Shown here: positions 1 to 64,000 of the stretch, in pieces
Numbering within the stretch: position 1 is the first letter of the stretch
How the letters are laid out: each line of letters opens with the position of its first letter
Assembly: GCF_003590795.1 (NCBI RefSeq)
Contig: NZ_QYUL01000001.1
Coordinates: 2,001,001-2,065,000 of the forward strand
Origin: Azospirillum cavernae
GTDB lineage: Bacteria; Pseudomonadota; Alphaproteobacteria; Azospirillales; Azospirillaceae
DNA: 64,000 bases
Direction: 5' to 3'
Notes under the pieces: model-generated
Databases searched by the model: none
What the model saw: only the letters and a program-made list of their open reading frames with translations
What the model was told of the DNA's origin: nothing
Position numbers and translations under genes: made by a program

Positions 1-415
1 AACCCAGACCAACGGCCATCCGAAGCTGCAACAGCTTGTTGCGGGCCAGACGGTTGGCGTTGGGATGATTCATCCACAGCGCGCCGTCGATGGCCGTCAG
101 CGCGCCTTCCAAAGTCCAGCGCATTTCGGATTCGGCCATAAGCCGCGCCGCAGGGTCGCTCAGATGGGGCGCTCTCGGCAATCCAATGTTGCGCACCAGA
201 ACAGACTTGATCGCCCCGCAGCGCTCAACGCCCCGCAAGAACAGCCGTGTGCGCGGAACGCCCTGTTCGACCACAAAGCCAATATCGACCGTCGCGCCAA
301 AGTCGGCTGTGTCGAAGACAATGACCTGTGAACCCAGCGCCGCCAATTCGGCGCGCACCAGATTCACATGGTCATCGGCCCCGTATGAAACGATCAGCGC
401 AAAACCGTCGCTCAT
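1..415 (-). CDS. ATP-grasp peptide ligase (graspetide/microviridin-type maturase), 5' part only
   Basis: The gene runs off the left edge, so only about 138 N-terminal residues are visible. They begin MSDGFALIVSYGADDHVN and contain a segment with the residues WMNHPNAN followed by RLARNKLLQLRMAVGLG. This matches the pre-ATP-grasp domain of MvdC/MvdD-type ligases, where a W-(I/M)-N-x-P-x-A-N stretch precedes a K-x-x-Q-L-x-x-A-x-x-x-G-L helix. Known members make ester or amide side-chain crosslinks in ribosomal peptides, in the cytoplasm, using ATP. The ATG lies 10 bases after the stop of a 56-codon ORF that I read as the precursor peptide, which fits a translationally coupled precursor-ligase pair. 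The catalytic ATP-grasp domain is outside the window, so substrate class and crosslink type cannot be read. An unrelated ATP-grasp ligase is less likely given the neighbour. Confidence 0.75.
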   Translation of the reverse strand, partial: MSDGFALIVSYGADDHVNLVRAELAALGSQVIVFDTADFGATVDIGFVVEQGVPRTRLFLRGVERCGAIKSVLVRNIGLPRAPHLSDPAARLMAESEMRWTLEGALTAIDGALWMNHPNANRLARNKLLQLRMAVGLG

Positions 416-425
416 CAAAAGACAA

Positions 426-596
426 TCACGCCTTTCCGGCGCTTGCAGCGCTGACGATCGGCTTCACAAACGATTCCTTCGGATCCATTTCGGTGTCCGT
501 CCCAACATACTGAGCGGCAATGCCGCCCGAAACGCTCACGCGCTTCTGAAACAGAAGAGGAGCGGCATGGGTCTTTTTGTTTTCAGAATTCGGCAT
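426..596 (-). CDS. Candidate graspetide precursor peptide (56 aa)
   Basis: This small ORF starts MPNSENKKTHAAPLLF and ends SAASAGKA. I chose the ATG at 596 because a promoter-like -35/-10 pair ends at 626, which would exclude an upstream GTG at 656. The middle of the peptide contains QYVGTDTEMDPKES, rich in Thr/Ser and Asp/Glu, the hydroxyl and carboxyl side chains that graspetide ligases join into omega-esters. The first 30 residues would then be the leader. It sits 10 bases upstream of the ATP-grasp ligase gene on the same strand. I do not recognise a named precursor family, so the precursor role is inferred from position and composition. It could also be an unrelated small protein. Confidence 0.6.
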   Translation of the reverse strand: MPNSENKKTHAAPLLFQKRVSVSGGIAAQYVGTDTEMDPKESFVKPIVSAASAGKA

Positions 597-625
597 TTGA
601 TGGTCTTTCAACAGTAATTTAGCGA

Positions 626-653
626 AATTTAGATTTTGCAATTCAGATGTCAA
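626..653 (-). promoter_or_regulatory. Sigma-70-like promoter for the precursor/ligase pair
   Basis: On the minus strand a perfect TTGACA (648-653) is followed after 16 bases by TAAATT (626-631). Transcription would begin near 619, about 23 bases before the ATG at 596. The surrounding 600-720 stretch is strikingly AT-rich for this GC-rich window, which suggests a foreign origin. Confidence 0.5.
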
Positions 654-734
654 CACACAATTTTTGACAATCCCGCAAAGAGATTGAGTGTTTTTCCAGA
701 ATCAACCTAAAATTAGCCTGCGACCATTCGACGC

Positions 735-846
735 GCCAACCTTTGCGGCGTTGGATGACCACCGGAGGACCGTCAGCGCGGCCCCGCCGGTGGCCATGCT
801 CACGCAATGGCCAATGGGCGGTCGGAAAGAGCAATTCGCCCCACCG
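735..846 (-). pseudogene. 3' remnant of a NUDIX hydrolase gene
   Basis: Read on the minus strand this stretch gives WGELLFPTAHWPLREHGHRRGRADGPPVV in pieces, which lines up with the C-terminus WDELAFPTVHWALREHG of the intact NUDIX protein at 2213-2833. Upstream sequence encoding the NUDIX box is absent, so it is a gene fragment. It lies in the same orientation as the intact gene, and the SDR/HxlR pair lies between the two copies. This suggests a past duplication or insertion event by recombination. Confidence 0.65.
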
Positions 847-858
847 CCCTGACGCGCG

Positions 859-1629
859 TCAGGATTGCCCTTCGCGGGCCTTCGTGGCGAAATCGTTCAA
901 CGCCGTCAAGGTCGCGTCGAATCGACCCTCCCGTTCGGCAAAGCGCAGGAAACGGACGCGCTCCACCAAAATTTCGGGCGGCGTCGGCGTCTGCGCGAAC
1001 AAGGCCATGACCTCCGTCATGAAGTCGTCGAGCGGCATGTAGCCGGGTCGGGTGGATTGGCCCGGCGTCAGGCCGGTTTGCACGGCGGGCGGGGCCAGCT
1101 CGATCACCTCGATCTTGCCCTTCAAAACCTCGCGCAGGCTGACGGTGTAGGAATGCAGCGCCGCTTTCGTCGCCGAATAGGTCGGCGCGGCGAGCAGCGG
1201 CACGAAGGCCAACCCAGAGGTGACGTTGATGATCGCCGCGTCCGGCTGACTGGCCAAATGATCGGTCAGCGCGTTGGTCAGGCGGATCGGGCCAAGCAGG
1301 TTGGTGGTGACGGCGGCCTCCGCCTCGGTCGAATCGCCCGACCGCGCCAAATCCTCAAACCCCATGATCCCGGCGTTGTTGACCAGGATGTTCACACCCG
1401 GATGCGCCGCCGTCACCGTGGCGGCAAAGGCCGTGACCGCGTCCTTGTCCGCCAGATCCAGCGCGTAACCGACCATGCCGGGATGCTCCGCCACAACCGC
1501 GTCCAACGCCGATTGGCGACGACCGGCGACGATGACGGCGTTGCCCAGCGCGTGAAAGCGCGCCGCCAGCTCCTTGCCGATCCCCGACGCGCCGCCGGTG
1601 ATGAGAATGGTGTTTCCGCTCTGTTTCAT
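859..1629 (-). CDS. Short-chain dehydrogenase/reductase (DltE-like SDR), 256 aa
   Basis: This is a classical SDR oxidoreductase using NAD(P). The cofactor loop TGGASGIG is at residues 11-18, NNAG at 84-87, the catalytic Ser near 138 and YSATK (Tyr151, Lys155) complete the active site. The length is typical of classical SDRs. The start at 1629 follows a GAGGG Shine-Dalgarno and gives the normal N-terminus. An upstream in-frame start would add 24 unconserved residues. The gene is divergent from an HxlR-type regulator, an arrangement usual for redox- or aldehyde-responsive SDRs, so that regulator probably controls it. The substrate cannot be read from the sequence. Confidence 0.88.
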   Translation of the reverse strand: MKQSGNTILITGGASGIGKELAARFHALGNAVIVAGRRQSALDAVVAEHPGMVGYALDLADKDAVTAFAATVTAAHPGVNILVNNAGIMGFEDLARSGDSTEAEAAVTTNLLGPIRLTNALTDHLASQPDAAIINVTSGLAFVPLLAAPTYSATKAALHSYTVSLREVLKGKIEVIELAPPAVQTGLTPGQSTRPGYMPLDDFMTEVMALFAQTPTPPEILVERVRFLRFAEREGRFDATLTALNDFATKAREGQS

Positions 1630-1754
1630 GGGACTGCCCTCGAACTGGTTTTCATGCTTCCCAGACAATGCGTCCGCCACTCTCCCGATGAAAGAAGGCA
1701 CCGAAAAGATTTATACTCACCAAAAAGAGAGCGTAGACAAACCAAGAGGTCGCG

Positions 1755-2192
1755 ATGTCCACCGCCCACCGCTTCACCCCCGAACACATCGCCCGCGCCC
1801 ACGCGCAGAGCGCCCAAACACCCCCGGCGGAGACGGACCCTCGGGTCGAGGCTCTGGTGCGTGACCTGATCGGCTGCGTGGCCGACAAATGGACGATGCT
1901 GATTCTCGAACTGCTGGCGGAACAGGGCGCGACGCGCTTCACCCAGTTGAATCGACGGATCGGGACCATCAGCCAGAAGATGCTGACGCAGACCCTGCGC
2001 CACATGGAACGCAACGGGCTGGTGATCCGCACCGTCCATCCGGTCGTCCCGCCAAAGGTCGAGTACGCCTTGACCGAGCTTGGCCTCAGCCTCGGGGCCG
2101 CCTTTTGCGGCGTGTGGATTTGGGCGGAAAACAACCTCGACGCGGTCGAAGCGTCCCGCAAGAGCTTCGAGAACCGCGCTGCGGAGCCATGA
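1755..2192 (+). CDS. HxlR-family winged-helix transcriptional regulator (145 aa)
   Basis: The HxlR/MarR-like winged helix occupies about residues 35-130, with the family signature DKWTMLILELL, then RFTQLNRRI and ISQKMLTQTLRHMERNGLV as recognition region, and a wing around VPPKVEYALTELG. Members often sense electrophiles or oxidants through cysteines and repress a divergent gene. Here the divergent partner is the SDR at 859-1629. The 125-base gap contains TACTC and GAGCGTA-like half-sites (about 1714-1735) that could be the operator. There are Cys residues near 48 and in the C-terminal helix, but I cannot assign a sensing role. Confidence 0.88.
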   Translation: MSTAHRFTPEHIARAHAQSAQTPPAETDPRVEALVRDLIGCVADKWTMLILELLAEQGATRFTQLNRRIGTISQKMLTQTLRHMERNGLVIRTVHPVVPPKVEYALTELGLSLGAAFCGVWIWAENNLDAVEASRKSFENRAAEP

Positions 2193-2212
2193 TTACGGTC
2201 GGAACGGCCCGC

Positions 2213-2833
2213 TCATCCCCCACCGCGTCCCCACCGCGCCAGAGTCTCCGGCGTCGGGTTGACCGCCGGGGCGCCGTCAACACGGCCCTGCCGGTCGCCA
2301 TGCTCGCGCAAGGCCCAATGGACGGTGGGGAAGGCCAGTTCATCCCACGGGATCGCGTCCCAGGCGAACAGGCCGACCTCCAGGCTTTCCGGCCCGGCGG
2401 ACACGTCGTCCGACAAAAGCCGGGCGTGGAAGATCAACTGCACTTGGCTGATGCGCGGAATGTCGTAAATCGCCAGCAGGGGACCGACGGCGATGCGCGC
2501 CCGCGCTTCCTCCCACGCTTCGCGAGCGGCGCCCTCGGCGGTGCTTTCGCGCTCCTCCATGTAACCGGCGGGCAGGGTCCAGAAGCCCCGGCGCGGTTCG
2601 ATGGAGCGGCGGCACAGCAGAATCCGCCCATCCTCCCAGGTGACGACGGAGCCGACGACGATCAACGGGTTCTGATAGGCGATGAAGCCGCAATCCGGGC
2701 ACATCAACCGCTCGCGATCCTCGCCGGGCGGAATGGCGCGGACGCGCGGCCCGCCGCAGGATGGCGGGCAGGCTGCGGAATCGGACGGCAAAGCGGCGGG
2801 GGGCGTTGGCGCGGACGTAGTTTGCTCGGGCAT
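2213..2833 (-). CDS. Zinc-ribbon NUDIX hydrolase (206 aa)
   Basis: The protein has an N-terminal zinc ribbon (Cys22, Cys26, Cys45, Cys48, the latter in MCPDCGF) followed by a NUDIX fold. The NUDIX box spans residues 90-112 (G-x5-E at 90-96, then REAWEEA), with the usual final Gly replaced. Ribbon-bearing NUDIX proteins hydrolyse nucleoside diphosphate derivatives such as ADP-ribose, FAD or NADH. The exact substrate is not evident. The start at 2833 gives an N-terminus just before the ribbon. The gene converges on the HxlR gene with a 20-base gap. A duplicate of its 3' end lies at 735-846. Confidence 0.85.
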   Translation of the reverse strand: MPEQTTSAPTPPAALPSDSAACPPSCGGPRVRAIPPGEDRERLMCPDCGFIAYQNPLIVVGSVVTWEDGRILLCRRSIEPRRGFWTLPAGYMEERESTAEGAAREAWEEARARIAVGPLLAIYDIPRISQVQLIFHARLLSDDVSAGPESLEVGLFAWDAIPWDELAFPTVHWALREHGDRQGRVDGAPAVNPTPETLARWGRGGG

Positions 2834-2994
2834 GGCTTCCGATATGGCGCGGCGGCTGGTTTGGGCAAGGTGGCAAGGTCGTTCTCCACCCGTTCCAATT
2901 CTTGATTCGTTCCTGTAGGCTGTCAACCGACTCAACCCCTGAGTTACCCCCTGAACCACCCCTTGAACCACACGTAAGGCGAAGCGGAACGGTG

Positions 2995-4425
2995 ATGCAG
3001 CAGATCGCGGTGGATGGGCTGTCGTTGGCGCTTGGGCTGGGCGTTGGGCTGTGCGTGGGGGGCGGGCTGGTGTGGGCGCTGTTGAGCGCCACCGCCGGGC
3101 GCGTCCAGGCCGACTCCGCCGCCCTGCACGCCGAACTGGCCGCCCGGCTGGACATGGCCGAACGCGGCGAAGACGATCTGCGCGACGAGGTCGAGGCGCG
3201 CGACCACCAGATCGCCCGCCTGTCGGGCGAGGTGGCGGCGGGGCGCGAGCAGCACGCCCGGCTGACCGCCCGTCTGGACGCCGAACGCGCCGCCGCCGCC
3301 GAAAAGCTGGCCCTGCTGGAACGCGCGCAGGCCGCGCTGTCCGACAGCTTCAAGGCGCTGTCGGCGGAGGCCCTGCACCACAACAACCGCAGTTTCCTCG
3401 ACCTCGCCCGCGAAACCCTGTCGGGCTTTCAGGAGCAGGCGCGGGGCGATCTGGACAAACGGCAAACCGCCATCGCCGCCATCGTCGATCCGGTGCGCCA
3501 GACGCTGGAAAGCATGGACCGGCAAATCCGTGACTTGGAATCGACCCGCGCCGGGGCCTATGAGGGGCTGAAGCAACAGGTGCTGTCGCTGGTCGAATCA
3601 CAAACCCAACTGCGCTCAGAAACCGGCAATCTGGTGCGCGCCCTGCGCACCCCGGCGGCGCGCGGGCGCTGGGGCGAAATCCAGTTGCGCCGGGTCTGCG
3701 AGATGGCCGGGATGCTCGACCATTGCGATTTTGTCGAGCAAGCCACCGTGGACAGCGGCGCCGGACGCTTGCGCCCCGATCTGACCGTCACCCTGCCCGG
3801 CGGCAAAACCATCGTGGTGGACGCCAAAACCCCGTTGGAGGGCTATCTCGACGGCGTGCAGGCGACGGACGAGGCCGGGCGGCGCGAGGGGATGACCCGC
3901 CATGTCCGCCATGTCCGCGAGCACATGAAGCAGTTGGGGACCAAGGCCTATTGGGACCAGTTCGCCAACAGCCCGGAATTCGTCGTGCTGTTCCTGCCCG
4001 GCGAGAATTTCTTTTCCGCCGCGCTGGAGCAGGACGCCACCCTGATCGAGGCGGGCATCGACCACCGGGTGATCCTGGCGACGCCGACCACCTTGATCGC
4101 CCTGCTGCGCGCCGTCGCCTATGGCTGGCGGCAAGAGCGGTTGGCCGACAACGCCCGCGAAATCAGCGCGCTGGGCGGCGAGCTGTACAAGCGGCTCTCC
4201 GATCTGGGCGGGCATATGGAACGGCTGGGGGCGCAGCTCGACAAAGCCGTGGGCTGCTACAACGGCGCGGTCGGGACGCTGGAATCGCGCGTGCTGGTCA
4301 GCGCCCGGCGCTTCCGCGACCTCGACGCCGCGCCGGACGGGGCGGAGTTGCCCCTGTTGGAGCCGCTCGACCACAGCCCGCGCCGCTTGCAGGCGGCGGA
4401 ATTGCACGTCGCGACGCCGGGATAG
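2995..4425 (+). CDS. rmuC: DNA recombination protein RmuC (476 aa)
   Basis: The order of parts is an N-terminal membrane segment (about residues 8-30), a long Ala/Arg/Glu-rich coiled coil to about residue 165, then the RmuC core. The core includes AARGRWGEIQLRRVCEMAGM, the PD-(D/E)XK-like stretch RPDLTV...IVVDAKTPL, and NSPEFVVLFLPGENFF. RmuC limits sequence inversions at short inverted repeats in E. coli and is a nuclease-like protein. The ATG at 2995 places the membrane helix at the very start, as usual. An upstream in-frame start at 2902 would add low-complexity residues read from a short run of CCCCTGAACCA-like repeats. It stands alone and converges on the next gene. Confidence 0.92.
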   Translation: MQQIAVDGLSLALGLGVGLCVGGGLVWALLSATAGRVQADSAALHAELAARLDMAERGEDDLRDEVEARDHQIARLSGEVAAGREQHARLTARLDAERAAAAEKLALLERAQAALSDSFKALSAEALHHNNRSFLDLARETLSGFQEQARGDLDKRQTAIAAIVDPVRQTLESMDRQIRDLESTRAGAYEGLKQQVLSLVESQTQLRSETGNLVRALRTPAARGRWGEIQLRRVCEMAGMLDHCDFVEQATVDSGAGRLRPDLTVTLPGGKTIVVDAKTPLEGYLDGVQATDEAGRREGMTRHVRHVREHMKQLGTKAYWDQFANSPEFVVLFLPGENFFSAALEQDATLIEAGIDHRVILATPTTLIALLRAVAYGWRQERLADNAREISALGGELYKRLSDLGGHMERLGAQLDKAVGCYNGAVGTLESRVLVSARRFRDLDAAPDGAELPLLEPLDHSPRRLQAAELHVATPG

Positions 4426-4431
4426 GCCCCC

Positions 4432-5415
4432 TCAAAACCGTTCGCGGTAGCCTTGCGGGCTGGCCCCGATCTGACGCAGGAAGCTGCGGCGCATGGTGTC
4501 CTCAGCGCCAAAGCCGCAGCGCGCCGCCGTCTGCGCCACCGACGCGCCCTGTTCCAGCATCCGCCGGGCGGCCTCGACGCGGATTTGCTCCACCGCGCGG
4601 GCCGGGGTGCGCCCGGTGGCCTGCCGGTAATGGCGCGAGAAGCTGCGCGCGCTCATCGCCGCCTGTTCGGCCAGCGCGGGCAACGACAGGTCGCCCCGCA
4701 GATTTTCGGCGATCCAGGCGTGCAGCCGGTCGAAACGGGCGCCATCCTCCGGCGCGGCCCCCTCTTGCAGGCTCAAGGTCGCGCTGAACTGCGCCTGTCC
4801 GCCGGGACGCTTCAGGAAGACCACCAGTTGCCGGGCGACGGCCAGCGCCGTTTTGCGCCCCAAATCCTCCTCGACCAGCGCCAGGGCCAGATCGATTCCC
4901 GCCGTGATCCCCGCCGAGGTCCAGACCGCGCCGTCGCGGATGAAAATCGGGTCGGGATCCAGCCGCACCTTGGGAAAGCGGGCGGCGAATTCGGCGCAGC
5001 GCTGCCAATGGGTCACGGCGCGCCGCCCGTCCAACAGCCCGGCTTGGGCCAGCAGAAAGGCCCCGCTGCACACCGACGCCACCCGGCGCGCCGCCCCGGC
5101 GCGGGCCACGACCCACGCGACCAGCGCCGCGTCGGCGCAGGCCCGGCGGACTCCGGTCCCGCCCGACAGGATCAGCGTGTCGAGCGGTTGGTCCGGCGGC
5201 GGCAACGGCTCGGCGCTCAGGCTCAGCCCGGCGGTCGTCCACACCGGCGGGACGGCGGCCACCACGGCCAAACCATAGGGCGGCGGCGCCCCCGCCGCGA
5301 CCGCCAGATCGTTGGCCGTGGCGAAGACCTGCGTCGGCCCGGCGACGTCGAGAAGCTGCGCGTCGGGAAAGCCCAAAATCTCAACGCGGCGGAACGGTGG
5401 CGCGGGAACCATCAT
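4432..5415 (-). CDS. GlxA-type AraC-family regulator with DJ-1/PfpI domain (327 aa)
   Basis: Residues 1-190 form a DJ-1/PfpI-like amidotransferase domain (DVAGPTQVF near the start, then ASVCSGAFLLAQAGLL and AVTHW). Residues 230-327 form two AraC helix-turn-helix motifs (LSLPALAEQAAMSARSFSRHYR, then VAQTAARCGFGAEDTMRRSF). GlxA-type regulators bind a small ligand in a catalytically idle DJ-1 domain. It is divergent from a stand-alone DJ-1/PfpI enzyme at 5512, its likely target. Two adjacent ATGs (5415 and 5412) are possible and no strong Shine-Dalgarno decides between them. Confidence 0.88.
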   Translation of the reverse strand: MMVPAPPFRRVEILGFPDAQLLDVAGPTQVFATANDLAVAAGAPPPYGLAVVAAVPPVWTTAGLSLSAEPLPPPDQPLDTLILSGGTGVRRACADAALVAWVVARAGAARRVASVCSGAFLLAQAGLLDGRRAVTHWQRCAEFAARFPKVRLDPDPIFIRDGAVWTSAGITAGIDLALALVEEDLGRKTALAVARQLVVFLKRPGGQAQFSATLSLQEGAAPEDGARFDRLHAWIAENLRGDLSLPALAEQAAMSARSFSRHYRQATGRTPARAVEQIRVEAARRMLEQGASVAQTAARCGFGAEDTMRRSFLRQIGASPQGYRERF

Positions 5416-5511
5416 TGGCGGGATTCGTGGGGTAATTGGCGATTGCGCCACAGCATCGCGCGCTATCCTGCCCCCGTCAACCCGCCCACCATCCATGACG
5501 GAGCCGCCAGC

Positions 5512-6198
5512 ATGACCCTGCGATTTGGCATTCTCGCCTTCCCCGCCGTTCAGCAACTTGACCTGTCCGGTCCTTACGAACTGTTCGCCAGCGCGCCCGA
5601 CGCCGAGGTTCATCTGCTGTGGAAGGATTGCGCGCCGCTGCGCTCGGCCACCGGCCTGATCCTGACGCCGACCACCCGCTTCGCCGATTGCCCGCCGCTG
5701 GACGTGCTGTGCGTGCCGGGCGGCGGCGGAATCAACGCGCTGCTGGAGGATGCCGAGACGTTGGCCTTCGTCCGCGAACAGGCGACGCGGGCGCGCTTCG
5801 TCACCTCCGTCTGCACCGGGGCGCTGGTGCTGGGGGCGGCGGGGCTGCTGATCGGCAAACGCGCCACGACCCATTGGAACGCGGTCGATTTCCTCGCCCG
5901 CTACGGCGCCATCCCGACCGAGGGGCGGGTGGTTCAGGACGGCGCGCTCATCACGGCGGGCGGCGTGACGGCGGGGATCGACTTCGGCCTGACGGTCATC
6001 GCCGCCCTGCTGGGCCAGACGGAGGCGGAAACCATCCAACTGTGTCTGGAATACGCGCCCGCCCCACCCTTTCAGGCGGGAACCCCGCAAGAGGCCCCCG
6101 CCCCGGTTCTCGCCGCCGCCCGCCAGCGTCTGGCCCCCTCGCGCGCCGCTCGCGAGGCGATCCTCGCCAGCGGGCGCGCGCCAGGGGTGACGGCGTAA
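5512..6198 (+). CDS. DJ-1/PfpI family protein, isonitrile hydratase-like (228 aa)
   Basis: This is a single DJ-1/PfpI domain. The nucleophile is Cys101 in FVTSVCTGALVLGAAGLL, preceded by the CVPGGGG loop and followed by ATTHW. The pattern resembles isonitrile hydratase (InhA), which hydrates isonitriles to N-formamides, but many cysteine-dependent relatives share it and the substrate is not proven. A proline- and alanine-rich tail follows the domain. It is transcribed away from a GlxA-type regulator whose N-terminal half is the same fold, across a 96-base shared promoter region. Confidence 0.8.
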   Translation: MTLRFGILAFPAVQQLDLSGPYELFASAPDAEVHLLWKDCAPLRSATGLILTPTTRFADCPPLDVLCVPGGGGINALLEDAETLAFVREQATRARFVTSVCTGALVLGAAGLLIGKRATTHWNAVDFLARYGAIPTEGRVVQDGALITAGGVTAGIDFGLTVIAALLGQTEAETIQLCLEYAPAPPFQAGTPQEAPAPVLAAARQRLAPSRAAREAILASGRAPGVTA

Positions 6199-6204
6199 GG
6201 CTGG

Positions 6205-6576
6205 TTACTCCTTGGCCTTCGGCGGCGGGCTGAATTCGACGCGCACCGGGGTGTTGTCGTTCAGCCGCCCGGTCCCCGATCCGCTCATCAGATCGGGGGA
6301 GCGGCGGATGTCCACCACGCCGTACCGGCCATCGTCGCAGGACACCGCGACGATCATGCGCGGCTCAATGCTCGACGCGTCGTAAACGCCGTTGCAGGAT
6401 AGGCTCTTGTCCGCCGTCTGCACGGCGTAGCGGCCAAGCGCCGAGTCCGACCGCGCCTGGGCGATGCCCGACAGCGGCGTCTTGTCGCCCAGCGCGCCGG
6501 TGACGGGGATTTGAAAGACGGTGGTGCAGGCGCTGGTCATCGCCAGAAGAGCCAGCGCGCAAAGGGGGCGGAGCAT
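6205..6576 (-). CDS. Small lipoprotein of unknown function (123 aa)
   Basis: The N-terminus MLRPLCALALLAMTSAC is a signal peptide ending in a lipobox-like TSAC with the lipidated Cys at residue 17. The mature protein is about 106 residues, with two further Cys residues (SCNG and SCDDGRYG) that could form a disulfide in the periplasm. It ends in a short charged tail. The stop is 7 bases from the convergent DJ-1 gene. I do not recognise a family beyond small bacterial lipoproteins. Confidence 0.72.
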   Translation of the reverse strand: MLRPLCALALLAMTSACTTVFQIPVTGALGDKTPLSGIAQARSDSALGRYAVQTADKSLSCNGVYDASSIEPRMIVAVSCDDGRYGVVDIRRSPDLMSGSGTGRLNDNTPVRVEFSPPPKAKE

Positions 6577-6715
6577 GAAACGACCTCATCAACGGTTGAA
6601 ACAGGACAATGGGATGTCGGAGCACGCCCCCGATCTGGCGCCTTGACCGGAGCGTTATCTTTCTGTAATTCGATAATTCGTTATTGCCAAGCGGTAATTT
6701 TTTGGAGGTCGCGGC

Positions 6716-7273
6716 ATGAGTCAGGAGCTTCGTCGGATCCGTCAGGCGCGGATCATCCGCGTCAGCCGCCGCCTGTCCGCCGTGATGACGGCCCTGCTGC
6801 TGCTGACCCCCGCCGGGATCATTCTCTACGCCGTCGCCTTCTCCGAGGTGATGCTGGCCAGCCATCCCTGGTTGGCCGGGCTGCGTCTGCCGGTGCGGGC
6901 GTTGCCGTTGGAGGACTCCGCGCTCGCCGCTGCCGCCCTGCTGGTCGCCGCCCTGCCCGGCCTGTGGGGGATGTGGGAGTTGCGGGCGCTGTTTCGGGGC
7001 TTCGCCGCCGGGATGGTCTTCGCCCCAACCTCGGCCCGGCGGTTGCGGCGCTTCTCCCTGTCCTTGATGGCGTCGGGGGTCAGCGAGCCGGTCGGTTCCC
7101 TGCTGCTGTCGCTGGCGGTCCTGCGCCACAACCCGGCGGACGGGCCGCACGGCGCCCTGTCGGTCAGCACCGGCGACCTGTTCGTCGTTCTGTTGGGCGT
7201 GGTATTGCTGGTCATCGCCTGGGTGATGGGCGAGGCTGCGGCCCTGGCCGATGAAAACGCGGGTTTCGTCTGA
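6716..7273 (+). CDS. DUF2975 membrane protein (185 aa)
   Basis: Four hydrophobic segments are visible (about residues 22-44, 69-88, 110-130 and 150-172), with a basic N-terminus and the layout of the DUF2975 family. The start has a strong GGAGGT Shine-Dalgarno. Family members are nearly always next to a small YozG-like XRE regulator, exactly as here, and the following ATG begins 4 bases after this stop. The pair is probably one operon in which the regulator controls the membrane protein. The molecular role is unknown. Confidence 0.8.
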   Translation: MSQELRRIRQARIIRVSRRLSAVMTALLLLTPAGIILYAVAFSEVMLASHPWLAGLRLPVRALPLEDSALAAAALLVAALPGLWGMWELRALFRGFAAGMVFAPTSARRLRRFSLSLMASGVSEPVGSLLLSLAVLRHNPADGPHGALSVSTGDLFVVLLGVVLLVIAWVMGEAAALADENAGFV

Positions 7274-7277
7274 ACTT

Positions 7278-7523
7278 ATGCCCATTCGTGTCACGCTCGA
7301 CCTGATGCTGAACCGCCGGAAGATGAAGGCCAAGGATTTGGCCCAGCGCATCGGCATCACCGAAGCCAACCTGTCGCTGCTGCGCACCGGCAAGGTGAAG
7401 GGTCTGCGGTTCGAGACGCTGGCCAAGATCTGCACCGTGCTCGACTGCCAGCCAGGCGATCTTCTGGCGCATGACCCCGACGATGACGACCTGATGACGG
7501 GTGGGGATGATCTGGAGGCGTAA
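7278..7523 (+). CDS. YozG-like XRE/Cro-type regulator (81 aa)
   Basis: A single helix-turn-helix fills most of the protein: MKAKDLAQRIGITEANLSLLRTGK supplies the two helices and LAKICTVLDCQPGDLL the third part. An acidic tail follows. The start at 7278 gives the compact family N-terminus MPIRVTLDLML. It sits 4 bases after the DUF2975 gene and is probably co-transcribed. A 15-bp palindrome (7540-7554) lies just downstream of its stop and could be a terminator stem or an operator. Confidence 0.85.
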   Translation: MPIRVTLDLMLNRRKMKAKDLAQRIGITEANLSLLRTGKVKGLRFETLAKICTVLDCQPGDLLAHDPDDDDLMTGGDDLEA

Positions 7524-7538
7524 CCACGCGGCCTGAAC

Positions 7539-7619
7539 GTCTCCGAGTCGGAGATGGCTGAGACTCTCATGTGGCTTGCCACGGATTGCCGTGGGTGATT
7601 ATGAAATAGGCAATCCGTG
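7539..7619 (+). promoter_or_regulatory. Palindrome and two mutually exclusive hairpins upstream of the first chemoreceptor
   Basis: TCTCCGA-G-TCGGAGA (7540-7554) is a perfect palindrome. Further on, CCACGG-ATTG-CCGTGG (7579-7594) forms one hairpin, while CACGGATTGCC (7580-7590) pairs perfectly with GGCAATCCGTG (7609-7619) across 18 bases to form another. The two later hairpins share sequence and cannot coexist. The chemoreceptor ATG is at 7758. A regulatory leader is one explanation, and an operator or the terminator of the preceding operon is another. Confidence 0.45.
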
Positions 7620-7757
7620 CCCGCGCAATAAGCAAAACTCTTTCCCCCCAATATCTTCCTTTCTGTTTCCAGTGTTTACCCGCACCGATCGTTTCATTTT
7701 TCTTCAATGCGCTCCTGATAGCTTTCGCCGCAATTGTTGTGCTGGAGGCCAATCGGC

Positions 7758-9776
7758 ATGCTGAAAAATCTGAAAATCGCCGCCTTGACCAACCTGTTCG
7801 GGGTCGTCATCGCGCTTGGCTTCGTCGCGGTCGCCGCCACCGGGATGCTGGCCATCCGTGAGTTGAAGGTGGGCGGGCCGATGTATCAGCGGATCATCCT
7901 GGGCAAGGATCTGATCGCCGACATCCTGCCGCCGCCGGAATATGTGATCGAAGCCTATCTGGAAGTCACGCTGGCGCTGAACGACCCGGCTTCGGTCGGC
8001 CAACGGCGGGAGCGGTTGGCGCAATTGCGCAAGGATTACAACGAGCGACGCGATTATTGGAGCAAGCAGGACATCGACCCGGCCCTGCGCAACCGCCTGA
8101 CCGTCGTCTCCCACGCCCCGGCGACCCTGTTTTGGGGCGAGGTCGAGAACAAGTTCCTCCCCGCGCTGGCCAATGGCGACGCGGCGGCGGCGCGGGCGGC
8201 CTACAAGGCGCTCTCCGACGCGTACGCCGCCCATCGCGGGGTGATTGATTCCATCGTCGTCAACGCCAACCGCGCCAACGCCGACACCGAACGCGACGCC
8301 AACGACCGCGAATCCCTGTTCATGACCGCCGTCTGGGCGGCGTCGGCCCTGGTGCTGGTCGTGGTCGCGCTGGGCGTGCTGGGGATTCTCCAGCGGGTGA
8401 TCCGCCCGGTGGCCAGCCTGACCGGGGTGATGCGGGCGATGGCGCAGGGAAATTTGGACGTCGTTCTGCCCGACGACACCCGCCAGGACGAGATTGGCGC
8501 CATGACGATGGCCTTGCGCGTGTTCAAGGAGCACGCCGAGGAGGATCGCCGCCGCCGCGCCCAGGATCTGAACCGCGAACAGGCGGAGCAGGAAAAGCAA
8601 GCCGCCCTGCTGCGCATGGCCGAAACGGTGGAACGCGAAGCCGGAAACGCTGTGGACGCCGTCGCCCAGAAAACCGGCGACATGGCCGAAAACGCCGCCC
8701 GAATGGCTGATTCCGCCCAGGCGGTCAGCGACAACAGCCAGAACGTCGCGTCCGCCGCCGCCCAGGCGCTCAGCAACGCCCAGACCGTCGCCGCCGCGTC
8801 CGAACAGCTCAGCGCCTCCATCCGCGAAATCGCCAACCAGATCGGAGCCGCCAGCGCCATGACCGGACAGGCGGTGGACGCCTCGACCCACGAGGAAACC
8901 ACCATCCAGCGCCTATCCGACGCCGTCACCCGCATCGGCGAAGTCACCACCCTCATCAACGAGGTCGCCGGACAAACCAACCTGTTGGCGCTCAACGCCA
9001 CCATCGAAGCGGCACGGGCCGGCGAAGCGGGAAAAGGCTTCGCCGTCGTCGCCAGCGAGGTGAAGGCGTTGGCCGGACAGACCGCGCGCGCCACTGGCGA
9101 AATTGAATCGCACATCGCCACCATCCAGGCGACGACGTCCGAAGCGGTCGCGGCGGTGCGCGCCATCGCCGAACGGGTGCGCGGGGTGGAAAGCGTGTCT
9201 TCGACCATCGCGTCCGCCGTTCAACAGCAGGAAACCGCCACCAGCGAGATTTCCCGCAACGTCGCCCAGACCACCCAAGCCGCCCAGGAGGTCGCCAACC
9301 GCATCGCCGACGTGTCGTCGGAAGCGACCGCGACCGGCGCGCGGGCCAGCGCGGTGATGACCCTGTCCGATTCCGTCGCCGCCAGCATCGACCAGCTTCG
9401 CCATGTTCTGATTGAAACCATCCGCACCGCCACGCCCGAAGTGAACCGTCGGCGCTTCAGCCGCCATCCGCTGAACCGCCCGGGCCGTCTGCGCCTCGGC
9501 CACCAGGACGTCGCCGTCACCATCGACAACGCGTCCGAAGGCGGCGCGCAGATCAGCGGTCTGCCGCCCAGCACGCTGGCCAAACTGACCGAAGGCATGG
9601 CGGCGCAATTGATCCTGCCCGGCGTCGACAACCCCGTTCCGGCCCTGGTCCGTTCGCGGGATCGGAACGCCCAAATCCACTTGACCTTCACCTTGACGGA
9701 TGGCGAGCGCTCCGGCTTCGCCGATCAATTCCGCCGTTTGACAGCGGGCTTCGCCCCGCTGGCACGCGGCGCGTGA
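7758..9776 (+). CDS. Methyl-accepting chemotaxis protein with C-terminal PilZ domain (672 aa)
   Basis: The order is: TM1 (about residues 8-32), a roughly 155-residue four-helix-type periplasmic sensor, TM2 (about 190-212), HAMP (about 212-265), a cytoplasmic signalling coiled coil with the CheA/CheW-binding hairpin tip [19 protein letters not shown] near 400-420, then a PilZ domain from about 563. The PilZ part has the RxxxR start (RRRFSRHP) and an N-x-S-x-x-G motif (NASEGG), so it should bind cyclic di-GMP. This couples chemotaxis signalling to c-di-GMP. The start at 7758 follows GGAGG. A paralogue with the same architecture follows at 10226, and each is trailed by a small zinc-ribbon membrane protein. 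No CheWA genes are nearby. Confidence 0.93.
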
Positions 9777-9803
9777 ACCCACAAGGCCGGACAACCGGAG
9801 ACG

Positions 9804-9833
9804 CGCAGGCCGTGCGAAGACGCACAGCCTGTG
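9804..9833 (+). terminator. Hairpin after the first chemoreceptor gene
   Basis: CAGGC-c-GTGCG, an AAGA loop, then CGCAC-a-GCCTG form a ten-pair stem 30 bases after the chemoreceptor stop. There is no T-run, so it may be a processing or attenuation stem before the small zinc-ribbon gene at 9874. Confidence 0.4.
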
Positions 9834-9873
9834 CTAACCTCCCGCCTGAATTTACGTTTTCAATGAGGACGCC

Positions 9874-10047
9874 ATGACGGAGCCGACCGTCCGTTGCCCG
9901 CGCTGCGACAACAAACACGCGGCGGATGCCCCCACCTGCCCGCATTGCCTCTCGATTCGCCGCAGCAACGCGGTGATGGGGGTGGCCTTGCTGATGCTGG
10001 TGATCCTCGCTTTGGTCGGGTGGGTTGGCACCTTAGCTCTGACTTAA
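9874..10047 (+). CDS. Small zinc-ribbon single-pass membrane protein (57 aa)
   Basis: The protein has two C-x2-C knuckles (CPRC at residues 8-11 and CPHC at 22-25), then a basic stretch (LSIRRSNA) and one hydrophobic helix to the C-terminus. It would sit in the inner membrane with the zinc ribbon in the cytoplasm. A start at 9874 follows GAGGA. A paralogue of the same layout follows the second chemoreceptor (12370-12573), so chemoreceptor plus zinc-ribbon protein forms a repeated two-gene module. The function is unknown. Confidence 0.7.
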   Translation: MTEPTVRCPRCDNKHAADAPTCPHCLSIRRSNAVMGVALLMLVILALVGWVGTLALT

Positions 10048-10053
10048 AAATGT

Positions 10054-10117
10054 CACAGGGTGCTTTGGTATCAAAAACAAGCAAACCCTGTGCAAAACAT
10101 GGGCAGCCTGCACAGGG
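10054..10117 (+). promoter_or_regulatory. Alternative hairpin leader upstream of the second chemoreceptor
   Basis: Three complementary segments occur in a row: CACAGGGT (10054-10061), ACCCTGTG (10085-10092) and TGCACAGGG (10109-10117). Segment 2 can pair with segment 1 (8 bp) or, as CCCTGTGCA, with segment 3 (9 bp), but not both. This is the geometry of an attenuator or ligand-responsive leader. The start codon is 109 bases downstream. It could instead be paired operator sites for a DNA-binding protein. Confidence 0.45.
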
Positions 10118-10225
10118 AAACATCATTTCCTTCTTCTGGTGCCGTTTTGTAACTTTCTGCTTGTTTTCCCGCTGCGCATTTGACATCCAAGCCTTCAGAC
10201 GTCGCTCCGTTGAAGGGTCTCCGAC

Positions 10226-12247
10226 ATGCTGAAAAACCTGAAGATCGCCGCCTTGACCAATCTGTTTGGCGTCGTGGTGACTCTGGGCTTCATCGTGGTC
10301 GCCGCCACCGGGATGCTCGCCATCCGGGAGTTGAAGGTGGGCGGTCCGATCTATCAGCGGATCGTGCTGGGCAAGGATCTGATCGCCGACATCCTGCCGC
10401 CGCCGGAATACGTCATCGAAGCCTATCTGGAAGCCACCCTGGCGCTGAACGATCCGTCCACGGTCAAGCAGCGGCAAGAGCGGCTGGCCCAGCTTCGCAA
10501 GGATTATGATGACCGTCACGGCTATTGGCTGAAAGAGGATTTCAACCCGATCATCCTCAAACAGCTCACCGTCGCGTCGCACGCCCCGGTCATGCGGTTC
10601 TGGACGGAGGTCGAAACCAAATTCCTGCCCGCCCTGGCCAAAAAGGATGAGGCGACGGCCCGCGCCTCTTACAAGGCGCTGTCGGACGCCTACGCCGCCC
10701 ACCGGGCCGAGGTGGACGCCATCGTCACCGCCACCAACCGCTACAACAGCGAGACGGAGGTCTACGCGGCCAGCCGCGAATCCCTGTTCATGACCGCCGT
10801 GTGGGTGGTGACGGCCCTGGTGCTGGCCGTGGTGGTGCTGGGCGTGCTTGGCATCTTGGGCCGGGTGGTTCGCCCCGTCGCCGCGCTGACGGCGATCATG
10901 CGCACCCTGTCCCAAGGCGATCTGGCCGTCGCCATCCCCGAGGCCACGCGCCAGGATGAAATCGGCGCGATGACGTCGGCGTTGCGCGTCTTCAAGGACA
11001 ACGCCCAGGAAGCCGCAAGGCTGCGCCGCGCCCAGGACGAGGACCGCGTCAACGCCGAACAGGAAAAAGAGGCCGCCTTGCTGCGCATGGCCGAAACGGT
11101 GGAGCGCGAGGCGACCAACGCGGTGGACACCGTCGCCACCCACACCGGCCAGATGGCGGGCAACGCCATGCGCATGGCGGAATCGGCCCGCGCGGTCAGC
11201 GACAACAGCCAGAACGTCGCCGCCGCCGCCACCCAGGCGCTCAGCAACGCCCAGACCGTCGCCGCCGCGTCCGAACAGCTCAGCGCATCGATCCGCGAAA
11301 TCGCCACCCAGATCAACACCGCCACGTTGATGACCGGGCAAGCGGTCGACGCCTCCACCCACGCCGAGGCGACCATCCAACGCTTGTCCGAGGCCGTGAC
11401 CCGCATCAGCGAGGTGACGACGCTGATCAACGACGTCGCCGGGCAAACCAACCTGTTGGCGCTGAACGCCACCATCGAAGCGGCGCGCGCCGGAGAGGCC
11501 GGCAAGGGATTCGCCGTGGTCGCCAGCGAGGTGAAGGCGCTGGCCGGGCAAACGGCGCGGGCGACCGACGAAATCGAATCGCAGATCGCCGCCATCCAGG
11601 CGACGACGTCCGACGCGGTGAAGGCGGTGCGCGCCATCGCCGATCAAGTGCGCGGCGTCGAAACCGTCTCCACCACCATCGCCGCCGCGATTGAGGAGCA
11701 GGAGGCCGCGACCGGCGAAATCGCCCGCAACGTGGTGCAGACCTCCAACGCCGCGCAAGAGGTGGCGTTCCGCATCGCCGACGTGTCGTCGGAAGCCACG
11801 GCGACCGGCGAACGGGCGACCGAGGTCAACGCCCTGTCGGGCGCCGTGGCGGCCAGCATCGACCAACTGCGCCGCGTGCTGATCCAGGCGATCCGCACCG
11901 CCACGCCGGAGGTCAACCGGCGTCAGTTCGCCCGCTACCCGATCAACCGTCCGGGCCGCGTGCAGATTGGCGGGCGTGATCTTGCCGTCACCATCGACAA
12001 CGCGTCGGAAGGCGGCGCGCAAATCAGCGGCCTGCCCGCCGAGGCCATCGCCGGTTTGTCCGTCGGTCAATCGACGCGCCTCAGCTTGAGCGGCATCGAT
12101 GTGGCGGTTCCGGCGACCATTCGCTCGGTCAACCCCAATGGCCGCCTGCACATCACCTTCTCGATCCACGACCATGACCAGAAGCGCTTTGTTGAACAGT
12201 TCGAGCGGATGGTGGCGGGAATCACCCCGATGGCGCAGGCCGCCTGA
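10226..12247 (+). CDS. Methyl-accepting chemotaxis protein with C-terminal PilZ domain, paralogue 2 (673 aa)
   Basis: This shares the full architecture of the receptor at 7758: N-terminus [17 protein letters not shown], periplasmic four-helix sensor, second TM near residues 190-212, HAMP, signalling hairpin [19 protein letters not shown], and a PilZ domain with RRQFARYP and NASEGG. The N-terminus, hairpin and PilZ portions are nearly identical, while the periplasmic domain has diverged more, for example in the last third before TM2. That pattern suggests a tandem duplication followed by change in ligand preference. It is preceded by an alternative-hairpin leader and followed by a zinc-ribbon membrane protein. 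Confidence 0.93.
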
Positions 12248-12369
12248 ACGGCGACGGCAAGCCACGGATGACAGGGATTTCATGACCGTTGACGGGTCTG
12301 ATGTTCCACAATGGGCGTCCGTTTGACGCCATCGCGGCGCTTGCCCGCCCGCCGAAAGCCCGGTTCATC

Positions 12370-12573
12370 ATGAGCGACACCACCGCCTGCCCCCATTGCG
12401 GCGCCGATTACGGGCATGGCCCCAAGGATTGCCCCCTCTGCCGCTCCGTTCGCCGCAAGGACATCGTCATCCGCTGCGTGATCGGCCTGATGTTTCTGGT
12501 GCCGATCCTGACCCTGTTCGCCACCGTGCTGCTGGACAGCGGAACCGGGGCGAAGATCTTTTCCCTGGATTGA
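12370..12573 (+). CDS. Small zinc-ribbon single-pass membrane protein, paralogue 2 (67 aa)
   Basis: CPHC (residues 7-10) and CPLC (21-24) form a zinc ribbon, followed by SVRRKD and a hydrophobic segment (about 32-56). The spacing of the knuckles and the basic stop-transfer stretch match the 57-residue protein at 9874. It is 122 bases after the second chemoreceptor on the same strand. The start at 12370 gives the ribbon at the N-terminus. A strong stem-loop (12591-12618) closes the unit. Confidence 0.7.
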   Translation: MSDTTACPHCGADYGHGPKDCPLCRSVRRKDIVIRCVIGLMFLVPILTLFATVLLDSGTGAKIFSLD

Positions 12574-12590
12574 CGCGCGCATGACGGGTT

Positions 12591-12618
12591 GACCGGGGCG
12601 ACATTCGCCGCCCCGGTC
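12591..12618. terminator. Bidirectional terminator between zinc-ribbon gene and thiC
   Basis: GACCGGGGCG pairs perfectly with CGCCCCGGTC across an 8-base loop. It lies between two convergent stops (12573 and 12627). The flanks carry only short T-runs, so termination may be imperfect. Confidence 0.65.
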
Positions 12619-12626
12619 GTTTGCCG

Positions 12627-14858
<2,232 letters not shown>

Positions 14859-15842
14859 TTACAGCCAGCGGCGCAGCCGGACGAAAATCATCGGCAGCAG
14901 CGCCGACAGAAGCATCAGCAGCAGGGCCGACGGGTAGCCGAAGGATTCGTCCGATCCCGGCATCCACGAAAAATTCATGCCGCAGACGCTCGCCACCAGG
15001 GTCGGCGGGAACAGCAACACGGTGATGATCGAGACGATCTTGACGATCTCGTTCTGCTCGACGTTGATCCGGCCCAGCGTGCTGTCGAGCAACAGCGCCA
15101 CTTTGGACGACAGAAAGGCGCTATACTCGTCCAAGCCGGTGGCGTCCTGCAACGCGGTGCGCGCCCAGCGGCGGGTCGGCTTTCGGGTGTTCCAGCCCTC
15201 GTTGCTGGACAAGAATTCCAGCATGCGAATCACGCTGGCCAAACTGACATGGGCCTTGCCGACCAGATGGCCGGTGTTGCCGATGCGTTTCAGGGTTCCC
15301 GAATCGTCCATCACTTCGCCGCGCCGGGGCAAGGACGGTCCCCGGAAGGCGCGGCGGTTGATGGTGTCCAACTCCACACCGGCCCGGCGCAGGACGGCGG
15401 CGGTGCGGTCGATCAGGCCATCGACCAGCGCCCCCATCACCGACTCGGCGGTCGCCAGCGGAATCGGGGCGTGGCTGACCTTGCGGCGGAAGGCCAGGAA
15501 CGCCTTGGGGTCGATGTGGTGGACCGTGACCAAACAGCGCCCGGCCAGCACAAAGCCAACCGCCGTCAAACGCGGCTCGTCGGTGTCCGCCCAAACCAGA
15601 GCCATCACCGTCAAGGACAGGATGCCATTGACGACGCGCAGACGGCTTGATTCTTCGATTTCCGCCATCTGCTCGCGGGTGGGCAGCGGCACGCCGACCA
15701 TCGCCTCGACCCGCGCCAATTCGGCGGGCGTCGGATTCAGCAGGTCGATCCAAACGACGGAGTCGGGCAGCGGCCCCAACGCGGCGTCCGCCGCCTTGTC
15801 CCAGCGCAGCAGACCGCCGTCGTTGACAAACACGTGCAGCAC
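14859..15842 (-). CDS. CorA-family divalent cation transporter (327 aa)
   Basis: A large cytoplasmic domain (residues 1-265) is followed by two C-terminal membrane helices. The signature GMN is present in VCGMNFSWMPG between the helices. CorA proteins are pentameric Mg2+/Co2+/Ni2+ channels, and some members (ZntB) move Zn2+. The selectivity cannot be set from sequence. The start is a GTG at 15842, giving MLHVFVNDGGLL. The gene is alone on its strand segment, with the MITE-like repeat downstream. Confidence 0.9.
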   Translation of the reverse strand: MLHVFVNDGGLLRWDKAADAALGPLPDSVVWIDLLNPTPAELARVEAMVGVPLPTREQMAEIEESSRLRVVNGILSLTVMALVWADTDEPRLTAVGFVLAGRCLVTVHHIDPKAFLAFRRKVSHAPIPLATAESVMGALVDGLIDRTAAVLRRAGVELDTINRRAFRGPSLPRRGEVMDDSGTLKRIGNTGHLVGKAHVSLASVIRMLEFLSSNEGWNTRKPTRRWARTALQDATGLDEYSAFLSSKVALLLDSTLGRINVEQNEIVKIVSIITVLLFPPTLVASVCGMNFSWMPGSDESFGYPSALLLMLLSALLPMIFVRLRRWL

Positions 15843-15894
15843 GGGCGGCGCTCCTCTGGTTGGGGGGCGGTGGTTGCGGTGAAAGCCCCCTCGC

Positions 15895-16191
15895 CTACGT
15901 CATCCGTCCACCCCGCCGGGGCTTGACCGGCGGCGTAGTCGGCGGCGCGGCGGGCGGCGGCTCCAGATCCAGCCCCGCCCCTTCCGCCTTCAGCGCCTGG
16001 GCCAATTTCCGCCGGAACGCCCCGCCATCGTCGCGGGCGTCCAGAAAATGGCCCACCGCCTCCTTGGCGTTGGCGCTGTCGTAGGGCACCTTGCCGAACA
16101 CCGCCAGCTTGGCGCGCTCCACCAGTTTGGGATCCATCTTGTCACGGATGGCCTTGATCTGGCGGAGCAGTTCCTCACGCGGGTCGGTCAT
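15895..16191 (-). CDS. Conserved hypothetical protein (98 aa)
   Basis: This small, charged, soluble protein begins MTDPREELLRQIKAIRDKM. It has a helical first two thirds and a proline-rich tail ending PVKPRRGGRMT. There is no signal peptide or membrane segment. It lies about 50 bases after argB on the same strand, so it may be the last gene of that transcript. I do not recognise a characterised family. Confidence 0.65.
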   Translation of the reverse strand: MTDPREELLRQIKAIRDKMDPKLVERAKLAVFGKVPYDSANAKEAVGHFLDARDDGGAFRRKLAQALKAEGAGLDLEPPPAAPPTTPPVKPRRGGRMT

Positions 16192-16238
16192 CGGGCGCTC
16201 TCGTCGGCTCTTCGGGGTCTACTCCCCAATATAGGCGG

Positions 16239-17138
<900 letters not shown>

Positions 17139-17165
17139 GGCAGGTTCCCTTTGTCGGGATGGACA

Positions 17166-17192
17166 GTGGGGCTTCTTTAACGGAAAGCCCAC
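17166..17192 (-). terminator. Possible terminator between antiporter gene and argB
   Basis: GTGGGCTT and AAGCCCAC-type arms (one bulged base) enclose a 10-base loop, 9 bases past the antiporter stop on the minus strand. There is no T-run, so this is a weak call. Confidence 0.35.
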
Positions 17193-17200
17193 GCCGTTGC

Positions 17201-18475
17201 CTAGAGGGCAATTTTTTGGTCATGAACGGCAAGGGCCGCCCAGCGCTCCGCCAGCCGGGTCATCGGCTGGGTCAGCGCCGTCACCGCCACCGCCATCAAC
17301 ACCATCGCGGAAAAACAGGCGTTCGACAGCACGCCCGCCTCCAACAGAATGGTCAGCACGATGACCTCCATCAACCCCTTGCAGGGCATCAGCGCGCCCA
17401 GCCGCAGGGCGTCAACCCAGCGTTCCCCGGTCAAACGGGCGGGAATCGCCGTTCCCGCCATCTTGCCGACCAGCGTCGCCGCGCTCGCCAACCCAAACAC
17501 CGCCCATTGCGACGAGTCGCCCAGATCCAGATCGACCTTCAGCCCGGTCAGGGTGAAGAAGAAGGGCAGCAGGATCAGGGTGGAGAAATGCTCCAATCGC
17601 GCCAGAATCGCCGCCGCCAACCGCCGGGGCATGGCGGTTCCCGCGACGAAGGCCCCCAGAATGTAATGCAGCCCGATCATCTCGGTGATCGCCGCCGAGG
17701 CCAGCAGCGCGGCGCAGGTGACGACCACCGCCATGTCGCCGATCTCCCCGCCGGGGGCCACGCGCGCCATCAGCCGGGCCAGAACCGGACGGGCGACCAG
17801 TTCGGTCACGCCGACATAGGCGAAGCCCAACACCGCCACCCCGGCGATCGCCTCAACCCCGCCGGAGCCGCCCGCCGCCCAGGCCAGTACTCCGGTGATG
17901 AGCAGCCACAGCAGCGCGTCGTTGACGGCGGCGTAGCCCAGCGCCAAGCGCCCAATCCGGTCGCCCAACAGCCCCATTTCGCGCAGGATCGCCCCCAAAA
18001 CCGGCAGCGCGGTGACGCCGACGCAAATGCCGAATCCGGCGGCGAACAGCCCCGGCGTGGCGCGCGGCCCGGCCATGCCGGGATAGGCCCCGGCCAACCA
18101 CCAGCCCAGCCCCAGCCCGACCAGCGTCGGCACGGCCATGCTCGACAACGCCACCGCAGCGAAGGCCCGGCCCCGCCCGCGAAACTCGGCGGGGTCGAGG
18201 TGCAGCCCGGTCAAAAAGGCGAAAAACAGCACGGCCAACAGAGCCAGGCCGGACAAAGGGGCCAAGGCCGCAGGCGCGAACAAAGTCGCCCACAGATCAG
18301 GGGCCAGCCGCCCGAGCAGCGAGGGGCCAAGCGCGATCCCGGCCAAAATCTGGATGACCACCATCGGCGCGACATGGCGCGCCCCGGCCAACCGCCAAAC
18401 CAGAAACGGCCCGGCGATCAGCAACAGCGCCTGCGCCAGAAACAGCAGCGCCGGGGTTAGCGTCACCGTCGGCAT
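17201..18475 (-). CDS. CPA2-family cation/proton antiporter (424 aa)
   Basis: About 12 hydrophobic helices cover the whole protein, with the family features [14 protein letters not shown] in the second helix, [11 protein letters not shown], the [10 protein letters not shown] segment carrying the transport Asp, and [13 protein letters not shown]. These fit Na+(K+)/H+ exchangers of the KefB/GerN type. There is no C-terminal TrkA/RCK domain. It starts 4 bases after engB ends, so it is probably co-transcribed with it. It separates engB from argB, which are neighbours in many relatives, so it is likely an insertion in this lineage. Confidence 0.9.
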
Positions 18476-18479
18476 GGCG

Positions 18480-19157
18480 TCATTCAGCGGCGAGCGTGGC
18501 GAGGCTGGCCCGCAACTCGGCGATGCCGATGTTTTTTTCCGAGCTGGTGACGTGAATTTCCGGGAAGGCCGCCGGGTGCTTTTTCAAGGCCGCCTCGGTC
18601 GCCTTGCGCACGGCGTCGAGTTCGTTCGGCTTCACCTTGTCGATCTTGGTCAGCACGACGACGTAAGGCACGGCGGTGCGGTCGAGCATCTCCATGATCT
18701 CCTCGTCGTTGGGCTTCAGCCCATGACGCGAATCGACCAGAACCAAGGCCCGCTGCATGGTGACGCGCCCGCGCAGGAAACGGCGGACCATGTGGTTCCA
18801 GGCCTCGACCTTTTCCTTCGATTCCTTGGCGTAGCCGTAACCCGGCATGTCCACCAGCTTCAGCCGGTTGCCCAGATTGAAGAAATTGAGCTGCTGGGTG
18901 CGGCCCGGCGTGTTGGAGGTGCGGGCCAGCGTCTTGCGCCCGGTCAGCGCGTTGACCAGACTCGATTTCCCGACGTTTGAGCGCCCGGCGAAGGCGACCT
19001 CCGGCAGATCGGCTTCCGGCAACTGGTTCAGCGCGTCGGCCCCCCAGACGAAATCGCACTCCTTGGCGAACAGCAGCCGCCCGGCCTCCAACGCCGCCTC
19101 GTCAAAACCGGAAATGATGCTGGGCTTGGTCGGGCCGGAGCTGGTCGGGTTGGTCAT
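18480..19157 (-). CDS. engB: Ribosome biogenesis GTP-binding protein EngB/YihA (225 aa)
   Basis: This essential-type GTPase acts in late 50S subunit assembly. G1 is GRSNVGKS, the switch region TSNTPGRTQQLNFF, G3 DMPGYGYA and G4 TKIDK. The length and N-terminal extension are usual for alphaproteobacteria. The ATG at 19157 overlaps the stop of the upstream XRE-type antitoxin by four bases (ATGA), so its translation may be coupled to the toxin-antitoxin transcript. Confidence 0.95.
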   Translation of the reverse strand: MTNPTSSGPTKPSIISGFDEAALEAGRLLFAKECDFVWGADALNQLPEADLPEVAFAGRSNVGKSSLVNALTGRKTLARTSNTPGRTQQLNFFNLGNRLKLVDMPGYGYAKESKEKVEAWNHMVRRFLRGRVTMQRALVLVDSRHGLKPNDEEIMEMLDRTAVPYVVVLTKIDKVKPNELDAVRKATEAALKKHPAAFPEIHVTSSEKNIGIAELRASLATLAAE

Positions 19158-19531
19158 GGGAACGCTTTCGGTTGCAGAAGCAGGTCATCGACGGTGACGC
19201 CAAGCGCCGCCGCCAACGCGCGGTAAACATCAACGGTCGGGCTTTTCCGCCCGGCTTCGATTTGGGACACATAGCTGGCGGTGAGGCTGGCGGCGGCGGC
19301 AAGATCGGCCTGGGTCAGGCCGCGATGCTCGCGCCAGACCCGCAGCGGCGGCTCCCCCTCGATCAACCGACGGGCCATCGCCCAGGGCAGATCCTCGTCA
19401 TCCTCGGCGTCCAGGGCGGCGCGGATGTCGCCTTGATCCATCGCGCGGGCGCGCAACGCCTCGAATTCGGCGATGGGAACGACCGCGTATTCGGTCTTGC
19501 CGTCCTTGTCGGCAATGAACTGCACAGTCAT
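19154..19531 (-). CDS. Antitoxin with XRE helix-turn-helix domain (125 aa)
   Basis: The N-terminal 75 residues resemble a Phd/DUF-type antitoxin segment (MTVQFIADKDGKTEYAVVPIAEFE). Residues 68-118 form an XRE helix-turn-helix (LTQADLAAAASLTASYVSQIEAGRK). The gene overlaps the upstream RelE-like toxin gene by four bases and overlaps engB by four bases. It should bind the toxin and repress the operon. The order toxin-then-antitoxin resembles HigBA. That designation is by arrangement only. Confidence 0.85.
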   Translation of the reverse strand: MTVQFIADKDGKTEYAVVPIAEFEALRARAMDQGDIRAALDAEDDEDLPWAMARRLIEGEPPLRVWREHRGLTQADLAAAASLTASYVSQIEAGRKSPTVDVYRALAAALGVTVDDLLLQPKAFP

Positions 19532-19815
19532 CGTTGCAGCCTCCTGACGTCGTAGGCTTGACCCCTGGGTTCGACCGCCATCACGTCGATGACGCGCACC
19601 CCATCATCCCGCGTGAAGATCGCCCGAAACGCACGGGCCGGGTTGCGGAATTTCAGCCGCAAATACCCGGTTCCGACGATGGCCTCCACATCAAGCGCCG
19701 CGTCGTCGGGGTTGGCCGCCAACGCGTCAAGGTCCGTCATCATCTGGTTGCGGATCGCCGGGATTTGACGGGCGATGGATTTCATCGCCGCCCGCTTGAT
19801 GAACAGATCATGCAT
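19528..19815 (-). CDS. RelE/HigB-like toxin (95 aa)
   Basis: The protein is basic, with the fold pattern of RelE/ParE-type toxins: helices at the N-terminus, then GTGYLRLKFRN, FRAIFTRDDGVRVIDVMAVEPRG. Family members are usually mRNA interferases or gyrase poisons. The start at 19815 has a poor Shine-Dalgarno, and an internal ATG at 19785 is possible. A strong stem-loop separates it from yidC. It lies inside the otherwise conserved yidC-engB interval. Confidence 0.82.
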   Translation of the reverse strand: MHDLFIKRAAMKSIARQIPAIRNQMMTDLDALAANPDDAALDVEAIVGTGYLRLKFRNPARAFRAIFTRDDGVRVIDVMAVEPRGQAYDVRRLQR

Positions 19816-19827
19816 CGCAAAAACATA

Positions 19828-19869
19828 ACCGCCGGAAAACGTCCGTCAAGGGGAACGTTTACCGGCGGT
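19828..19869. terminator. Long stem-loop between yidC and the toxin gene
   Basis: ACCGCCGG-a-AAACGT (19828-19842) pairs with ACGTTT-a-CCGGCGGT (19855-19869) around a 12-base loop, giving 14 pairs with one internal A/A mismatch. It follows the yidC stop at 19894 on the minus strand and precedes the toxin start. It probably terminates yidC transcripts, and could also be an operator of the toxin-antitoxin pair. Confidence 0.6.
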
Positions 19870-19893
19870 CATGTCAGGCGATCAGTCGAAGGA

Positions 19894-21642
19894 TCAGACC
19901 TTCACGCCCATGCGGCGCATGATGGTCCATTGCTGCAACACCGACAGCAGGTTGTTCCAGGCCCAGTAGATCACCAGACCGGCGGGGAAGCCCGCCAGCA
20001 TGAAGGTGAAGACGATGGGCAGGAACTGGAAGACCTTCTGCTGCACCGGGTCGGGCGGCGCCGGGTTCATCTTTTGCTGGAGCCACATGGTCACGCCCAT
20101 GATGATCGGCCACAGGCCGAGATGCAGCATGGCGGGGGGATCCCAGGGGATCAGGCCGAACAGGTTGAAGATGGTCGTCGGATCGGGCGAGGACAGATCA
20201 TGGATCCAACCGAAGAACGGCGCGTGCCGCATTTCGATGGTCACGAACAGCACCTTGTAGAGCGAGAAGAACACCGGAATCTGGATGATGATCGGCAGAC
20301 AGCCCGACACCGGCGAGACCTTCTCGCGCTTGTACATGGCCATCAGCTCTTGATTCATCCGGGCCTGATCGTCGCCGAACTTCTCACGCAGCTCCTGCAT
20401 CTTCGGCTGGAGCGCCTTCATCTTGCTCATCGCCTGATAGGACTTGTTGGCGAGCGGGAAGAAGACGGCCTTGACGCAGATGGTCAGCATCAAGATGGCC
20501 AGACCGAAATTGCCGATCACGCGGGCAAAGAAATCCAGCGCGTAGAAGAAGGGCTTGGTCAGGAAGTAGAACCAGCCGAAATCAATCGCCAGATCGAAGT
20601 TGGTGATGCCCAGCTTCTCGGCGTAGTCGTCCAGCAGATTGACCTGCTTGGCGCCCGCGAACAGACGCCCGGTCTGCTCGACCGACGCGCCCGGCGCCAC
20701 CTCGACCACCGCGCCCAGCGTGTCGGCCTGATAGCGGTCGGTGTTGGCCACCACGGTGTGGACGTAGCGCGCCGTGACCTTTTCCTTCTGGTCGGGGACC
20801 AGCGAGACCAGCCAATATTTGTCGGTGATGCCGATCCAGCCGCCGGTGGTGTCCTTGGCGATGGTTCCGGTCTTGCGGACATCCTCGTATTTCTGCTCGT
20901 CCAGCTTGCCGTTGAACACGCCGAGCGGGCCTTCATGCAGAATGTAATAGCCCGAGGTCTGCGGCGTGCCGCTGCGCGACACCAGGCTGTAGGGCATCAG
21001 GCGGACCGGGGCCGCGCCGGTGTTGCGCACCGTCTGCGTCACCGTGAACATGTAGTTGGCGTCCACCGCGACCATCCGGGTGAACAGCAGCCCCTGGCCG
21101 TTGTCCCAGGTCAGCGTCAGCGGCTGCGCCGGAGTCAGCGCCGCGCCCGAGGCGGTCCACAGCGTCTTGTCGCTGGGGATGGCGATGGCGCGGTCTTCCG
21201 GCACCCAGCCGAATTCGGCGTAATAGGCCTGCGGCGTTCCCGCCGGGGCCAGCAGCACGATTTCCGCGCTCTTGGGGTCGGGCGTCTCGTGATAGGTCGC
21301 CAGCGTCAGATCGTCGATCCGACCGCCTTGCAGGTTGATCGAGCCGTGCAGCGACGGCGTGTCGATCTTCACCCGGGCGCCGGCGGCGACCTGCTCGGCC
21401 ACCAGGGCGGCGCGGTCCTTGGTGAGTTCCGACACCGTGCCGGGAACCTGACCGGGGAGCGTCGGCCCGCCAGGAATGGCCCCGGGAACCGGCTTGGGCG
21501 CCAAAAGTTCCGCCTGCGCGGCCTGCTGGGCGGCGAGTTGCTTCTGCTGGTCCATCCGTGGCTTTTCGTAAAAATACTGAAAGCCGAGCAGGATGGCGAT
21601 CGACAGGGCAATCGCGAGGATGAGGTTGCGTTGGTCGTTCAT
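19894..21642 (-). CDS. yidC: Membrane protein insertase YidC (582 aa)
   Basis: YidC inserts proteins into the inner membrane, alone or with Sec. The N-terminal anchor (LILAIALSIAILLGFQYFY) is followed by a Pro/Gln-rich linker and a large periplasmic domain to about residue 350. The conserved five-helix core then includes FALDFFARVIGNFGLAILMLT, SYQAMSKMKALQPKM and GCLPIIIQIPVFFSLYKVL. The ATG at 21642 gives the typical MNDQRN start. It follows rnpA and yidD, as in most proteobacteria. Confidence 0.97.
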   Translation of the reverse strand: MNDQRNLILAIALSIAILLGFQYFYEKPRMDQQKQLAAQQAAQAELLAPKPVPGAIPGGPTLPGQVPGTVSELTKDRAALVAEQVAAGARVKIDTPSLHGSINLQGGRIDDLTLATYHETPDPKSAEIVLLAPAGTPQAYYAEFGWVPEDRAIAIPSDKTLWTASGAALTPAQPLTLTWDNGQGLLFTRMVAVDANYMFTVTQTVRNTGAAPVRLMPYSLVSRSGTPQTSGYYILHEGPLGVFNGKLDEQKYEDVRKTGTIAKDTTGGWIGITDKYWLVSLVPDQKEKVTARYVHTVVANTDRYQADTLGAVVEVAPGASVEQTGRLFAGAKQVNLLDDYAEKLGITNFDLAIDFGWFYFLTKPFFYALDFFARVIGNFGLAILMLTICVKAVFFPLANKSYQAMSKMKALQPKMQELREKFGDDQARMNQELMAMYKREKVSPVSGCLPIIIQIPVFFSLYKVLFVTIEMRHAPFFGWIHDLSSPDPTTIFNLFGLIPWDPPAMLHLGLWPIIMGVTMWLQQKMNPAPPDPVQQKVFQFLPIVFTFMLAGFPAGLVIYWAWNNLLSVLQQWTIMRRMGVKV

Positions 21643-21697
21643 GGCGTCCCGGTTGCCGTGAGGCCTTTGAAGAAGGGCGGCGTGTGCGCGGCCTTGA

Positions 21698-21985
21698 TTA
21701 CGGGTTTTCGCGCGGCGCGGCAACAGCCGCCTGCCCTCGCCCGCCCGTTGAGGCGTTGGTCACAGGCCCCGGCACAGGGTCATAGCCCGATCCGCCCCAG
21801 GGATGACAGCGCCCGAGGCGGCGCAGCGTCAGCCATCCGCCACGGATGGCCCCATGCTTTTCCAACGCCTCGATGGCGTAGCAGGAGCAGGTTGGCTGAA
21901 AACGGCAATGCCAGCCGACGAAGGGCGACAGCGTCCAGCGATAGAGATAGACCAGCGCGCGCAGCCCATGGGCCAGCGGACTCAT
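21698..21985 (-). CDS. yidD: Membrane protein insertion efficiency factor YidD (95 aa)
   Basis: The protein is short and rich in Cys and aromatic residues, with the family signature [17 protein letters not shown] and [17 protein letters not shown]. YidD is a membrane-associated helper of YidC-dependent insertion. It overlaps the rnpA stop by four bases (ATGA) and precedes yidC, the standard order. Confidence 0.95.
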
Positions 21986-22431
21986 GGGGCGGCGTCCGGG
22001 GCGGCGTCCACAGGCCCAACGTCCGATTCGTCCGGCAGGACGACCGGGGCGGGCGGCTCCACCCACAGGCCAAGCCGCTTCAGCCCGGCGGTGAGATCGC
22101 CGATCAGGTCGGTCCACGGACGTTCCGCCGTGGCGGCGCGCGCCACCAGGACAAAATCATGCCCAGGGGTCGCGAAGACGGGAAGAATCTGTCGGGCCGC
22201 CTCACGCAAACGGCGGCGGGCGCGATTGCGCACCACCGCGTTGCCGACCTTGCGGCTTGCCGTCAGCCCAACGCGAACAAGCGGCTCGCCGGGGGCGGGC
22301 CGCTGTCGTTCGTCGTGCCGACGCACCTGGAGGATCAGGCCGGGCGCCACATGCTTGCGCCGTGTCCCAGCCACGGCCAGAAACTCCGGCCGGCGCATCA
22401 GGCGCCCGACCGCGCGGTCCGGCGCCGTCAT
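21982..22431 (-). CDS. rnpA: Ribonuclease P protein component (149 aa)
   Basis: RnpA binds the RNase P RNA and helps cleave tRNA leaders. The RNR motif is clear in [15 protein letters not shown], preceded by [15 protein letters not shown]-terminal extension of about 25 acidic, Pro-rich residues follows [11 protein letters not shown] and is unusual in length. It lies 7 bases after rpmH on the same strand, the conserved rpmH-rnpA operon. Confidence 0.95.
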
Positions 22432-22438
22432 GGCGGAC

Positions 22439-22573
22439 TTAGGCGCTCAGGACCTTGCGACCGCGCGCACGGCGGCGGGCGATGACCTTGCGACCGCCAA
22501 CGGTCGCCATGCGGGCGCGGAAACCATGACGGTGCTTGCGCACGATGTTGCTGGGCTGGAACGTGCGCTTCAT
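22439..22573 (-). CDS. rpmH: 50S ribosomal protein L34 (44 aa)
   Basis: The 44 residues begin [20 protein letters not shown] and end ARGRKVLSA, the standard L34 sequence. It is too short for many gene finders but unmistakable. It heads the rpmH-rnpA-yidD-yidC run. Confidence 0.97.
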
Positions 22574-22612
22574 GGCGCCTACTCCTCAAAGAACGATGAT
22601 GGGACTGACCAG

Positions 22613-22632
22613 CGCCCGGACGGTTCCGGGCG
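22613..22632. terminator. Stem-loop between rplS and rpmH
   Basis: CGCCCGG and CCGGGCG pair perfectly around ACGGTT. It lies 37 bases past the rplS stop on the minus strand and before rpmH. There is no T-run, so termination strength is uncertain. Confidence 0.45.
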
Positions 22633-22668
22633 TTGGCGTGATGAACCTGCGAAAGACGCTGGCCCGCC

Positions 22669-23079
22669 TTATTCGGCGGCGGCAACGGCCTTCTTGCTGA
22701 CGCGCGGGGTGATCCCGTGGCCGGTCGTGCGCTCGGAGATGCGAGCCGACTTGCCGCGACGATCGCGCAGATAGTACAGCTTGGCGCGACGGACGTCGCC
22801 CTTGCGGATCAGCTCCAGCGAGTCGATGCGCGGGGAGTACAGCGGGAACACACGCTCCACGCCTTCGCCGTAGCTGATCTTGCGGACGGTGAACGAAGAG
22901 TTCACGCCGGCGTTCTTGCGGGCGATCACAACGCCCTCATAGGCCTGGACGCGCTCGCGCGTGCCTTCGACGACCTTCACGTTCACGCGGACGGTGTCGC
23001 CCGGCGAGAAAGCGGGAATGGTCTTGCCACCGAGGGCCTTTTCGATCTGTTCCTGCTCGATCTGCTGCAACAGGTTCAT
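22669..23079 (-). CDS. rplS: 50S ribosomal protein L19 (136 aa)
   Basis: L19 lies at the 30S-50S interface. The segments [30 protein letters not shown] and [19 protein letters not shown] are the family pattern. The ATG at 23079 gives [12 protein letters not shown], the usual alphaproteobacterial start. It is the last gene of the ffh-rpsP-rimM-trmD-rplS run. Confidence 0.97.
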
Positions 23080-23119
23080 AGCACTATCCTTTTCATTCGG
23101 CGCGCCTCGCGGCGGACCG

Positions 23120-23935
23120 TCACTCCGGTTTCGGATCGCGCCGGCGAACCTGCCGTCGACCCTTGTTCGTAACACTCGCGTCCCGCGCCCGGCGCTCCGC
23201 CTCGTAGAGCGACCACAGGTCCGGTCGCCGGGCCTCTGTGATCCGCTCCGCCTCGGCAAGCCGCCAGGCTCTTACCTTTTCGTGGTGGCCGGACATCAGA
23301 ACATCCGGAACCACGCGCTCCACACCCTGCCCATCGGTCCAGACCGACGGTCGGGTGTAGTGGGGATACTCCAGCAATCCCCGCTCGAAACTCTCTTCCC
23401 CCGCCGTCGCCACGTTGCCCATGACGCCGGGGAGCAAGCGCACCACCGCGTCGATCAGGCACAGCGCGGCGGGTTCGCCGCCAGACAGCACAAAATCCCC
23501 GAGGCTCACTTCCTCAAGGTCGTGCGCGTCCAGGACCCGCTCATCCACCCCTTCGTACCGGCCACAAAGCAGCGTCACCACCGGGGTGGCCGCCAACTCC
23601 TTCACCAGTTCCTGGTTCAGCACCCGACCGCGCGGCGACAAATAAATTGCCTTGCCGCGCCCCGGCGCTCCCACAGGTCCGGCCGTCGCGGTCAACGCCG
23701 CGTCGAGCACGTCGGGCCGCATGACCATGCCAGCCCCTCCGCCAAAGGGGGTATCATCGACGGAGCGGTGTTTATCGCGCGCGAACGAGCGAATGTCCAC
23801 TGATTCCAGCGCCCAGACTCCATTTTCCAACGCTTTCCCGGCCAAACTTTGGCCAAGCGGCCCCGGAAACATCTCCGGGAACAGCGTCAGAACCTTGACG
23901 GTCCAGAGCAGCGAGCCTTCGGCGCCGTGATTCAC
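23120..23935 (-). CDS. trmD: tRNA (guanine-N1)-methyltransferase TrmD (271 aa)
   Basis: TrmD makes m1G37 in tRNAs with a G at position 36, preventing frameshifts. The SPOUT trefoil knot is visible in [23 protein letters not shown] and [29 protein letters not shown] at 23935 overlaps the rimM stop (GTGA), which favours that start over the internal sites. The C-terminal about 15 basic residues ([14 protein letters not shown]) extend beyond the usual end. Confidence 0.95.
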
Positions 23936-24528
23936 GGCTCCAGCCCCCCGCCGCCATCCTCAGCGGCCTCATCGCCCCCTTCGCTGCCGTCTTCGTCACC
24001 CTCGCGGGCCTCGACGACGGTCGGCAGATCGACGATGATTCGCCCGCCCCGGACATCCACCACCGGCACGCAGGCTTTGGAGAAGGGCAACATCTCCAAA
24101 GCGCCCGAACCGACTCGGATTTCCAGGACGTCGCCGCCCCCAAAATCATAGATCGCCTTGACCGTGCCATAGAGGCTGCCGTCGGCCCGTTCCGCCCGCA
24201 GACCAATCAGGTCGGCGTGATAGAACGAATCGTCGTCCTCCGTCTCCGGCAAAGCCGCGCGATCCACATGAAGGCGCACACCGGCCAGCGCCTGGGCCTG
24301 TTCACGGGTGGTGACGCCATCGACCTTGGCCAGGAACAGATCCTTGGCCTTGCCCTGAAGCGTCACCTTAAACAGACGGGCGCCGGTGTCGTCGACGAGC
24401 GGCCCATAGGCCGCCACATCGGCGGGATCCTGGGTGAAGCTGCGCAGCTTCACCAGGCCCCGAACACCATGCGATCCCGCGAATTGGCCGACGCAAAGCT
24501 TGCTGGTCATCGAAGGATCGCCCGACAT
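23932..24528 (-). CDS. rimM: 16S rRNA processing protein RimM (198 aa)
   Basis: RimM assists 30S head maturation through ribosomal protein S19. It has the N-terminal RimM barrel ([20 protein letters not shown]) and a PRC-barrel ([33 protein letters not shown]). An acidic tail of about 25 residues follows. ATG at 24528 or at 24510 (MTSKLCVG) are both possible. It sits between rpsP and trmD in the standard order. Confidence 0.95.
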
Positions 24529-24537
24529 TCGGTCTTA

Positions 24538-24891
24538 TCAGGCTTCGGCGGCGGCGCGAGCGGCGGCCTCGGCCTTCAGACGCTCTTGCGCCTTGGCCTT
24601 CGGAGCCGACTTCTTCGGCGTCTCGCGCTGGACGGGCTTCTCGATCAGGCCGGCGTTGGCGAAGAACAGGGCCACGCGGTCGGTCGGCTGACCGCCAACC
24701 GACAACCAATGCTTGGCGCGCTCAACGTCGAGCACGATGCGCTGGTCGCTTTCGCGCGGCAGCATCGGGTTGTAGGTGCCGATCTTCTCGATGAAACGGC
24801 CATCACGCGGGCTGCGGGCGTCGGCGACAACGATCGCGTAGAACGGACGCTTCTTGGCGCCACCACGAGCCAGACGAATCTTGAGAGACAT
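24538..24891 (-). CDS. rpsP: 30S ribosomal protein S16 (117 aa)
   Basis: The sequence begins [22 protein letters not shown] and contains [13 protein letters not shown], the S16 pattern. An Ala/Lys/Glu-rich C-terminal extension of about 30 residues is typical of alphaproteobacteria. It follows ffh. Confidence 0.97.
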
Positions 24892-24961
24892 GAGTCGAAA
24901 CACTTTCCTGTTAGAACGTTGACGTCACTGCGCGAATCGCGCGGGTCCTCTTCACGGGGGC

Positions 24962-26329
24962 TTAGAACGGCCCCCGGAAATTCTTTGGCAGAAGGCTTTG
25001 CAGCCCGTGGCGCATCAGCCCCTTCTTGCCCATCTTTTGCACCTGTTTCATCATGCCGCGCATGCCTTCAAACTGCTTCAGCAGCTTGTTGACCTCCTGC
25101 ACCGAGGTGCCGGACCCGGCGGCGATGCGCTTGCGGCGCGACGCCTTGATGAGTTCAGGATTCTTGCGTTCGGCCTTGGTCATCGACGAAATGATCGCTT
25201 CCTGACGCTTAATCAGGCCGTCGTCGATGTTGGCGCCCTTCATCTGCTCTTTGATCTTGCCGATGCCGGGCAGCATCCCCATCAGGCCGGACATGCCGCC
25301 CATCTTGCGGAGTTGCTTGAGCTGCATCGCCATGTCGTCGAGGTCGAAGCCCTGGCCCTTCTCCATCTTGCGGGCGAGCTTTTCAGCCTCGTCCTTGTCG
25401 ATGGTTTCCACCGCCTTCTCGACCAGCGACACGACGTCGCCCATGCCCAGAATGCGACCGGCGACCCGGTCGGGGTGGAACGGCTCCAGCGCGTCGATCT
25501 TTTCGCCGACGCCCAGCAGCTTGATCGGCTTGCCGGTGATCTGACGCATCGACAACGCGGCGCCGCCGCGCGCGTCGCCATCGACGCGGGTCAGCATGAT
25601 GCCGGTGATGCCGACCTTGTCGTTGAAATTGGTGGCGACCGTCACAGCGTCCTGGCCGGTCATCGCGTCGGCGACCAGCAGGGTTTCCACCGGGTTGGTG
25701 GCGTCGCGGACCGCCGCGACCTCCGCCATCAGCTCCTCGTCGATCGACAGGCGACCGGCGGTGTCGAGCATGACGACGTCGTAGCCTTCCAGCCGCCCGG
25801 TCTCCATCGCGCGCTTGGCGATGGTCACGGGATCCTGGCCGGGAATGACGGGCAAGGTGGCGACGCCGACCTGCTCGCCCAGAATCTTCAACTGCTCTTG
25901 CGCGGCGGGACGGCGGACGTCCAGCGAGGCCATCAGGACCTTCTTGCGGTCCTTGGTCTTCAGGCGCAGCGCGATCTTGGCGGTGCTGGTGGTCTTGCCG
26001 GAGCCTTGCAGGCCGACCATCAGGATCGGCACCGGGGCGGCGGCGTTCAGATTGATCTCGACGCCCTCGCCCAGCATTTCCACGAGGTTGTCGTGGACGA
26101 TCTTGATGACCTGCTGGCCGGGGGAGATGGAGCGCAGAACCTCGACGCCGACGGCGCGTTCCTTCACCTGAGCGACGAACTGCTTGACCACCGGCAAAGC
26201 GACGTCAGCCTCCAGCAACGCCACGCGCACTTCGCGCAAGGCGGCGGAGACGTCTTCCTCGGTCAGCGCGCCACGGCGGCGCAGCTTGTCGAAGATGTCG
26301 CCCAGGCGTCCGGTCAAACCTTCAAACAT
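24962..26329 (-). CDS. ffh: Signal recognition particle protein Ffh (455 aa)
   Basis: Ffh pairs with 4.5S RNA to target inner-membrane proteins. The NG GTPase domain shows GLQGSGKTTS, DVRRPAAQEQL, DTAGRL and TRVDGDARGGAAL. The M domain includes MGGMSGLMGMLPGIGKIKEQ and ASRRKRIAAGSGTSVQEVN. It is full length. It heads the ribosomal/tRNA-modification run that follows on the same strand. Confidence 0.97.
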   Translation of the reverse strand: MFEGLTGRLGDIFDKLRRRGALTEEDVSAALREVRVALLEADVALPVVKQFVAQVKERAVGVEVLRSISPGQQVIKIVHDNLVEMLGEGVEINLNAAAPVPILMVGLQGSGKTTSTAKIALRLKTKDRKKVLMASLDVRRPAAQEQLKILGEQVGVATLPVIPGQDPVTIAKRAMETGRLEGYDVVMLDTAGRLSIDEELMAEVAAVRDATNPVETLLVADAMTGQDAVTVATNFNDKVGITGIMLTRVDGDARGGAALSMRQITGKPIKLLGVGEKIDALEPFHPDRVAGRILGMGDVVSLVEKAVETIDKDEAEKLARKMEKGQGFDLDDMAMQLKQLRKMGGMSGLMGMLPGIGKIKEQMKGANIDDGLIKRQEAIISSMTKAERKNPELIKASRRKRIAAGSGTSVQEVNKLLKQFEGMRGMMKQVQKMGKKGLMRHGLQSLLPKNFRGPF

Positions 26330-26628
26330 CAGGCAATCGATCCCACAACAACGTTTCCATCACCGCACAAGCGCAAAAGCGCCAGTGCGCGACATTCGCG
26401 GACTGGCGGAGACACCCGACTCAGGGTCGAGGCGCCCGGTCTATCGGCTTGGCGGAAGACAGGTCGGCGGACCATAGAGAAGCGGGGCGTCTGAGTCAAC
26501 ACCGACAAAAACAGTCTTGAAACGCGCGGGTTGCCGGAGGAAAGTTTTTTGACACCTTTACGATCCTTAACTGTTTTTTGGCGTATTCCTTTCATTCTAA
26601 GCCGCTACACGAAAGAGGGTATCCGGCG
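26330..26628. other. Intergenic gap between ffh and the pentapeptide gene
   Basis: This divergent 299-base promoter region holds no ORF or RNA gene that I can support. Its right end carries an AT-rich stretch (about 26545-26600) that could hold promoters for the gene at 26629. Confidence 0.4.
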
Positions 26629-27981
26629 ATGTCGACCGCCCAGGGCTTCGGGTCCAACACGCCGCGCACCAAGCTGACCCAGAGTCAGTTGAACGCGATT
26701 CTCATGCGCCATCTGGCGTTCCGCAAAAGCCAGCCCGGCGGCGTGCGCGCCAGCCTGAAGATGCGCGACCTGTCGAATTTGGATCTGTCGGGCATCGATT
26801 TGTCTGACGCTGATTTGTCGGGGGCCAAGCTGTTCAGCGCCCGGCTGACCGGGGCCAACCTGTCGAACGCCAACCTCTACGCCGCCGATCTGCGGCTGGC
26901 CAATCTGGAGCGGGCCGACCTGCGCCGGGCCGATCTGCGCGGGGCCTGCCTGCGCGGCGCGGTGTTGAGCGAGGCGTCGATGGTCGAGGTCGATCTGCGC
27001 GACGGCACGCTCCTTCACTACAGCGCCAGCGGCGAGATGAGCGCGCATCAGTATGAGGACTCGGTCCTGACCTCGGAATTGACGGCGGCGACCATTCGCG
27101 GGGCCGACCTGTCGCGGGCCAAGATCGCCAACGCCTTCGTCATGCAGACCGACCTGACCGACGCGGTGCTGCGCGGCACCAAATTCATGCGGGCCAATCT
27201 GACCGGCTCCAACCTGACCGGCTGCGATCTGACCGACGCCGACCTGACGGAGGCCAACCTGTCGGGGGCCAAGCTGTCGGGCGCGGTGATGACCGGCTGC
27301 GCCATCAACCGCACCAATTTCAGCGGCGCGACGATGATCGGGGCGATTCTCGACGCCGCGCAACTGCGCGCGCCCAACCTTCAGGCGGCGGTGCTGGCCA
27401 AGGCGCTGGAAAATCCCGACGACGACCTGCGCAACCTGCTGACCGAACATCTGTCCTGGATCGACAGCGGCGGCAAATCCGGCACGCGCGCCGATCTGTC
27501 GGCGCTGGATCTGTCGGGCCGCGCGCTGGACGGCGTCAATCTGTCCGCCGCCATCCTGCAATGCATCACGCTGCGCGGCGCGACGCTGACCGGCGTGTCG
27601 ATGGCCATCGCCGATCTGTCGCTGGCCGATCTGCGCAAGGTCAATTTTACCGACGCCGATCTGCGCGGGGTGAATCTGGAGCGGGCGACACTGACCGGGG
27701 CCAATTTGACCGGGGCGCAGCTCGGCCCCGTTCACATCCAGACGATGAGCGGGCATGTCTGGCGCGCCAACCTCCAGCGCGCCCGGCTGGGCATGGCGAT
27801 TCTGCGCAACGCCGACCTGCACAAGGCCAATCTGGCCGGCGCCAACCTCGCCGGGGCCGACCTGCGCGGCGCCAACCTGAACGAAGCCGATTTGAACGGG
27901 GCCGATCTGACCGGGGCGGCTCTGGACGGGGCCACGCTGGAAAACGCCAACATTGCGGACGCCATCGGCTTGGCGCGCTGA
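26629..27981 (+). CDS. Pentapeptide-repeat protein (450 aa)
   Basis: From about residue 40 the protein is a run of A(D/N)LXX pentapeptides (for example LSNLDLSGIDLSDADLSGAK) that fold as a right-handed four-sided beta helix. The run is broken twice: at about residues 120-145, and at about 262-290 (ENPDDDLRNLLTEHLSWID), where a helical linker separates two repeat blocks. There is no signal peptide, so it is probably cytoplasmic. The start at 26629 follows AGAGGGT. Some pentapeptide proteins mimic DNA and protect gyrase, but most are uncharacterised, and no function can be assigned here. Confidence 0.92.
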   Translation: MSTAQGFGSNTPRTKLTQSQLNAILMRHLAFRKSQPGGVRASLKMRDLSNLDLSGIDLSDADLSGAKLFSARLTGANLSNANLYAADLRLANLERADLRRADLRGACLRGAVLSEASMVEVDLRDGTLLHYSASGEMSAHQYEDSVLTSELTAATIRGADLSRAKIANAFVMQTDLTDAVLRGTKFMRANLTGSNLTGCDLTDADLTEANLSGAKLSGAVMTGCAINRTNFSGATMIGAILDAAQLRAPNLQAAVLAKALENPDDDLRNLLTEHLSWIDSGGKSGTRADLSALDLSGRALDGVNLSAAILQCITLRGATLTGVSMAIADLSLADLRKVNFTDADLRGVNLERATLTGANLTGAQLGPVHIQTMSGHVWRANLQRARLGMAILRNADLHKANLAGANLAGADLRGANLNEADLNGADLTGAALDGATLENANIADAIGLAR

Positions 27982-27987
27982 GCGGGG

Positions 27988-28680
27988 TTACAACGCCCGC
28001 CGCGCCACCCACGCGCCCGAGGCGTAGACGGTGCGGACATGGTGGATCAGGATGTTGCGCGCGTCGATCAGTTGCGCCATTCGCTCCCGGCAGGCCACCA
28101 CGCCGGTGTCGGGGTGATAGACCGGCGCCAATTCACGAAAGCGCCGCCGCACCAGATCCTCGTCGAAACACCATTCGCTGAGAAAGCCGAACATCAAGGC
28201 CGCGTCGCGCACCTCAGTGATCTGGCCCTCCAGCGGTTGGAAGGACAGGCGTTTCAGCGCGTGCGCCAAGGTCTTGTTGCGGTAGCCCAGCGTTTCGACC
28301 GCCGCCTCCAACCGCCCAACGTCGCCAGCGGGAATCACGCGAAAGCCCGGATCCGCCAAAGCCACGGCGGCGGCCAGCGCCCGGCGCAGCGCCGCGTCAT
28401 CGCCGCCAACGGACGCGCGCAGAACCAGAACCGCCGCCCCCTCCGTGTCGCTCTCCCCCGGATCATCGGCCCCGTCCGGCAGCAGAAGCTGCGCCGCCAG
28501 CGCCAAGGCTCCGGCGTCGGTTCCCCGTGCGGCGGCCAACGCCAACACCGCGTCCCGCAGACGGACGCCGCAAGGCAAGCGTCGCGGCGGCGGCGATTCG
28601 GCGATAAGATGGGGGGCGATGGCCGACCCGCCGGACGGAAGGTCCAGCGCGTCAAACGGAACGCCATCGGGAATGGTCAT
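27988..28680 (-). CDS. DnaJ-domain-like protein (230 aa)
   Basis: The first 150 residues are Ala/Leu-rich helices without a recognised family. Near the C-terminus the stretch RRRFRELAPVYHPDTGVVA contains an HPD tripeptide and is followed by LIDARNILIHHV, the layout of the end of a J-domain (helix II, HPD, helix III). The J-domain occupies roughly residues 165-215 with a shortened first helix. It may recruit DnaK to a specific partner. The gene converges on the pentapeptide gene, leaving only 6 bases between stops. Confidence 0.65.
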   Translation of the reverse strand: MTIPDGVPFDALDLPSGGSAIAPHLIAESPPPRRLPCGVRLRDAVLALAAARGTDAGALALAAQLLLPDGADDPGESDTEGAAVLVLRASVGGDDAALRRALAAAVALADPGFRVIPAGDVGRLEAAVETLGYRNKTLAHALKRLSFQPLEGQITEVRDAALMFGFLSEWCFDEDLVRRRFRELAPVYHPDTGVVACRERMAQLIDARNILIHHVRTVYASGAWVARRAL

Positions 28681-28766
28681 TGTCGGCGCCAACAGATCGT
28701 GTGCACAGCGGAATCCTAACGCAAAGGCTCGATTCGCCGCAACATTCCTATGGGGATAGCGCCGAC

Positions 28767-29435
28767 CTACCGCCTCATCATTCCCGGCTTGGCGGCGGGC
28801 AGCTTGTCCAGCAGATCGGCGATGTAGGCGGATTCGCTCTTGCCCGACATCGCGGCGAAGCCCTTCAGCATCTGGCTGCCAAAGGAAAACACGTTGGCCA
28901 GTTCGATGCGCCACGCCCCGCCCTCGCGCACGAAGTCGGCGGGCACCAGCGCCGGGCGGTTGTCCACCATCAGCAACCCCGACGCGTGGTCGCCCTTCAC
29001 CCGCACCGGCCCCAAGGCGCTGCGCGCGATGATGTTCGGCCCCAGCCACCCCTGTTTCAGCGCGTGGTCGGCGATGTCGCCCACCGACATGCGCCGCAAC
29101 TCCGACGGCCCCAGATACCGCCGCAAGCCCATCGCGGCGAAGCGTTCCGCCGGTTCCAGCCGATCCACCGCCGAATCCCCCGGCGCGCGGGCGGCGGCGC
29201 GCACCGACTCCAACGCCTTGACCGACGCGCGCGACAGCAGCGGCACGGCGTCGCCGCCGCGCTGGCTCGACAAAGCGGCCTTGGCCGCGTCGAACGCGGC
29301 GGCGACCTCGCGCTCTTCCGCCGTCGCTCGTGGCGGGGTTGCGGCGAGGCCCGCGCCGGACGCCACCATCAGACACAGACTGAACGCCAGAACCCAAACG
29401 CGCATGGCAAAACCCATAGGGTAAGAGACCGTCAC
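28767..29435 (-). CDS. Exported protein of unknown function, third gene of the GGDEF/DUF2336 operon
   Basis: A signal peptide is visible (MRVWVLAFSLCLMVASGAGLAA). The first in-frame GTG at 29435 overlaps the DUF2336 stop (GTGA) and follows GAGGAAA, while an ATG at 29405 would give the signal peptide without a 10-residue extension. The mature part (about 190 residues) is helical, with a C-terminal segment PADFVREGGAWRIELANVF that resembles the ends of DUF3828/lumazine-type periplasmic proteins. I do not assign a family. Its translational coupling to two cytoplasmic signalling genes is notable. Confidence 0.7.
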   Translation of the reverse strand: MTVSYPMGFAMRVWVLAFSLCLMVASGAGLAATPPRATAEEREVAAAFDAAKAALSSQRGGDAVPLLSRASVKALESVRAAARAPGDSAVDRLEPAERFAAMGLRRYLGPSELRRMSVGDIADHALKQGWLGPNIIARSALGPVRVKGDHASGLLMVDNRPALVPADFVREGGAWRIELANVFSFGSQMLKGFAAMSGKSESAYIADLLDKLPAAKPGMMRR

Positions 29436-30757
29436 GCCTTTTCCTCGACCCCGAAGAACTCAAGCTGCCAGCGCATCTCGTCGTCGCTCATCGGGTAATA
29501 GGTTCCATCCCGCGCGTTCAGCGCGGTTTTTGGCGGAATCTGAGCAAGCCGCAATTGGGCCTGCCGGGCGAACCGCATGGTCAGGCCAGCCCGCCAGCAC
29601 AAGGCCGTCACCGCGCGCGGCGCGTGGGTGCCGATGATGCGGTCGATGATCGCCACCGGAATTTGCGACAACTCGCCCAGAGCAGCCAGGACAAAGGCGC
29701 GGTCGCCTTCGACCATCGAGCCTTCCAGCACCGATTCGGTCAGCTTGCCTTCCTTGAACAGCCGCGCCGCGCGATCGGATGGACGCTCCACCGGCTTTTC
29801 CGGCCCCGCCGCCGCGCCGCCGACCAAATCGTCGTCGAACTCGACCGGACCGCGCACGACGTCCGCGCCGCCACTCCCCGCCGACGCCGCCTTGCCGACG
29901 CGCTGGCGCACCGCTTCCGCCAAGTCACGGGCCGCCGCCGGGTCGAGATCGTCGCGGCCTTGCAGCACCTTGAGCAACCCATCCGCCACAAAGCTGGCCA
30001 GCCGCGCCACCGCGCGGGCGGGCAAACGCGGGCGCCGAACCAGCGGGGCGTGCCACGGCTCATGCTGCGGCGCCTGATCGAGGATGCGGTCCAGCGTCTC
30101 TTCCCGCACCTGGGCCGAGGAGTTGCCGAGCAGCGCCGTCACCGCCGCCTCGTCGTCGGAGCGGGCGATGGCGTCGGCGACCGACGCCGAGACGTTGCGG
30201 CGGCTGGCGATGGCCGTCATCGCTCCGGCCACCGGCCCCTTCAGGATGATGTCCGCCAGATCCTCGTCGGTCAGAATCGGCGAATTCAGCAGGACCGGGC
30301 TGCACACCGACAACTCGACGTCGCGGGCCAGCGTGTTGATGACGCCGTGCGGGGCGTTCGGCAGATCCTTCAGCGCCTCGGCCAGAATGCCGCGCACCTC
30401 GCTGGCCTGATCGCGGGCCAGGGTTTCCAGGCACTCGACCGTCAGCTTTTCGATCTGCGCCGCCTGATTGGCCGACAATTCCGGCAACAGCCGGGCGATC
30501 TTCTGGGCGACCGCCCGCCGCACCATGACCTCGCGGTCCTTGGCGAGCATGAGGTCGGCCTGACGCGGCGTTCCGGCGTTGGTGGCGATGGCGCGCCGCA
30601 CCTCCGCCGCCGCGTCGGCGGCCAGAAAATACAACAGCTCGGGCCGCGTCTTGGGATGCTCGGCCACCTTCCGGCGCACCGCCGGATCGGCGCTGCGCAC
30701 CATCTGCTTGGCGGCTTCGTAATCAGCGGGGTCGAGATGCTCAGGACGCGAGGTCAC
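29432..30757 (-). CDS. DUF2336 HEAT-like repeat protein (441 aa)
   Basis: The protein is almost wholly helical, built of HEAT-like repeats (DPAVRRKVAEHPKTRPELLYFL, then AAEVRRAIATNAGTP). It matches the DUF2336 layout found in alphaproteobacteria. GTG at 30757 overlaps the stop of the upstream GGDEF gene (GTGA), and its own stop overlaps the next start the same way, so the three genes should be translated together. DUF2336 proteins often accompany signalling enzymes. The biochemical role is unknown. Confidence 0.82.
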   Translation of the reverse strand: MTSRPEHLDPADYEAAKQMVRSADPAVRRKVAEHPKTRPELLYFLAADAAAEVRRAIATNAGTPRQADLMLAKDREVMVRRAVAQKIARLLPELSANQAAQIEKLTVECLETLARDQASEVRGILAEALKDLPNAPHGVINTLARDVELSVCSPVLLNSPILTDEDLADIILKGPVAGAMTAIASRRNVSASVADAIARSDDEAAVTALLGNSSAQVREETLDRILDQAPQHEPWHAPLVRRPRLPARAVARLASFVADGLLKVLQGRDDLDPAAARDLAEAVRQRVGKAASAGSGGADVVRGPVEFDDDLVGGAAAGPEKPVERPSDRAARLFKEGKLTESVLEGSMVEGDRAFVLAALGELSQIPVAIIDRIIGTHAPRAVTALCWRAGLTMRFARQAQLRLAQIPPKTALNARDGTYYPMSDDEMRWQLEFFGVEEKA

Positions 30758-32586
30758 GGCGACGTCTCCGCGACGGGGGTGGAGGACGGGGTGGGTTGGT
30801 GCGCCGGGGCCAACGCGTAATGCCCCTTGCCGCTTTTCTTCGCCGCATACATGGCCGCGTCGGCGCGATCCGTCAACTCACGCACGGATTCCCCCCGTCC
30901 GGGCGCGTGGACGGCGATGCCGATGGACAGGCCCAAGGGCTTTTCCGGGCTGGCCGACAGATGCGCCAGACCGATCATGCCCGACAGCAGACGGTCGGCC
31001 ACCCGGCGGGCCTGCTCCTCGTCGGCGCGGCCCAGCCACAGCACGAACTCGTCGCCGCCCAAACGCCCCGGCAAATCGCCGGGCCGGACCCCGGTGGACA
31101 GCAGCGTGCCAATCGCCTTCAGCACCGTGTCGCCCTGCTGGTGGCCGTGCAGGTCGTTGACCGCCTTGAAATTGTCGAGATCGACGTACAGCAGGGCCGA
31201 GGCCCCGCTGTCGGGCCGCGCCAGACTTTCCTCCAGCCGCTCGAAGAAGGTGCGGCGGTTGAACAGGCCGGTCAGCCCGTCGCGCTCCGACAGACGGCGC
31301 AAACGCTCCTGATAGGCCAAATGGGCGTGGGCGATGCCGATGTGATCGGCCACGCCGGACAACAGATGATGGTCTTCCTCGTCCCACGGTTCCGAATCGT
31401 CGCCGCGCCAGACCAGAACCGCGCCGTTCAGCGCCTGTCGGTGCTCCGTCCGCTCGCCAATCACCAACAGATCGCCCAGGCTGGCGACCACCACCCCGTC
31501 GGTCGCCGCGATGCGGTCGAGCAGGGGTTGCAACGCGCCCTCCCCGCCCATCTTGTCATCGGACAGATCGGCGCCGAACTCCGCCACCAGAGCCAGACCG
31601 CCGCCCGCGCCGACCGCGCCATCCGTTTGCGCCTCGCTCGCCCGATAAATCCGGCAACCATCGGCGCTCAGCGCCCGAGCCGTCTCAGCCGACGCCACCG
31701 TCAGCGCCTCCACCGCGTCGAGCCGGTCGCGCAGGGTGTGGACGATGTGGGCGAGCAGCCGTTCGCGGTTTCGCACCCGCGCCAATTCCGCCGACCGCAA
31801 CACCTGGTCGGTCACGTCGCGGCAGACGCCGCGCGCGCCCAACCATTCGCCTTGCGAGCCGAACAGCGGCAGGGCCGACGCCACCACGCAAGCCGGGGCG
31901 CCGTCCGCGCTCTTCAACCACAGCTCGCTTTGATCGACCGGGCGGCGGCTGTCGAAGGGCAGCGGCAAATCGCCCCACTCGTCCAGCGCGAGGCTGCGCG
32001 GATCGCGCCCAATCAGGCTGTCCGCGTCGTAACCCAGCGCGCCCTTGTGGGTGACGAAGACAAAGGCGCCATCCGGCCCGGTTTCCCAGGCGAAATCGGA
32101 CGACACCTCGACCAGATCCTTGTAGCGCCGCCGCGACTCGGTCAGCGTGTGGCGCAACTGCCGCTCCAGCGTGTCATCACGGCCCAGCAGCAGGAAACCG
32201 CCGTCCGACAGCGGCACCCCGGCCCATTCGACGATCATGATGCCGCGCGCCGACTCGACCGGGACCGACCGCAGCCCCGGCGCGACGCTCGACGCCGACA
32301 GCCAGGATTGCAGATCCGGCAGCCAGCGCGGATCATTGTCCAGCATCTCCTCCGCCTCCGCGTTGACCTCGGCCACGGTCATATCCTCGGCCAAGCGCAA
32401 GGCGGGGCCGGGGTACGTGGCGACCAGCGCGGCGGTGCCGGCAGGGTCATGGGCGGAAGCGGACGCTGTGGCCAAGATAAGATCCACGGGTGGTCTCTGT
32501 GGTGGTCTCGATGATCGCGGGCGACGGTCGCGTTTCGGGAAAAACCAATATCTGATAAAACGTAGAAGTGCGAGCCAACACGGCAC
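30754..32586 (-). CDS. PAS/GAF-containing diguanylate cyclase (up to 610 aa)
   Basis: The order is an N-terminal region, a PAS domain (about residues 150-260: LVEVSSDFAWETGPDGAFVFV), a GAF-like domain (about 280-430), and a GGDEF domain (about 440-590) with an intact RLGGDEFVLW catalytic motif and FNRRTFFERLEESL. It should make c-di-GMP. I see no RxxD inhibitory site in the usual place. The GTG at 32586 gives a basic N-terminus without a good Shine-Dalgarno, and a GTG at 32487 (VDLILATASAS) is an alternative start. Confidence 0.85.
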   Translation of the reverse strand: MPCWLALLRFIRYWFFPKRDRRPRSSRPPQRPPVDLILATASASAHDPAGTAALVATYPGPALRLAEDMTVAEVNAEAEEMLDNDPRWLPDLQSWLSASSVAPGLRSVPVESARGIMIVEWAGVPLSDGGFLLLGRDDTLERQLRHTLTESRRRYKDLVEVSSDFAWETGPDGAFVFVTHKGALGYDADSLIGRDPRSLALDEWGDLPLPFDSRRPVDQSELWLKSADGAPACVVASALPLFGSQGEWLGARGVCRDVTDQVLRSAELARVRNRERLLAHIVHTLRDRLDAVEALTVASAETARALSADGCRIYRASEAQTDGAVGAGGGLALVAEFGADLSDDKMGGEGALQPLLDRIAATDGVVVASLGDLLVIGERTEHRQALNGAVLVWRGDDSEPWDEEDHHLLSGVADHIGIAHAHLAYQERLRRLSERDGLTGLFNRRTFFERLEESLARPDSGASALLYVDLDNFKAVNDLHGHQQGDTVLKAIGTLLSTGVRPGDLPGRLGGDEFVLWLGRADEEQARRVADRLLSGMIGLAHLSASPEKPLGLSIGIAVHAPGRGESVRELTDRADAAMYAAKKSGKGHYALAPAHQPTPSSTPVAETSP

Positions 32587-32692
32587 GTCACATGCTAACG
32601 CCTTGCTGGTTAATCTTCAATCAACCATCGCATACGGGCAAATCCCCGCAAAGCGGCTTGCCGCCAGCGCGGCGGCGCTCCATTCTTGGGCC

Positions 32693-33409
32693 ATGACCGC
32701 ACTTGCCAGCCTTGCCGCGCTGCGTGACACCGGGGTTTGGATTTTCGACCTCGACAACACGCTTTACCCCGCCTCGTGCAACCTGTTCGCCCAGGTGGAC
32801 CGGCGCATCAGCGAATTCATCGCCAACCAGTTCGACATCCCGTTCGATCAGGCGCGGATTCAGCAGAAGCGGTTTTTCCGCGACTATGGCACCACCCTGC
32901 GCGGCCTGATGGTCGAGCATGGCGCCGATCCCGTCGCCTATATGGATTACGTCCACGACATCGACGTCAGCGGCGTGCAGCCCTCGCCCCTGCTGACCCA
33001 GGCGCTGGACCGGCTGCCGGGGCGCAAGCTCATCTACACCAACGGCTCGACCCGCCACGCCGAAAATGTCGCCGGGCGGCTGGGCATCCTTGACCGCTTC
33101 GAGGCGGTGTTCGACATCGCCGCCGCCGATTACGTCCCCAAACCCGATCCCCGCCCCTACGCGACCTTGATCGAACGCCACGCCATCGACCCGTCCCGCG
33201 CCTGCATGGTGGAGGACATCGCCCGCAACCTCGCCCCCGCCCACGCGCTGGGCATGACCACGGTGTGGCTGCGCGGCGAGAAGGATTACGAGCGCGCCGG
33301 GGTGGAGGACGGCATCCACATCGACCACAGCGTGGACGACCTGCCCCTCTGGCTGGCCCAGGTGGTCGGGCTGGACACGGCGAACCTCCATCAAACAAAC
33401 GGCGGCTGA
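32693..33409 (+). CDS. HAD-family pyrimidine 5'-nucleotidase (238 aa)
   Basis: HAD motif I is [11 protein letters not shown] with two catalytic Asp, motif II is IYTNGS, motif III is VPKPDPRPY and motif IV is [10 protein letters not shown]. The sequence resembles the SDT1/pyrimidine 5'-nucleotidase group, which removes phosphate from UMP, CMP or modified pyrimidine nucleotides. In many alphaproteobacteria this gene lies just before dapD, as it does here. Substrate preference is inferred from family. Confidence 0.87.
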
Positions 33410-33509
33410 CCAGACGGCGACGCATGGTCGCAGCCGGTTGGTTGACAGGCGAACGGGTCGGCTCCATGGTGCCGGTCCCTGCCATTTTCGACAGCCGAAC
33501 GACCGCGCC

Positions 33510-34352
33510 ATGAGCAACGCCAGCCTGCAAGCCACCATCGACGCCGCCTGGGACAACCGCGACGGCCTGAACACCGCCACCACCGGCGACGTCCGCGCCG
33601 CCGTGGACGCGGCGCTGTCCGCCCTTGATTCCGGCGACCTGCGCGTCGCCGAGAAGACGGAAAGCGGCTGGAAAGTCAATCAGTGGCTGAAAAAGGCGGT
33701 TCTCCTGTCCTTCCGCCTGAACGCCAACGAAATGATCCCCGGCGGCCCCGGCGGCTCCTCCTGGTTCGACAAGGTGCCGCCGAAGTTCGAGGGCTGGAGC
33801 GAAGGCCAGTTCCAGGCCGCCGGTTTTCGCGCCCTGCCCGGCGCCATCGCCCGCCGCTCCTCCTACATCGCCCCCGGCGTCATCCTGATGCCCAGCTTCG
33901 TCAATGTCGGCGCCTATGTTGACAGTGGCACCATGGTGGACACCTGGGTGACGGTCGGCTCCTGCGCCCAGATCGGCAAGAACGTGCATCTGTCAGGCGG
34001 CGTCGGCATCGGCGGCGTGCTGGAGCCGTTGCAGGCCGATCCGGTCATCATCGAAGACAATTGCTTCATCGGCGCGCGCTCCGAAATCGTCGAGGGCGTG
34101 ATCGTCGAAACCGGCGCTGTGGTGTCGATGGGCTGCTACATCGGCGCCTCCACCAAGATCATCGACCGCCACACCGGCGAGGTCTTTGTCGGCCGCGTCC
34201 CGGCCTATTCGGTGGTGGTCCCCGGCAACCTGCCCGGCAAGCCGCTGCCCGACGGCACGCCGGGGCCGAGCCTGTATTGCTGCGTCATCATCAAGCGCGT
34301 GGACGAAAAGACCCGCGCCAAGACCGCGATCAACGACCTGCTGCGCGACTGA
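33510..34352 (+). CDS. dapD: 2,3,4,5-tetrahydropyridine-2,6-dicarboxylate N-succinyltransferase (280 aa)
   Basis: DapD succinylates tetrahydrodipicolinate in the diaminopimelate/lysine pathway. The left-handed beta helix hexapeptides are clear ([40 protein letters not shown]), and the C-terminal segment [16 protein letters not shown] is typical. The start at 33510 is 100 bases after the nucleotidase. DapE follows. Confidence 0.96.
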
Positions 34353-34365
34353 TCGCGCGCGCGCC

Positions 34366-34398
34366 TTCCCCCCTCTCCGGTCTCGGGGAGGGGGTTTT
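34366..34398 (+). terminator. Stem-loop with T-run after dapD
   Basis: CCCCCTCTCC and GGGGAGGGGG pair with one mismatch around GGTCTC and are followed by TTTTG. The stem also resembles half of the palindromes at 36248 and 40074. It could attenuate transcription between dapD and dapE. Confidence 0.55.
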
Positions 34399-34440
34399 GA
34401 TCGTTGACCAGCCCCGATTTCGGACCATCCCGGACCCATC

Positions 34441-35634
34441 ATGACCATCGACGCCGTCGCGCTTGCCCAAGACCTGATCCGCTGCCCCAGCGTCACGCCG
34501 CGCGACGATGGCGCGTTGGGGGTGCTGGAAGCCGCCTTGACGCCGCTGGGCTTCGTTTGCCATCGCCTGCGTTTCGAGCAGGAGGGAACGGCGCCGGTCG
34601 AGAATCTGTACGCCCGCCTGGGGACCGAAGGGCCGAATTTCTGCTTCGCCGGTCACACCGACGTGGTGCCGCCGGGCGAGTTGAAGGGCTGGTCCATCGA
34701 CCCCTTCGCCGGGACCATCCACAACGACCGGCTCTATGGCCGGGGCGCGGTGGACATGAAGGGGGCTATCGCCGCCTTCGTCGCCGCCGTGTCGCGCCGT
34801 CTGGCGGCGGACGGCCCGCCCGCTGGCTCCATCAGCCTGCTCATCACCGGCGACGAGGAAGGCGTGGCGATCAACGGCACCAAGAAGGTTCTGGATTGGC
34901 TGGCCGCGCGCGGCGAGACGCTGGACGCCTGCCTGGTGGGGGAGCCGACCAACCCCAAGGCGCTGGGCGACATGATCAAGATCGGGCGGCGCGGCAGCCT
35001 GACCGGCCATCTGACCGTCTTTGGCGCGCAGGGCCACACCGCTTACCCGCATCTGGCCGACAACCCGCTGCCCCGTCTGGTCCGCATGCTGGCCGCCATC
35101 ACCGAAAAGCCGATGGACGAGGGGACGGCGCATTTCCAGCCCTCCACCCTGGCCTTGACCACCATCGACGTCGGCAACCCGGCCACCAACGTCATTCCCG
35201 CCCAAGGCAAGGCGACCTTCAACATCCGCTTCAACGACGCCCACACCCCGGCCAGCATCGAATCCTGGCTGCGCGGCTGTTTCGACGCCGTCGGCGGCGC
35301 CTATGAGCTGGACATCCATTGCTCGGGCGAATCCTTCCTCACCGCCCCCGGCCCGCTGACCGAACTGGTCGCCGAGGCGGTGGAGACGGCGACCGGACGC
35401 CGCCCGGAATACTCGACGACCGGCGGCACGTCGGACGCGCGTTTCATCAAGAATTTCTGCCCGGTGGTGGAATTCGGGCTGGTCGGCCAGACCATGCACA
35501 AGCTGGACGAGCACACGCTGGTCAGCGATCTGACCGGCCTGTCGGCGATCTATGAGGTGATTTTGCAGCGCGTCTTCACCAACCTGCCCGTCCTGACCAG
35601 CCCCACCGCGTCCATCGCCGGATCCAACGGCTGA
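34441..35634 (+). CDS. dapE: Succinyl-diaminopimelate desuccinylase (397 aa)
   Basis: DapE removes succinate to give LL-diaminopimelate. Metal and active-site motifs of the M20 family are present: [11 protein letters not shown] (His and Asp), [27 protein letters not shown] (the Glu pair) and MHKLDEHT near the C-terminus. The dimerisation lid is intact between about 180 and 290. It follows dapD, and its ATG lies directly after a stem-loop. Confidence 0.96.
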
Positions 35635-35648
35635 GCGGGGCAAGGCCG

Positions 35649-36218
35649 ATGCCGCCCAACCCCACCGCGATCCTGACGGCGCTGACCGGCGCCTACCGGC
35701 TGGCCCGTTTCGATCCCAGCGGCTTTTCCTGCTTCGACCGCACGCCAGACGGGGCCTTGGCCTCTTTCTTCGCCGCCGTGCTGGTGCTGCCCGCCTACGC
35801 CCTGCTGCTGGCGATCCGGCTGTGGGGGCAGGTGGATGATTCGCCCGTCTTGCAGGTGCTGACCGTCGAATCCATCGCCTATGTCGTCAGTTGGACGGCC
35901 TTTCCGCTGGCCCTGCACCGCATCCTGACCCTGTTGGGCAAGGCGGAGCGGTTCCCCGGCGCCGTCACCGCGTACAACTGGTCGGCGGTCATCCAGATGG
36001 CGGTCTATTTGCCGGTGATGATCCTGTCGGCCAGCGACCTGCTTCCCGGCTTTCTGTCGGAAGGGCTGGTGTTGGGCGTGATGATGGCGATGCTGACCTA
36101 CCAGTGGTTCGTCCTGCGGACGGCGCTGGATCTGTCGGGTCTGGCCGCCGCCGCGCTGGTCATGGTCGATCTGTTCCTGTCGGCGATGATCACCGATCTG
36201 GCCGACGGGCTGCTGTAA
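35649..36218 (+). CDS. Multi-pass membrane protein, Yip1-like (189 aa)
   Basis: About five hydrophobic helices (residues 38-58, 75-100, 112-135, 140-160, 165-185) follow a short soluble N-terminus with FDRTPDGALASFF. The pattern resembles Yip1-domain-like small membrane proteins of alphaproteobacteria. It starts 14 bases after dapE and is probably co-transcribed with it. The function is unknown. Confidence 0.7.
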   Translation: MPPNPTAILTALTGAYRLARFDPSGFSCFDRTPDGALASFFAAVLVLPAYALLLAIRLWGQVDDSPVLQVLTVESIAYVVSWTAFPLALHRILTLLGKAERFPGAVTAYNWSAVIQMAVYLPVMILSASDLLPGFLSEGLVLGVMMAMLTYQWFVLRTALDLSGLAAAALVMVDLFLSAMITDLADGLL

Positions 36219-36247
36219 CGCTGGGCCGCAGAGGCTCAACCACGCTT

Positions 36248-36360
36248 GCCCCCTCCCCGCCCCTCCCCCGCTTGTCAGCGGGAGAGGGAGTCTTGCGCCT
36301 TGTCAGCGTTCAGCGGAGTTCCCTCTCCCGCGTGAGCGGGGGAGGGTTAGGGAGGGGGCC
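36248..36360. repeat. Paired GC-rich extragenic palindromes
   Basis: Unit 1 (36248-36292) contains CCCTCCCCCGCT and AGCGGGAGAGGGA-like arms. Unit 2 (36319-36360) is its inverted counterpart (CCCTCTCCCGCGTGAGCGGG then GGAGGGTTAGGGAGGGGGC). The same pair recurs at 40074-40183. They lie between the convergent ends of the membrane protein gene and cobT, a typical REP/BIME position. Confidence 0.75.
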
Positions 36361-36375
36361 AAGCGCGCCCGCCTT

Positions 36376-37404
36376 TTAGTCCTCGCGGGTGCTGACGCCC
36401 GCGTCGGCGAAGGTCGCCATGCCGGTGTGACAAGCGACCGCCGACTTGACGATGTTGATCGCCAGCGTCGCGCCCGAGCCTTCGCCCAACCGCATGCCGA
36501 GATCCAACAGCGGCTCCTTGCCGATGGCCTGCAACAGACGGGTGTGGCCCGGCTCGACCGAGCGGTGGGCGACGACGCAATGGTCGAGCGCCCGGCGGTC
36601 GGCCTTGAACAAAACCGCCGCCGCCGCCGTGCAGGCGAAACCGTCGAGCAGCACCGGAACCCGCGCCACCCGCGCCGCCAGGATCGCCCCGGCGATCGCC
36701 GCCAGCTCGTAACCGCCCAGGCAGCGCAGCGCCTCGAACGGGTCGTCCTTGGCCTGCGGGTTGGCGGCGACGCCCGCCTCGACCGCCGCGATCTTGCGCG
36801 CCAGCCCCTCGTCGTCCACCCCGGTGCCGCGCCCGGTCCAATCGGCGGCCTCGCCGCCGAACAGCGCCAGACAGAGCGCCGCCGCCGAGGTCGAGTTGCC
36901 GATCCCCATCTCGCCCAGCGCGATCAGTTGGATGCCCATCTCCACCGCCATCATGCCGTAGGCCATGGTGCGGCAGCATTCCTCTTCGCCCATCGCCGGA
37001 CCCTGGGTGAAGTCGGCGGTCGGGTTTTCCAGATCGAGTTCATAAACGCGCAGGTCGGCGTCCGCCGCCTCGCACAATTGGTTTACGGCGGCGCCGCCGT
37101 TCTGGAAATTGGCGACCATCTGCGCCGTCACGTCCGACGGGTAGGCCGACACGCCGCGCGCGGCCACGCCGTGGTTTCCGGCGAAAACGGCGACGCGCGG
37201 GCGGCGGATGTCCGGCGGGTGCTGGCCCTGCCAGGTGGCGACCCACTGGGCCAGCTCTTCCAGCCGCCCCAGCGCGCCCGCCGGTTTGGTGAGCTGCCGT
37301 TCGCGCTGCAAGGCGGCGGTTCCGGCGTCGAGATCCGGTCCCGGCAAATTGCGGACGAGCGCGCGGATTTCCTCGAAAGTGACGGCGGGTTGCGGGTTGC
37401 TCAT
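36376..37404 (-). CDS. cobT: Nicotinate-nucleotide:dimethylbenzimidazole phosphoribosyltransferase (342 aa)
   Basis: CobT activates dimethylbenzimidazole as alpha-ribazole phosphate for the lower ligand of cobalamin. Matching segments are KPAGALGRLEELAQW, VFAGNHGVAARGVSAYP, EMGIGNSTSAAAL, TGRGTGVDDEGL, and RLGEGSGATLAINIV, which carries the catalytic Glu. It is divergent in orientation from cobS, with the HNH nuclease gene between. Confidence 0.95.
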   Translation of the reverse strand: MSNPQPAVTFEEIRALVRNLPGPDLDAGTAALQRERQLTKPAGALGRLEELAQWVATWQGQHPPDIRRPRVAVFAGNHGVAARGVSAYPSDVTAQMVANFQNGGAAVNQLCEAADADLRVYELDLENPTADFTQGPAMGEEECCRTMAYGMMAVEMGIQLIALGEMGIGNSTSAAALCLALFGGEAADWTGRGTGVDDEGLARKIAAVEAGVAANPQAKDDPFEALRCLGGYELAAIAGAILAARVARVPVLLDGFACTAAAAVLFKADRRALDHCVVAHRSVEPGHTRLLQAIGKEPLLDLGMRLGEGSGATLAINIVKSAVACHTGMATFADAGVSTRED

Positions 37405-37509
37405 GGGGCGGATCCTGACGAAAAGCGCGGAAAAACGGCGCGACCTTGCACCGATCCGCCCCCCAAGTCAAAGCGCCTTCGTAGGGCAATCCGGCGATGG
37501 CCTGCCGAA

Positions 37510-38316
37510 TCAGCGCGCCGACTGGCGGCAATCGGCCAGAATGTTGCCGACGGTGACGCGCTCGCGCTCATCCATGCTCAGCGACCAGCGGGCCTTCACG
37601 GCGATCCAGTCGGCGACGTAGAGGCAAATCCCGTCGCGTTTGGGCGGCAGCCACTCCTCCGGCCCCTTCGCCCCCTTGGCCCGGTTGGACGCTTGGCCGA
37701 CCGCCAGCAGGGTCAGCGGGTCGGTCAGGTCGTTGGCGTAGGCAGCGCGGCGGTCGCGGCTCCAGGCGTGGCCGCCGCTGCCATAGGCTTCTTCCAGCGG
37801 CACGCGGTGGTCAATGTCGATCAAGCCGGGATCGGTGACGCGGTCGCCGGTGTAGGGGTCGATCCACTCGCCCGACACCACCGCGCAGCCGTTGGCCGAC
37901 AAGCGCGCCGGGCGCTGCGAATCGCGGATCAGCACCTGTTCGCGGGCGTTCAGGCAACTGCGGTCGGTGGACAGCCAATGCGGCCAGTCGTCCCGCGCAT
38001 AGCCGCGCCGCTTTTCCGGCTCCACCCGAATGCCGTCGAGGAGCTTTTGCGTGTGGACGAAGTCGATGCGGTCGGACGCCCGCGCCACAGCGGGGGGCGC
38101 GACCGCTACCGCCGTATTGGCGGGACGGGTGGAGCGGTGGCGCTTGGTTTCCTGCCCGAAAAGCCGTTCCAACGTGCCAACGGGAAGAACCCCGACCCGC
38201 TCGGCCAAGGCCGCCAGCGCCAGCATGGCCAGCACCAGCAGCAAGCCGCGCAGCAGGACGGAGCGTCGAGGCCGTGGCGCCCCCGTGGCCTTGCCCCACC
38301 CTCTCATCATGCCCAT
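37510..38316 (-). CDS. Membrane-anchored or secreted HNH nuclease (DUF1524-like, 268 aa)
   Basis: An N-terminal hydrophobic helix (about residues 20-38: SVLLRGLLLVLAMLALAAL) is followed by a linker and an HNH/ββα-metal domain. The motif LIDIDHRVPLEEAYGSGGHAW, then ANDLTDPLTLLAVGQASNRA, then KGPEEWLPP is the DUF1524-type HNH pattern, as in extracellular nucleases. It probably acts in the periplasm or outside the cell. Three ATGs close together (38316, 38310, 38307) are possible starts. Confidence 0.82.
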   Translation of the reverse strand: MGMMRGWGKATGAPRPRRSVLLRGLLLVLAMLALAALAERVGVLPVGTLERLFGQETKRHRSTRPANTAVAVAPPAVARASDRIDFVHTQKLLDGIRVEPEKRRGYARDDWPHWLSTDRSCLNAREQVLIRDSQRPARLSANGCAVVSGEWIDPYTGDRVTDPGLIDIDHRVPLEEAYGSGGHAWSRDRRAAYANDLTDPLTLLAVGQASNRAKGAKGPEEWLPPKRDGICLYVADWIAVKARWSLSMDERERVTVGNILADCRQSAR

Positions 38317-38458
38317 CCCCAGCGCGTCATCGGTTGCCCCGTCTTATGGCCGAAGCGTTGGAAAAGCTCAATCGCCCCCCCCCGCGAATCCGGTTCGCCG
38401 GGGTTTGTGACGGTTCTGGACAGGCGGCGCCGCAGGTTCAACAGGGTTACGCACACAA

Positions 38459-38480
38459 TTATCCACAGGAATGTGGATAA
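38459..38480. promoter_or_regulatory. Inverted pair of perfect DnaA-box sequences
   Basis: TTATCCACA (38459-38467) and TGTGGATAA (38472-38480) are two consensus DnaA boxes facing each other across GGAA, forming a perfect 9-bp inverted repeat. They lie in the 291-base gap between the HNH nuclease gene and cobS, in which no other gene is seen. They could bind DnaA as a regulatory or titration site, or simply form a hairpin. There is no AT-rich unwinding region beside them, so an origin is not supported. Confidence 0.5.
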
Positions 38481-38607
38481 GTCTGGTCAAGCGCTGGAAT
38501 CTCCCCATCGCGATTCCGCCCGACCACGTGGTCCCGACGCCGCGCCGCGCTCTTTCCCCGTCAGGTTCCAGTTGCCCCCGCCCCCGGTTGGGCGTAGGTC
38601 CGTCCTG

Positions 38608-39420
38608 ATGCTCCAAATCGACACAGCCCCCCCCGCGCCGCCGCCGCGTCATATCCAGGACGCCGCGCTCGCCCTTGTCTTCCTCACCCGCCTGCCCCTG
38701 CCCATCGCCGGGCCGCTGGCCGAGGGGGCGGCGGCGCGCGCCATGGGGTGGTTTCCCCTGGTCGGCGGGTTGGTCGGGCTGGTTGGCGGGCTGGTGACGG
38801 CGCTGGCCAGCCTCGCCCATCTGCCGCCGCTCGCCTGCGCTTTGCTGGGGCTGGCGGCGATGGTGTGGCTGACCGGCGGGCTGCACGAGGACGGCGGGGC
38901 CGACGTCGCCGACGGTTTCGGCGGCGGACGCGACGTGGCGCGCAAGCTGGAGATCATGCGCGACAGCCGGGTCGGCAGCTACGGCGTGCTGGCGCTGATC
39001 TTCTCGGTCGGGCTGCGGGCTGCGGCCATCGCCGCGCTGCTGGTGGCTGGCCCTGGCGCCGTCATCGCCGGGCTGGTCGCGGCGGGGGCGTTGTCGCGGG
39101 CCGGGTTGGCGGCTCTGGCCGACCGGCTGCCCCCTGCCCGCCGCGACGGGCTGGCCGCCGCGCAGGGCAAGCCGACCAAGACCACGGTGTGGCTGGCGGG
39201 CGCGTTGGGCGGCGGAATCGCCCTGCTGGCGCTGGCCTCGCTGGCGTTGGGATGGTTGGCCCTGCCCGCCGCGCTGGCCGCCGCCGGGGCCACGGGACTG
39301 ATGGCGGCGTTGGCCCGGCGGCAGATCGGCGGCCACACCGGCGACGTGTTCGGCGCGGCGCAGCAGGTGGCGGAAATCGCCGCCCTGCTGACCCTGACGG
39401 CTTGGATGGCCGGATCATGA
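38608..39420 (+). CDS. cobS: Adenosylcobinamide-GDP ribazoletransferase (270 aa)
   Basis: CobS joins alpha-ribazole to adenosylcobinamide-GDP in the membrane, the last assembly step of cobalamin. Family motifs are FLTRLPLP, WFPLVGGLVGL, TGGLHEDGGADVADGFGGG with the Asp-rich site, and KLEIMRDSRVGSYGV. Six to seven hydrophobic segments are present. The stop overlaps the next start (ATGA). Confidence 0.95.
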   Translation: MLQIDTAPPAPPPRHIQDAALALVFLTRLPLPIAGPLAEGAAARAMGWFPLVGGLVGLVGGLVTALASLAHLPPLACALLGLAAMVWLTGGLHEDGGADVADGFGGGRDVARKLEIMRDSRVGSYGVLALIFSVGLRAAAIAALLVAGPGAVIAGLVAAGALSRAGLAALADRLPPARRDGLAAAQGKPTKTTVWLAGALGGGIALLALASLALGWLALPAALAAAGATGLMAALARRQIGGHTGDVFGAAQQVAEIAALLTLTAWMAGS

Positions 39421-40040
39421 GCGTGACCCGCTGGTGGTTGATCCGCCACGCCCCCGTCCCCAACCCGACTGGAGCGATTTTCGGAGCCAGCGACCCCGTC
39501 GCCGACACCAGCGATTGGGCCGCCGCCTCGGCGCTCGCCGCGACGCTGCCCGACCCGGCGGTGTGGTTGACCAGCCCGCTGCGCCGCAGCCGCCAAACCG
39601 CCCGCGCCCTGCATCCGGGGGCCGATCCGCTGGTCGAGGCGGCGTTGGCCGAACAGAATTTCGGCGCGTGGGAAGGGCTGTCGCACGACATCGTCGCCGC
39701 CCGCCACCCCGACGCCGCCGCCCGCTTCTGGGAGGATCCGGCGGCGAACGCCCCGCCCGAGGGGGAAAGCTTCGCCGCCGTGATGGCGCGAACCGCCGAG
39801 GCGCTGATACGGCTGACCGCCACCCACGCCGAACAAAATCTGATCGCGGTGATCCATGGCGGCTCGATCCGCGCGGCGGCAGCGCTGGCGCTGGATTTGA
39901 CGCCCACCGCCGCCCTGCGCCTGCGCGTCGATCACTGGTCTCTGACCCGGCTGGACCATCACGCGACGGCAGACGGTTCCGGCTCCTGGTCAGTCGGTTG
40001 CGTCAACCGCCTGCCGGGACGGGACGCGGCGGGACGTTGA
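39417..40040 (+). CDS. Histidine phosphatase, likely alpha-ribazole phosphatase (207 aa)
   Basis: The phosphoglycerate-mutase-like motif WLIRHAPVPN supplies the catalytic His, with LTSPLRRSRQTA, FGAWEGLSH and VIHGGSIRAA as further active-site parts. Coupled translation with cobS (ATGA overlap) and nearby cobT suggest it removes the 5'-phosphate from alpha-ribazole phosphate (CobC role). Fold assignment is firm and the substrate is inferred from context. Confidence 0.87.
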   Translation: MSVTRWWLIRHAPVPNPTGAIFGASDPVADTSDWAAASALAATLPDPAVWLTSPLRRSRQTARALHPGADPLVEAALAEQNFGAWEGLSHDIVAARHPDAAARFWEDPAANAPPEGESFAAVMARTAEALIRLTATHAEQNLIAVIHGGSIRAAAALALDLTPTAALRLRVDHWSLTRLDHHATADGSGSWSVGCVNRLPGRDAAGR

Positions 40041-40073
40041 TCCAACGGAACCCTGGTGATTTGGCAAGGCTTT

Positions 40074-40183
40074 GCCCCCTCCCTAACCCTCCCCCGCTCG
40101 CGCGGGAGAGGGAACTCCGCCGCGCGCCGACAAGGATCACGGCTCCCTCTCCCGCATAAGCGGGGGAGGGCTGGGGAGGGGGC
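40074..40183. repeat. Paired GC-rich extragenic palindromes, second copy
   Basis: Unit 1 (40074-40113) has CCCTCCCTAACCCTCCCCCG and CGCGGGAGAGGGAAC, and unit 2 (40143-40183) is the inverted counterpart. The order and spacing match 36248-36360. It lies between convergent genes (phosphatase and cimA). Confidence 0.75.
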
Positions 40184-40217
40184 ACGGGCGTTTGAACCTC
40201 GCCAAAGCGCCCAACCA

Positions 40218-41819
40218 TCACACCGGCGCGGCGGCGCTCTTCATCAGGGTGAAGACGTAGCTGTCCACCAGCGCTTCCATCGACGCTTCGATGATGTTGG
40301 TGGAGACGCCGAGCGTGGACATCTCGTCGCCCCCGACCCCCGCCGAGCGGATCAGCACGCGCGGCATCGCCCCGGTGCCTTCCTTGGCGGCCAGGATGCG
40401 GACGCGGTAGTCGGACAGGCTGACGCCCTTCAGGGCCGGGTACACCGGCTCCAGCGCCTTGCGCATGGCGACGTCCAGCGCATGGACCGGGCCGTTGCCG
40501 TCGGCGACCTCCAAACGGACCTCGTTGCCGACGCGGACGCGGACCACCGCCTCGGACTCGACGACCAGCTTGCCCACCGCGTTGTAACGGCGCTCGTCGG
40601 TGACGTGGAAGCGCAGCAGCTCGAAGAAGCGCGGCACGCCGCCCAACTCGCGGCGGACCAGCAGCTCAAAACTCGCTTCGGCGGTGTCATAGGCGTAGCC
40701 GTCACTGTCGCGCTGCTTGACCAGATCCAGCAGACGGGCCAACCGCTCGTCCTTCGGGTCGATGTCCAGGCCGATGTCGCGCAGGCGGGCGATGATGTTG
40801 GACCGCCCGGCCTGATCGGACATGACGATCTGCCGCCGGTTGCCCACCGCCTCGGGTGGAACATGCTCGTAGGAGGCCGGATCCTTTTCCACCGCCGAGA
40901 CGTGCAGCCCGCCTTTGTGGGCGAAGGCGCTGGCCCCGACATAGGCGGCGTGGCGGTTCGGCGCGCGGTTCAGCCGCTCGTCGAACGACCGGCTGAGCTG
41001 GGTCAGCAGCGGCAGATCCTCTCGCCGGACGCCGGTTTCAAAGCCCATCTTCAGCATCAGCGAGGGAATCAGCGAGACGAGGTTGGCGTTGCCGCAACGC
41101 TCGCCCAAACCGTTGATGGTCCCCTGCACCATGCGCGCCCCGGCCCGGACGGCGGCCAGCGAGTTCGCCACGGCGTTTTCGGTGTCGTTGTGGCAATGGA
41201 TGCCCAGACGGTCGCCGGGAATCCCGTGTTCGGCGATCACGGCGCGGACGATGGCGTCGATCTCGTGCGGCAGCGTGCCGCCGTTGGTGTCGCACAGCAC
41301 GATCCAGCGCGCGCCCGCCTCAAAGGCCGCCTTGACGCAGCTCGCGGCGTAGGCCGGGTTGCGCTTGTACCCGTCAAAGAAATGCTCGGCGTCGAACAGC
41401 GCCTCGCCCTTGGCGGCGTGCAGCGCGGCGATGCTGTCGCGGATCAGGTCGAGATTTTCCTCGCGCGGGATGCCCAACGCGACGTCGACGTGAAAGTCCC
41501 AGGTCTTGCCGACCATGCAGACGGCCTTCGAGCGCGATTGCGCCAGCGCCGTCAGTTGCGGATCGTTGGCGGCGCTGCGGCCCGGACGCCGGGTCATGCC
41601 GAACGCGGTGAAAATGGCGCGCTTCAACTCCGGCGCTTCGGCGAAAAACTGGTCGTCGGTCGGGTTGGCGCCGGGCCAACCGCCTTCGACGTAATCGACG
41701 CCGAGCCGGTCAAGCTCCAGGGCGATCGCGATCTTGTCCGCGACCGAGAAATCGACGTCCTGAGTCTGCGCCCCGTCGCGCAGGGTGGTGTCGTACAGAT
41801 AGATGCGTTCGCCCGTCAT
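40218..41819 (-). CDS. cimA: Citramalate synthase (533 aa)
   Basis: This is a DRE-TIM metallolyase family enzyme with LYDTTLRDGAQ, the GGWPGANP segment, HCHNDTENAVANSLA and GERCGNANL. A C-terminal allosteric domain starts near residue 390 (SFELLVRRELGG). The 533-residue length and GTINGLGERCGNAN favour citramalate synthase over 2-isopropylmalate synthase. It would condense pyruvate and acetyl-CoA to citramalate for isoleucine synthesis. It stands alone. Confidence 0.93.
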   Translation of the reverse strand: MTGERIYLYDTTLRDGAQTQDVDFSVADKIAIALELDRLGVDYVEGGWPGANPTDDQFFAEAPELKRAIFTAFGMTRRPGRSAANDPQLTALAQSRSKAVCMVGKTWDFHVDVALGIPREENLDLIRDSIAALHAAKGEALFDAEHFFDGYKRNPAYAASCVKAAFEAGARWIVLCDTNGGTLPHEIDAIVRAVIAEHGIPGDRLGIHCHNDTENAVANSLAAVRAGARMVQGTINGLGERCGNANLVSLIPSLMLKMGFETGVRREDLPLLTQLSRSFDERLNRAPNRHAAYVGASAFAHKGGLHVSAVEKDPASYEHVPPEAVGNRRQIVMSDQAGRSNIIARLRDIGLDIDPKDERLARLLDLVKQRDSDGYAYDTAEASFELLVRRELGGVPRFFELLRFHVTDERRYNAVGKLVVESEAVVRVRVGNEVRLEVADGNGPVHALDVAMRKALEPVYPALKGVSLSDYRVRILAAKEGTGAMPRVLIRSAGVGGDEMSTLGVSTNIIEASMEALVDSYVFTLMKSAAAPV

Positions 41820-41992
41820 CGCCGCCTGACCTGACCAAAAGATAGCCGGAGCCGCCGACGGCCCCCTGGAAAGGCCGGAGAATGGACGATGCGGCCCGGC
41901 GGCTCAACGATTTTGACAAGAAACTTGCGAAAAGCCAGCGGTCGCCGCAACGGAGCGCCGACGGCGCCGATCATTCGCGGCGCAAATCCTGC

Positions 41993-42499
41993 TTACGTCG
42001 ATGGTGGATGAAGCCGTGTGTCGAGCGCAAAGCGTTCCTGCCCACACAACGCATAGCCGCCCGCCACGACGGAGGCGACGAAGATCAGGTTCCAACTGTG
42101 CGTCGACACCACGCTGGGAATGACGACGAAGCCGTGCCGTTTCAGCAACTCATCGCCATAAGCCTGTTGCCCGGCGCTGGGAATGCCGGGCCGCAGCCAG
42201 TTCGGGTTGGGAAGGGTCGCCGGATCAACCACATGAACCCGATCAAGCGCGGTGACGCGCAGCGAGGTCAGCCAATGCGGCGCGATGTCCAACGCCGTGA
42301 AGCCTTTGTGCACCGCAACCTCCAAAATGGCGGTCGCGGGATCGAGCGCGCAATAGACCGCGCGGACGCCCCGGCTGTTCCAACGCCCCCCGACAAGATA
42401 CGCGCCCTCGCCGCTGTCCCAACCGGCGCGGAAACGCTCTTGATCCAGACGCCAACCCACCAGAGCGCCATCGCCGAACGGGGGCGGCAGCGGCGTCAC
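41993..42499 (-). CDS. RES-domain toxin (168 aa)
   Basis: The RES fold is recognisable from GWRLDQERFRAGWDSGEGAY, GGRWNSRGVRAVYCALDPAT and AILEVAVHKG. Characterised RES toxins attack NAD+ or ADP-ribosylate targets. The GTG start at 42499 overlaps the stop of the upstream antitoxin (GTGA), so production should be coupled to the antitoxin. Confidence 0.88.
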   Translation of the reverse strand: MTPLPPPFGDGALVGWRLDQERFRAGWDSGEGAYLVGGRWNSRGVRAVYCALDPATAILEVAVHKGFTALDIAPHWLTSLRVTALDRVHVVDPATLPNPNWLRPGIPSAGQQAYGDELLKRHGFVVIPSVVSTHSWNLIFVASVVAGGYALCGQERFALDTRLHPPST

Positions 42500-42981
42500 G
42501 CATACACCCCGTACTCCAACCGGGTGAGGAAATCTTCGACCATCTCGACCCCGGCGGGGGTGGTCAACAGCTCGATCGGGCGGCGCTGGTCCAACCCCAT
42601 GGCCGGACGGTCGAGCCAACGCTCCGCCTCGTCCTGCGAGCCGAAGACCTCGGTGGCCTTGGCGAGGATTTCGGCGAACTTCCAGGCCCGCCCGCCCTGC
42701 TCCTGGCTCAAGGGTTTGGTCGGCGTGTCCTTGCGCCGTTGGAAGGTGCGCAGGCTCATGCCCACCGCCTTTTCCAGCGACGGCGACCGCTGAAGAATCC
42801 CAAGATTGCCAAACAGACGGACCAGCGCGGCGCTGGGCATGCCGTCGGACAGCATGTCATGGGCGTCCAACGGGGTTTTGGGCGGGCGCCGAAACACCTG
42901 CGCGCCCCCCAACAGGGCCGTCACCCGCTCCACCCCCTCCGCTCCGCTGGCGACCATCGCGCCGCTCGTCCGGTTTGGCAT
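42496..42981 (-). CDS. Xre/MbcA/ParS-type antitoxin (161 aa)
   Basis: The N-terminal half contains the Xre-type helix-turn-helix (KAVGMSLRTFQRRKD), and the C-terminal part the toxin-binding region (LAKATEVFGSQDEAERWLDRP, then LDQRRPIELLTTPAGVEMV), which is the MbcA/ParS/Xre antitoxin domain. I chose 42981 because it has GGAGG at the right distance. An upstream ATG at 42996 does not. It precedes and overlaps the RES toxin, the standard order. Confidence 0.87.
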   Translation of the reverse strand: MPNRTSGAMVASGAEGVERVTALLGGAQVFRRPPKTPLDAHDMLSDGMPSAALVRLFGNLGILQRSPSLEKAVGMSLRTFQRRKDTPTKPLSQEQGGRAWKFAEILAKATEVFGSQDEAERWLDRPAMGLDQRRPIELLTTPAGVEMVEDFLTRLEYGVYA

Positions 42982-43053
42982 GGCGTCCTCCGTCATCTGT
43001 CGCTTTTAAAATGACATGTGTCGTCAAGAGCCGCAAGGCGCGCCGCCGTCCCC

Positions 43054-43896
43054 TCACCCCTCCAACCGCGCCCGCTCGCGCTCGAACAGGCTGGTCAGAT
43101 GGTCGATGACGGCGCGGACGCGCGGGACGTCCTTGCGGTCGCGGTGGACCAGCAGCCACGCCTCGCGGGTCAGCGGCGGGCCGGGCAGCGGCAGGCGGAG
43201 CAAGCCCGGCTCCCCCTCGGCCAGCATGCAGGGCAAGAGGGCGGCGCCGAATCCGGCGACCGCCGCCGCCATCTGCCCCAACACGCTGTTGGCGCGAAAG
43301 GCCACGCGCCGCCCGCCGCCATGCTGGGCCAACCACGCCGCCTCGGGCAGATCGGCCAGCGTCTCGTCATAGCCGACCAGGGCGTCGGGCGCGTCCGGGG
43401 CGGCGTAGAGGCCATAGCCGAGCGTGGCGAGACGCCGCCCGATCAGGTCGCCGTGCTGGGGGCGGGCCAGCCGGATCGCCAGATCGGCTTCGCGCCGGGC
43501 CAGACTGAGCGCGCGGTTGTCGGTGATGATTTCCAAATCCAGGTCGGGATGGGCCGCCCGCAACGGCCCCAGCCTGGGTATCAGGAAGCGGTCGGCCAAC
43601 GCCTGCGTCATCGTCAGCCGCACCGTGCCGGACAGGCCGCCGCCGCTCCCCTCCCGCCGCCGGATCGCCTGGGCGCGGTCGTCCATCGCCTCGGCCAGCG
43701 CGCGCACCGCCTCCCCCTCGTCGGTCAGGCGGTAGCCGTCGGGGCGGCGCTCCACCAGCGTCCGGCCCAGCGCCGCCTCCAGCGCCGTCAGCCGCCGCCC
43801 GACCGTGGCGTGGCTGAGCCGCAAGGCGCGCGCCGCCGCCGATAGGCTGCCACGCCGCGCCAACTCCAAAAACACCCGCAGATCGTCCCAATCCAC
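43054..43896 (-). CDS. LysR-family transcriptional regulator (280 aa)
   Basis: The winged helix-turn-helix is at residues 1-60 (LRVFLELARRGSLSAAARAL, then LSHATVGRRLTALEAAL), followed by a LysR effector-binding domain. The start is GTG at 43896. It is divergent from a cysteine hydrolase gene, with a perfect palindrome (43919-43938) in the gap that could be its binding site. The ligand is unknown. Confidence 0.9.
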   Translation of the reverse strand: MDWDDLRVFLELARRGSLSAAARALRLSHATVGRRLTALEAALGRTLVERRPDGYRLTDEGEAVRALAEAMDDRAQAIRRREGSGGGLSGTVRLTMTQALADRFLIPRLGPLRAAHPDLDLEIITDNRALSLARREADLAIRLARPQHGDLIGRRLATLGYGLYAAPDAPDALVGYDETLADLPEAAWLAQHGGGRRVAFRANSVLGQMAAAVAGFGAALLPCMLAEGEPGLLRLPLPGPPLTREAWLLVHRDRKDVPRVRAVIDHLTSLFERERARLEG

Positions 43897-43918
43897 AGCC
43901 TGCTCCGCTCCGCTTTGT

Positions 43919-43938
43919 TCTGTTCATTTTTGAACAGA
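43919..43938. promoter_or_regulatory. Palindromic candidate operator for the LysR regulator
   Basis: TCTGTTCA and TGAACAGA form a perfect 8-bp inverted repeat around TTTT, located 23 bases from the LysR start. It contains the T-N11-A core expected for LysR sites, with T and A embedded in the arms. Confidence 0.55.
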
Positions 43939-44027
43939 CGCCGCGCAAGGATAGCGGCTGTGCGCGCAAAGATGAACCGATCAAGATCGCGGCATCCCAC
44001 ACGCCACAGCCTTGAAGGACGACGACG

Positions 44028-44642
44028 ATGACCGCTCCCCAGACGCGTTTGCCCCAGACGATTTTGACGATGGCGGGCGCGCCGCTGACCCCCAGCGCGC
44101 TGGATTCCGCCGCCCTGGTGCTGATCGATCTTCAGCGCGAATACACCGACGGCGCGCTGCCGCTGGTCGGGGTCGAGGCGGCGACAGCGGAGGCCGCCGC
44201 CCTGCTGACGCTGGCGCGCGAGCATGGCGTGCCGGTCATCCATGTGGTCCATCACGGCAAGCCCGGCGGCCCGATCTTCAACCCCGATGGCCCGTTCGTG
44301 GCGATCCTCCCCGCCGTCGCCCCGCTGGACGGCGAAGCGATCATCGTCAAAGCCAAGGCCAACAGCTTCACCGGCACCACTCTGGAGGAGGTCGCGCGGG
44401 CGACCGGGCGGACGGACCTCATCATCGCCGGATTCATGACGCACAATTGCGTCAGCAGCACGGTGCGCGGGGCCAACGACCGGGGGTGGCGCGTCACCGT
44501 GGTTTCGGCGGCGACCGCGACCCGCGACCTGCCCGACGGCCAGGGCGGAATCGTTACGGCGGCGGAGCTTCAGCGCGGCGTGCTGACCGGCTTGAGCGAC
44601 ACGCTGGCCATTGTGGTGAAGGACGCCGGGGCCTGGGGATAA
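44028..44642 (+). CDS. Isochorismatase-family cysteine hydrolase (204 aa)
   Basis: This single-domain hydrolase shows the family Asp in LVLIDLQREYTDG, a conserved Lys near VKAKANSF, and the nucleophile Cys in IIAGFMTHNCVSSTVRGA. Members hydrolyse small amides, ureides or isochorismate. The substrate is not evident. It is divergent from a LysR regulator that probably controls it. Confidence 0.88.
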   Translation: MTAPQTRLPQTILTMAGAPLTPSALDSAALVLIDLQREYTDGALPLVGVEAATAEAAALLTLAREHGVPVIHVVHHGKPGGPIFNPDGPFVAILPAVAPLDGEAIIVKAKANSFTGTTLEEVARATGRTDLIIAGFMTHNCVSSTVRGANDRGWRVTVVSAATATRDLPDGQGGIVTAAELQRGVLTGLSDTLAIVVKDAGAWG

Positions 44643-44685
44643 GGCGACCGCCCCACCCCCGCCCCCCGGCCTCCCCGGGCGGCGC

Positions 44686-46302
44686 TTACTTCTTCACGGC
44701 CTTCCAATAGACGTTGCTGTCGAAGCTCGGCCCCCAGACCATGCCGGTCAGGTTGGCGCGTTCGGCGACGACCTCGATCTGCTGGAACATGATGACGAAG
44801 GGCGAGTCGGCGAGGACCGAGCGCTGGAGATCCTGATAGATCGCCGCGCGCTTGGCCCCGTCGCTTTCCACGACGGCGGCGTTGGTCTTCTTGGTCAGCT
44901 CCGGGATGTCCCAAGCGTTGCGCCAGGTCAGCGGCTTGGATTTGGCCCCGTCGCTGTTGTCCGGGTTGGCGGCGAAGGTTTCGGCGTTGGTGTGCGGGTC
45001 CTGGTAATCCGCGCCCCACTGGTAAATAATCATGTCGTGGCTGCGGGCGCGGTACTTGGTCAGCACCTGCTTGCCGTCGCCGGGGATGATCTCGATCTTC
45101 ACCCCACCGGCGGCGGCGCTGGCCTGGATGGCTTGGGCCATGTCCTGCGTCGGCGTGGTGTTGCGCATGTCCAGCGTCACCGTGAAGCCGTTGGGGTAGC
45201 CCGCCTTGGCCAACAACTCCTTCGCCTTGGCCGGGTCATAGCGGTAGGGGGTGTCGTTCAGCGCGCCCAGAAAGCCGTCCGGCAAGAAGGTCTGATGGAT
45301 GGTGGCCTGACCGTTCATGATGGTCTTGGCCATGCCCTCGTAATCGACGAGGTGTTTCATCGCCTCCCGCACCTCCGGCTTGGCCAGGGCCGGGTTCTTC
45401 TGGTTGAGGCCGACGTACCACAGCGTGCCCTTGGGGGCCTGGACCAGCCGCACGGCGCTGTTGGCCTTCAACGGCTCGAACTGCTCCGGCTTCAGGTTGC
45501 GGGCGACGTCCACGTCCCCCTTTTCCAGCAACAGCCGTTGGGTGGCCGGTTCGGCGATGTGGCGGATCAACACCCGCTTCAGCCCCGGCGCGCCGCGCCA
45601 ATAGTTGGGGTTGGCGTCGAGCGTCAGCAGCTCGCTCGCCTTCCACTGCTTCAACTGGAAGGGGCCGGACCCGGCGGAGTTCAGGCGCAGCCAAGCCGAC
45701 CCGAAATCGCCGTCCTTCTCCTTGCTCTGCACCAGCTTGGAATCGACGACCGACGCCACACCGGCGGTCAGGCAGTTCAGCACGAAGGTGGGGGCGTAGA
45801 CCTGCTCGGTGGTGAAAACCAGCGTGCGCGGGTCGGTGGCCTTGACCATCTGATCGACGTTTTCGGCCGTCAGACCGAACTGGCCGAGGATGAAGGCCGG
45901 CCCCTTGTTCAGCTTCACCGCACGGCGCAGCGAATAGGCGGCGTCCTCGGCGGTCAGCGGGTTGCCGGAATGGAATTTAATGCCGTCGCGGATTTTGAAG
46001 GTGAAGACCTTGCCATCGGGCGAAACGGTCCAGCTTTCGGCGACCTCGCCCCCGATCTTGCTGACGTCCTTGGGATCGATGTTGATGAGACGGTCATAGA
46101 CCTGCGCGCCGTATTCAGCGCCGGAAAACTCGAAGATCTCAGCGGGGTCAAGGCCGACGATGTCGTCGAACTGCCACGCCATCACCAACGAATCCTTGGG
46201 CGTGTCGGCCAGAGCCGCGCCGGTCAGGATGGCGGGGGAGAGGGCGATGGCGGAAAGGGCGATGGCGGCGGCGCCGAACAGGCCGCTTTTGAAGCTGGTC
46301 AT
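44686..46302 (-). CDS. Peptide ABC transporter substrate-binding protein (538 aa)
   Basis: This is a periplasmic binding protein of the SBP_bac_5 (DppA/OppA) class. The signal peptide is at 1-34 (LFGAAAIALSAIALSPAILTG, cleaved near ALA), with IRDGIKFHSGNPLTAEDAAYSL, YWRGAPGLKRVLIR and NAETFAANPDNSDGAKS as typical segments. The ATG at 46302 follows GGGAG. No permease or ATPase genes are adjacent here, so it is either an orphan that uses a distant transporter or works with the system at 54644. Confidence 0.92.
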   Translation of the reverse strand: MTSFKSGLFGAAAIALSAIALSPAILTGAALADTPKDSLVMAWQFDDIVGLDPAEIFEFSGAEYGAQVYDRLINIDPKDVSKIGGEVAESWTVSPDGKVFTFKIRDGIKFHSGNPLTAEDAAYSLRRAVKLNKGPAFILGQFGLTAENVDQMVKATDPRTLVFTTEQVYAPTFVLNCLTAGVASVVDSKLVQSKEKDGDFGSAWLRLNSAGSGPFQLKQWKASELLTLDANPNYWRGAPGLKRVLIRHIAEPATQRLLLEKGDVDVARNLKPEQFEPLKANSAVRLVQAPKGTLWYVGLNQKNPALAKPEVREAMKHLVDYEGMAKTIMNGQATIHQTFLPDGFLGALNDTPYRYDPAKAKELLAKAGYPNGFTVTLDMRNTTPTQDMAQAIQASAAAGGVKIEIIPGDGKQVLTKYRARSHDMIIYQWGADYQDPHTNAETFAANPDNSDGAKSKPLTWRNAWDIPELTKKTNAAVVESDGAKRAAIYQDLQRSVLADSPFVIMFQQIEVVAERANLTGMVWGPSFDSNVYWKAVKK

Positions 46303-46420
46303 CCCTGTTGTCTCCCGAACGGGTCTTTGTTGGGCGCTCGATGTTTGCGCCATCGAAGCATCCCGCGCGTCTTCGCGCTTTGTCAAGCCGACCAGTGGGG
46401 ATTTCTCAGGCCCTGTCGTC

Positions 46421-46446
46421 TCCCTCTTCCCAGGGGGGAAGAGGGA
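46421..46446. terminator. Stem-loop after rlmN
   Basis: TCCCTCTTCCC (46421-46431) pairs with GGGAAGAGGGA (46436-46446) around a 4-base loop. It sits 12 bases beyond the rlmN stop and upstream of the binding-protein gene. Confidence 0.6.
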
Positions 46447-46457
46447 AACAAGAGGGG

Positions 46458-47624
46458 TCAAACCAGTTCGGCGTCCTTTTCGGCGATGACCTTGTCGATG
46501 GCCGCGCGCTCGGCGGCGGACAGGCGCAGGCTGTCGCTGCGCAACTGGCCGCAGGCGGCCATGATGTCCTCGCCGCGCGGGGTGCGCACCGGGCTGGCGT
46601 AACCGGCGTTGTTGACCAGATCGCCGAAGATCTGGATCGCCCGGTCGGTGGAGCGCTCATAGGGCGCGCCCGGCCAGGGGTTGAAGGGAATGAGGTTGAT
46701 CTTGGCCGGAACCCCTTCCAACAGCTTGACCAGCGCGCGGGCGTCGGCGGGGCTGTCGTTGATCCCCTTCAGCATCACATACTCGAACGTGATGCGCCGG
46801 GCGTTGGACAGGCCGGGGTAATCCCGGCAGGCCGCGATCAAATCCCGCAGCGGGTATTTGCGGTTGATCGGCATGATGATGTCGCGCAGCTCGTCCGTCA
46901 CCGCGTGCAGGCTGACCGCCAGATTGACGTTCAGCTCCTCGCCACAGCGCCGCATGGCGGGAACCACGCCGGAGGTGGACAGGGTGATGCGCCGCTTGGA
47001 GATCGAAATTCCGTCACCGTCCATCACGATCTTCAACGCCTTGGCGACGTTCTCGTAATTGAACAGCGGTTCGCCCATGCCCATCATGACGACGTTGGAC
47101 AGCATCCGCCCATCCGGCGGGGCGGGCCATTCGTCCAGCATGTCGCGGGCCAGCATGACCTGGGCCACAATCTCCGACGAATCGAGGTTGCGCACCAGAC
47201 GCTGAGTCCCGGTGTGGCAAAAGCGGCAGGTCAGCGTGCAGCCGACCTGCGAGGAGACGCACAGCGTGCCGCGATCCTCTTCGGGGATGTGGACGCTCTC
47301 CACTTCCTGCCCGTCGGGCATGCGCAGCAGCCATTTGCGGGTGCCGTCCGCCGATTTCAGATCCTTGACCACCGTCGGGCGGGCGATGAGATGGCTGTCG
47401 GCCAGCTTTTCGCGCACTGGCTTGGCCAGCGTGGTCATCACCGAAAAATCGGTGGCGCCGCGATGGTAAATCCAGTGCCAAAGCTGGCGCGCCCGGAATT
47501 TCTCCAGGCCAATGGACAGCATTTCGGCTTCCAGCTCGTCGCGGGACAGGCCGACAAGGTTTTTGCGCCCGTCCGCGTCAACGGCGGGCAGGGCAAAGGC
47601 GTTTGCGTGATTGGAGGCGCTCAT
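46458..47624 (-). CDS. rlmN: 23S rRNA/tRNA adenine-C2 methyltransferase RlmN (388 aa)
   Basis: RlmN methylates A2503 of 23S rRNA and A37 of some tRNAs. The radical-SAM CxxxCxxC motif is in [13 protein letters not shown], with [22 protein letters not shown], and the C-terminal [13 protein letters not shown], which carries the second catalytic Cys. It is full length. Confidence 0.96.
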
Positions 47625-47703
47625 GACCCCTTAAATAAGGCCATGAGCGCGAAGAGTCAAAAGACCAAGCGTCAACCTGCGTTTTCCAAGAACGGAAAAG
47701 CGC

Positions 47704-48252
47704 TCAGCGCTTCACGCCGCAGGCCTGGTTGATCGCGTCGTAAGCCTGGGTGACGCCGTCCAGGCTGTAGGTGTCGGTGGTCTTGGTGCCGCGCCCCGAG
47801 ACGCCCTTGACGACCATCGGCTTGGCCTTGGTGTCGCGCAGGGCGGCGGTCACGGCCTTGTCTGTTTCCGCATCGCGCGCCCAGGCGGTTTCCCCGTCGG
47901 TGAACAGCTTGAACGGCTTGCCGCCGATCTCGACGGTCGTCTCGCTGTCCTTCTTGAAGGGGTAGCCCGCGATGAAGCTGACGACGTCCAGCGATTTTTC
48001 CGCCGGGCGGTGCGTGACCAGGACATAGACGTCGCCACGCTTGGCGGCCGTCGGTTCCTTTTTCTTGGGCTGGCTGGAGATGTAGCAGACCTTCTTGCCG
48101 TTCTCCTCGAAGGCGAAGGCGCTCCAATCCTTGAAGGTGCCGAGAAGACGCGGATCGGCGGCGCTGGCCGAGGTCACGGCAACCGCCGACAGCGACGCGG
48201 CGAGAACCAGGACGGCCCCAAGGGGGCGGCGGATGGCGCGGATGGGCAACAT
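47704..48252 (-). CDS. Invasion-associated locus B (IalB) family protein (182 aa)
   Basis: A signal peptide ends near residue 31 (LVLAASLSAVAVTSASAAD), followed by the IalB pattern GTFKDWSAFAFEENGKKVCYISSQPKKKEP. Two Cys residues are conserved (KVCY and QACGVKR) and could form a disulfide. IalB proteins are periplasmic or outer-membrane-associated. The function outside Bartonella is unknown. It lies downstream of the rlmN start, on the same strand. Confidence 0.85.
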   Translation of the reverse strand: MLPIRAIRRPLGAVLVLAASLSAVAVTSASAADPRLLGTFKDWSAFAFEENGKKVCYISSQPKKKEPTAAKRGDVYVLVTHRPAEKSLDVVSFIAGYPFKKDSETTVEIGGKPFKLFTDGETAWARDAETDKAVTAALRDTKAKPMVVKGVSGRGTKTTDTYSLDGVTQAYDAINQACGVKR

Positions 48253-48400
48253 CGTGTGCGACTGCTCGTTGGTGTTCGGTGGGTCGGGCGGACACTACCG
48301 CAAATCATCCCGCTTTTCCAAGGGGAGTGGGCGCCGCAAAACGCGCCGACGCGCGATTCCGCCGCGCTGGCGATTTTTTGCGTCCGTCCCATTTGAAATG
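48253..48400. other. Intergenic gap, left of the sigma-factor promoter
   Basis: The whole gap between the IalB start and the sigma-factor start is 308 bases. This part shows no gene and no clear RNA. It should hold the ialB promoter. Confidence 0.4.
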
Positions 48401-48426
48401 TGATCCACACGAGCGTACGCCGCGTA
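48401..48426 (+). promoter_or_regulatory. RpoE/ECF-type promoter upstream of the sigma-factor gene
   Basis: TGATCC (48401-48406) and CGTA (48423-48426) are separated by exactly 16 bases. This matches my recollection of the promoter recognised by ChrR-controlled RpoE-type sigma factors in alphaproteobacteria. Placement just upstream of the sigma gene suggests autoregulation. Confidence 0.65.
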
Positions 48427-48560
48427 CCAACGGTCAGACGGCGGAGACAGGGCGAGGGGCGAGGCTGAATCGAGAAAAGATCCGGTAAATTCCGCGCGAG
48501 GCGGCGGAGGATGGCGATCCCGATCTTGTGCGGGCGTTGTTGTTCGCCTTGAATGGGGGG

Positions 48561-49136
48561 ATGCAAGACACGCGCACCCCCATGGCCGACGCGCCCCCCA
48601 GCCTGGAAGATCTGCTCGTCGCCGTTGGCCGCGATCAGGATCGTCTGGCGTTCGGGGCGCTGTTCGGTCACTTTGCCCCGCGTCTGAAGACCTATCTGCG
48701 CCGGTTGGGTTGCGACTCCGGCGCGGCGGAAGAGATTGTGCAGGAGGTCATGCTGTTGGTCTGGCGCCGCGCCGAAACCTATGACCCGGTTCAGGCGTCG
48801 GCCAGCACCTGGATGTTCACCATCGCCCGCAACAAGCGGGTCGATTCCCTGCGCCGCGAACAGCGGCCAGAGATCGACCCGAACGATCCGGCCCTGACCC
48901 CCGACCCGGTCGAGGCCGCCGATCACCGGGTGGAGGTGCGCGAAAGCAACGCCCGCCTGCGCGCCGCCTTGAAGGAGTTGCCGCCCGAACAGGCGGAGTT
49001 GCTGCGGATGGCCTATTTCGAGGACAAACCGCACAGCCTGATTTCCGCCGAGCATGGCATCCCGCTTGGCACGGTGAAATCGCGCCTGCGATTGGCGATG
49101 GATCGCCTGCGCCGGGCGCTGCACGAGGATGTTTGA
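48561..49136 (+). CDS. ECF sigma factor, RpoE (ChrR-linked) type (191 aa)
   Basis: Sigma-70 region 2 is visible in FGHFAPRLKTYLRRLGCD, EIVQEVMLLVWRRAE and STWMFTIARNKRVDSLRR. Region 4 spans LKELPPEQAELLRMAYFED and LGTVKSRLRLAMDRLRRAL. The next gene encodes a ChrR-type anti-sigma factor, so this belongs to the ECF group that responds to singlet oxygen or related stress. The ATG at 48561 is my choice. A GTG at 48528 or an ATG at 48582 are alternatives. Confidence 0.9.
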   Translation: MQDTRTPMADAPPSLEDLLVAVGRDQDRLAFGALFGHFAPRLKTYLRRLGCDSGAAEEIVQEVMLLVWRRAETYDPVQASASTWMFTIARNKRVDSLRREQRPEIDPNDPALTPDPVEAADHRVEVRESNARLRAALKELPPEQAELLRMAYFEDKPHSLISAEHGIPLGTVKSRLRLAMDRLRRALHEDV

Positions 49137-49187
49137 GGGGACGCGTGAGGGGATGTTGCGTGAGGATCGTCGCATGAGGATTGTTGC

Positions 49188-49867
49188 ATGAGTCTGCCCA
49201 GCCATCATCCGGGCGACACCCTGCTGATCGACTATTCCGGCGGCGCCCTGTGCGAAGGGGCGTCGCTGGTCGTCGCCACCCACCTCGCCTTCTGCCCCTG
49301 CTGCCGCCGTCTGGTTACGGAGATGGACGCGGTCGGCGGCGCCCTACTGGAGGATCTGGAGCCGGAACCGCTCGATCCCGGTTGCCTGGACGCTTTGCTC
49401 GCCCGCATCGACCGCGAAGAAAACACCCTTCCCCCTGCCGCCCCGCCGCCCGCCCGGCGCCGAAACCCACCGAAGCCACCGCGCGCGCCGCGTGTTTGCC
49501 CGAACCCTTGCGCGGCTATGTGCGCGGCCCGCTCGACCGGCAGCCCTGGCGTTTCCTGCAACCGGGCATGGCTTATGTCGATCTCGACGCCGGACGGTCG
49601 GCCACCACCCGGCTGATCCGCATGAAGGGCGGCGTCAGCGTGCCGCGCCACACCCACGGCGGCATCGAATTGACCGTGGTGCTGGACGGCGGCTTTTCCG
49701 ACGAGTTCGGCGCGTTCCAGCCCGGCGACATCGCCGTGGGCGACCCGTCCATCGAACACAGCCCGGTGTCCGACCCGGAAGGCTGCCTGTGCGTGACCGC
49801 CACCATCGGCGGCCTGACCTTGACCGGCCCGTTTGGCCGCTTCCTCAACCGTTTCATCCGCTTCTGA
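49188..49867 (+). pseudogene. ChrR-type anti-sigma factor gene with a -1 frameshift
   Basis: The first frame (from ATG 49188) encodes the zinc-binding anti-sigma domain with HLAFCPCC (H-x3-C-x2-C), through LLARIDREENTLPPAAPPPARR. Then the reading frame must shift by -1 to continue with EPLRGYVRGPLDRQPWRF and the cupin domain (PRHTHGGIELTVVLDGGF, then GDIAVGDPSIEHSP). The shift lies in a C/G-rich stretch between about 49430 and 49475. Both halves match ChrR well, so this may be a real mutation that frees the sigma factor, a programmed shift, or a sequencing error in a homopolymer. The intact product would be about 226 residues. Confidence 0.75.
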
Positions 49868-49888
49868 CCGTCGGACACAGCCGACCCG

Positions 49889-51013
49889 TCAGAATCGGAA
49901 CCGGGTTGGAGAAAGGTCGGCGGCGTTGACGCCCGCCGCCGCCGCGTCAGCGGGAACGTTCCCGCCGGTGGCCAGCGCCGCCGCGATGCGAGCGAGCGTC
50001 GGCGCCATCATGATGCCGTAGCCGCCCTGTCCAATCAGCCAGAAGAATCCGGTCAGTTCGGGATCGAAACCAACGACCGGGTTGGCGTCGGCGACGAAGC
50101 TGCGAAGGCCCGCCCAGGTGCGCGGAGCCTTGCGAACGCTGGTCTTGGTGTGGGTCTCCAGCCACTCGACGAGCGTGGCGACGTCCAGATCGTCAGGCTG
50201 AATGTCCTGTGGCTCAACCGGGGTCTCGTCGGCGAGCGAGGCCATGACGCGACCGCCGTCGGGCTTCAGATAGGGGGCGTCGCCCGCGAATTCGACGAGC
50301 GGCATCCCGTGAAGATCAAGGTCGGCGGGGCCGTCGATGACGAGCGCGGTGCGGCGCTTGGGCACGAGGCCGACCGGGCGGGCGCCAGCCAGGCGGGCGA
50401 CGGCGTCGCCCCAGGCCCCGGCGGCGTTCACCACGGTCGCCACCGAAATCTCCTCGCCGCCCGCCGTCACCCGCCAAGTCGCGCCGTCGCGCCGCAGCGC
50501 CGTGACGGGCTGGGCGCGCCGGATGTCGCCGCCGCGCCGCCGAAAGCCGCGCAGGAAGCCCTGGTGGATGGCCGCCACGTCCATATCGGTCACACCCGGC
50601 TCGAAGGCGGCGGCGGCGACCATCTCGGGACGGATCAGCGGGGCGAGGCGCAACGCCTCGGCCACGGGGATCGGGTGGATGGGGTCGCGCTCGGTCCCGT
50701 TGGTCAGGAAGGCGGCAAGCTCCCCCTCATTCCCGCTCTTGAACAGCGTGAGCGCGCCACGAGGCGACAGCAGCGGCGCCTCGGCAAAGCCGTCCGGCGG
50801 CGCCTCGAAGAACGCGCGGCCAACGGCGTTGACCCGCCGGACGATGGGCGGGCCGAAATTCGGCGTGTAAAGCGCCGCCGAACGGCCCGTCGAATGGTAT
50901 CCGGGCTGGCTCTCGGCCTCGATCAGCACCACGCGCGCTTCGGCTTGAAGCTCAAAGGCCACCGAAGCCCCGGAAATGCCCGCGCCGATCACCGCAAAAT
51001 CATATGTCGACAT
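49889..51013 (-). CDS. FAD-dependent oxidoreductase, DadA/DAO family (374 aa)
   Basis: The N-terminal dinucleotide-binding motif is FAVIGAGISGASVAFEL, followed by IEAESQPGYHSTGRSAAL, VVNAAGAWGDAVARLAG and the C-terminal FWLIGQGGYGIMMAPTLAR. These fit the D-amino acid/glycine oxidase-like family. The start at 51013 is preceded by GGGTGGGA. It is divergent from an RpiR regulator that leads a peptide transporter cluster, which suggests it oxidises an amine or amino acid taken up by that system. Confidence 0.9.
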   Translation of the reverse strand: MSTYDFAVIGAGISGASVAFELQAEARVVLIEAESQPGYHSTGRSAALYTPNFGPPIVRRVNAVGRAFFEAPPDGFAEAPLLSPRGALTLFKSGNEGELAAFLTNGTERDPIHPIPVAEALRLAPLIRPEMVAAAAFEPGVTDMDVAAIHQGFLRGFRRRGGDIRRAQPVTALRRDGATWRVTAGGEEISVATVVNAAGAWGDAVARLAGARPVGLVPKRRTALVIDGPADLDLHGMPLVEFAGDAPYLKPDGGRVMASLADETPVEPQDIQPDDLDVATLVEWLETHTKTSVRKAPRTWAGLRSFVADANPVVGFDPELTGFFWLIGQGGYGIMMAPTLARIAAALATGGNVPADAAAAGVNAADLSPTRFRF

Positions 51014-51140
51014 GCCGTCCCACCCGGATTGACGTCCCACGCGTCCGCGCTCCACCGGAGGCGGACGGCGCGGCTTCTCTGGGCAATTAAAACACCGCGT
51101 CGCTCAATTTTTGCAAGTTAATAAAAATCGTTTGACGATC

Positions 51141-51173
51141 TGAAAGAAAACTATCAGCCTTTCATCCGAAAGG
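51141..51173. promoter_or_regulatory. Candidate RpiR operator in the divergent promoter
   Basis: TGAAAG (51141-51146) and CTTTCA (51159-51164) form a perfect inverted repeat spaced by 12 bases, and GAAAGG (51168-51173) adds a third half-site overlapping the Shine-Dalgarno of the RpiR gene. GAAA/TTTC arms are usual for RpiR-type sites. The alternating half-sites could allow autorepression. Confidence 0.45.
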
Positions 51174-51183
51174 AGGGCCGCTG

Positions 51184-52062
51184 ATGGAAGGAACCTTACG
51201 GGACAGGCTGCGCGCCTGCCTGCCGACGGGATCGAAAGCCGATCAGGCCTTGGCGAGCTACATCCTTGCCCGGACCGGCAGCGTTCCCTTCGAGACGGCC
51301 GCGACGCTGGCCGCCAAGGTGGGGGTGAGCGAACCGACGGTCGGCCGCTTCTGCCGCTCGCTCGGCTACGCCAGCTTCAAGGACCTGAAAAGCCAACTGG
51401 AACAGGACATCGGCGACCGGCCCTGGTTGATCTCCGACCGGCTGAAGGCGTTCCAGGCGCGCTCGCTCGCCGGGGGGGACGCCCTGGCGCAATCGCTCCA
51501 GTTGGAGATGGCCGGTCTGGTGGCGGTCTATGAATTGGCCCAATCGGACCAGTGGCGGCAGGTGGTCAAGCGGCTGGCCACGGCGCGGCGGGTGTTCGCC
51601 GCAGGCTTCCAGACCGAACGCGGCATGGCGCACATGTTCACCCATCAGTTGCAGTATTTGCGCGACGGCGCGCAACTGCTGGACCTCGACGGCGGGCATT
51701 TCGCAGAGTTGCTGGAGACGGACACGCAGGACGTCGCCCTCGTTATTTTCGAGGCCCGACGCTATTCGCGGCTGGCGAAGCTGCTGGCCCGCACGGCGAG
51801 CGAGCGGGGCATTCCCGTCACCCTCGTCACAGACGCCTTCTGCGACTGGGGCGCGGCGCTGACGAGCGAGATGTTCGTCGTGCCGACCGAGTTCAACCTT
51901 TTCTGGGATTCCACCGCTCAGATGGCGAGCCTCATCAATCTGATGATGAACGCGATTTCCATCGAGATCGGTCCCGACGTGGAAGCCCGCATGACCCGGG
52001 TTTCTCAGCTTTACGCCCGCTTCACCGGCCATGTGGGCGATCCCCACGGAACCGAGACGTGA
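51184..52062 (+). CDS. RpiR-family regulator (HTH plus SIS domain, 292 aa)
   Basis: An N-terminal HTH_6 domain (about residues 1-75: FETAATLAAKVGVSEPTVGRFCRSLGYASF) is followed by a SIS domain (about 120-260) that usually binds a phosphorylated sugar or related ligand. A strong AGGAGGG precedes the ATG. It should control the FAD oxidoreductase on one side and the transporter/M81 cluster on the other. Confidence 0.92.
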   Translation: MEGTLRDRLRACLPTGSKADQALASYILARTGSVPFETAATLAAKVGVSEPTVGRFCRSLGYASFKDLKSQLEQDIGDRPWLISDRLKAFQARSLAGGDALAQSLQLEMAGLVAVYELAQSDQWRQVVKRLATARRVFAAGFQTERGMAHMFTHQLQYLRDGAQLLDLDGGHFAELLETDTQDVALVIFEARRYSRLAKLLARTASERGIPVTLVTDAFCDWGAALTSEMFVVPTEFNLFWDSTAQMASLINLMMNAISIEIGPDVEARMTRVSQLYARFTGHVGDPHGTET

Positions 52063-52105
52063 TCCATCGTAGAAACCACGCGGCACATTGATTGGGGAAA
52101 GCTCC

Positions 52106-53680
52106 ATGCAGACGCTTGCCAGAATCGCCTTGCTCACCGTTTCCGCGCTTGCCTGCTCCTGTTCGGCGCTGCTCGCGCAGGAGGCCACCTTCGCCGTCAC
52201 GGCGCGCGAAGTTGGCGCCCCCTCTTACAACCCCATCACCGGCACCCGGCTCAACAGCGCCAATTCGCTGATTTACGACCGGCTCCTCTTGCAGGACGCC
52301 GACCAGAGCTTTCACGGCTCTCTGGCGACCGCCTGGGAACAGACGCCCGACGGCATGCAGTGGACCTTCACACTGAAAGCGGGCGTGAAATTCCACAACG
52401 GCGAACCCTTCAACGCCAAAACCATCGAATGGTGGATCCCCAAATTCGCCGGAACCGAAAACGCCTACATGGTCGCCAACATCGACAAGGTCGAGGTGGT
52501 CGATGACCTGACGGTGCGTTTTCTGATGAAAACGCCGGACCCGAATCTGCTGTTCAACCTCGCCTCCTCCTTCATGGGCGTTCCCGCGCCCAAGGCCTAT
52601 GACCAACTCGGCGACAAGTTCGGCGTGACCGCCGCCGTCGGCACCGGCCCTTACAAGATGGAGACCTTCACCGTCGGCCAGAACACCGTTCTGACGCGCA
52701 ACGATGATTTCACCTGGGGATCGGACCTGTCCGTCAATCGCGGTCCGGCCAAGATCAAAAAGATCACGGTGCGCGAGATCGCCGAGGATTCCACGGCGTT
52801 CCTCGAACTCCAGACCGGCGGCGTGGATCTCCTGTACACGGTGCCGACCGACTTCCTGCCCCGCCTGAAGGCCGAAAAGTCGGTCAAGGTGATGATGATT
52901 CCCGGAACCGAGATCGTCTACATGCCGATCAACGTCACGGTGGAGCCATTCACCGACATCAAGGTCCGGGCGGCGGCGGCCTACGCCATCAACCAGAAGG
53001 CCATTTGGCAGACGCTTTATGGCGGCGTCGGCGCCCCGGCGAACAGCTTCCTCATTTCGTCCCTTCAGGAATCCAAGGTTGATCCGAAACTCGCGATCTC
53101 CTACGCCCCGGACCGCTCGAAGACGCTCCTTGACGAGGCTGGATGGATTGTTGGACCGGACGGCGTCCGGGCGAAGAACGGCCAGACATTGCGGGTGAAG
53201 CTGTGGACCTCCAACGGCACCGAGTTCAAGCGCATCACCGAAGCCGTTCAGGCTCAGCTCAAAGACGTTGGCATCCAGGCGGACATCACCATTTTCGATC
53301 CCTCCTCGATCAACGCCCAGTACAAGAAAAAGACTGAGCATCAACTGGCGGTGCGTTCCTATTCCTGGACGAACGCCGACATCATCGACTGGTTCTTCTC
53401 AGGCAAGCGCCTTGCTATCCGAACGTGTCCATGCTGAACAGAGTCCCGAAGGCGGAAGAGCTGAAACATCTGCCCATGACCAAGGCAAAGACCTGGACGA
53501 GCCTTCGCGAATTTCAACGCGTATCACGCGTATATCCTTCAGCATATCGCCTTTTCCGCCGAGTCTACGAGCCAGCCAACATCTTCGCCTACTCCACCGG
53601 AAGCTGAAGTTGCCGGAGCGATCCGGGCACCGCCTGACCCAGCCAGACCATTTTGGACGCCGATCGTGCACCAAGATAAA
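52106..53680 (+). pseudogene. Peptide ABC transporter binding protein, 3' end frameshifted
   Basis: From ATG 52106 the first 436 codons read cleanly: signal peptide to about residue 25, then FTLKAGVKFHNGEPFNAKTI, VRAAAAYAINQKAIWQTLYGG and so on, an SBP_bac_5 protein. After DIIDWFFSGKRL the frame is lost (stop at 53437). The missing end is still legible in other frames: YPNVSMLN, then KAEELKHLPMTKAKTW, NFNAYHAYIL, YEPANIFAYSTG and LKLPE, which need at least four frameshifts. The product is probably unstable. An assembly problem over this patch is possible. Confidence 0.75.
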
Positions 53681-53698
53681 CGCCGCAAGGATAAACCA

Positions 53699-54642
53699 GG
53701 ATGTTCGGCTATCTTTCATGAAGCGTCTTCTGCTCCTCTCCCGTCTTCCTCATCATGATCGGCGGTTGTCTTCGCCATCCAGAATGCATCTGGTGCCGGT
53801 CGACACCCGACGACAACATGCGTGTCAGATCGGCTCATCGCCCGCGCGAGTCGGGCCGAACTGACGGCGAAATTCGGTATGGATCAGCCAACTCGTCGTC
53901 AATACGGCGTTGGCTGAGCTCGGGTGTTCCCGCGATCTCGGGCGACGCCATCATCCCTCAACCAGCCGGTCCTCACCCTTCTCCTCGCCAATACTGCCCT
54001 ACGTTGGCGCTGGGCGTCTGGCGCTGGCCTTCTCCACTCACCGTCGGCATCTCTCGATCGGCCCGACCATCCCGCCTTTCTTCCGCGAACAGTTGGTTGA
54101 CCCACGGTTTTCCATGACCCTCATTCTGATGGGGGCCACATTCCCAATTCTGGCCTCGGCCTTCTCATGATCTCTGGTCTTCCGCGGTAGGAGCTTGGGT
54201 GGTTCCGGTGTCGGGGCGCGCAGCGGCCGACGCGCTCGTCCTGCCGGCTACCATCGGGCTGGGGGCGTCGCCCTCATCGCCCGCGTCACCGCGACGCCCA
54301 TGCTAGGAGACCGCGCGGCAGGATTTTTCGTTTCTGCGCACGCCAAGGGGTGAGCAAGCGCCAGAGTCCATCTCTTGGCCATGTCGCTGCGTCATGCGCT
54401 CCTGACGGTTCGTCACCATCATCGGCCTTGAAATCGCTGGGTTTCGGCGGCGCGTTGACCAATCGAATCTGTCTTCGCCCGCCCGGCTCGGCTCCTCCTC
54501 ATTTTCAGCCCTCAACCAGCGTGACTATCCGATCATCCAGGGCTGCCTTTTGATGCTGGGCATCGCCGTCATGCTCGGCACCCTGGTCGGCGATTTGGCT
54601 CAAGCGGCGCTTGACCCCCGCATGCGCGACGGGATGCGCTGA
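53699..54642 (+). pseudogene. Degraded first permease (DppB-like) of the peptide transporter
   Basis: No long frame is open, but pieces of a DppB-type permease appear in order: an N-terminal MKRLLLL with a PVFLIMI-like helix, then ELTAKFGMDQPTRRQYG, LTLLLANTAL, SMTLILMGATFPI, and the intact C-terminal QRDYPIIQGCLLMLGIAVML followed by GTLVGDLAQAALDPRMRDGMR. The last frame stops at 54642, one base before the next permease ATG. Indels are scattered along the whole length, in contrast to the flanking genes. The transporter should be non-functional unless another permease substitutes. Confidence 0.75.
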
Positions 54643-54643
54643 C

Positions 54644-55489
54644 ATGGCCGTCCTCACCGCCCTCCGCGCCGCCATCGCCAGCCCGCGCGGCGCGCCGTCC
54701 GCCGCGATCCTGGCGCTGGCCGTGACCGCCGCGATCGCCGCGCCTTGGCTGGCGCCCTACCCCTACGCAGAACAGAATCTCGCCGGCGCCATGATGGAGC
54801 CATCAGCCGCCCATCTCCTTGGCACCGACGAATTCGGCCGCGACCTGCTCTCGCGCATCATCTATGGCGCCCGTGTGTCGCTGGGCGTCGCCGTCACCGC
54901 CATTTCCCTGTCGGTCATGATCGGCCTCGTGCTCGGGGCGGTCGCCGGTTATCTCGGCGGCTGGGTCGACCGGGTGTTGATGGCCATCGCCGACGTGACC
55001 TGGTCCTTTCCGGAAATCCTCATCGCGCTCGTGCTCATCGCCATTCTCGGCCCCGGTCTTTCCAGCGCGGGCATCGCCATCACCATCGGCTATCTCGCCC
55101 AGTTCGCCCGGCTCACCCGCAGCCAGATCATCGCGCTGAAGCGGGAGACCTATGTCGAGGCGGCGATCAGCATCGGCTCCGGCCATGTCCATGTGCTCGC
55201 CCGCCATCTCATTCCCAACGCGCTGACGCCGGTCATCGTGGCCGGGATGCTGGCGGTCGGCGACGCCATCATTCTGGAAGCGACGCTCGGCTTCTTCGGC
55301 CTTGGCGCGCAACCGCCGCTGCCCAGTTGGGGCGCGCTGATGAGTTCCGGGGTCGCCCAGATCTATCTGGCGCCCTGGGTCATCCTCTTTCCGGGCCTCG
55401 TCATCGCCGTGACCGTCATCGCCATCAACCTGTTCGGCGACGCGCTCATCGACGCGCTCGCCATCCGCAACCGGCTGAAGGACCGCTGA
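54644..55489 (+). CDS. Peptide ABC transporter permease, DppC-like (281 aa)
   Basis: The BPD_transp_1 domain occupies about residues 85-275, with six hydrophobic segments and the EAA loop (YVEAAISIGSGHVHVLARHLIPNAL). The N-terminal segment HLLGTDEFGRDLLSRIIYG is the usual DppC pattern. The ATG at 54644 follows directly on the degraded permease. Genes for both ATPases follow. Confidence 0.92.
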   Translation: MAVLTALRAAIASPRGAPSAAILALAVTAAIAAPWLAPYPYAEQNLAGAMMEPSAAHLLGTDEFGRDLLSRIIYGARVSLGVAVTAISLSVMIGLVLGAVAGYLGGWVDRVLMAIADVTWSFPEILIALVLIAILGPGLSSAGIAITIGYLAQFARLTRSQIIALKRETYVEAAISIGSGHVHVLARHLIPNALTPVIVAGMLAVGDAIILEATLGFFGLGAQPPLPSWGALMSSGVAQIYLAPWVILFPGLVIAVTVIAINLFGDALIDALAIRNRLKDR

Positions 55490-55490
55490 G

Positions 55491-56459
55491 ATGAGCCTTC
55501 TTACGGTCCAAGACCTGTCCGTCGCCATCGGCCTGCTGCCGCTCCTCGACCGCGTGAGCTTTTCGCTGGAGCGGGGCGAGGTGCTGGGGCTGGTGGGTGA
55601 ATCGGGATCGGGCAAGTCGTTGACGGCCATGGCGCTGATGGGGCTGCTGCCGTTGATCGGTGGGCGGATCACCTCGGGGCGGGTGAGCTTCGACGGCATC
55701 GACCTCACCCGCCTGCCGGAGGCCGAGTATCGGACGCTGCGCGGCCAACGGATCGCGCTCATTTCCCAGAATCCCATGACGTCGCTCGATCCGATCCTGA
55801 CGGTCGGCGCGCAGATCGATCAGGCCTCGCGCATCCACGCCGGGCTGTCGCCGAAGGCGGCGCGCGCCCGCAGCCTCGACCTCATGCGTCAATTGCGCAT
55901 CCCGGAGGCCGCCGCCGTTCACGGCCATTACCCGCACCAGCTTTCCGGCGGCATGAAGCAGCGCATCGTCATCGCCATGGCGTTGGCGGGCGACCCCGAC
56001 CTCATCATCGCCGACGAGCCGACCACCGCGCTCGACGTCACCATCCAGGCGCAAATCATCCAGATCCTGTGTGATCTCGTGGCGGAGCGCGGCCTCGCCC
56101 TCCTCCTCATCACCCACGACATGGGCGTGGTGGCGCAGGCCTGCCACCGGGTCAGCGTGCTCTACGCCGGACGGGGCGCGGAAACGGGTCCCGTCCGCGA
56201 CATCTTCGCGCGACCGCGCCACCCCTACACGAAGGCGTTGATCGGCTGCATCCCGCAGGAGGGGCAGGCGCCCGGCTCCCTGGTTGGCATTCCCGGCATG
56301 GTGCCAGCCGCTTTGGCCTACCCGAAGGGCTGCCGTTACCATCCGCGCTGCGCCATCGCCGCGCCGGATTGCCGGACGGACGTGCCGACGGGGTCGATTG
56401 TGGACGCGAGCGGGGCCGTCGCCTTTTGTCATCATCCGCTGGAGGCTGGCCATGTCTGA
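55491..56459 (+). CDS. Peptide ABC transporter ATPase, DppD-like (322 aa)
   Basis: Walker A is GESGSGKS, the signature LSGGMKQR, Walker B LIIADEPTTALD and the switch His in LLITHDMG. The C-terminal oligopeptide extension contains the cysteine-bearing CRYHPRCAIA segment. It starts one base after the permease stop and overlaps the next ATPase gene by 8 bases. Confidence 0.94.
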   Translation: MSLLTVQDLSVAIGLLPLLDRVSFSLERGEVLGLVGESGSGKSLTAMALMGLLPLIGGRITSGRVSFDGIDLTRLPEAEYRTLRGQRIALISQNPMTSLDPILTVGAQIDQASRIHAGLSPKAARARSLDLMRQLRIPEAAAVHGHYPHQLSGGMKQRIVIAMALAGDPDLIIADEPTTALDVTIQAQIIQILCDLVAERGLALLLITHDMGVVAQACHRVSVLYAGRGAETGPVRDIFARPRHPYTKALIGCIPQEGQAPGSLVGIPGMVPAALAYPKGCRYHPRCAIAAPDCRTDVPTGSIVDASGAVAFCHHPLEAGHV

Positions 56460-57414
56460 CACGATCCTGCGCTTTGACGGGGTCAGCCGCGACTTCAGTT
56501 CGCAAAAGGGCTTCTTTGGCGGAAAGCGAACCATGCGCGCCGTCGATTCCCTGACCCTCGACGTGCCGCGCGGCAAAGTCACCGGCGTGGTCGGGGAATC
56601 GGGCTGCGGCAAGTCCACGCTCGCCCGCCTCGCCCTGCATTTGCTGAAACCAACCGCTGGCCATGTGTGTTTCGAAGGCAATGACCTTGCCGGGCTGACG
56701 CCAGCGGCGCTGCGTCGCCAGCGGCGGCACATGCAGATGGTCTTCCAGGATCCCTATTCCTCGATCAACCCGCGCTTCACCATCCGCGACGCGGTGATGG
56801 AACCCTTCCAGGTCCACGGCGTCCGCCACACCCGCGCCGAAGCCAAGGACAAGGCCGCGCGTTTTCTGGAGATGGCCGGGCTGGACCCGCAGCTTGCCGA
56901 ACGCTACCCGCAACAACTGTCCGGCGGCCAGAAGCAGCGCGTCGGCATCGCTCGGGCGCTCGCCCTTGAGCCTGATCTCATCGTGCTGGACGAGCCGACC
57001 GCCTCCCTCGACGTGTCGATTCAGGCGCAGATCATCGCGCTGCTGGCCGATCTCAAGACCCGGCTTGGCCTCACCTACCTCTTCATTTCCCATGATCTCG
57101 GTCTGGTGCGCTACTTCTGCGACCGGATCGTCGTCATGTATCTGGGGGCGGCGGTGGAGATCCTGCCATCCACCGACGCGCCGCATCGTCATCCCTACAC
57201 GCGCACGCTGATGGACAGCGCCTTCCTGCCGGACCCGGAGCGGCGCAAGACCGTGACCGCGATGACCGGAGAGATTCCAAGCGCGTTCGAGCGTCCGCCG
57301 GGCTGCGCCTTCGCCCCCCGCTGTTCGCTCGCCAGCAGCCGCTGCTACGCGGAAAAGCCGGTCCTTCTGACCACAGAGCGGCATCCGGTCGCCTGCCACC
57401 ATCCGCTCGACTGA
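56452..57414 (+). CDS. Peptide ABC transporter ATPase, DppF-like (320 aa)
   Basis: Walker A is GESGCGKS, the signature LSGGQKQR, Walker B LIVLDEPTASLD and the switch FISHDLG. The C-terminal extension includes CAFAPRCSLA. It is paired with the DppD-like ATPase, as usual for heteromeric peptide importers. An M81 peptidase gene follows 21 bases later. Confidence 0.94.
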   Translation: MSDTILRFDGVSRDFSSQKGFFGGKRTMRAVDSLTLDVPRGKVTGVVGESGCGKSTLARLALHLLKPTAGHVCFEGNDLAGLTPAALRRQRRHMQMVFQDPYSSINPRFTIRDAVMEPFQVHGVRHTRAEAKDKAARFLEMAGLDPQLAERYPQQLSGGQKQRVGIARALALEPDLIVLDEPTASLDVSIQAQIIALLADLKTRLGLTYLFISHDLGLVRYFCDRIVVMYLGAAVEILPSTDAPHRHPYTRTLMDSAFLPDPERRKTVTAMTGEIPSAFERPPGCAFAPRCSLASSRCYAEKPVLLTTERHPVACHHPLD

Positions 57415-57435
57415 CCCATTCCCGGAGAGATCGCG

Positions 57436-58986
57436 ATGCCCTTCACCGTGCTCACAGCCGAGTTCCAGCACGAAAGCAACACCTTCTCTTGCCGCAAGAC
57501 CAACCTGAAGGCGTTTCGCGACCGCTATTATTACGACGCCAAGGAGGCCTTCGCCGAGCGTGGCGACGCCAACACCCCGCTTGGCGGTTTTCTTGACGTC
57601 GCCCGGCGACAGGGTTGGACCGTGATCCACCCCATCAGCACGGGGGCGACGCCCGCCGGTCCGGTCACGGTGGAGGCTTACGAGCATATTGCGGGCGTCA
57701 TCCTCGCCGCCGTGGCGGAAAACCGGGACCGGATCGACGGCATCCTCCTGGGGTTGCACGGGGCCATGGTCGCCGAACATCTGGAGGATGGCGAGGGGGA
57801 GTTGCTCACGCGCATCCGTTCCATCGTTGGGCCGGACATCCCCATCGGCGTCACGCTGGACCCACACGCCAACGTCACCGAGGCGATGGTCGCCCAGGCG
57901 CAGATCGTCATCGGCTACAAGACCTATCCGCATGTGGACATGCGCGAACGCGGAGTCCAGGCGGCGTCCATCCTCGCCCGCGCCATGACGGGCGAAATCC
58001 GCCCGATCACGCTGCGCGAGCATCGCCCCATGCTGGAGGAGGCGACCGGCGGGCGCACCGACACAGGCCCCATGGTGGCGCGGCTCACCCGGGCCGTCGC
58101 CTATGAACAGGAACCCGACGTCTTCGCCGTATCGGTCAATGGCGGATTCGGCAACGCGGACATCGCGGAGGTCGGGCCGACGGCGCTCGTCACCTGCCAG
58201 GGCGACGTCGCCAAGCACCGCGCCGTCATCCAGGAGATCGCCGACGACATTTGGAACCGGCGCAACGAGGTGGTGAACCATTATCTCTCCGTGGACGAGG
58301 CCGCCGCGCGGGCGCGGAATTATCAGGCGACGAAGGGTCCGCTCGTCATCGCCGATTACGCGGACAATCCGGGCGGTGGAGCCTATGGCGATTCCACCCG
58401 CCTGCTGGCCGCGCTGATCGCGGCGGAGGTTGAGGACGCCTGCCTTGGCGGGCTGGTGGACCCCGAGGCCGTGGCGGAGCTTTCCAGCCATGAACCGGGC
58501 GAGACGGTCCGGCTCCGGCTTGGCGGCAAGACCGATCCACGCTTTGGCGGCGGCCCCCTTGACGTCACGGCGACGCTCCTCGGTCGCTTCACCGGCGATT
58601 ATGTCGGGGAGGGACCGATGATGGCGGGCATGAAGGGCAGCTTCGGCCCCTCGGCGGTCATCCGCATCGGCGGCATCGACGTGCTCGTCATTTCAAACCC
58701 CGCGCAGATGCTTGATCTCGGCCAGTTCCACGCCTTCGGCATCACGCCGGAGCGCTGCCGGTCGGTTGTGGTCAAGTCCATGCAGCATTTCCGCGCGTCC
58801 TTCGAACCCATCGCGGGCGAGGTCATCGTCGCGGACAGCGGCGCGCTCTGCACGCCCGACCTGACCAAACTCCCCTTCCGCCGCGCCCGCCGCCCCATCT
58901 TCCCGCTCGACCAGGACATGGAGAACACAAGCCGGGACAATGCACATGGGTTGGCGGATGCGCCGGAGTCCAATGGGAGGCCATAG
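57436..58986 (+). CDS. M81-family metallopeptidase, MlrC-like (516 aa)
   Basis: The N-terminus FTVLTAEFQHESNTFSC, GILLGLHGAMVAEHLEDGEG, VTLDPHANVT, and YADNPGGGAYGDST match the M81/MlrC family, whose founding member finishes degradation of microcystin. The metal ligands are expected in the E-x-x-H-E-x-N and D-x-H-x-N stretches. As the last gene of a peptide-importer cluster, it probably processes an imported modified or cyclic peptide or ureido compound. The substrate is unproven. Confidence 0.9.
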   Translation: MPFTVLTAEFQHESNTFSCRKTNLKAFRDRYYYDAKEAFAERGDANTPLGGFLDVARRQGWTVIHPISTGATPAGPVTVEAYEHIAGVILAAVAENRDRIDGILLGLHGAMVAEHLEDGEGELLTRIRSIVGPDIPIGVTLDPHANVTEAMVAQAQIVIGYKTYPHVDMRERGVQAASILARAMTGEIRPITLREHRPMLEEATGGRTDTGPMVARLTRAVAYEQEPDVFAVSVNGGFGNADIAEVGPTALVTCQGDVAKHRAVIQEIADDIWNRRNEVVNHYLSVDEAAARARNYQATKGPLVIADYADNPGGGAYGDSTRLLAALIAAEVEDACLGGLVDPEAVAELSSHEPGETVRLRLGGKTDPRFGGGPLDVTATLLGRFTGDYVGEGPMMAGMKGSFGPSAVIRIGGIDVLVISNPAQMLDLGQFHAFGITPERCRSVVVKSMQHFRASFEPIAGEVIVADSGALCTPDLTKLPFRRARRPIFPLDQDMENTSRDNAHGLADAPESNGRP

Positions 58987-59174
58987 GAATTGGGCGCTTA
59001 AGCCAATCCCAGCCGTTTCCAGAACGCCGCCCCGCCTTGGCGCTTGGCGCTCGACAGAAGCGGCATCCTGAACGCGCTCGCCGACTTTGAACCACGCATC
59101 GCAGGAACTGAGCTGGTCCCCATCTGGCGGACAGTTGGCTAAGCTTGGTTCGCCCATGAGGAAGGACGAACCCG

Positions 59175-59459
59175 ATGACAGGGAAACGGAAGCGGTATTC
59201 GGCGGATTTCAAGGCGAAGGTTGCGCTGGAGGCGATCCGGGGTGAACTGACGATTTCGCAGCTTGTCGCCAAGCACGGCGTGCACCAGACGGTGATCAAC
59301 GCTTGGAAGAAGCAGGCGATGGACGGCTTGGCGAGCGTGTTCTCCGGCAAGGCGGAGGCGGTGGAAACCGGGCACGCGGGTGAGGTCGAGAAACTGCACG
59401 CGATGATCGGTCAACTGGTCGTGGAGCGGGATTTTTTGCGCAAGGCCTCCGGTCGATGA
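59175..59459 (+). CDS. IS3-family transposase OrfA (94 aa)
   Basis: A helix-turn-helix N-terminus (KRYSADFKAKVALEAIRGEL, then ISQLVAKHGVHQTVINAWKK) is followed by a leucine-zipper-like helix (VEKLHAMIGQLVVERDFLRK). Near its end the sequence TTTTTTG (59432-59438) lies in the T_TTT_TTG frame, a good -1 slippery site leading into the orfB frame. The stop overlaps orfB. Confidence 0.93.
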   Translation: MTGKRKRYSADFKAKVALEAIRGELTISQLVAKHGVHQTVINAWKKQAMDGLASVFSGKAEAVETGHAGEVEKLHAMIGQLVVERDFLRKASGR

Positions 59460-60356
59460 GCGTCGAACGGAGGCGGGAACTGATCGAGCCGGAGCATCCT
59501 CGGTTGTCGATCGTGCGGCAATGCGCGTTGGTGTCGATCAGCCGGTCCCGCTATTACGGTCCGAGGACAGGCGAGACGGCTGAAAACCTCGCTCGGATGC
59601 GGGTGATCGACGAGCAATTCCTGGAAACACCCTGGTACGGCAGCCGACAGATGATGCGCCATCTTCGTCGGCTGGGTTATGCGGTCAATCGCAAGCGGGT
59701 TCGCCGCTTGATGGGGCGGATGGGGCTGCAAGCCGTCTATCAGAAACCGAAGACGACGGCGCCGCATCCCGAGCACAAGATCTGGCCCTACCTGTTGCGT
59801 GACATGGTCATCGACCGCCCCAATCAGGTGTGGTGTACCGATATCACCTATATTCCGATGCGCCGGGGGTTCCTGTATTTGGTTGCCGTCATGGACTGGG
59901 CATCGCGCCGGGTGTTGGCTTGGCAGCTATCGAACACGATGGACGTCGAATTCTGCATCGAGGCGCTGGAGGAAGCCATGGCGCTTCATGGGCGCCCCGA
60001 GATCTTCAACACCGATCAGGGCAGCCAATTCACCAGCCCGCGCTTCACAACAGTCTTGACCGAGGCCGACATTCGGGTGTCGATGGACGGGCGCGGGCGG
60101 TGGATGGACAATCTTCGTCGGGCTTACGCCGCGCCACTGGCGCGACGGTCCCTCCGAAGTCATCGAACGGCTCTGGCGATCAATCAAATACGAGTGCGTC
60201 TACCTCAACGCCTTCGAGACCGGCAGCGAGGCCAGGGCCGGGATCGGCCGCTGGATCGACTATTACAACACCGACCGACCGCACTCGGCGTTCGGCGGCA
60301 GAACCCCCGCCGAGGTCCACCAGGGCCTCCCAGCCAGAACCCGTGTGGCGGCGTGA
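59456..60356 (+). pseudogene. IS3-family transposase OrfB, disrupted
   Basis: The rve integrase core is clear up to about codon 220: WCTDITYIPMRR (first Asp) and FNTDQGSQFTSPRF (second Asp), then MDGRGRWMDN. After that the expected ERLWRSIKYECVYLNAFETG continuation is in another frame (from about 60160), ending with RTPAEVHQGLPARTRVAA at 60356. About 43 extra bases (around 60117-60160) seem to be inserted. The catalytic Glu is therefore out of frame. Confidence 0.85.
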
Positions 60357-60414
60357 GACAGACATGAACCAAGCTTAGCGCCACTGAAAAACTGTCCGCC
60401 AGATGGGGACCAGC

Positions 60415-61065
60415 TCAAACCTCGGGCGGGGCGGGAGCCTTTCCCATATAGCCGCGCTTGTGCGCGTGGATGAGGATTTGCCGCAGGGTGGGGTATTCGC
60501 GGTTCAGGGTGTTGGCGTCGGGTTCGGCGTAGCTTTCCACCTGTTTGAGGCTGATCCGCGATGCCCGTTTCTGATCTCCGGGCGACATGCCCCTCAAACG
60601 CTCGGCCAGCACCAGCCAGTAGGAGCGACGCCACAGCCGGTAGTCGGCGATCATCAGGTCGGCGATCATCGCCATGCTGGTCACGGCGCGCTCGTCCTGG
60701 AAGTAGGGGACGAGGAACTTATCGATGACGTCACGCTTGTAGTCCTGGCCGACCTCCTGACGGGCCAGCCACTCCTCGGCCACGTCCTTGAAACTCATGT
60801 TGTTCTTGCGCACACCCTGATTGCCCAACCAATCGCCGGTCGGGTCCTCCTTGTAGGCCGACAGGGCGTCGAGCGCGCGTTTGAGCGCCTCCATCTTGTC
60901 CGTGGTGCGCAAGGATCTCTGAGGATGATGATCCCCGACCTTCAGAAGATAGCACGTTGGTTTCTTCTGCGAGCTGCGAATTCCGATGGAGATGTCAGGA
61001 AAGCTGCGGTCGATGTTGGTGTAGGAGGGAACATCGCTTCCCGATGGTCTTTGACGAGTCTTCAT
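60415..61065 (-). pseudogene. Tyrosine recombinase (integrase), N-terminal part cut by the IS
   Basis: The 216 residues contain the arm-binding N-terminus and the SAM-like core-binding domain (MSFKDVAEEWLARQEVGQDY, then LVPYFQDERAVTSMAMIADL and TLRQILIHAHKRGYMGKAP). The catalytic R-H-R-Y domain is missing, and the stop (TGA) is supplied by the IS end. If one AAC copy is removed with the IS, the frame stays open for 35 more codons to 58998 but shows no catalytic motifs, so the rest was deleted. It lies 295 bases from a tRNA-Ala 3' fragment, the usual integrase-attachment layout. Confidence 0.75.
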
Positions 61066-61244
61066 GGCGCTCCAATGAAATCAATGTATGCATCCACTGC
61101 ATTTTACGGGAGCGCGCTTGTGGGCGTAAATATTTCAATGACGGATGGTTCAGATGCCGGGACGTTGTATGTTGGACGGTCCCGCACCGGGAATATGCAA
61201 AGTGAAATGCAAAACGGCGTCGTCTTGGCGTCGTCACCAATCCA

Positions 61245-61267
61245 TTGATTTTATTTAATAAAATCAA
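61245..61267. repeat. Perfect AT-rich palindrome
   Basis: TTGATTTTAT and ATAAAATCAA pair perfectly over 10 bp around TTA. It may be an integrase/excisionase site or a protein-binding dyad. It is unusually AT-rich for this window. Confidence 0.6.
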
Positions 61268-61359
61268 GACGCTCTACGCTTTGGGGCAGCCGGACTGTAG
61301 GCAAACCAAAAGGGCCTAGCTGATTTGTCAACTAGTCCCTTGATATTCTTGCGGAATTT

Positions 61360-61405
61360 TGGTGGAGCCAATCAGGATCGAACCGATGACCTCTACAATG
61401 CCATG
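61360..61405 (-). other. tRNA-Ala(GGC) 3' fragment, candidate attachment site
   Basis: On the minus strand the anticodon loop ATGGCAT (anticodon GGC), the variable loop, the T arm (ATCGG-TTCGATC-CTGAT), acceptor strand TGGCTCC, discriminator A and CCA are all present. There is no D arm or 5' acceptor strand, so it is not a gene. A 3' tRNA fragment beside an integrase is typical of an island end created by site-specific integration. Confidence 0.75.
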
Positions 61406-61490
61406 GTAAGGGTTTCCAGGCTAATACGTTGAAATTTCTCGATTTCATATGACGGGACGTGACGGAACCTAACATGAACTGACGGGGGTT

Positions 61491-61520
61491 TCGTTGAAGC
61501 TCGTTGAAGGACGTTGAAGC
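61491..61520 (+). repeat. Three 10-bp direct repeats (CGTTGAAG iterons)
   Basis: TCGTTGAAGC, TCGTTGAAGG and ACGTTGAAGC follow each other with exactly 10-bp period. They lie 90 bases from the tRNA fragment, with further TGACGG-like repeats to the left (about 61450-61488). Arm-type integrase sites are arranged this way. Confidence 0.6.
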
Positions 61521-61656
61521 TTCCGAGCCTGGAAACACCCCCCTATCGAGACGTACTGCCCGGCGCTTGGCGGCATTCCATCGCTCCTCGAGGAGAAGCC
61601 TTCTTCCCTGCTTCACCAATGCGCATTACCATACACACGACACGGCGGAGGACGAC

Positions 61657-61950
61657 ATGAGTCACATCCAGCGGACTGCGGCGGGCTACGATGTCGGGGC
61701 TTCGAAGAGGCGTGTCAACGTCACGCTCAACGAAGACCTCGTTCGCGTCGCCCAGGCCTACACCGACAACCTCTCCGGGACCATCGAGACGCTTCTCGCC
61801 ACCTGGGCGCAGACGGAACGGCGGAAACGTGAGGACGATCAGGAGCACCGCCGGAAGGTCGCCGCAGCGTGGAACGCCTTCGACGAGCGGCATGGCCGCT
61901 TCGCCGACGAGTGGAACCGGGACTTCATGCCGGACGACGAGACCCGCTGA
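61657..61950 (+). CDS. ccdA: CcdA-family antitoxin (97 aa)
   Basis: The ribbon-helix-helix N-terminus is KRRVNVTLNEDLVRVAQAY, and the C-terminal toxin-binding tail is HGRFADEWNRDFMPDDETR, the CcdA pattern. GGAGGA precedes the ATG. The stop overlaps the ccdB start by one base. It should neutralise CcdB and repress the pair, perhaps through the palindrome at 61618-61627. Confidence 0.9.
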   Translation: MSHIQRTAAGYDVGASKRRVNVTLNEDLVRVAQAYTDNLSGTIETLLATWAQTERRKREDDQEHRRKVAAAWNAFDERHGRFADEWNRDFMPDDETR

Positions 61951-62264
61951 TGCCGCAGTTTGACGTCCACCGCAACCCGGGCCGCACCAGGGCCGCGATC
62001 CCGTTCGTACTGGTCGTGCAGGGCGACCGCTGGAAGGACCGTGCCGATCGCGTCGTCGCGCCGCTGGTCCTGGCGAGCGAGATTGCGTATCGCGACCCGA
62101 CCCTGAACCCGGACTTCACGATCGACGGCACGACGGTCATCCTGAACCCGCTTCAGATGGCGACCATTCCCACCCGCGTGCTCGGTCCTGCGGTGGGGAA
62201 TCTCGACGGCGAGCACATCCGGGTCATCGCCGCGTTCGATGCCATGATTGCCCAAGGGCAGTAA
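61950..62264 (+). CDS. ccdB: CcdB-family gyrase toxin (104 aa)
   Basis: The protein shows the CcdB pattern MPQFDVHRNPG, FVLVVQGD, RVVAPLVLAS, GTTVILNPLQMATIPTRVLG and a C-terminal FDAMIAQGQ. CcdB proteins trap DNA gyrase. It lies in the likely mobile island, where such pairs stabilise the element. A repeat unit (62281-62388) follows. Confidence 0.9.
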   Translation: MPQFDVHRNPGRTRAAIPFVLVVQGDRWKDRADRVVAPLVLASEIAYRDPTLNPDFTIDGTTVILNPLQMATIPTRVLGPAVGNLDGEHIRVIAAFDAMIAQGQ

Positions 62265-62280
62265 CGCCCTCTAGTGAACT

Positions 62281-62388
62281 GAACCAGACGGATCGTGTCG
62301 TTTGTACGCCGGCAAACACGAGGCATTCTTCCGTTACCACCAATCTGCACGCGTAACGGCGCGTCTGATGTAAGCCACCAGTGGTGGG
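62281..62388 (+). repeat. Imperfect ~105-bp direct repeat, copy A
   Basis: Shared blocks with 63451-63555 include GAACC-GACGGATC, TCGTTT, GCAA-CAC-AGGC, GTAA-GGC and CGTCTG at matching spacing. About two thirds of positions agree by eye. This copy also contains CCGTTAC (62331-62337) pairing with GTAACGG (62353-62359), and the palindrome CCACCAGTGGTGG (62375-62387). It lies between ccdB and the end of the nuclease gene. Confidence 0.6.
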
Positions 62389-62400
62389 CGATTGATGGAA

Positions 62401-63393
62401 TCACCCGCCGCACCGCTTAATAAAGGCCTCCGTAAAAGCAATTTTCGGCGCCTTTCCCTCGCGACCGACTAAATAGCGATGCACTTCAATCTGTGCTTTC
62501 GCCAGAGCAGCCGCCATTGACGGTCGGAGGTCTGGCTTGGCAGGCACGAGAATGATCTTTCGAAGATCATTTGGCAGGGTTATCAAAGAAGGATAAAGCA
62601 TGAGCTGACCAACAGCTTCATATATGTTGTGTGCGGCCACGCCCGTCTTTATTTCAATTAGGAGTTTTGCGTCGAGGAGCACGGCATCAGCCTCGTATCC
62701 GGATTTCCCTGGTTTGATTAGCGCCGGCCCAAGTATCTTCTTCAACGCCTCCCAAACATAACCCTGCAACGCCTCGACCTCTTTGGTTACACCCTTCGTC
62801 GTGACCTTCTTGATCAGACCTTTCTCATCGAGACCAAGGCTATATGGCTCGTCATCACTCGGCTTCTTGTTCTGCCCACCGCCAGCCTTGGTACGAGCCT
62901 GGGTGCATCCAACTGCAAAGGCAACAGTCTGCTTGACAAGCGTTGCCGAGTCAGCGTCGATGTAAGCAACCACATACCATTGCCGCTTGGATACCTTACC
63001 CCCAGCTAATACCGGCACCGGCGTCAGGCCGCTCAACGCTTGGAATTCTTCGCGCACCTCTTCTGAGAGCGAATTGGGCTTAAGCCAACCTTCGCGAAGC
63101 AGGACGTAGCGTCCTGCGTCATCACGGCCAATCACCGTGAGTTTTCCTTTATCCTGCTTGGCGGTATCGGGCTTTACAAGCTTGACTACGCCGTTGTTGA
63201 GACTGGCATCGACCCCGAGCATGACTTGATCTTCAATGGTGTCAGGTTCCCCGTGGCCATAATTTGAGAAAACAACGCCGGTCCCTTCTATGACCCATCC
63301 GCTCTCGGCTTTTGTGCTTTCCTTGAGAAGAGCATTCACCCAGCGCCGGAACGCGTGGTCGCTTTGGTGCTGGTCGTTAAGAAGCTCAATCAT
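62401..63393 (-). CDS. PD-(D/E)XK-like nuclease of unknown family (330 aa)
   Basis: The C-terminal third carries EADAVLLDAKLLIEIKTG, a D-x(n)-E-x-K core, followed by IYEAVGQLMLYPSL, which resembles the Q-x-x-x-Y motif of RecB-like nucleases. The N-terminal 200 residues (HQSDHAFRRWVNALL at the start, then beta-rich segments) are not recognised. I chose the ATG at 63393, which follows GAGG. A start at 63432 is possible. Codon use and base content look less GC-rich than the core genes. It is enclosed by two direct repeats, and its neighbours are defence-type genes. A role in defence is inferred. Confidence 0.65.
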   Translation of the reverse strand: MIELLNDQHQSDHAFRRWVNALLKESTKAESGWVIEGTGVVFSNYGHGEPDTIEDQVMLGVDASLNNGVVKLVKPDTAKQDKGKLTVIGRDDAGRYVLLREGWLKPNSLSEEVREEFQALSGLTPVPVLAGGKVSKRQWYVVAYIDADSATLVKQTVAFAVGCTQARTKAGGGQNKKPSDDEPYSLGLDEKGLIKKVTTKGVTKEVEALQGYVWEALKKILGPALIKPGKSGYEADAVLLDAKLLIEIKTGVAAHNIYEAVGQLMLYPSLITLPNDLRKIILVPAKPDLRPSMAAALAKAQIEVHRYLVGREGKAPKIAFTEAFIKRCGG

Positions 63394-63450
63394 GGGGCCT
63401 CGGAGTCCCTGTAAGGGTGGGCAGGATGGCAAGCCGACCGCAAGTGGGTC

Positions 63451-63555
63451 GAACCGGACGGATCATATCGTTTATGCGTCAGCAAGCACCAGGCGCTGTA
63501 CGGACTGTGCCAAGCTACATACGTAATGGCCCGTCTGGCGCACACCACTAGTTGG
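63451..63555 (+). repeat. Imperfect ~105-bp direct repeat, copy B
   Basis: This is the partner of 62281-62388 in the same orientation. It lies between the nuclease start and the NERD gene. The internal palindromes of copy A are not kept here, but GGCCAG and CTGGCC arms follow at about 63554-63594. Confidence 0.6.
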
Positions 63556-63648
63556 CCAGCGCTGTGGTTTCTCGCTTCCCCAAAACTGGCCACTGGACCA
63601 AGCGCCGCGCCTGTCGCATCCTGCGCGTGCTATCGGGAGAGGTACTTC

Positions 63649-64000
63649 ATGGTAATGGGTGCGCAGCGCTGGTTGACGATCACGGAGTCTCCGTTCCCCT
63701 GGGAGCGCGAGGCTCTGGAGTTTCTGCGCGATCGGCTGCCTGACCAGGACCCCTGGTACGCTTGGTCGAACGTCGAGTTCATCGACGATGACGGCAAGGT
63801 CAACGAGGTCGATGCGCTCATTCTGTCGCCCCACGGCCTGTTCCTGGTGGAGATCAAGAGCCGCCCCGGCCAACTCGACGGCGATCCGCACAGCTGGACC
63901 TGGAACACCGACGGCCGCCGCCGCACCGACGACAACCCGCTGATCCTCGCCAACCGCAAGGCCAAGCGCCTCTCCGGATTGCTCAAGCGTCAGAACGCGG
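63649..64000 (+). CDS. NERD-domain protein, PglW-like kinase N-terminus (partial)
   Basis: The first 117 residues are visible before the window ends. They form a NERD nuclease-related domain: RWLTITESPFPWEREALEFL, WYAWSNVEFIDDDGKVNEVD, FLVEIKSRPGQLDGD and DNPLILANRKAKRLSGLL. This closely follows the start of PglW, the NERD-protein kinase of type 2 BREX (phage growth limitation) systems, from memory of the family. The E-I-K triad is the NERD core. GGGAGAGG precedes the ATG. Other NERD proteins (kinase or helicase fusions) cannot be excluded without the rest of the gene. Confidence 0.7.
   Translation, partial: MVMGAQRWLTITESPFPWEREALEFLRDRLPDQDPWYAWSNVEFIDDDGKVNEVDALILSPHGLFLVEIKSRPGQLDGDPHSWTWNTDGRRRTDDNPLILANRKAKRLSGLLKRQNA

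Follow-up and report, generated by a model that had tools for sequence, protein, structure and literature searches.

The window analysed here is a stretch of 64,000 nucleotides from the Azospirillum cavernae genome (G000:C1:2001001-2065000; genome size 6.46 Mb, in 9 contigs), and the DNA flanking it on the left was read as well (L002 = C1:1991001-2003000). At the left edge lies the beginning of an operon of four genes and 3.8 kb, which is encoded on the minus strand and runs out of the window. The first gene specifies a candidate precursor peptide of 56 aa (window positions 426-596, with the ATG at 596-594 and the stop codon at 428-426), and a gap of 10 bases separates it from the ATG (415-413) of a gene for a graspetide-type ATP-grasp ligase. 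The first 138 codons of this second gene occupy window positions 1-415 and encode a pre-ATP-grasp domain of the MvdD-like kind, followed by the beginning of the ATP-grasp domain, and the full gene, encoding 327 aa, spans G000:C1:2000432-2001415. Left of the window, and on the same strand, follow genes for a Mur ligase of 486 aa (G000:C1:1998975-2000435) and a GT4-like protein of 384 aa (G000:C1:1997824-1998978). The stop codon of the ligase gene overlaps the start of the Mur ligase gene (ATGA), and the Mur ligase's stop codon in turn overlaps the start of the GT4-like gene (GTGA). A convergent ChaN/PDZ gene is found at the operon's end, and neither a transporter nor a protease is encoded within the operon. 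At the level of sequence, this gene order and these overlaps are established, as are the families of the ligase and the Mur ligase, the catalytic motifs that both retain, and the nature of the locus as an islet.

A sigma-70-like promoter precedes the peptide on the same strand (626-653). It consists of TTGACA (653-648), a spacer of 16 bases and TAAATT (631-626), which together match the consensus at 10 of 12 positions, and it ends 30 bases before the peptide's ATG. The 4.4-kb region scanned holds two such promoter-like sites, one of them on the opposite strand, where shuffled sequences predict 0.4. The 104 bases 5' of the ATG have a G+C content of 34%, against 0.60-0.75 in most of the nearby 400-base windows. 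An earlier note on this DNA had described an AT-rich block, a promoter, a 56-codon peptide and a ligase 10 bases further on, and all four are present. It had also proposed a graspetide locus and advised extending the contig to the left in search of the full ligase and any transporter or acetyltransferase. The full ligase was indeed recovered; the transporter and acetyltransferase are absent, and their place is taken by genes for a Mur ligase and a GT4-like protein. The class of ligase held up, the peptide has graspetide-like leader features, and the two downstream genes, which make the locus unusual, were unforeseen. The locus is probably of the graspetide class.

By Pfam, the ligase comprises an MvdD pre-ATP-grasp domain (27.9 bits; cut-off 27) and a RimK ATP-grasp domain (29.6 bits; cut-off 21), both of which lie just over the gathering threshold. 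Among NCBIfam families, the highest scores were obtained with TIGR04187 (215.6 bits; curated cut-off 350), TIGR04185 or MvdC (195.3; 425), and TIGR04184 or MvdD (186.8; 475), and all three fall below their cut-offs. Other families scored far lower, including grasp-with-spasm (68.6 bits) and RimK (50.1 bits), which are also under cut-off, LysX (23.7 bits) and cyanophycin synthetase (10.4 bits). The MvdC/MvdD-like assignment of the earlier note is therefore borne out at the family level, since the TIGR04187, MvdC and MvdD scores are far above that of RimK, and RimK-like amino-acid addition was rejected on the same scores (50.1 vs 215.6 bits). Among solved structures, sequence comparison gives the microviridin enzymes 5ig8 and 5ig9 as the ligase's best relatives, together with 7m4s (AMdnB), 7mgv (CdnC) and 9bou. 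A six-sequence ligase profile matched these structures with 239-314 bits, compared to 49 bits for RimK. In a six-sequence alignment (A1), R218, D281, E294, N296, G299 and Q300 are invariant and K167 is present; these are signature residues of ATP-grasp enzymes, to which catalytic roles are ascribed. The full-length ligase thus keeps its ATP-grasp domain, and loss of the catalytic domain, which the earlier note had named as evidence against a graspetide locus, did not occur.

Membership in the graspetide-synthetase family is well supported by these scores, and the ligase appears to be an orphan member of that family. Its identity to any relative found is at most ~41% over at least 190 residues; one of the searches behind this figure, a scan of genome contigs, covered the best 80 of 538 relatives, so that closer ones may lie beyond these. 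Matches at E ≤1e-10 were found in 8 of 100 related genomes, its own included, with the best outside its own being 37% identical, and matches to the ligase profile at E ≤1e-20 occurred in 5 of 385 genomes of the class, again counting its own. Within the same genus, G021 carries a graspetide-type ligase at ~43,950 of one contig. When placed in a tree with 87 loci, the ligase has no neighbour, and it sits on an end branch of 1.22 at an unresolved fork; as a consequence, there are no sister-group precursors that could be used as a guide. A 21-residue ligase-like fragment in L022 is 62% identical. This latter locus, on a Bradyrhizobium plasmid, has an IS256-family transposase (7592-8866) shortly after its graspetide-type ligase, and a ligase-like fragment beyond (9014-9088). 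Finally, searches of anti-phage defence families returned no match for the ligase, the Mur ligase or the GT4-like protein.

The candidate precursor has the sequence MPNSENKKTHAAPLLFQKRVSVSGGIAAQYVGTDTEMDPKESFVKPIVSAASAGKA. Its salient features are PLLF (13-16), a Gly-Gly doublet (24-25), and the segment TDTEMDPKES (33-42), which is made up largely of Thr, Asp, Glu, Lys and Ser. Asp and Glu are absent after S42, so the only possible acceptors after Gly-Gly lie within this 10-residue stretch. According to Makarova et al. (2022, PMC8939145), two features mark the N-terminal 30 residues of graspetide precursors: a Pro-hydrophobic motif, and a doublet of the GG type. P13-L-L-F16 and G24-G25 fit these features in kind, although the spacing published there, Phhx(1,2)h, is not matched exactly. 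Comparable leader stretches occur at other loci, including TPLLFML (L065) and SPLLFRYLE (L030). More generally, a P-h-h-(F/M/L/Y) motif was seen in 24 of 242 same-strand short ORFs upstream of a ligase, and for opposite-strand ORFs the figure was 12 of 298 (by locus, 21 of 87 vs 11 of 87), an enrichment of only ~2.5-fold in a crude ORF set.

Whether such an ORF could arise by chance was estimated from 3,000 dinucleotide shuffles of a 241-base region. With ATG as the only start codon, 1.8% of the shuffles held an ORF that was no shorter than 56 codons and stopped no more than about 15 bases from the ligase start; with GTG and TTG admitted as well, 3.9% did. Taken alone, this result is suggestive and not strong. 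The G+C content at codon positions 1, 2 and 3 is 0.58, 0.47 and 0.62, respectively, which is weakly coding-like. Homology searches found nothing in its own genome beyond the peptide itself, no plasmid match at E ≤10, no matching NCBIfam family, and only chance-level matches (best E 0.61) among 102 loci, five of which are its own place. With no homologue to draw on, the coding status and the reactive residues lack support from conservation, and the peptide is called on the strength of where it lies, its promoter and its motif.

The earlier note had remarked on the missing microviridin TxKxPSD core, and this was confirmed; neither that core nor the PFFARFL leader of microviridins occurs in the 56 aa, and no known graspetide core pattern could be recognised by eye in the peptide. 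Two other candidate identities were considered. A likeness between APLLFQKR ... MDPKES and the P-W-G-L-R-R ... DPxTQ of the precursors at L083 and L087, which plasmid annotations suggest to be of the TgmA type, was noticed by eye and is no more than an idea, unsupported by any score. If this likeness held, DPKES would belong to the leader. What is left would then be the tail FVKPIVSAASAGKA, whose lack of Asp and Glu would speak against its being a graspetide core. A LysW-type carrier protein was rejected on the NCBIfam scores and on the peptide's C-terminus, AGKA, which is not the LysW end.

Candidate precursors were also seen at other graspetide-type loci. L018 (G063:C12), an alphaproteobacterial locus, has a candidate precursor with repeated DPxDPDRVR-type units. 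Two genomes of the same genus (L014 in G041 and L015 in G016) share a different graspetide-type pair, whose 43-aa candidate precursor contains FFVMFLE or FFVLFLE and has a TSKKKDD end. Repeated T-x-T...(D/E)D units were seen in the candidate precursors of L028, L036, L039 and L074 (loci from Nitrospirae, Chlamydiae, Elusimicrobiota and Mucilaginibacter).

Mur ligases serve chiefly in the building of the cell wall, and a few relatives function in the synthesis of folate, cyanophycin and cofactors. The third gene of the operon encodes a clear member of this family, with Mur_ligase_M at 120.1 bits (gathering 24) and Mur_ligase_C at 69.3 bits (gathering 28.4). By BLAST, residues 12-215 are 33% identical to the genome's own MurD and residues 120-483 are 30% identical to its own MurE. 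Four other Mur ligases, assigned by us to MurE, F, D and C, are clustered at C1:1.446-1.455 Mb, so the enzyme of the operon is an extra one. It keeps the catalytic motifs GTNGKST (125), MEAYGRVK (204), GRHNALN (290), PPGR (324) and DYAHTPD (342), of which the first is the P-loop and the second holds the lysine. Diaminopimelate-adding MurE is defined by DNPR and GKGHE. In an alignment to the genome's own MurE, the former is replaced by SAPR (403-406) and the latter by GLGAL (453-457), so that neither hallmark of diaminopimelate addition is present in the operon's Mur ligase. The simplest reading of this pattern is that the protein would be a working enzyme with a different amine substrate.

Few relatives of this Mur ligase were found. 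One of 45 genomes in the genus, one of 82 in the order and one of 385 in the class gave a match, and in each case it was the genome of origin. At a looser threshold, 3 of 398 genomes of the phylum matched, and the two additional hits, which cover only residues 162-481 at 39-40% identity, are taken to be ordinary MurE. The class and phylum scans scored three to four candidates per genome in sampled genomes, a depth at which a relative could be missed. Identity to plasmid proteins did not exceed 34.1% among 20 listed of 93 records, and no relative was found in viral contigs.

The call for the last gene of the operon is weak. The Pfam GT4 model gave 24.7 bits against a cut-off of 28.5, hence below gathering, and covered only the N-terminal 47 residues; no solved relative was found at a useful E-value (best 0.81). 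Matches at E ≤1e-4 occurred in 4 of 145 genomes, its own included, and of these only G024, another Azospirillum, was close (67% and 66% identity, in two pieces), with the longer of its pieces having no Pfam match at E ≤0.01. Plasmids yielded one weak match. The protein may nonetheless be a working glycosyltransferase.

Taken together, the four genes suggest, with reasonable confidence, a graspetide-type operon whose peptide is cyclised and then probably extended and glycosylated. In such a pathway, the 56-aa peptide would be the precursor, translated and then bound by the ligase through the PLLF region of its leader. The ligase would phosphorylate the Asp and Glu side chains D34, E36, D38 and E41 within TDTEMDPKES, and the side chains of T33, T35, K40 and S42 would attack to form ester or amide cross-links; we infer the substrate and the linked residues from the features described above. 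The Mur ligase, together with ATP, could then activate a remaining carboxylate, at the C-terminus or on a free Asp or Glu, and join it to an amine other than diaminopimelate, and the GT4-like protein could place a sugar on the same product. Removal of the leader would probably involve cleavage at Gly-Gly, with the protease gene lying elsewhere in the genome. That the mixed MurD/MurE ligase caps or branches a graspetide with a non-diaminopimelate amine and that the GT4-like protein adds a sugar, yielding a glycosylated, amino-acid-extended graspetide, is a more tentative proposal, and the tailoring of the peptide by these two proteins is suggested by one intact copy of the operon.

A less likely explanation is that an ordinary peptide-ligase pair shares its operon by chance with an unrelated Mur/GT4-like pair whose product is a cell-surface glycopeptide or polysaccharide decoration. 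Surveys of other loci lend this idea some weight. A tblastn search with the operon's Mur ligase and the genome's own MurC-F found no Mur-like gene in 90 graspetide-type loci, representing 89 places (L013 and L024 denote a single place, contig ends cut several loci short, and L019 is no more than a distant relative). None was found in eight further loci either, of which L150 repeats L018 and L152 extends less than 500 bases beyond its ligase. In total, an adjacent Mur ligase was found at none of ~95 other graspetide-type loci, several of them incomplete, and the two extra enzymes of this operon were seen beside no other such cluster.

The remnant in G024 also speaks for an independent Mur/GT4-like pair. 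One contig of that genome ends in approximately the last 33 codons of a Mur ligase gene resembling that of the operon (56% identity over 32 aligned residues; E 0.018). A 4-base overlap again joins the Mur stop codon to the start codon of the GT4-like gene, as ATGA in G024 and as GTGA in the window's genome. An IS3-like orfA, named by eye, lies directly 5' of the Mur tail. The GT4-like frame is shifted and then interrupted by inserted sequence, and the 18-base end of that insert recurs, inverted, beside the gene's second piece at the end of another contig. This second piece is located near GT2-like and nucleotide-sugar epimerase-like genes (names again by eye), and neither ligase nor peptide was found in G024 as far as it was searched. 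The Mur/GT4-like pair was therefore present in another lineage, where it has since decayed. The absent ligase is not informative, because everything 5' of the Mur tail was lost at the insertion. Given a single intact operon, and given that no ligase or peptide was detected in G024, the link of the Mur and GT4-like genes to the peptide rests on one operon.

Against an unrelated pair stand the 4-base overlaps from the ligase to the Mur ligase and from there to the GT4-like gene, which argue for coupled expression, and the location of all four genes inside one islet. The islet was delimited by comparison with 6 of the 44 other genomes of the genus. In five of the six, the end of the ChaN gene is followed by the NUDIX gene within ~20-120 bases, and in the window's genome the two are ~5.4 kb apart (from L002 6,800 to window 2,226). 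All six lack the islet at the ChaN-NUDIX site, G032 being without both the islet and the NUDIX gene; one of the six has the broken Mur/GT4-like remnant at another location. The sequence past the operon's end was matched in 45 of 45 genomes of the genus. Besides the operon, the islet carries a divergent gene pair at window positions 859-2192, for an SDR dehydrogenase and an HxlR regulator; DNA matching this pair occurs elsewhere in several other Azospirillum genomes.

Just 5' of the promoter, a stretch on the minus strand (778-843) resembles a NUDIX 3' end, with 72-73% identity to those of L141 and L143; a slightly longer piece (753-843) is 70.5% identical to L144, and the stretch was matched in 3 of the 6 genomes compared. 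The whole NUDIX gene lies beyond it, at 2213-2971. The ORF over the fragment had no Pfam match, and a self-comparison of the islet, in which the genome's own NUDIX gene was represented by its last ~90 bases, revealed no internal repeat. Most likely this stretch is a trace left when the islet arrived and does not belong to the peptide system; it looks as though the operon was brought in together with a piece of NUDIX. The four-gene RiPP operon was probably acquired horizontally.

The graspetide reading must also be weighed against the improbable case that the 56-codon ORF is not a substrate, or is not translated at all, and that the ATP-grasp ligase and the Mur ligase act on a small molecule or some other protein, in the manner of ATP-grasp/Mur pairs that add amino acids. 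The peptide's want of a homologue and a distant match of the Mur ligase to cyanophycin synthetase would be in keeping with this. The ligase, however, scores as a graspetide synthetase (215.6 bits) and not as RimK, LysX or cyanophycin synthetase (50.1, 23.7 and 10.4 bits, respectively), its pre-ATP-grasp domain is of the graspetide type, and promoter, spacing, PLLF and GG all suggest a precursor. Still more doubtful is a degenerate islet, an import that is decaying and no longer has a function: the islet is intact in one genome only, insertions break the G024 copy and the NUDIX-like fragment marks a rearrangement nearby. Against this, none of the four frames is interrupted, the motifs of the ligase and of the Mur ligase are preserved, and the promoter comes close to the consensus.

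What the full operon adds, as judged from sequence, is the coupling, within one inserted islet, of an orphan graspetide-type synthetase and a candidate precursor to a ligase of mixed MurD/MurE character and a GT4-like protein. No pairing of a graspetide with a Mur ligase surfaced, at listing level, in the open-access literature searched, and no Azospirillum graspetide surfaced in it either. The table of graspetide-associated families in Makarova et al. (2022, PMC8939145) includes neither a Mur ligase nor a glycosyltransferase. In the main text of Carter et al. (2026, PMC13097080), the partners named include phosphotransferases, PPIases, oxygenases, proteases, prenyltransferases and others, and the terms "Mur" and "glycosyl" appear 0 times. 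If the proposed pathway is true, the literature searched shows no earlier case of a Mur ligase with a ribosomal peptide as its substrate. Tailoring of a ribosomal peptide by such an enzyme would be new RiPP chemistry, the product may be a novel kind of decorated peptide, and the combination of graspetide synthetase and Mur ligase would offer a new handle for genome mining.

Among known systems, the rosaritide and corallotide clusters, as presented in the main text of PMC13097080, resemble this operon in combining a graspetide synthetase with further enzymes. With graspetides of the MvdC/MvdD, MdnB/MdnC, CdnC and TgmB/SAV_5884 type, the locus shares an MvdD-like pre-ATP-grasp domain and a short ORF directly 5' of the ligase; the candidate peptide also has a Pro-hydrophobic stretch and a Gly-Gly doublet that are similar in kind, and Thr, Ser and Lys near Asp and Glu. 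It differs from them in that Mur and GT4-like genes take the place of a transporter, methyltransferase, acetyltransferase or radical SAM enzyme. Similarly, the Mur ligase has the P-loop, lysine, HN and D(Y/F)AHTPD motifs of MurD and MurE, but it joins a MurD-like front to a MurE-like back, and DNPR and GKGHE are replaced. Finally, cyanophycin synthetase offers a comparison, in that it unites ATP-grasp and Mur ligase chemistry in one chain and makes a peptide-like product. That chain produces a polymer of Asp and Arg (PMC9262961); in the operon described here, by contrast, the two chemistries would reside in separate enzymes, the ATP-grasp enzyme is of the graspetide type, and there is a candidate ribosomal peptide.
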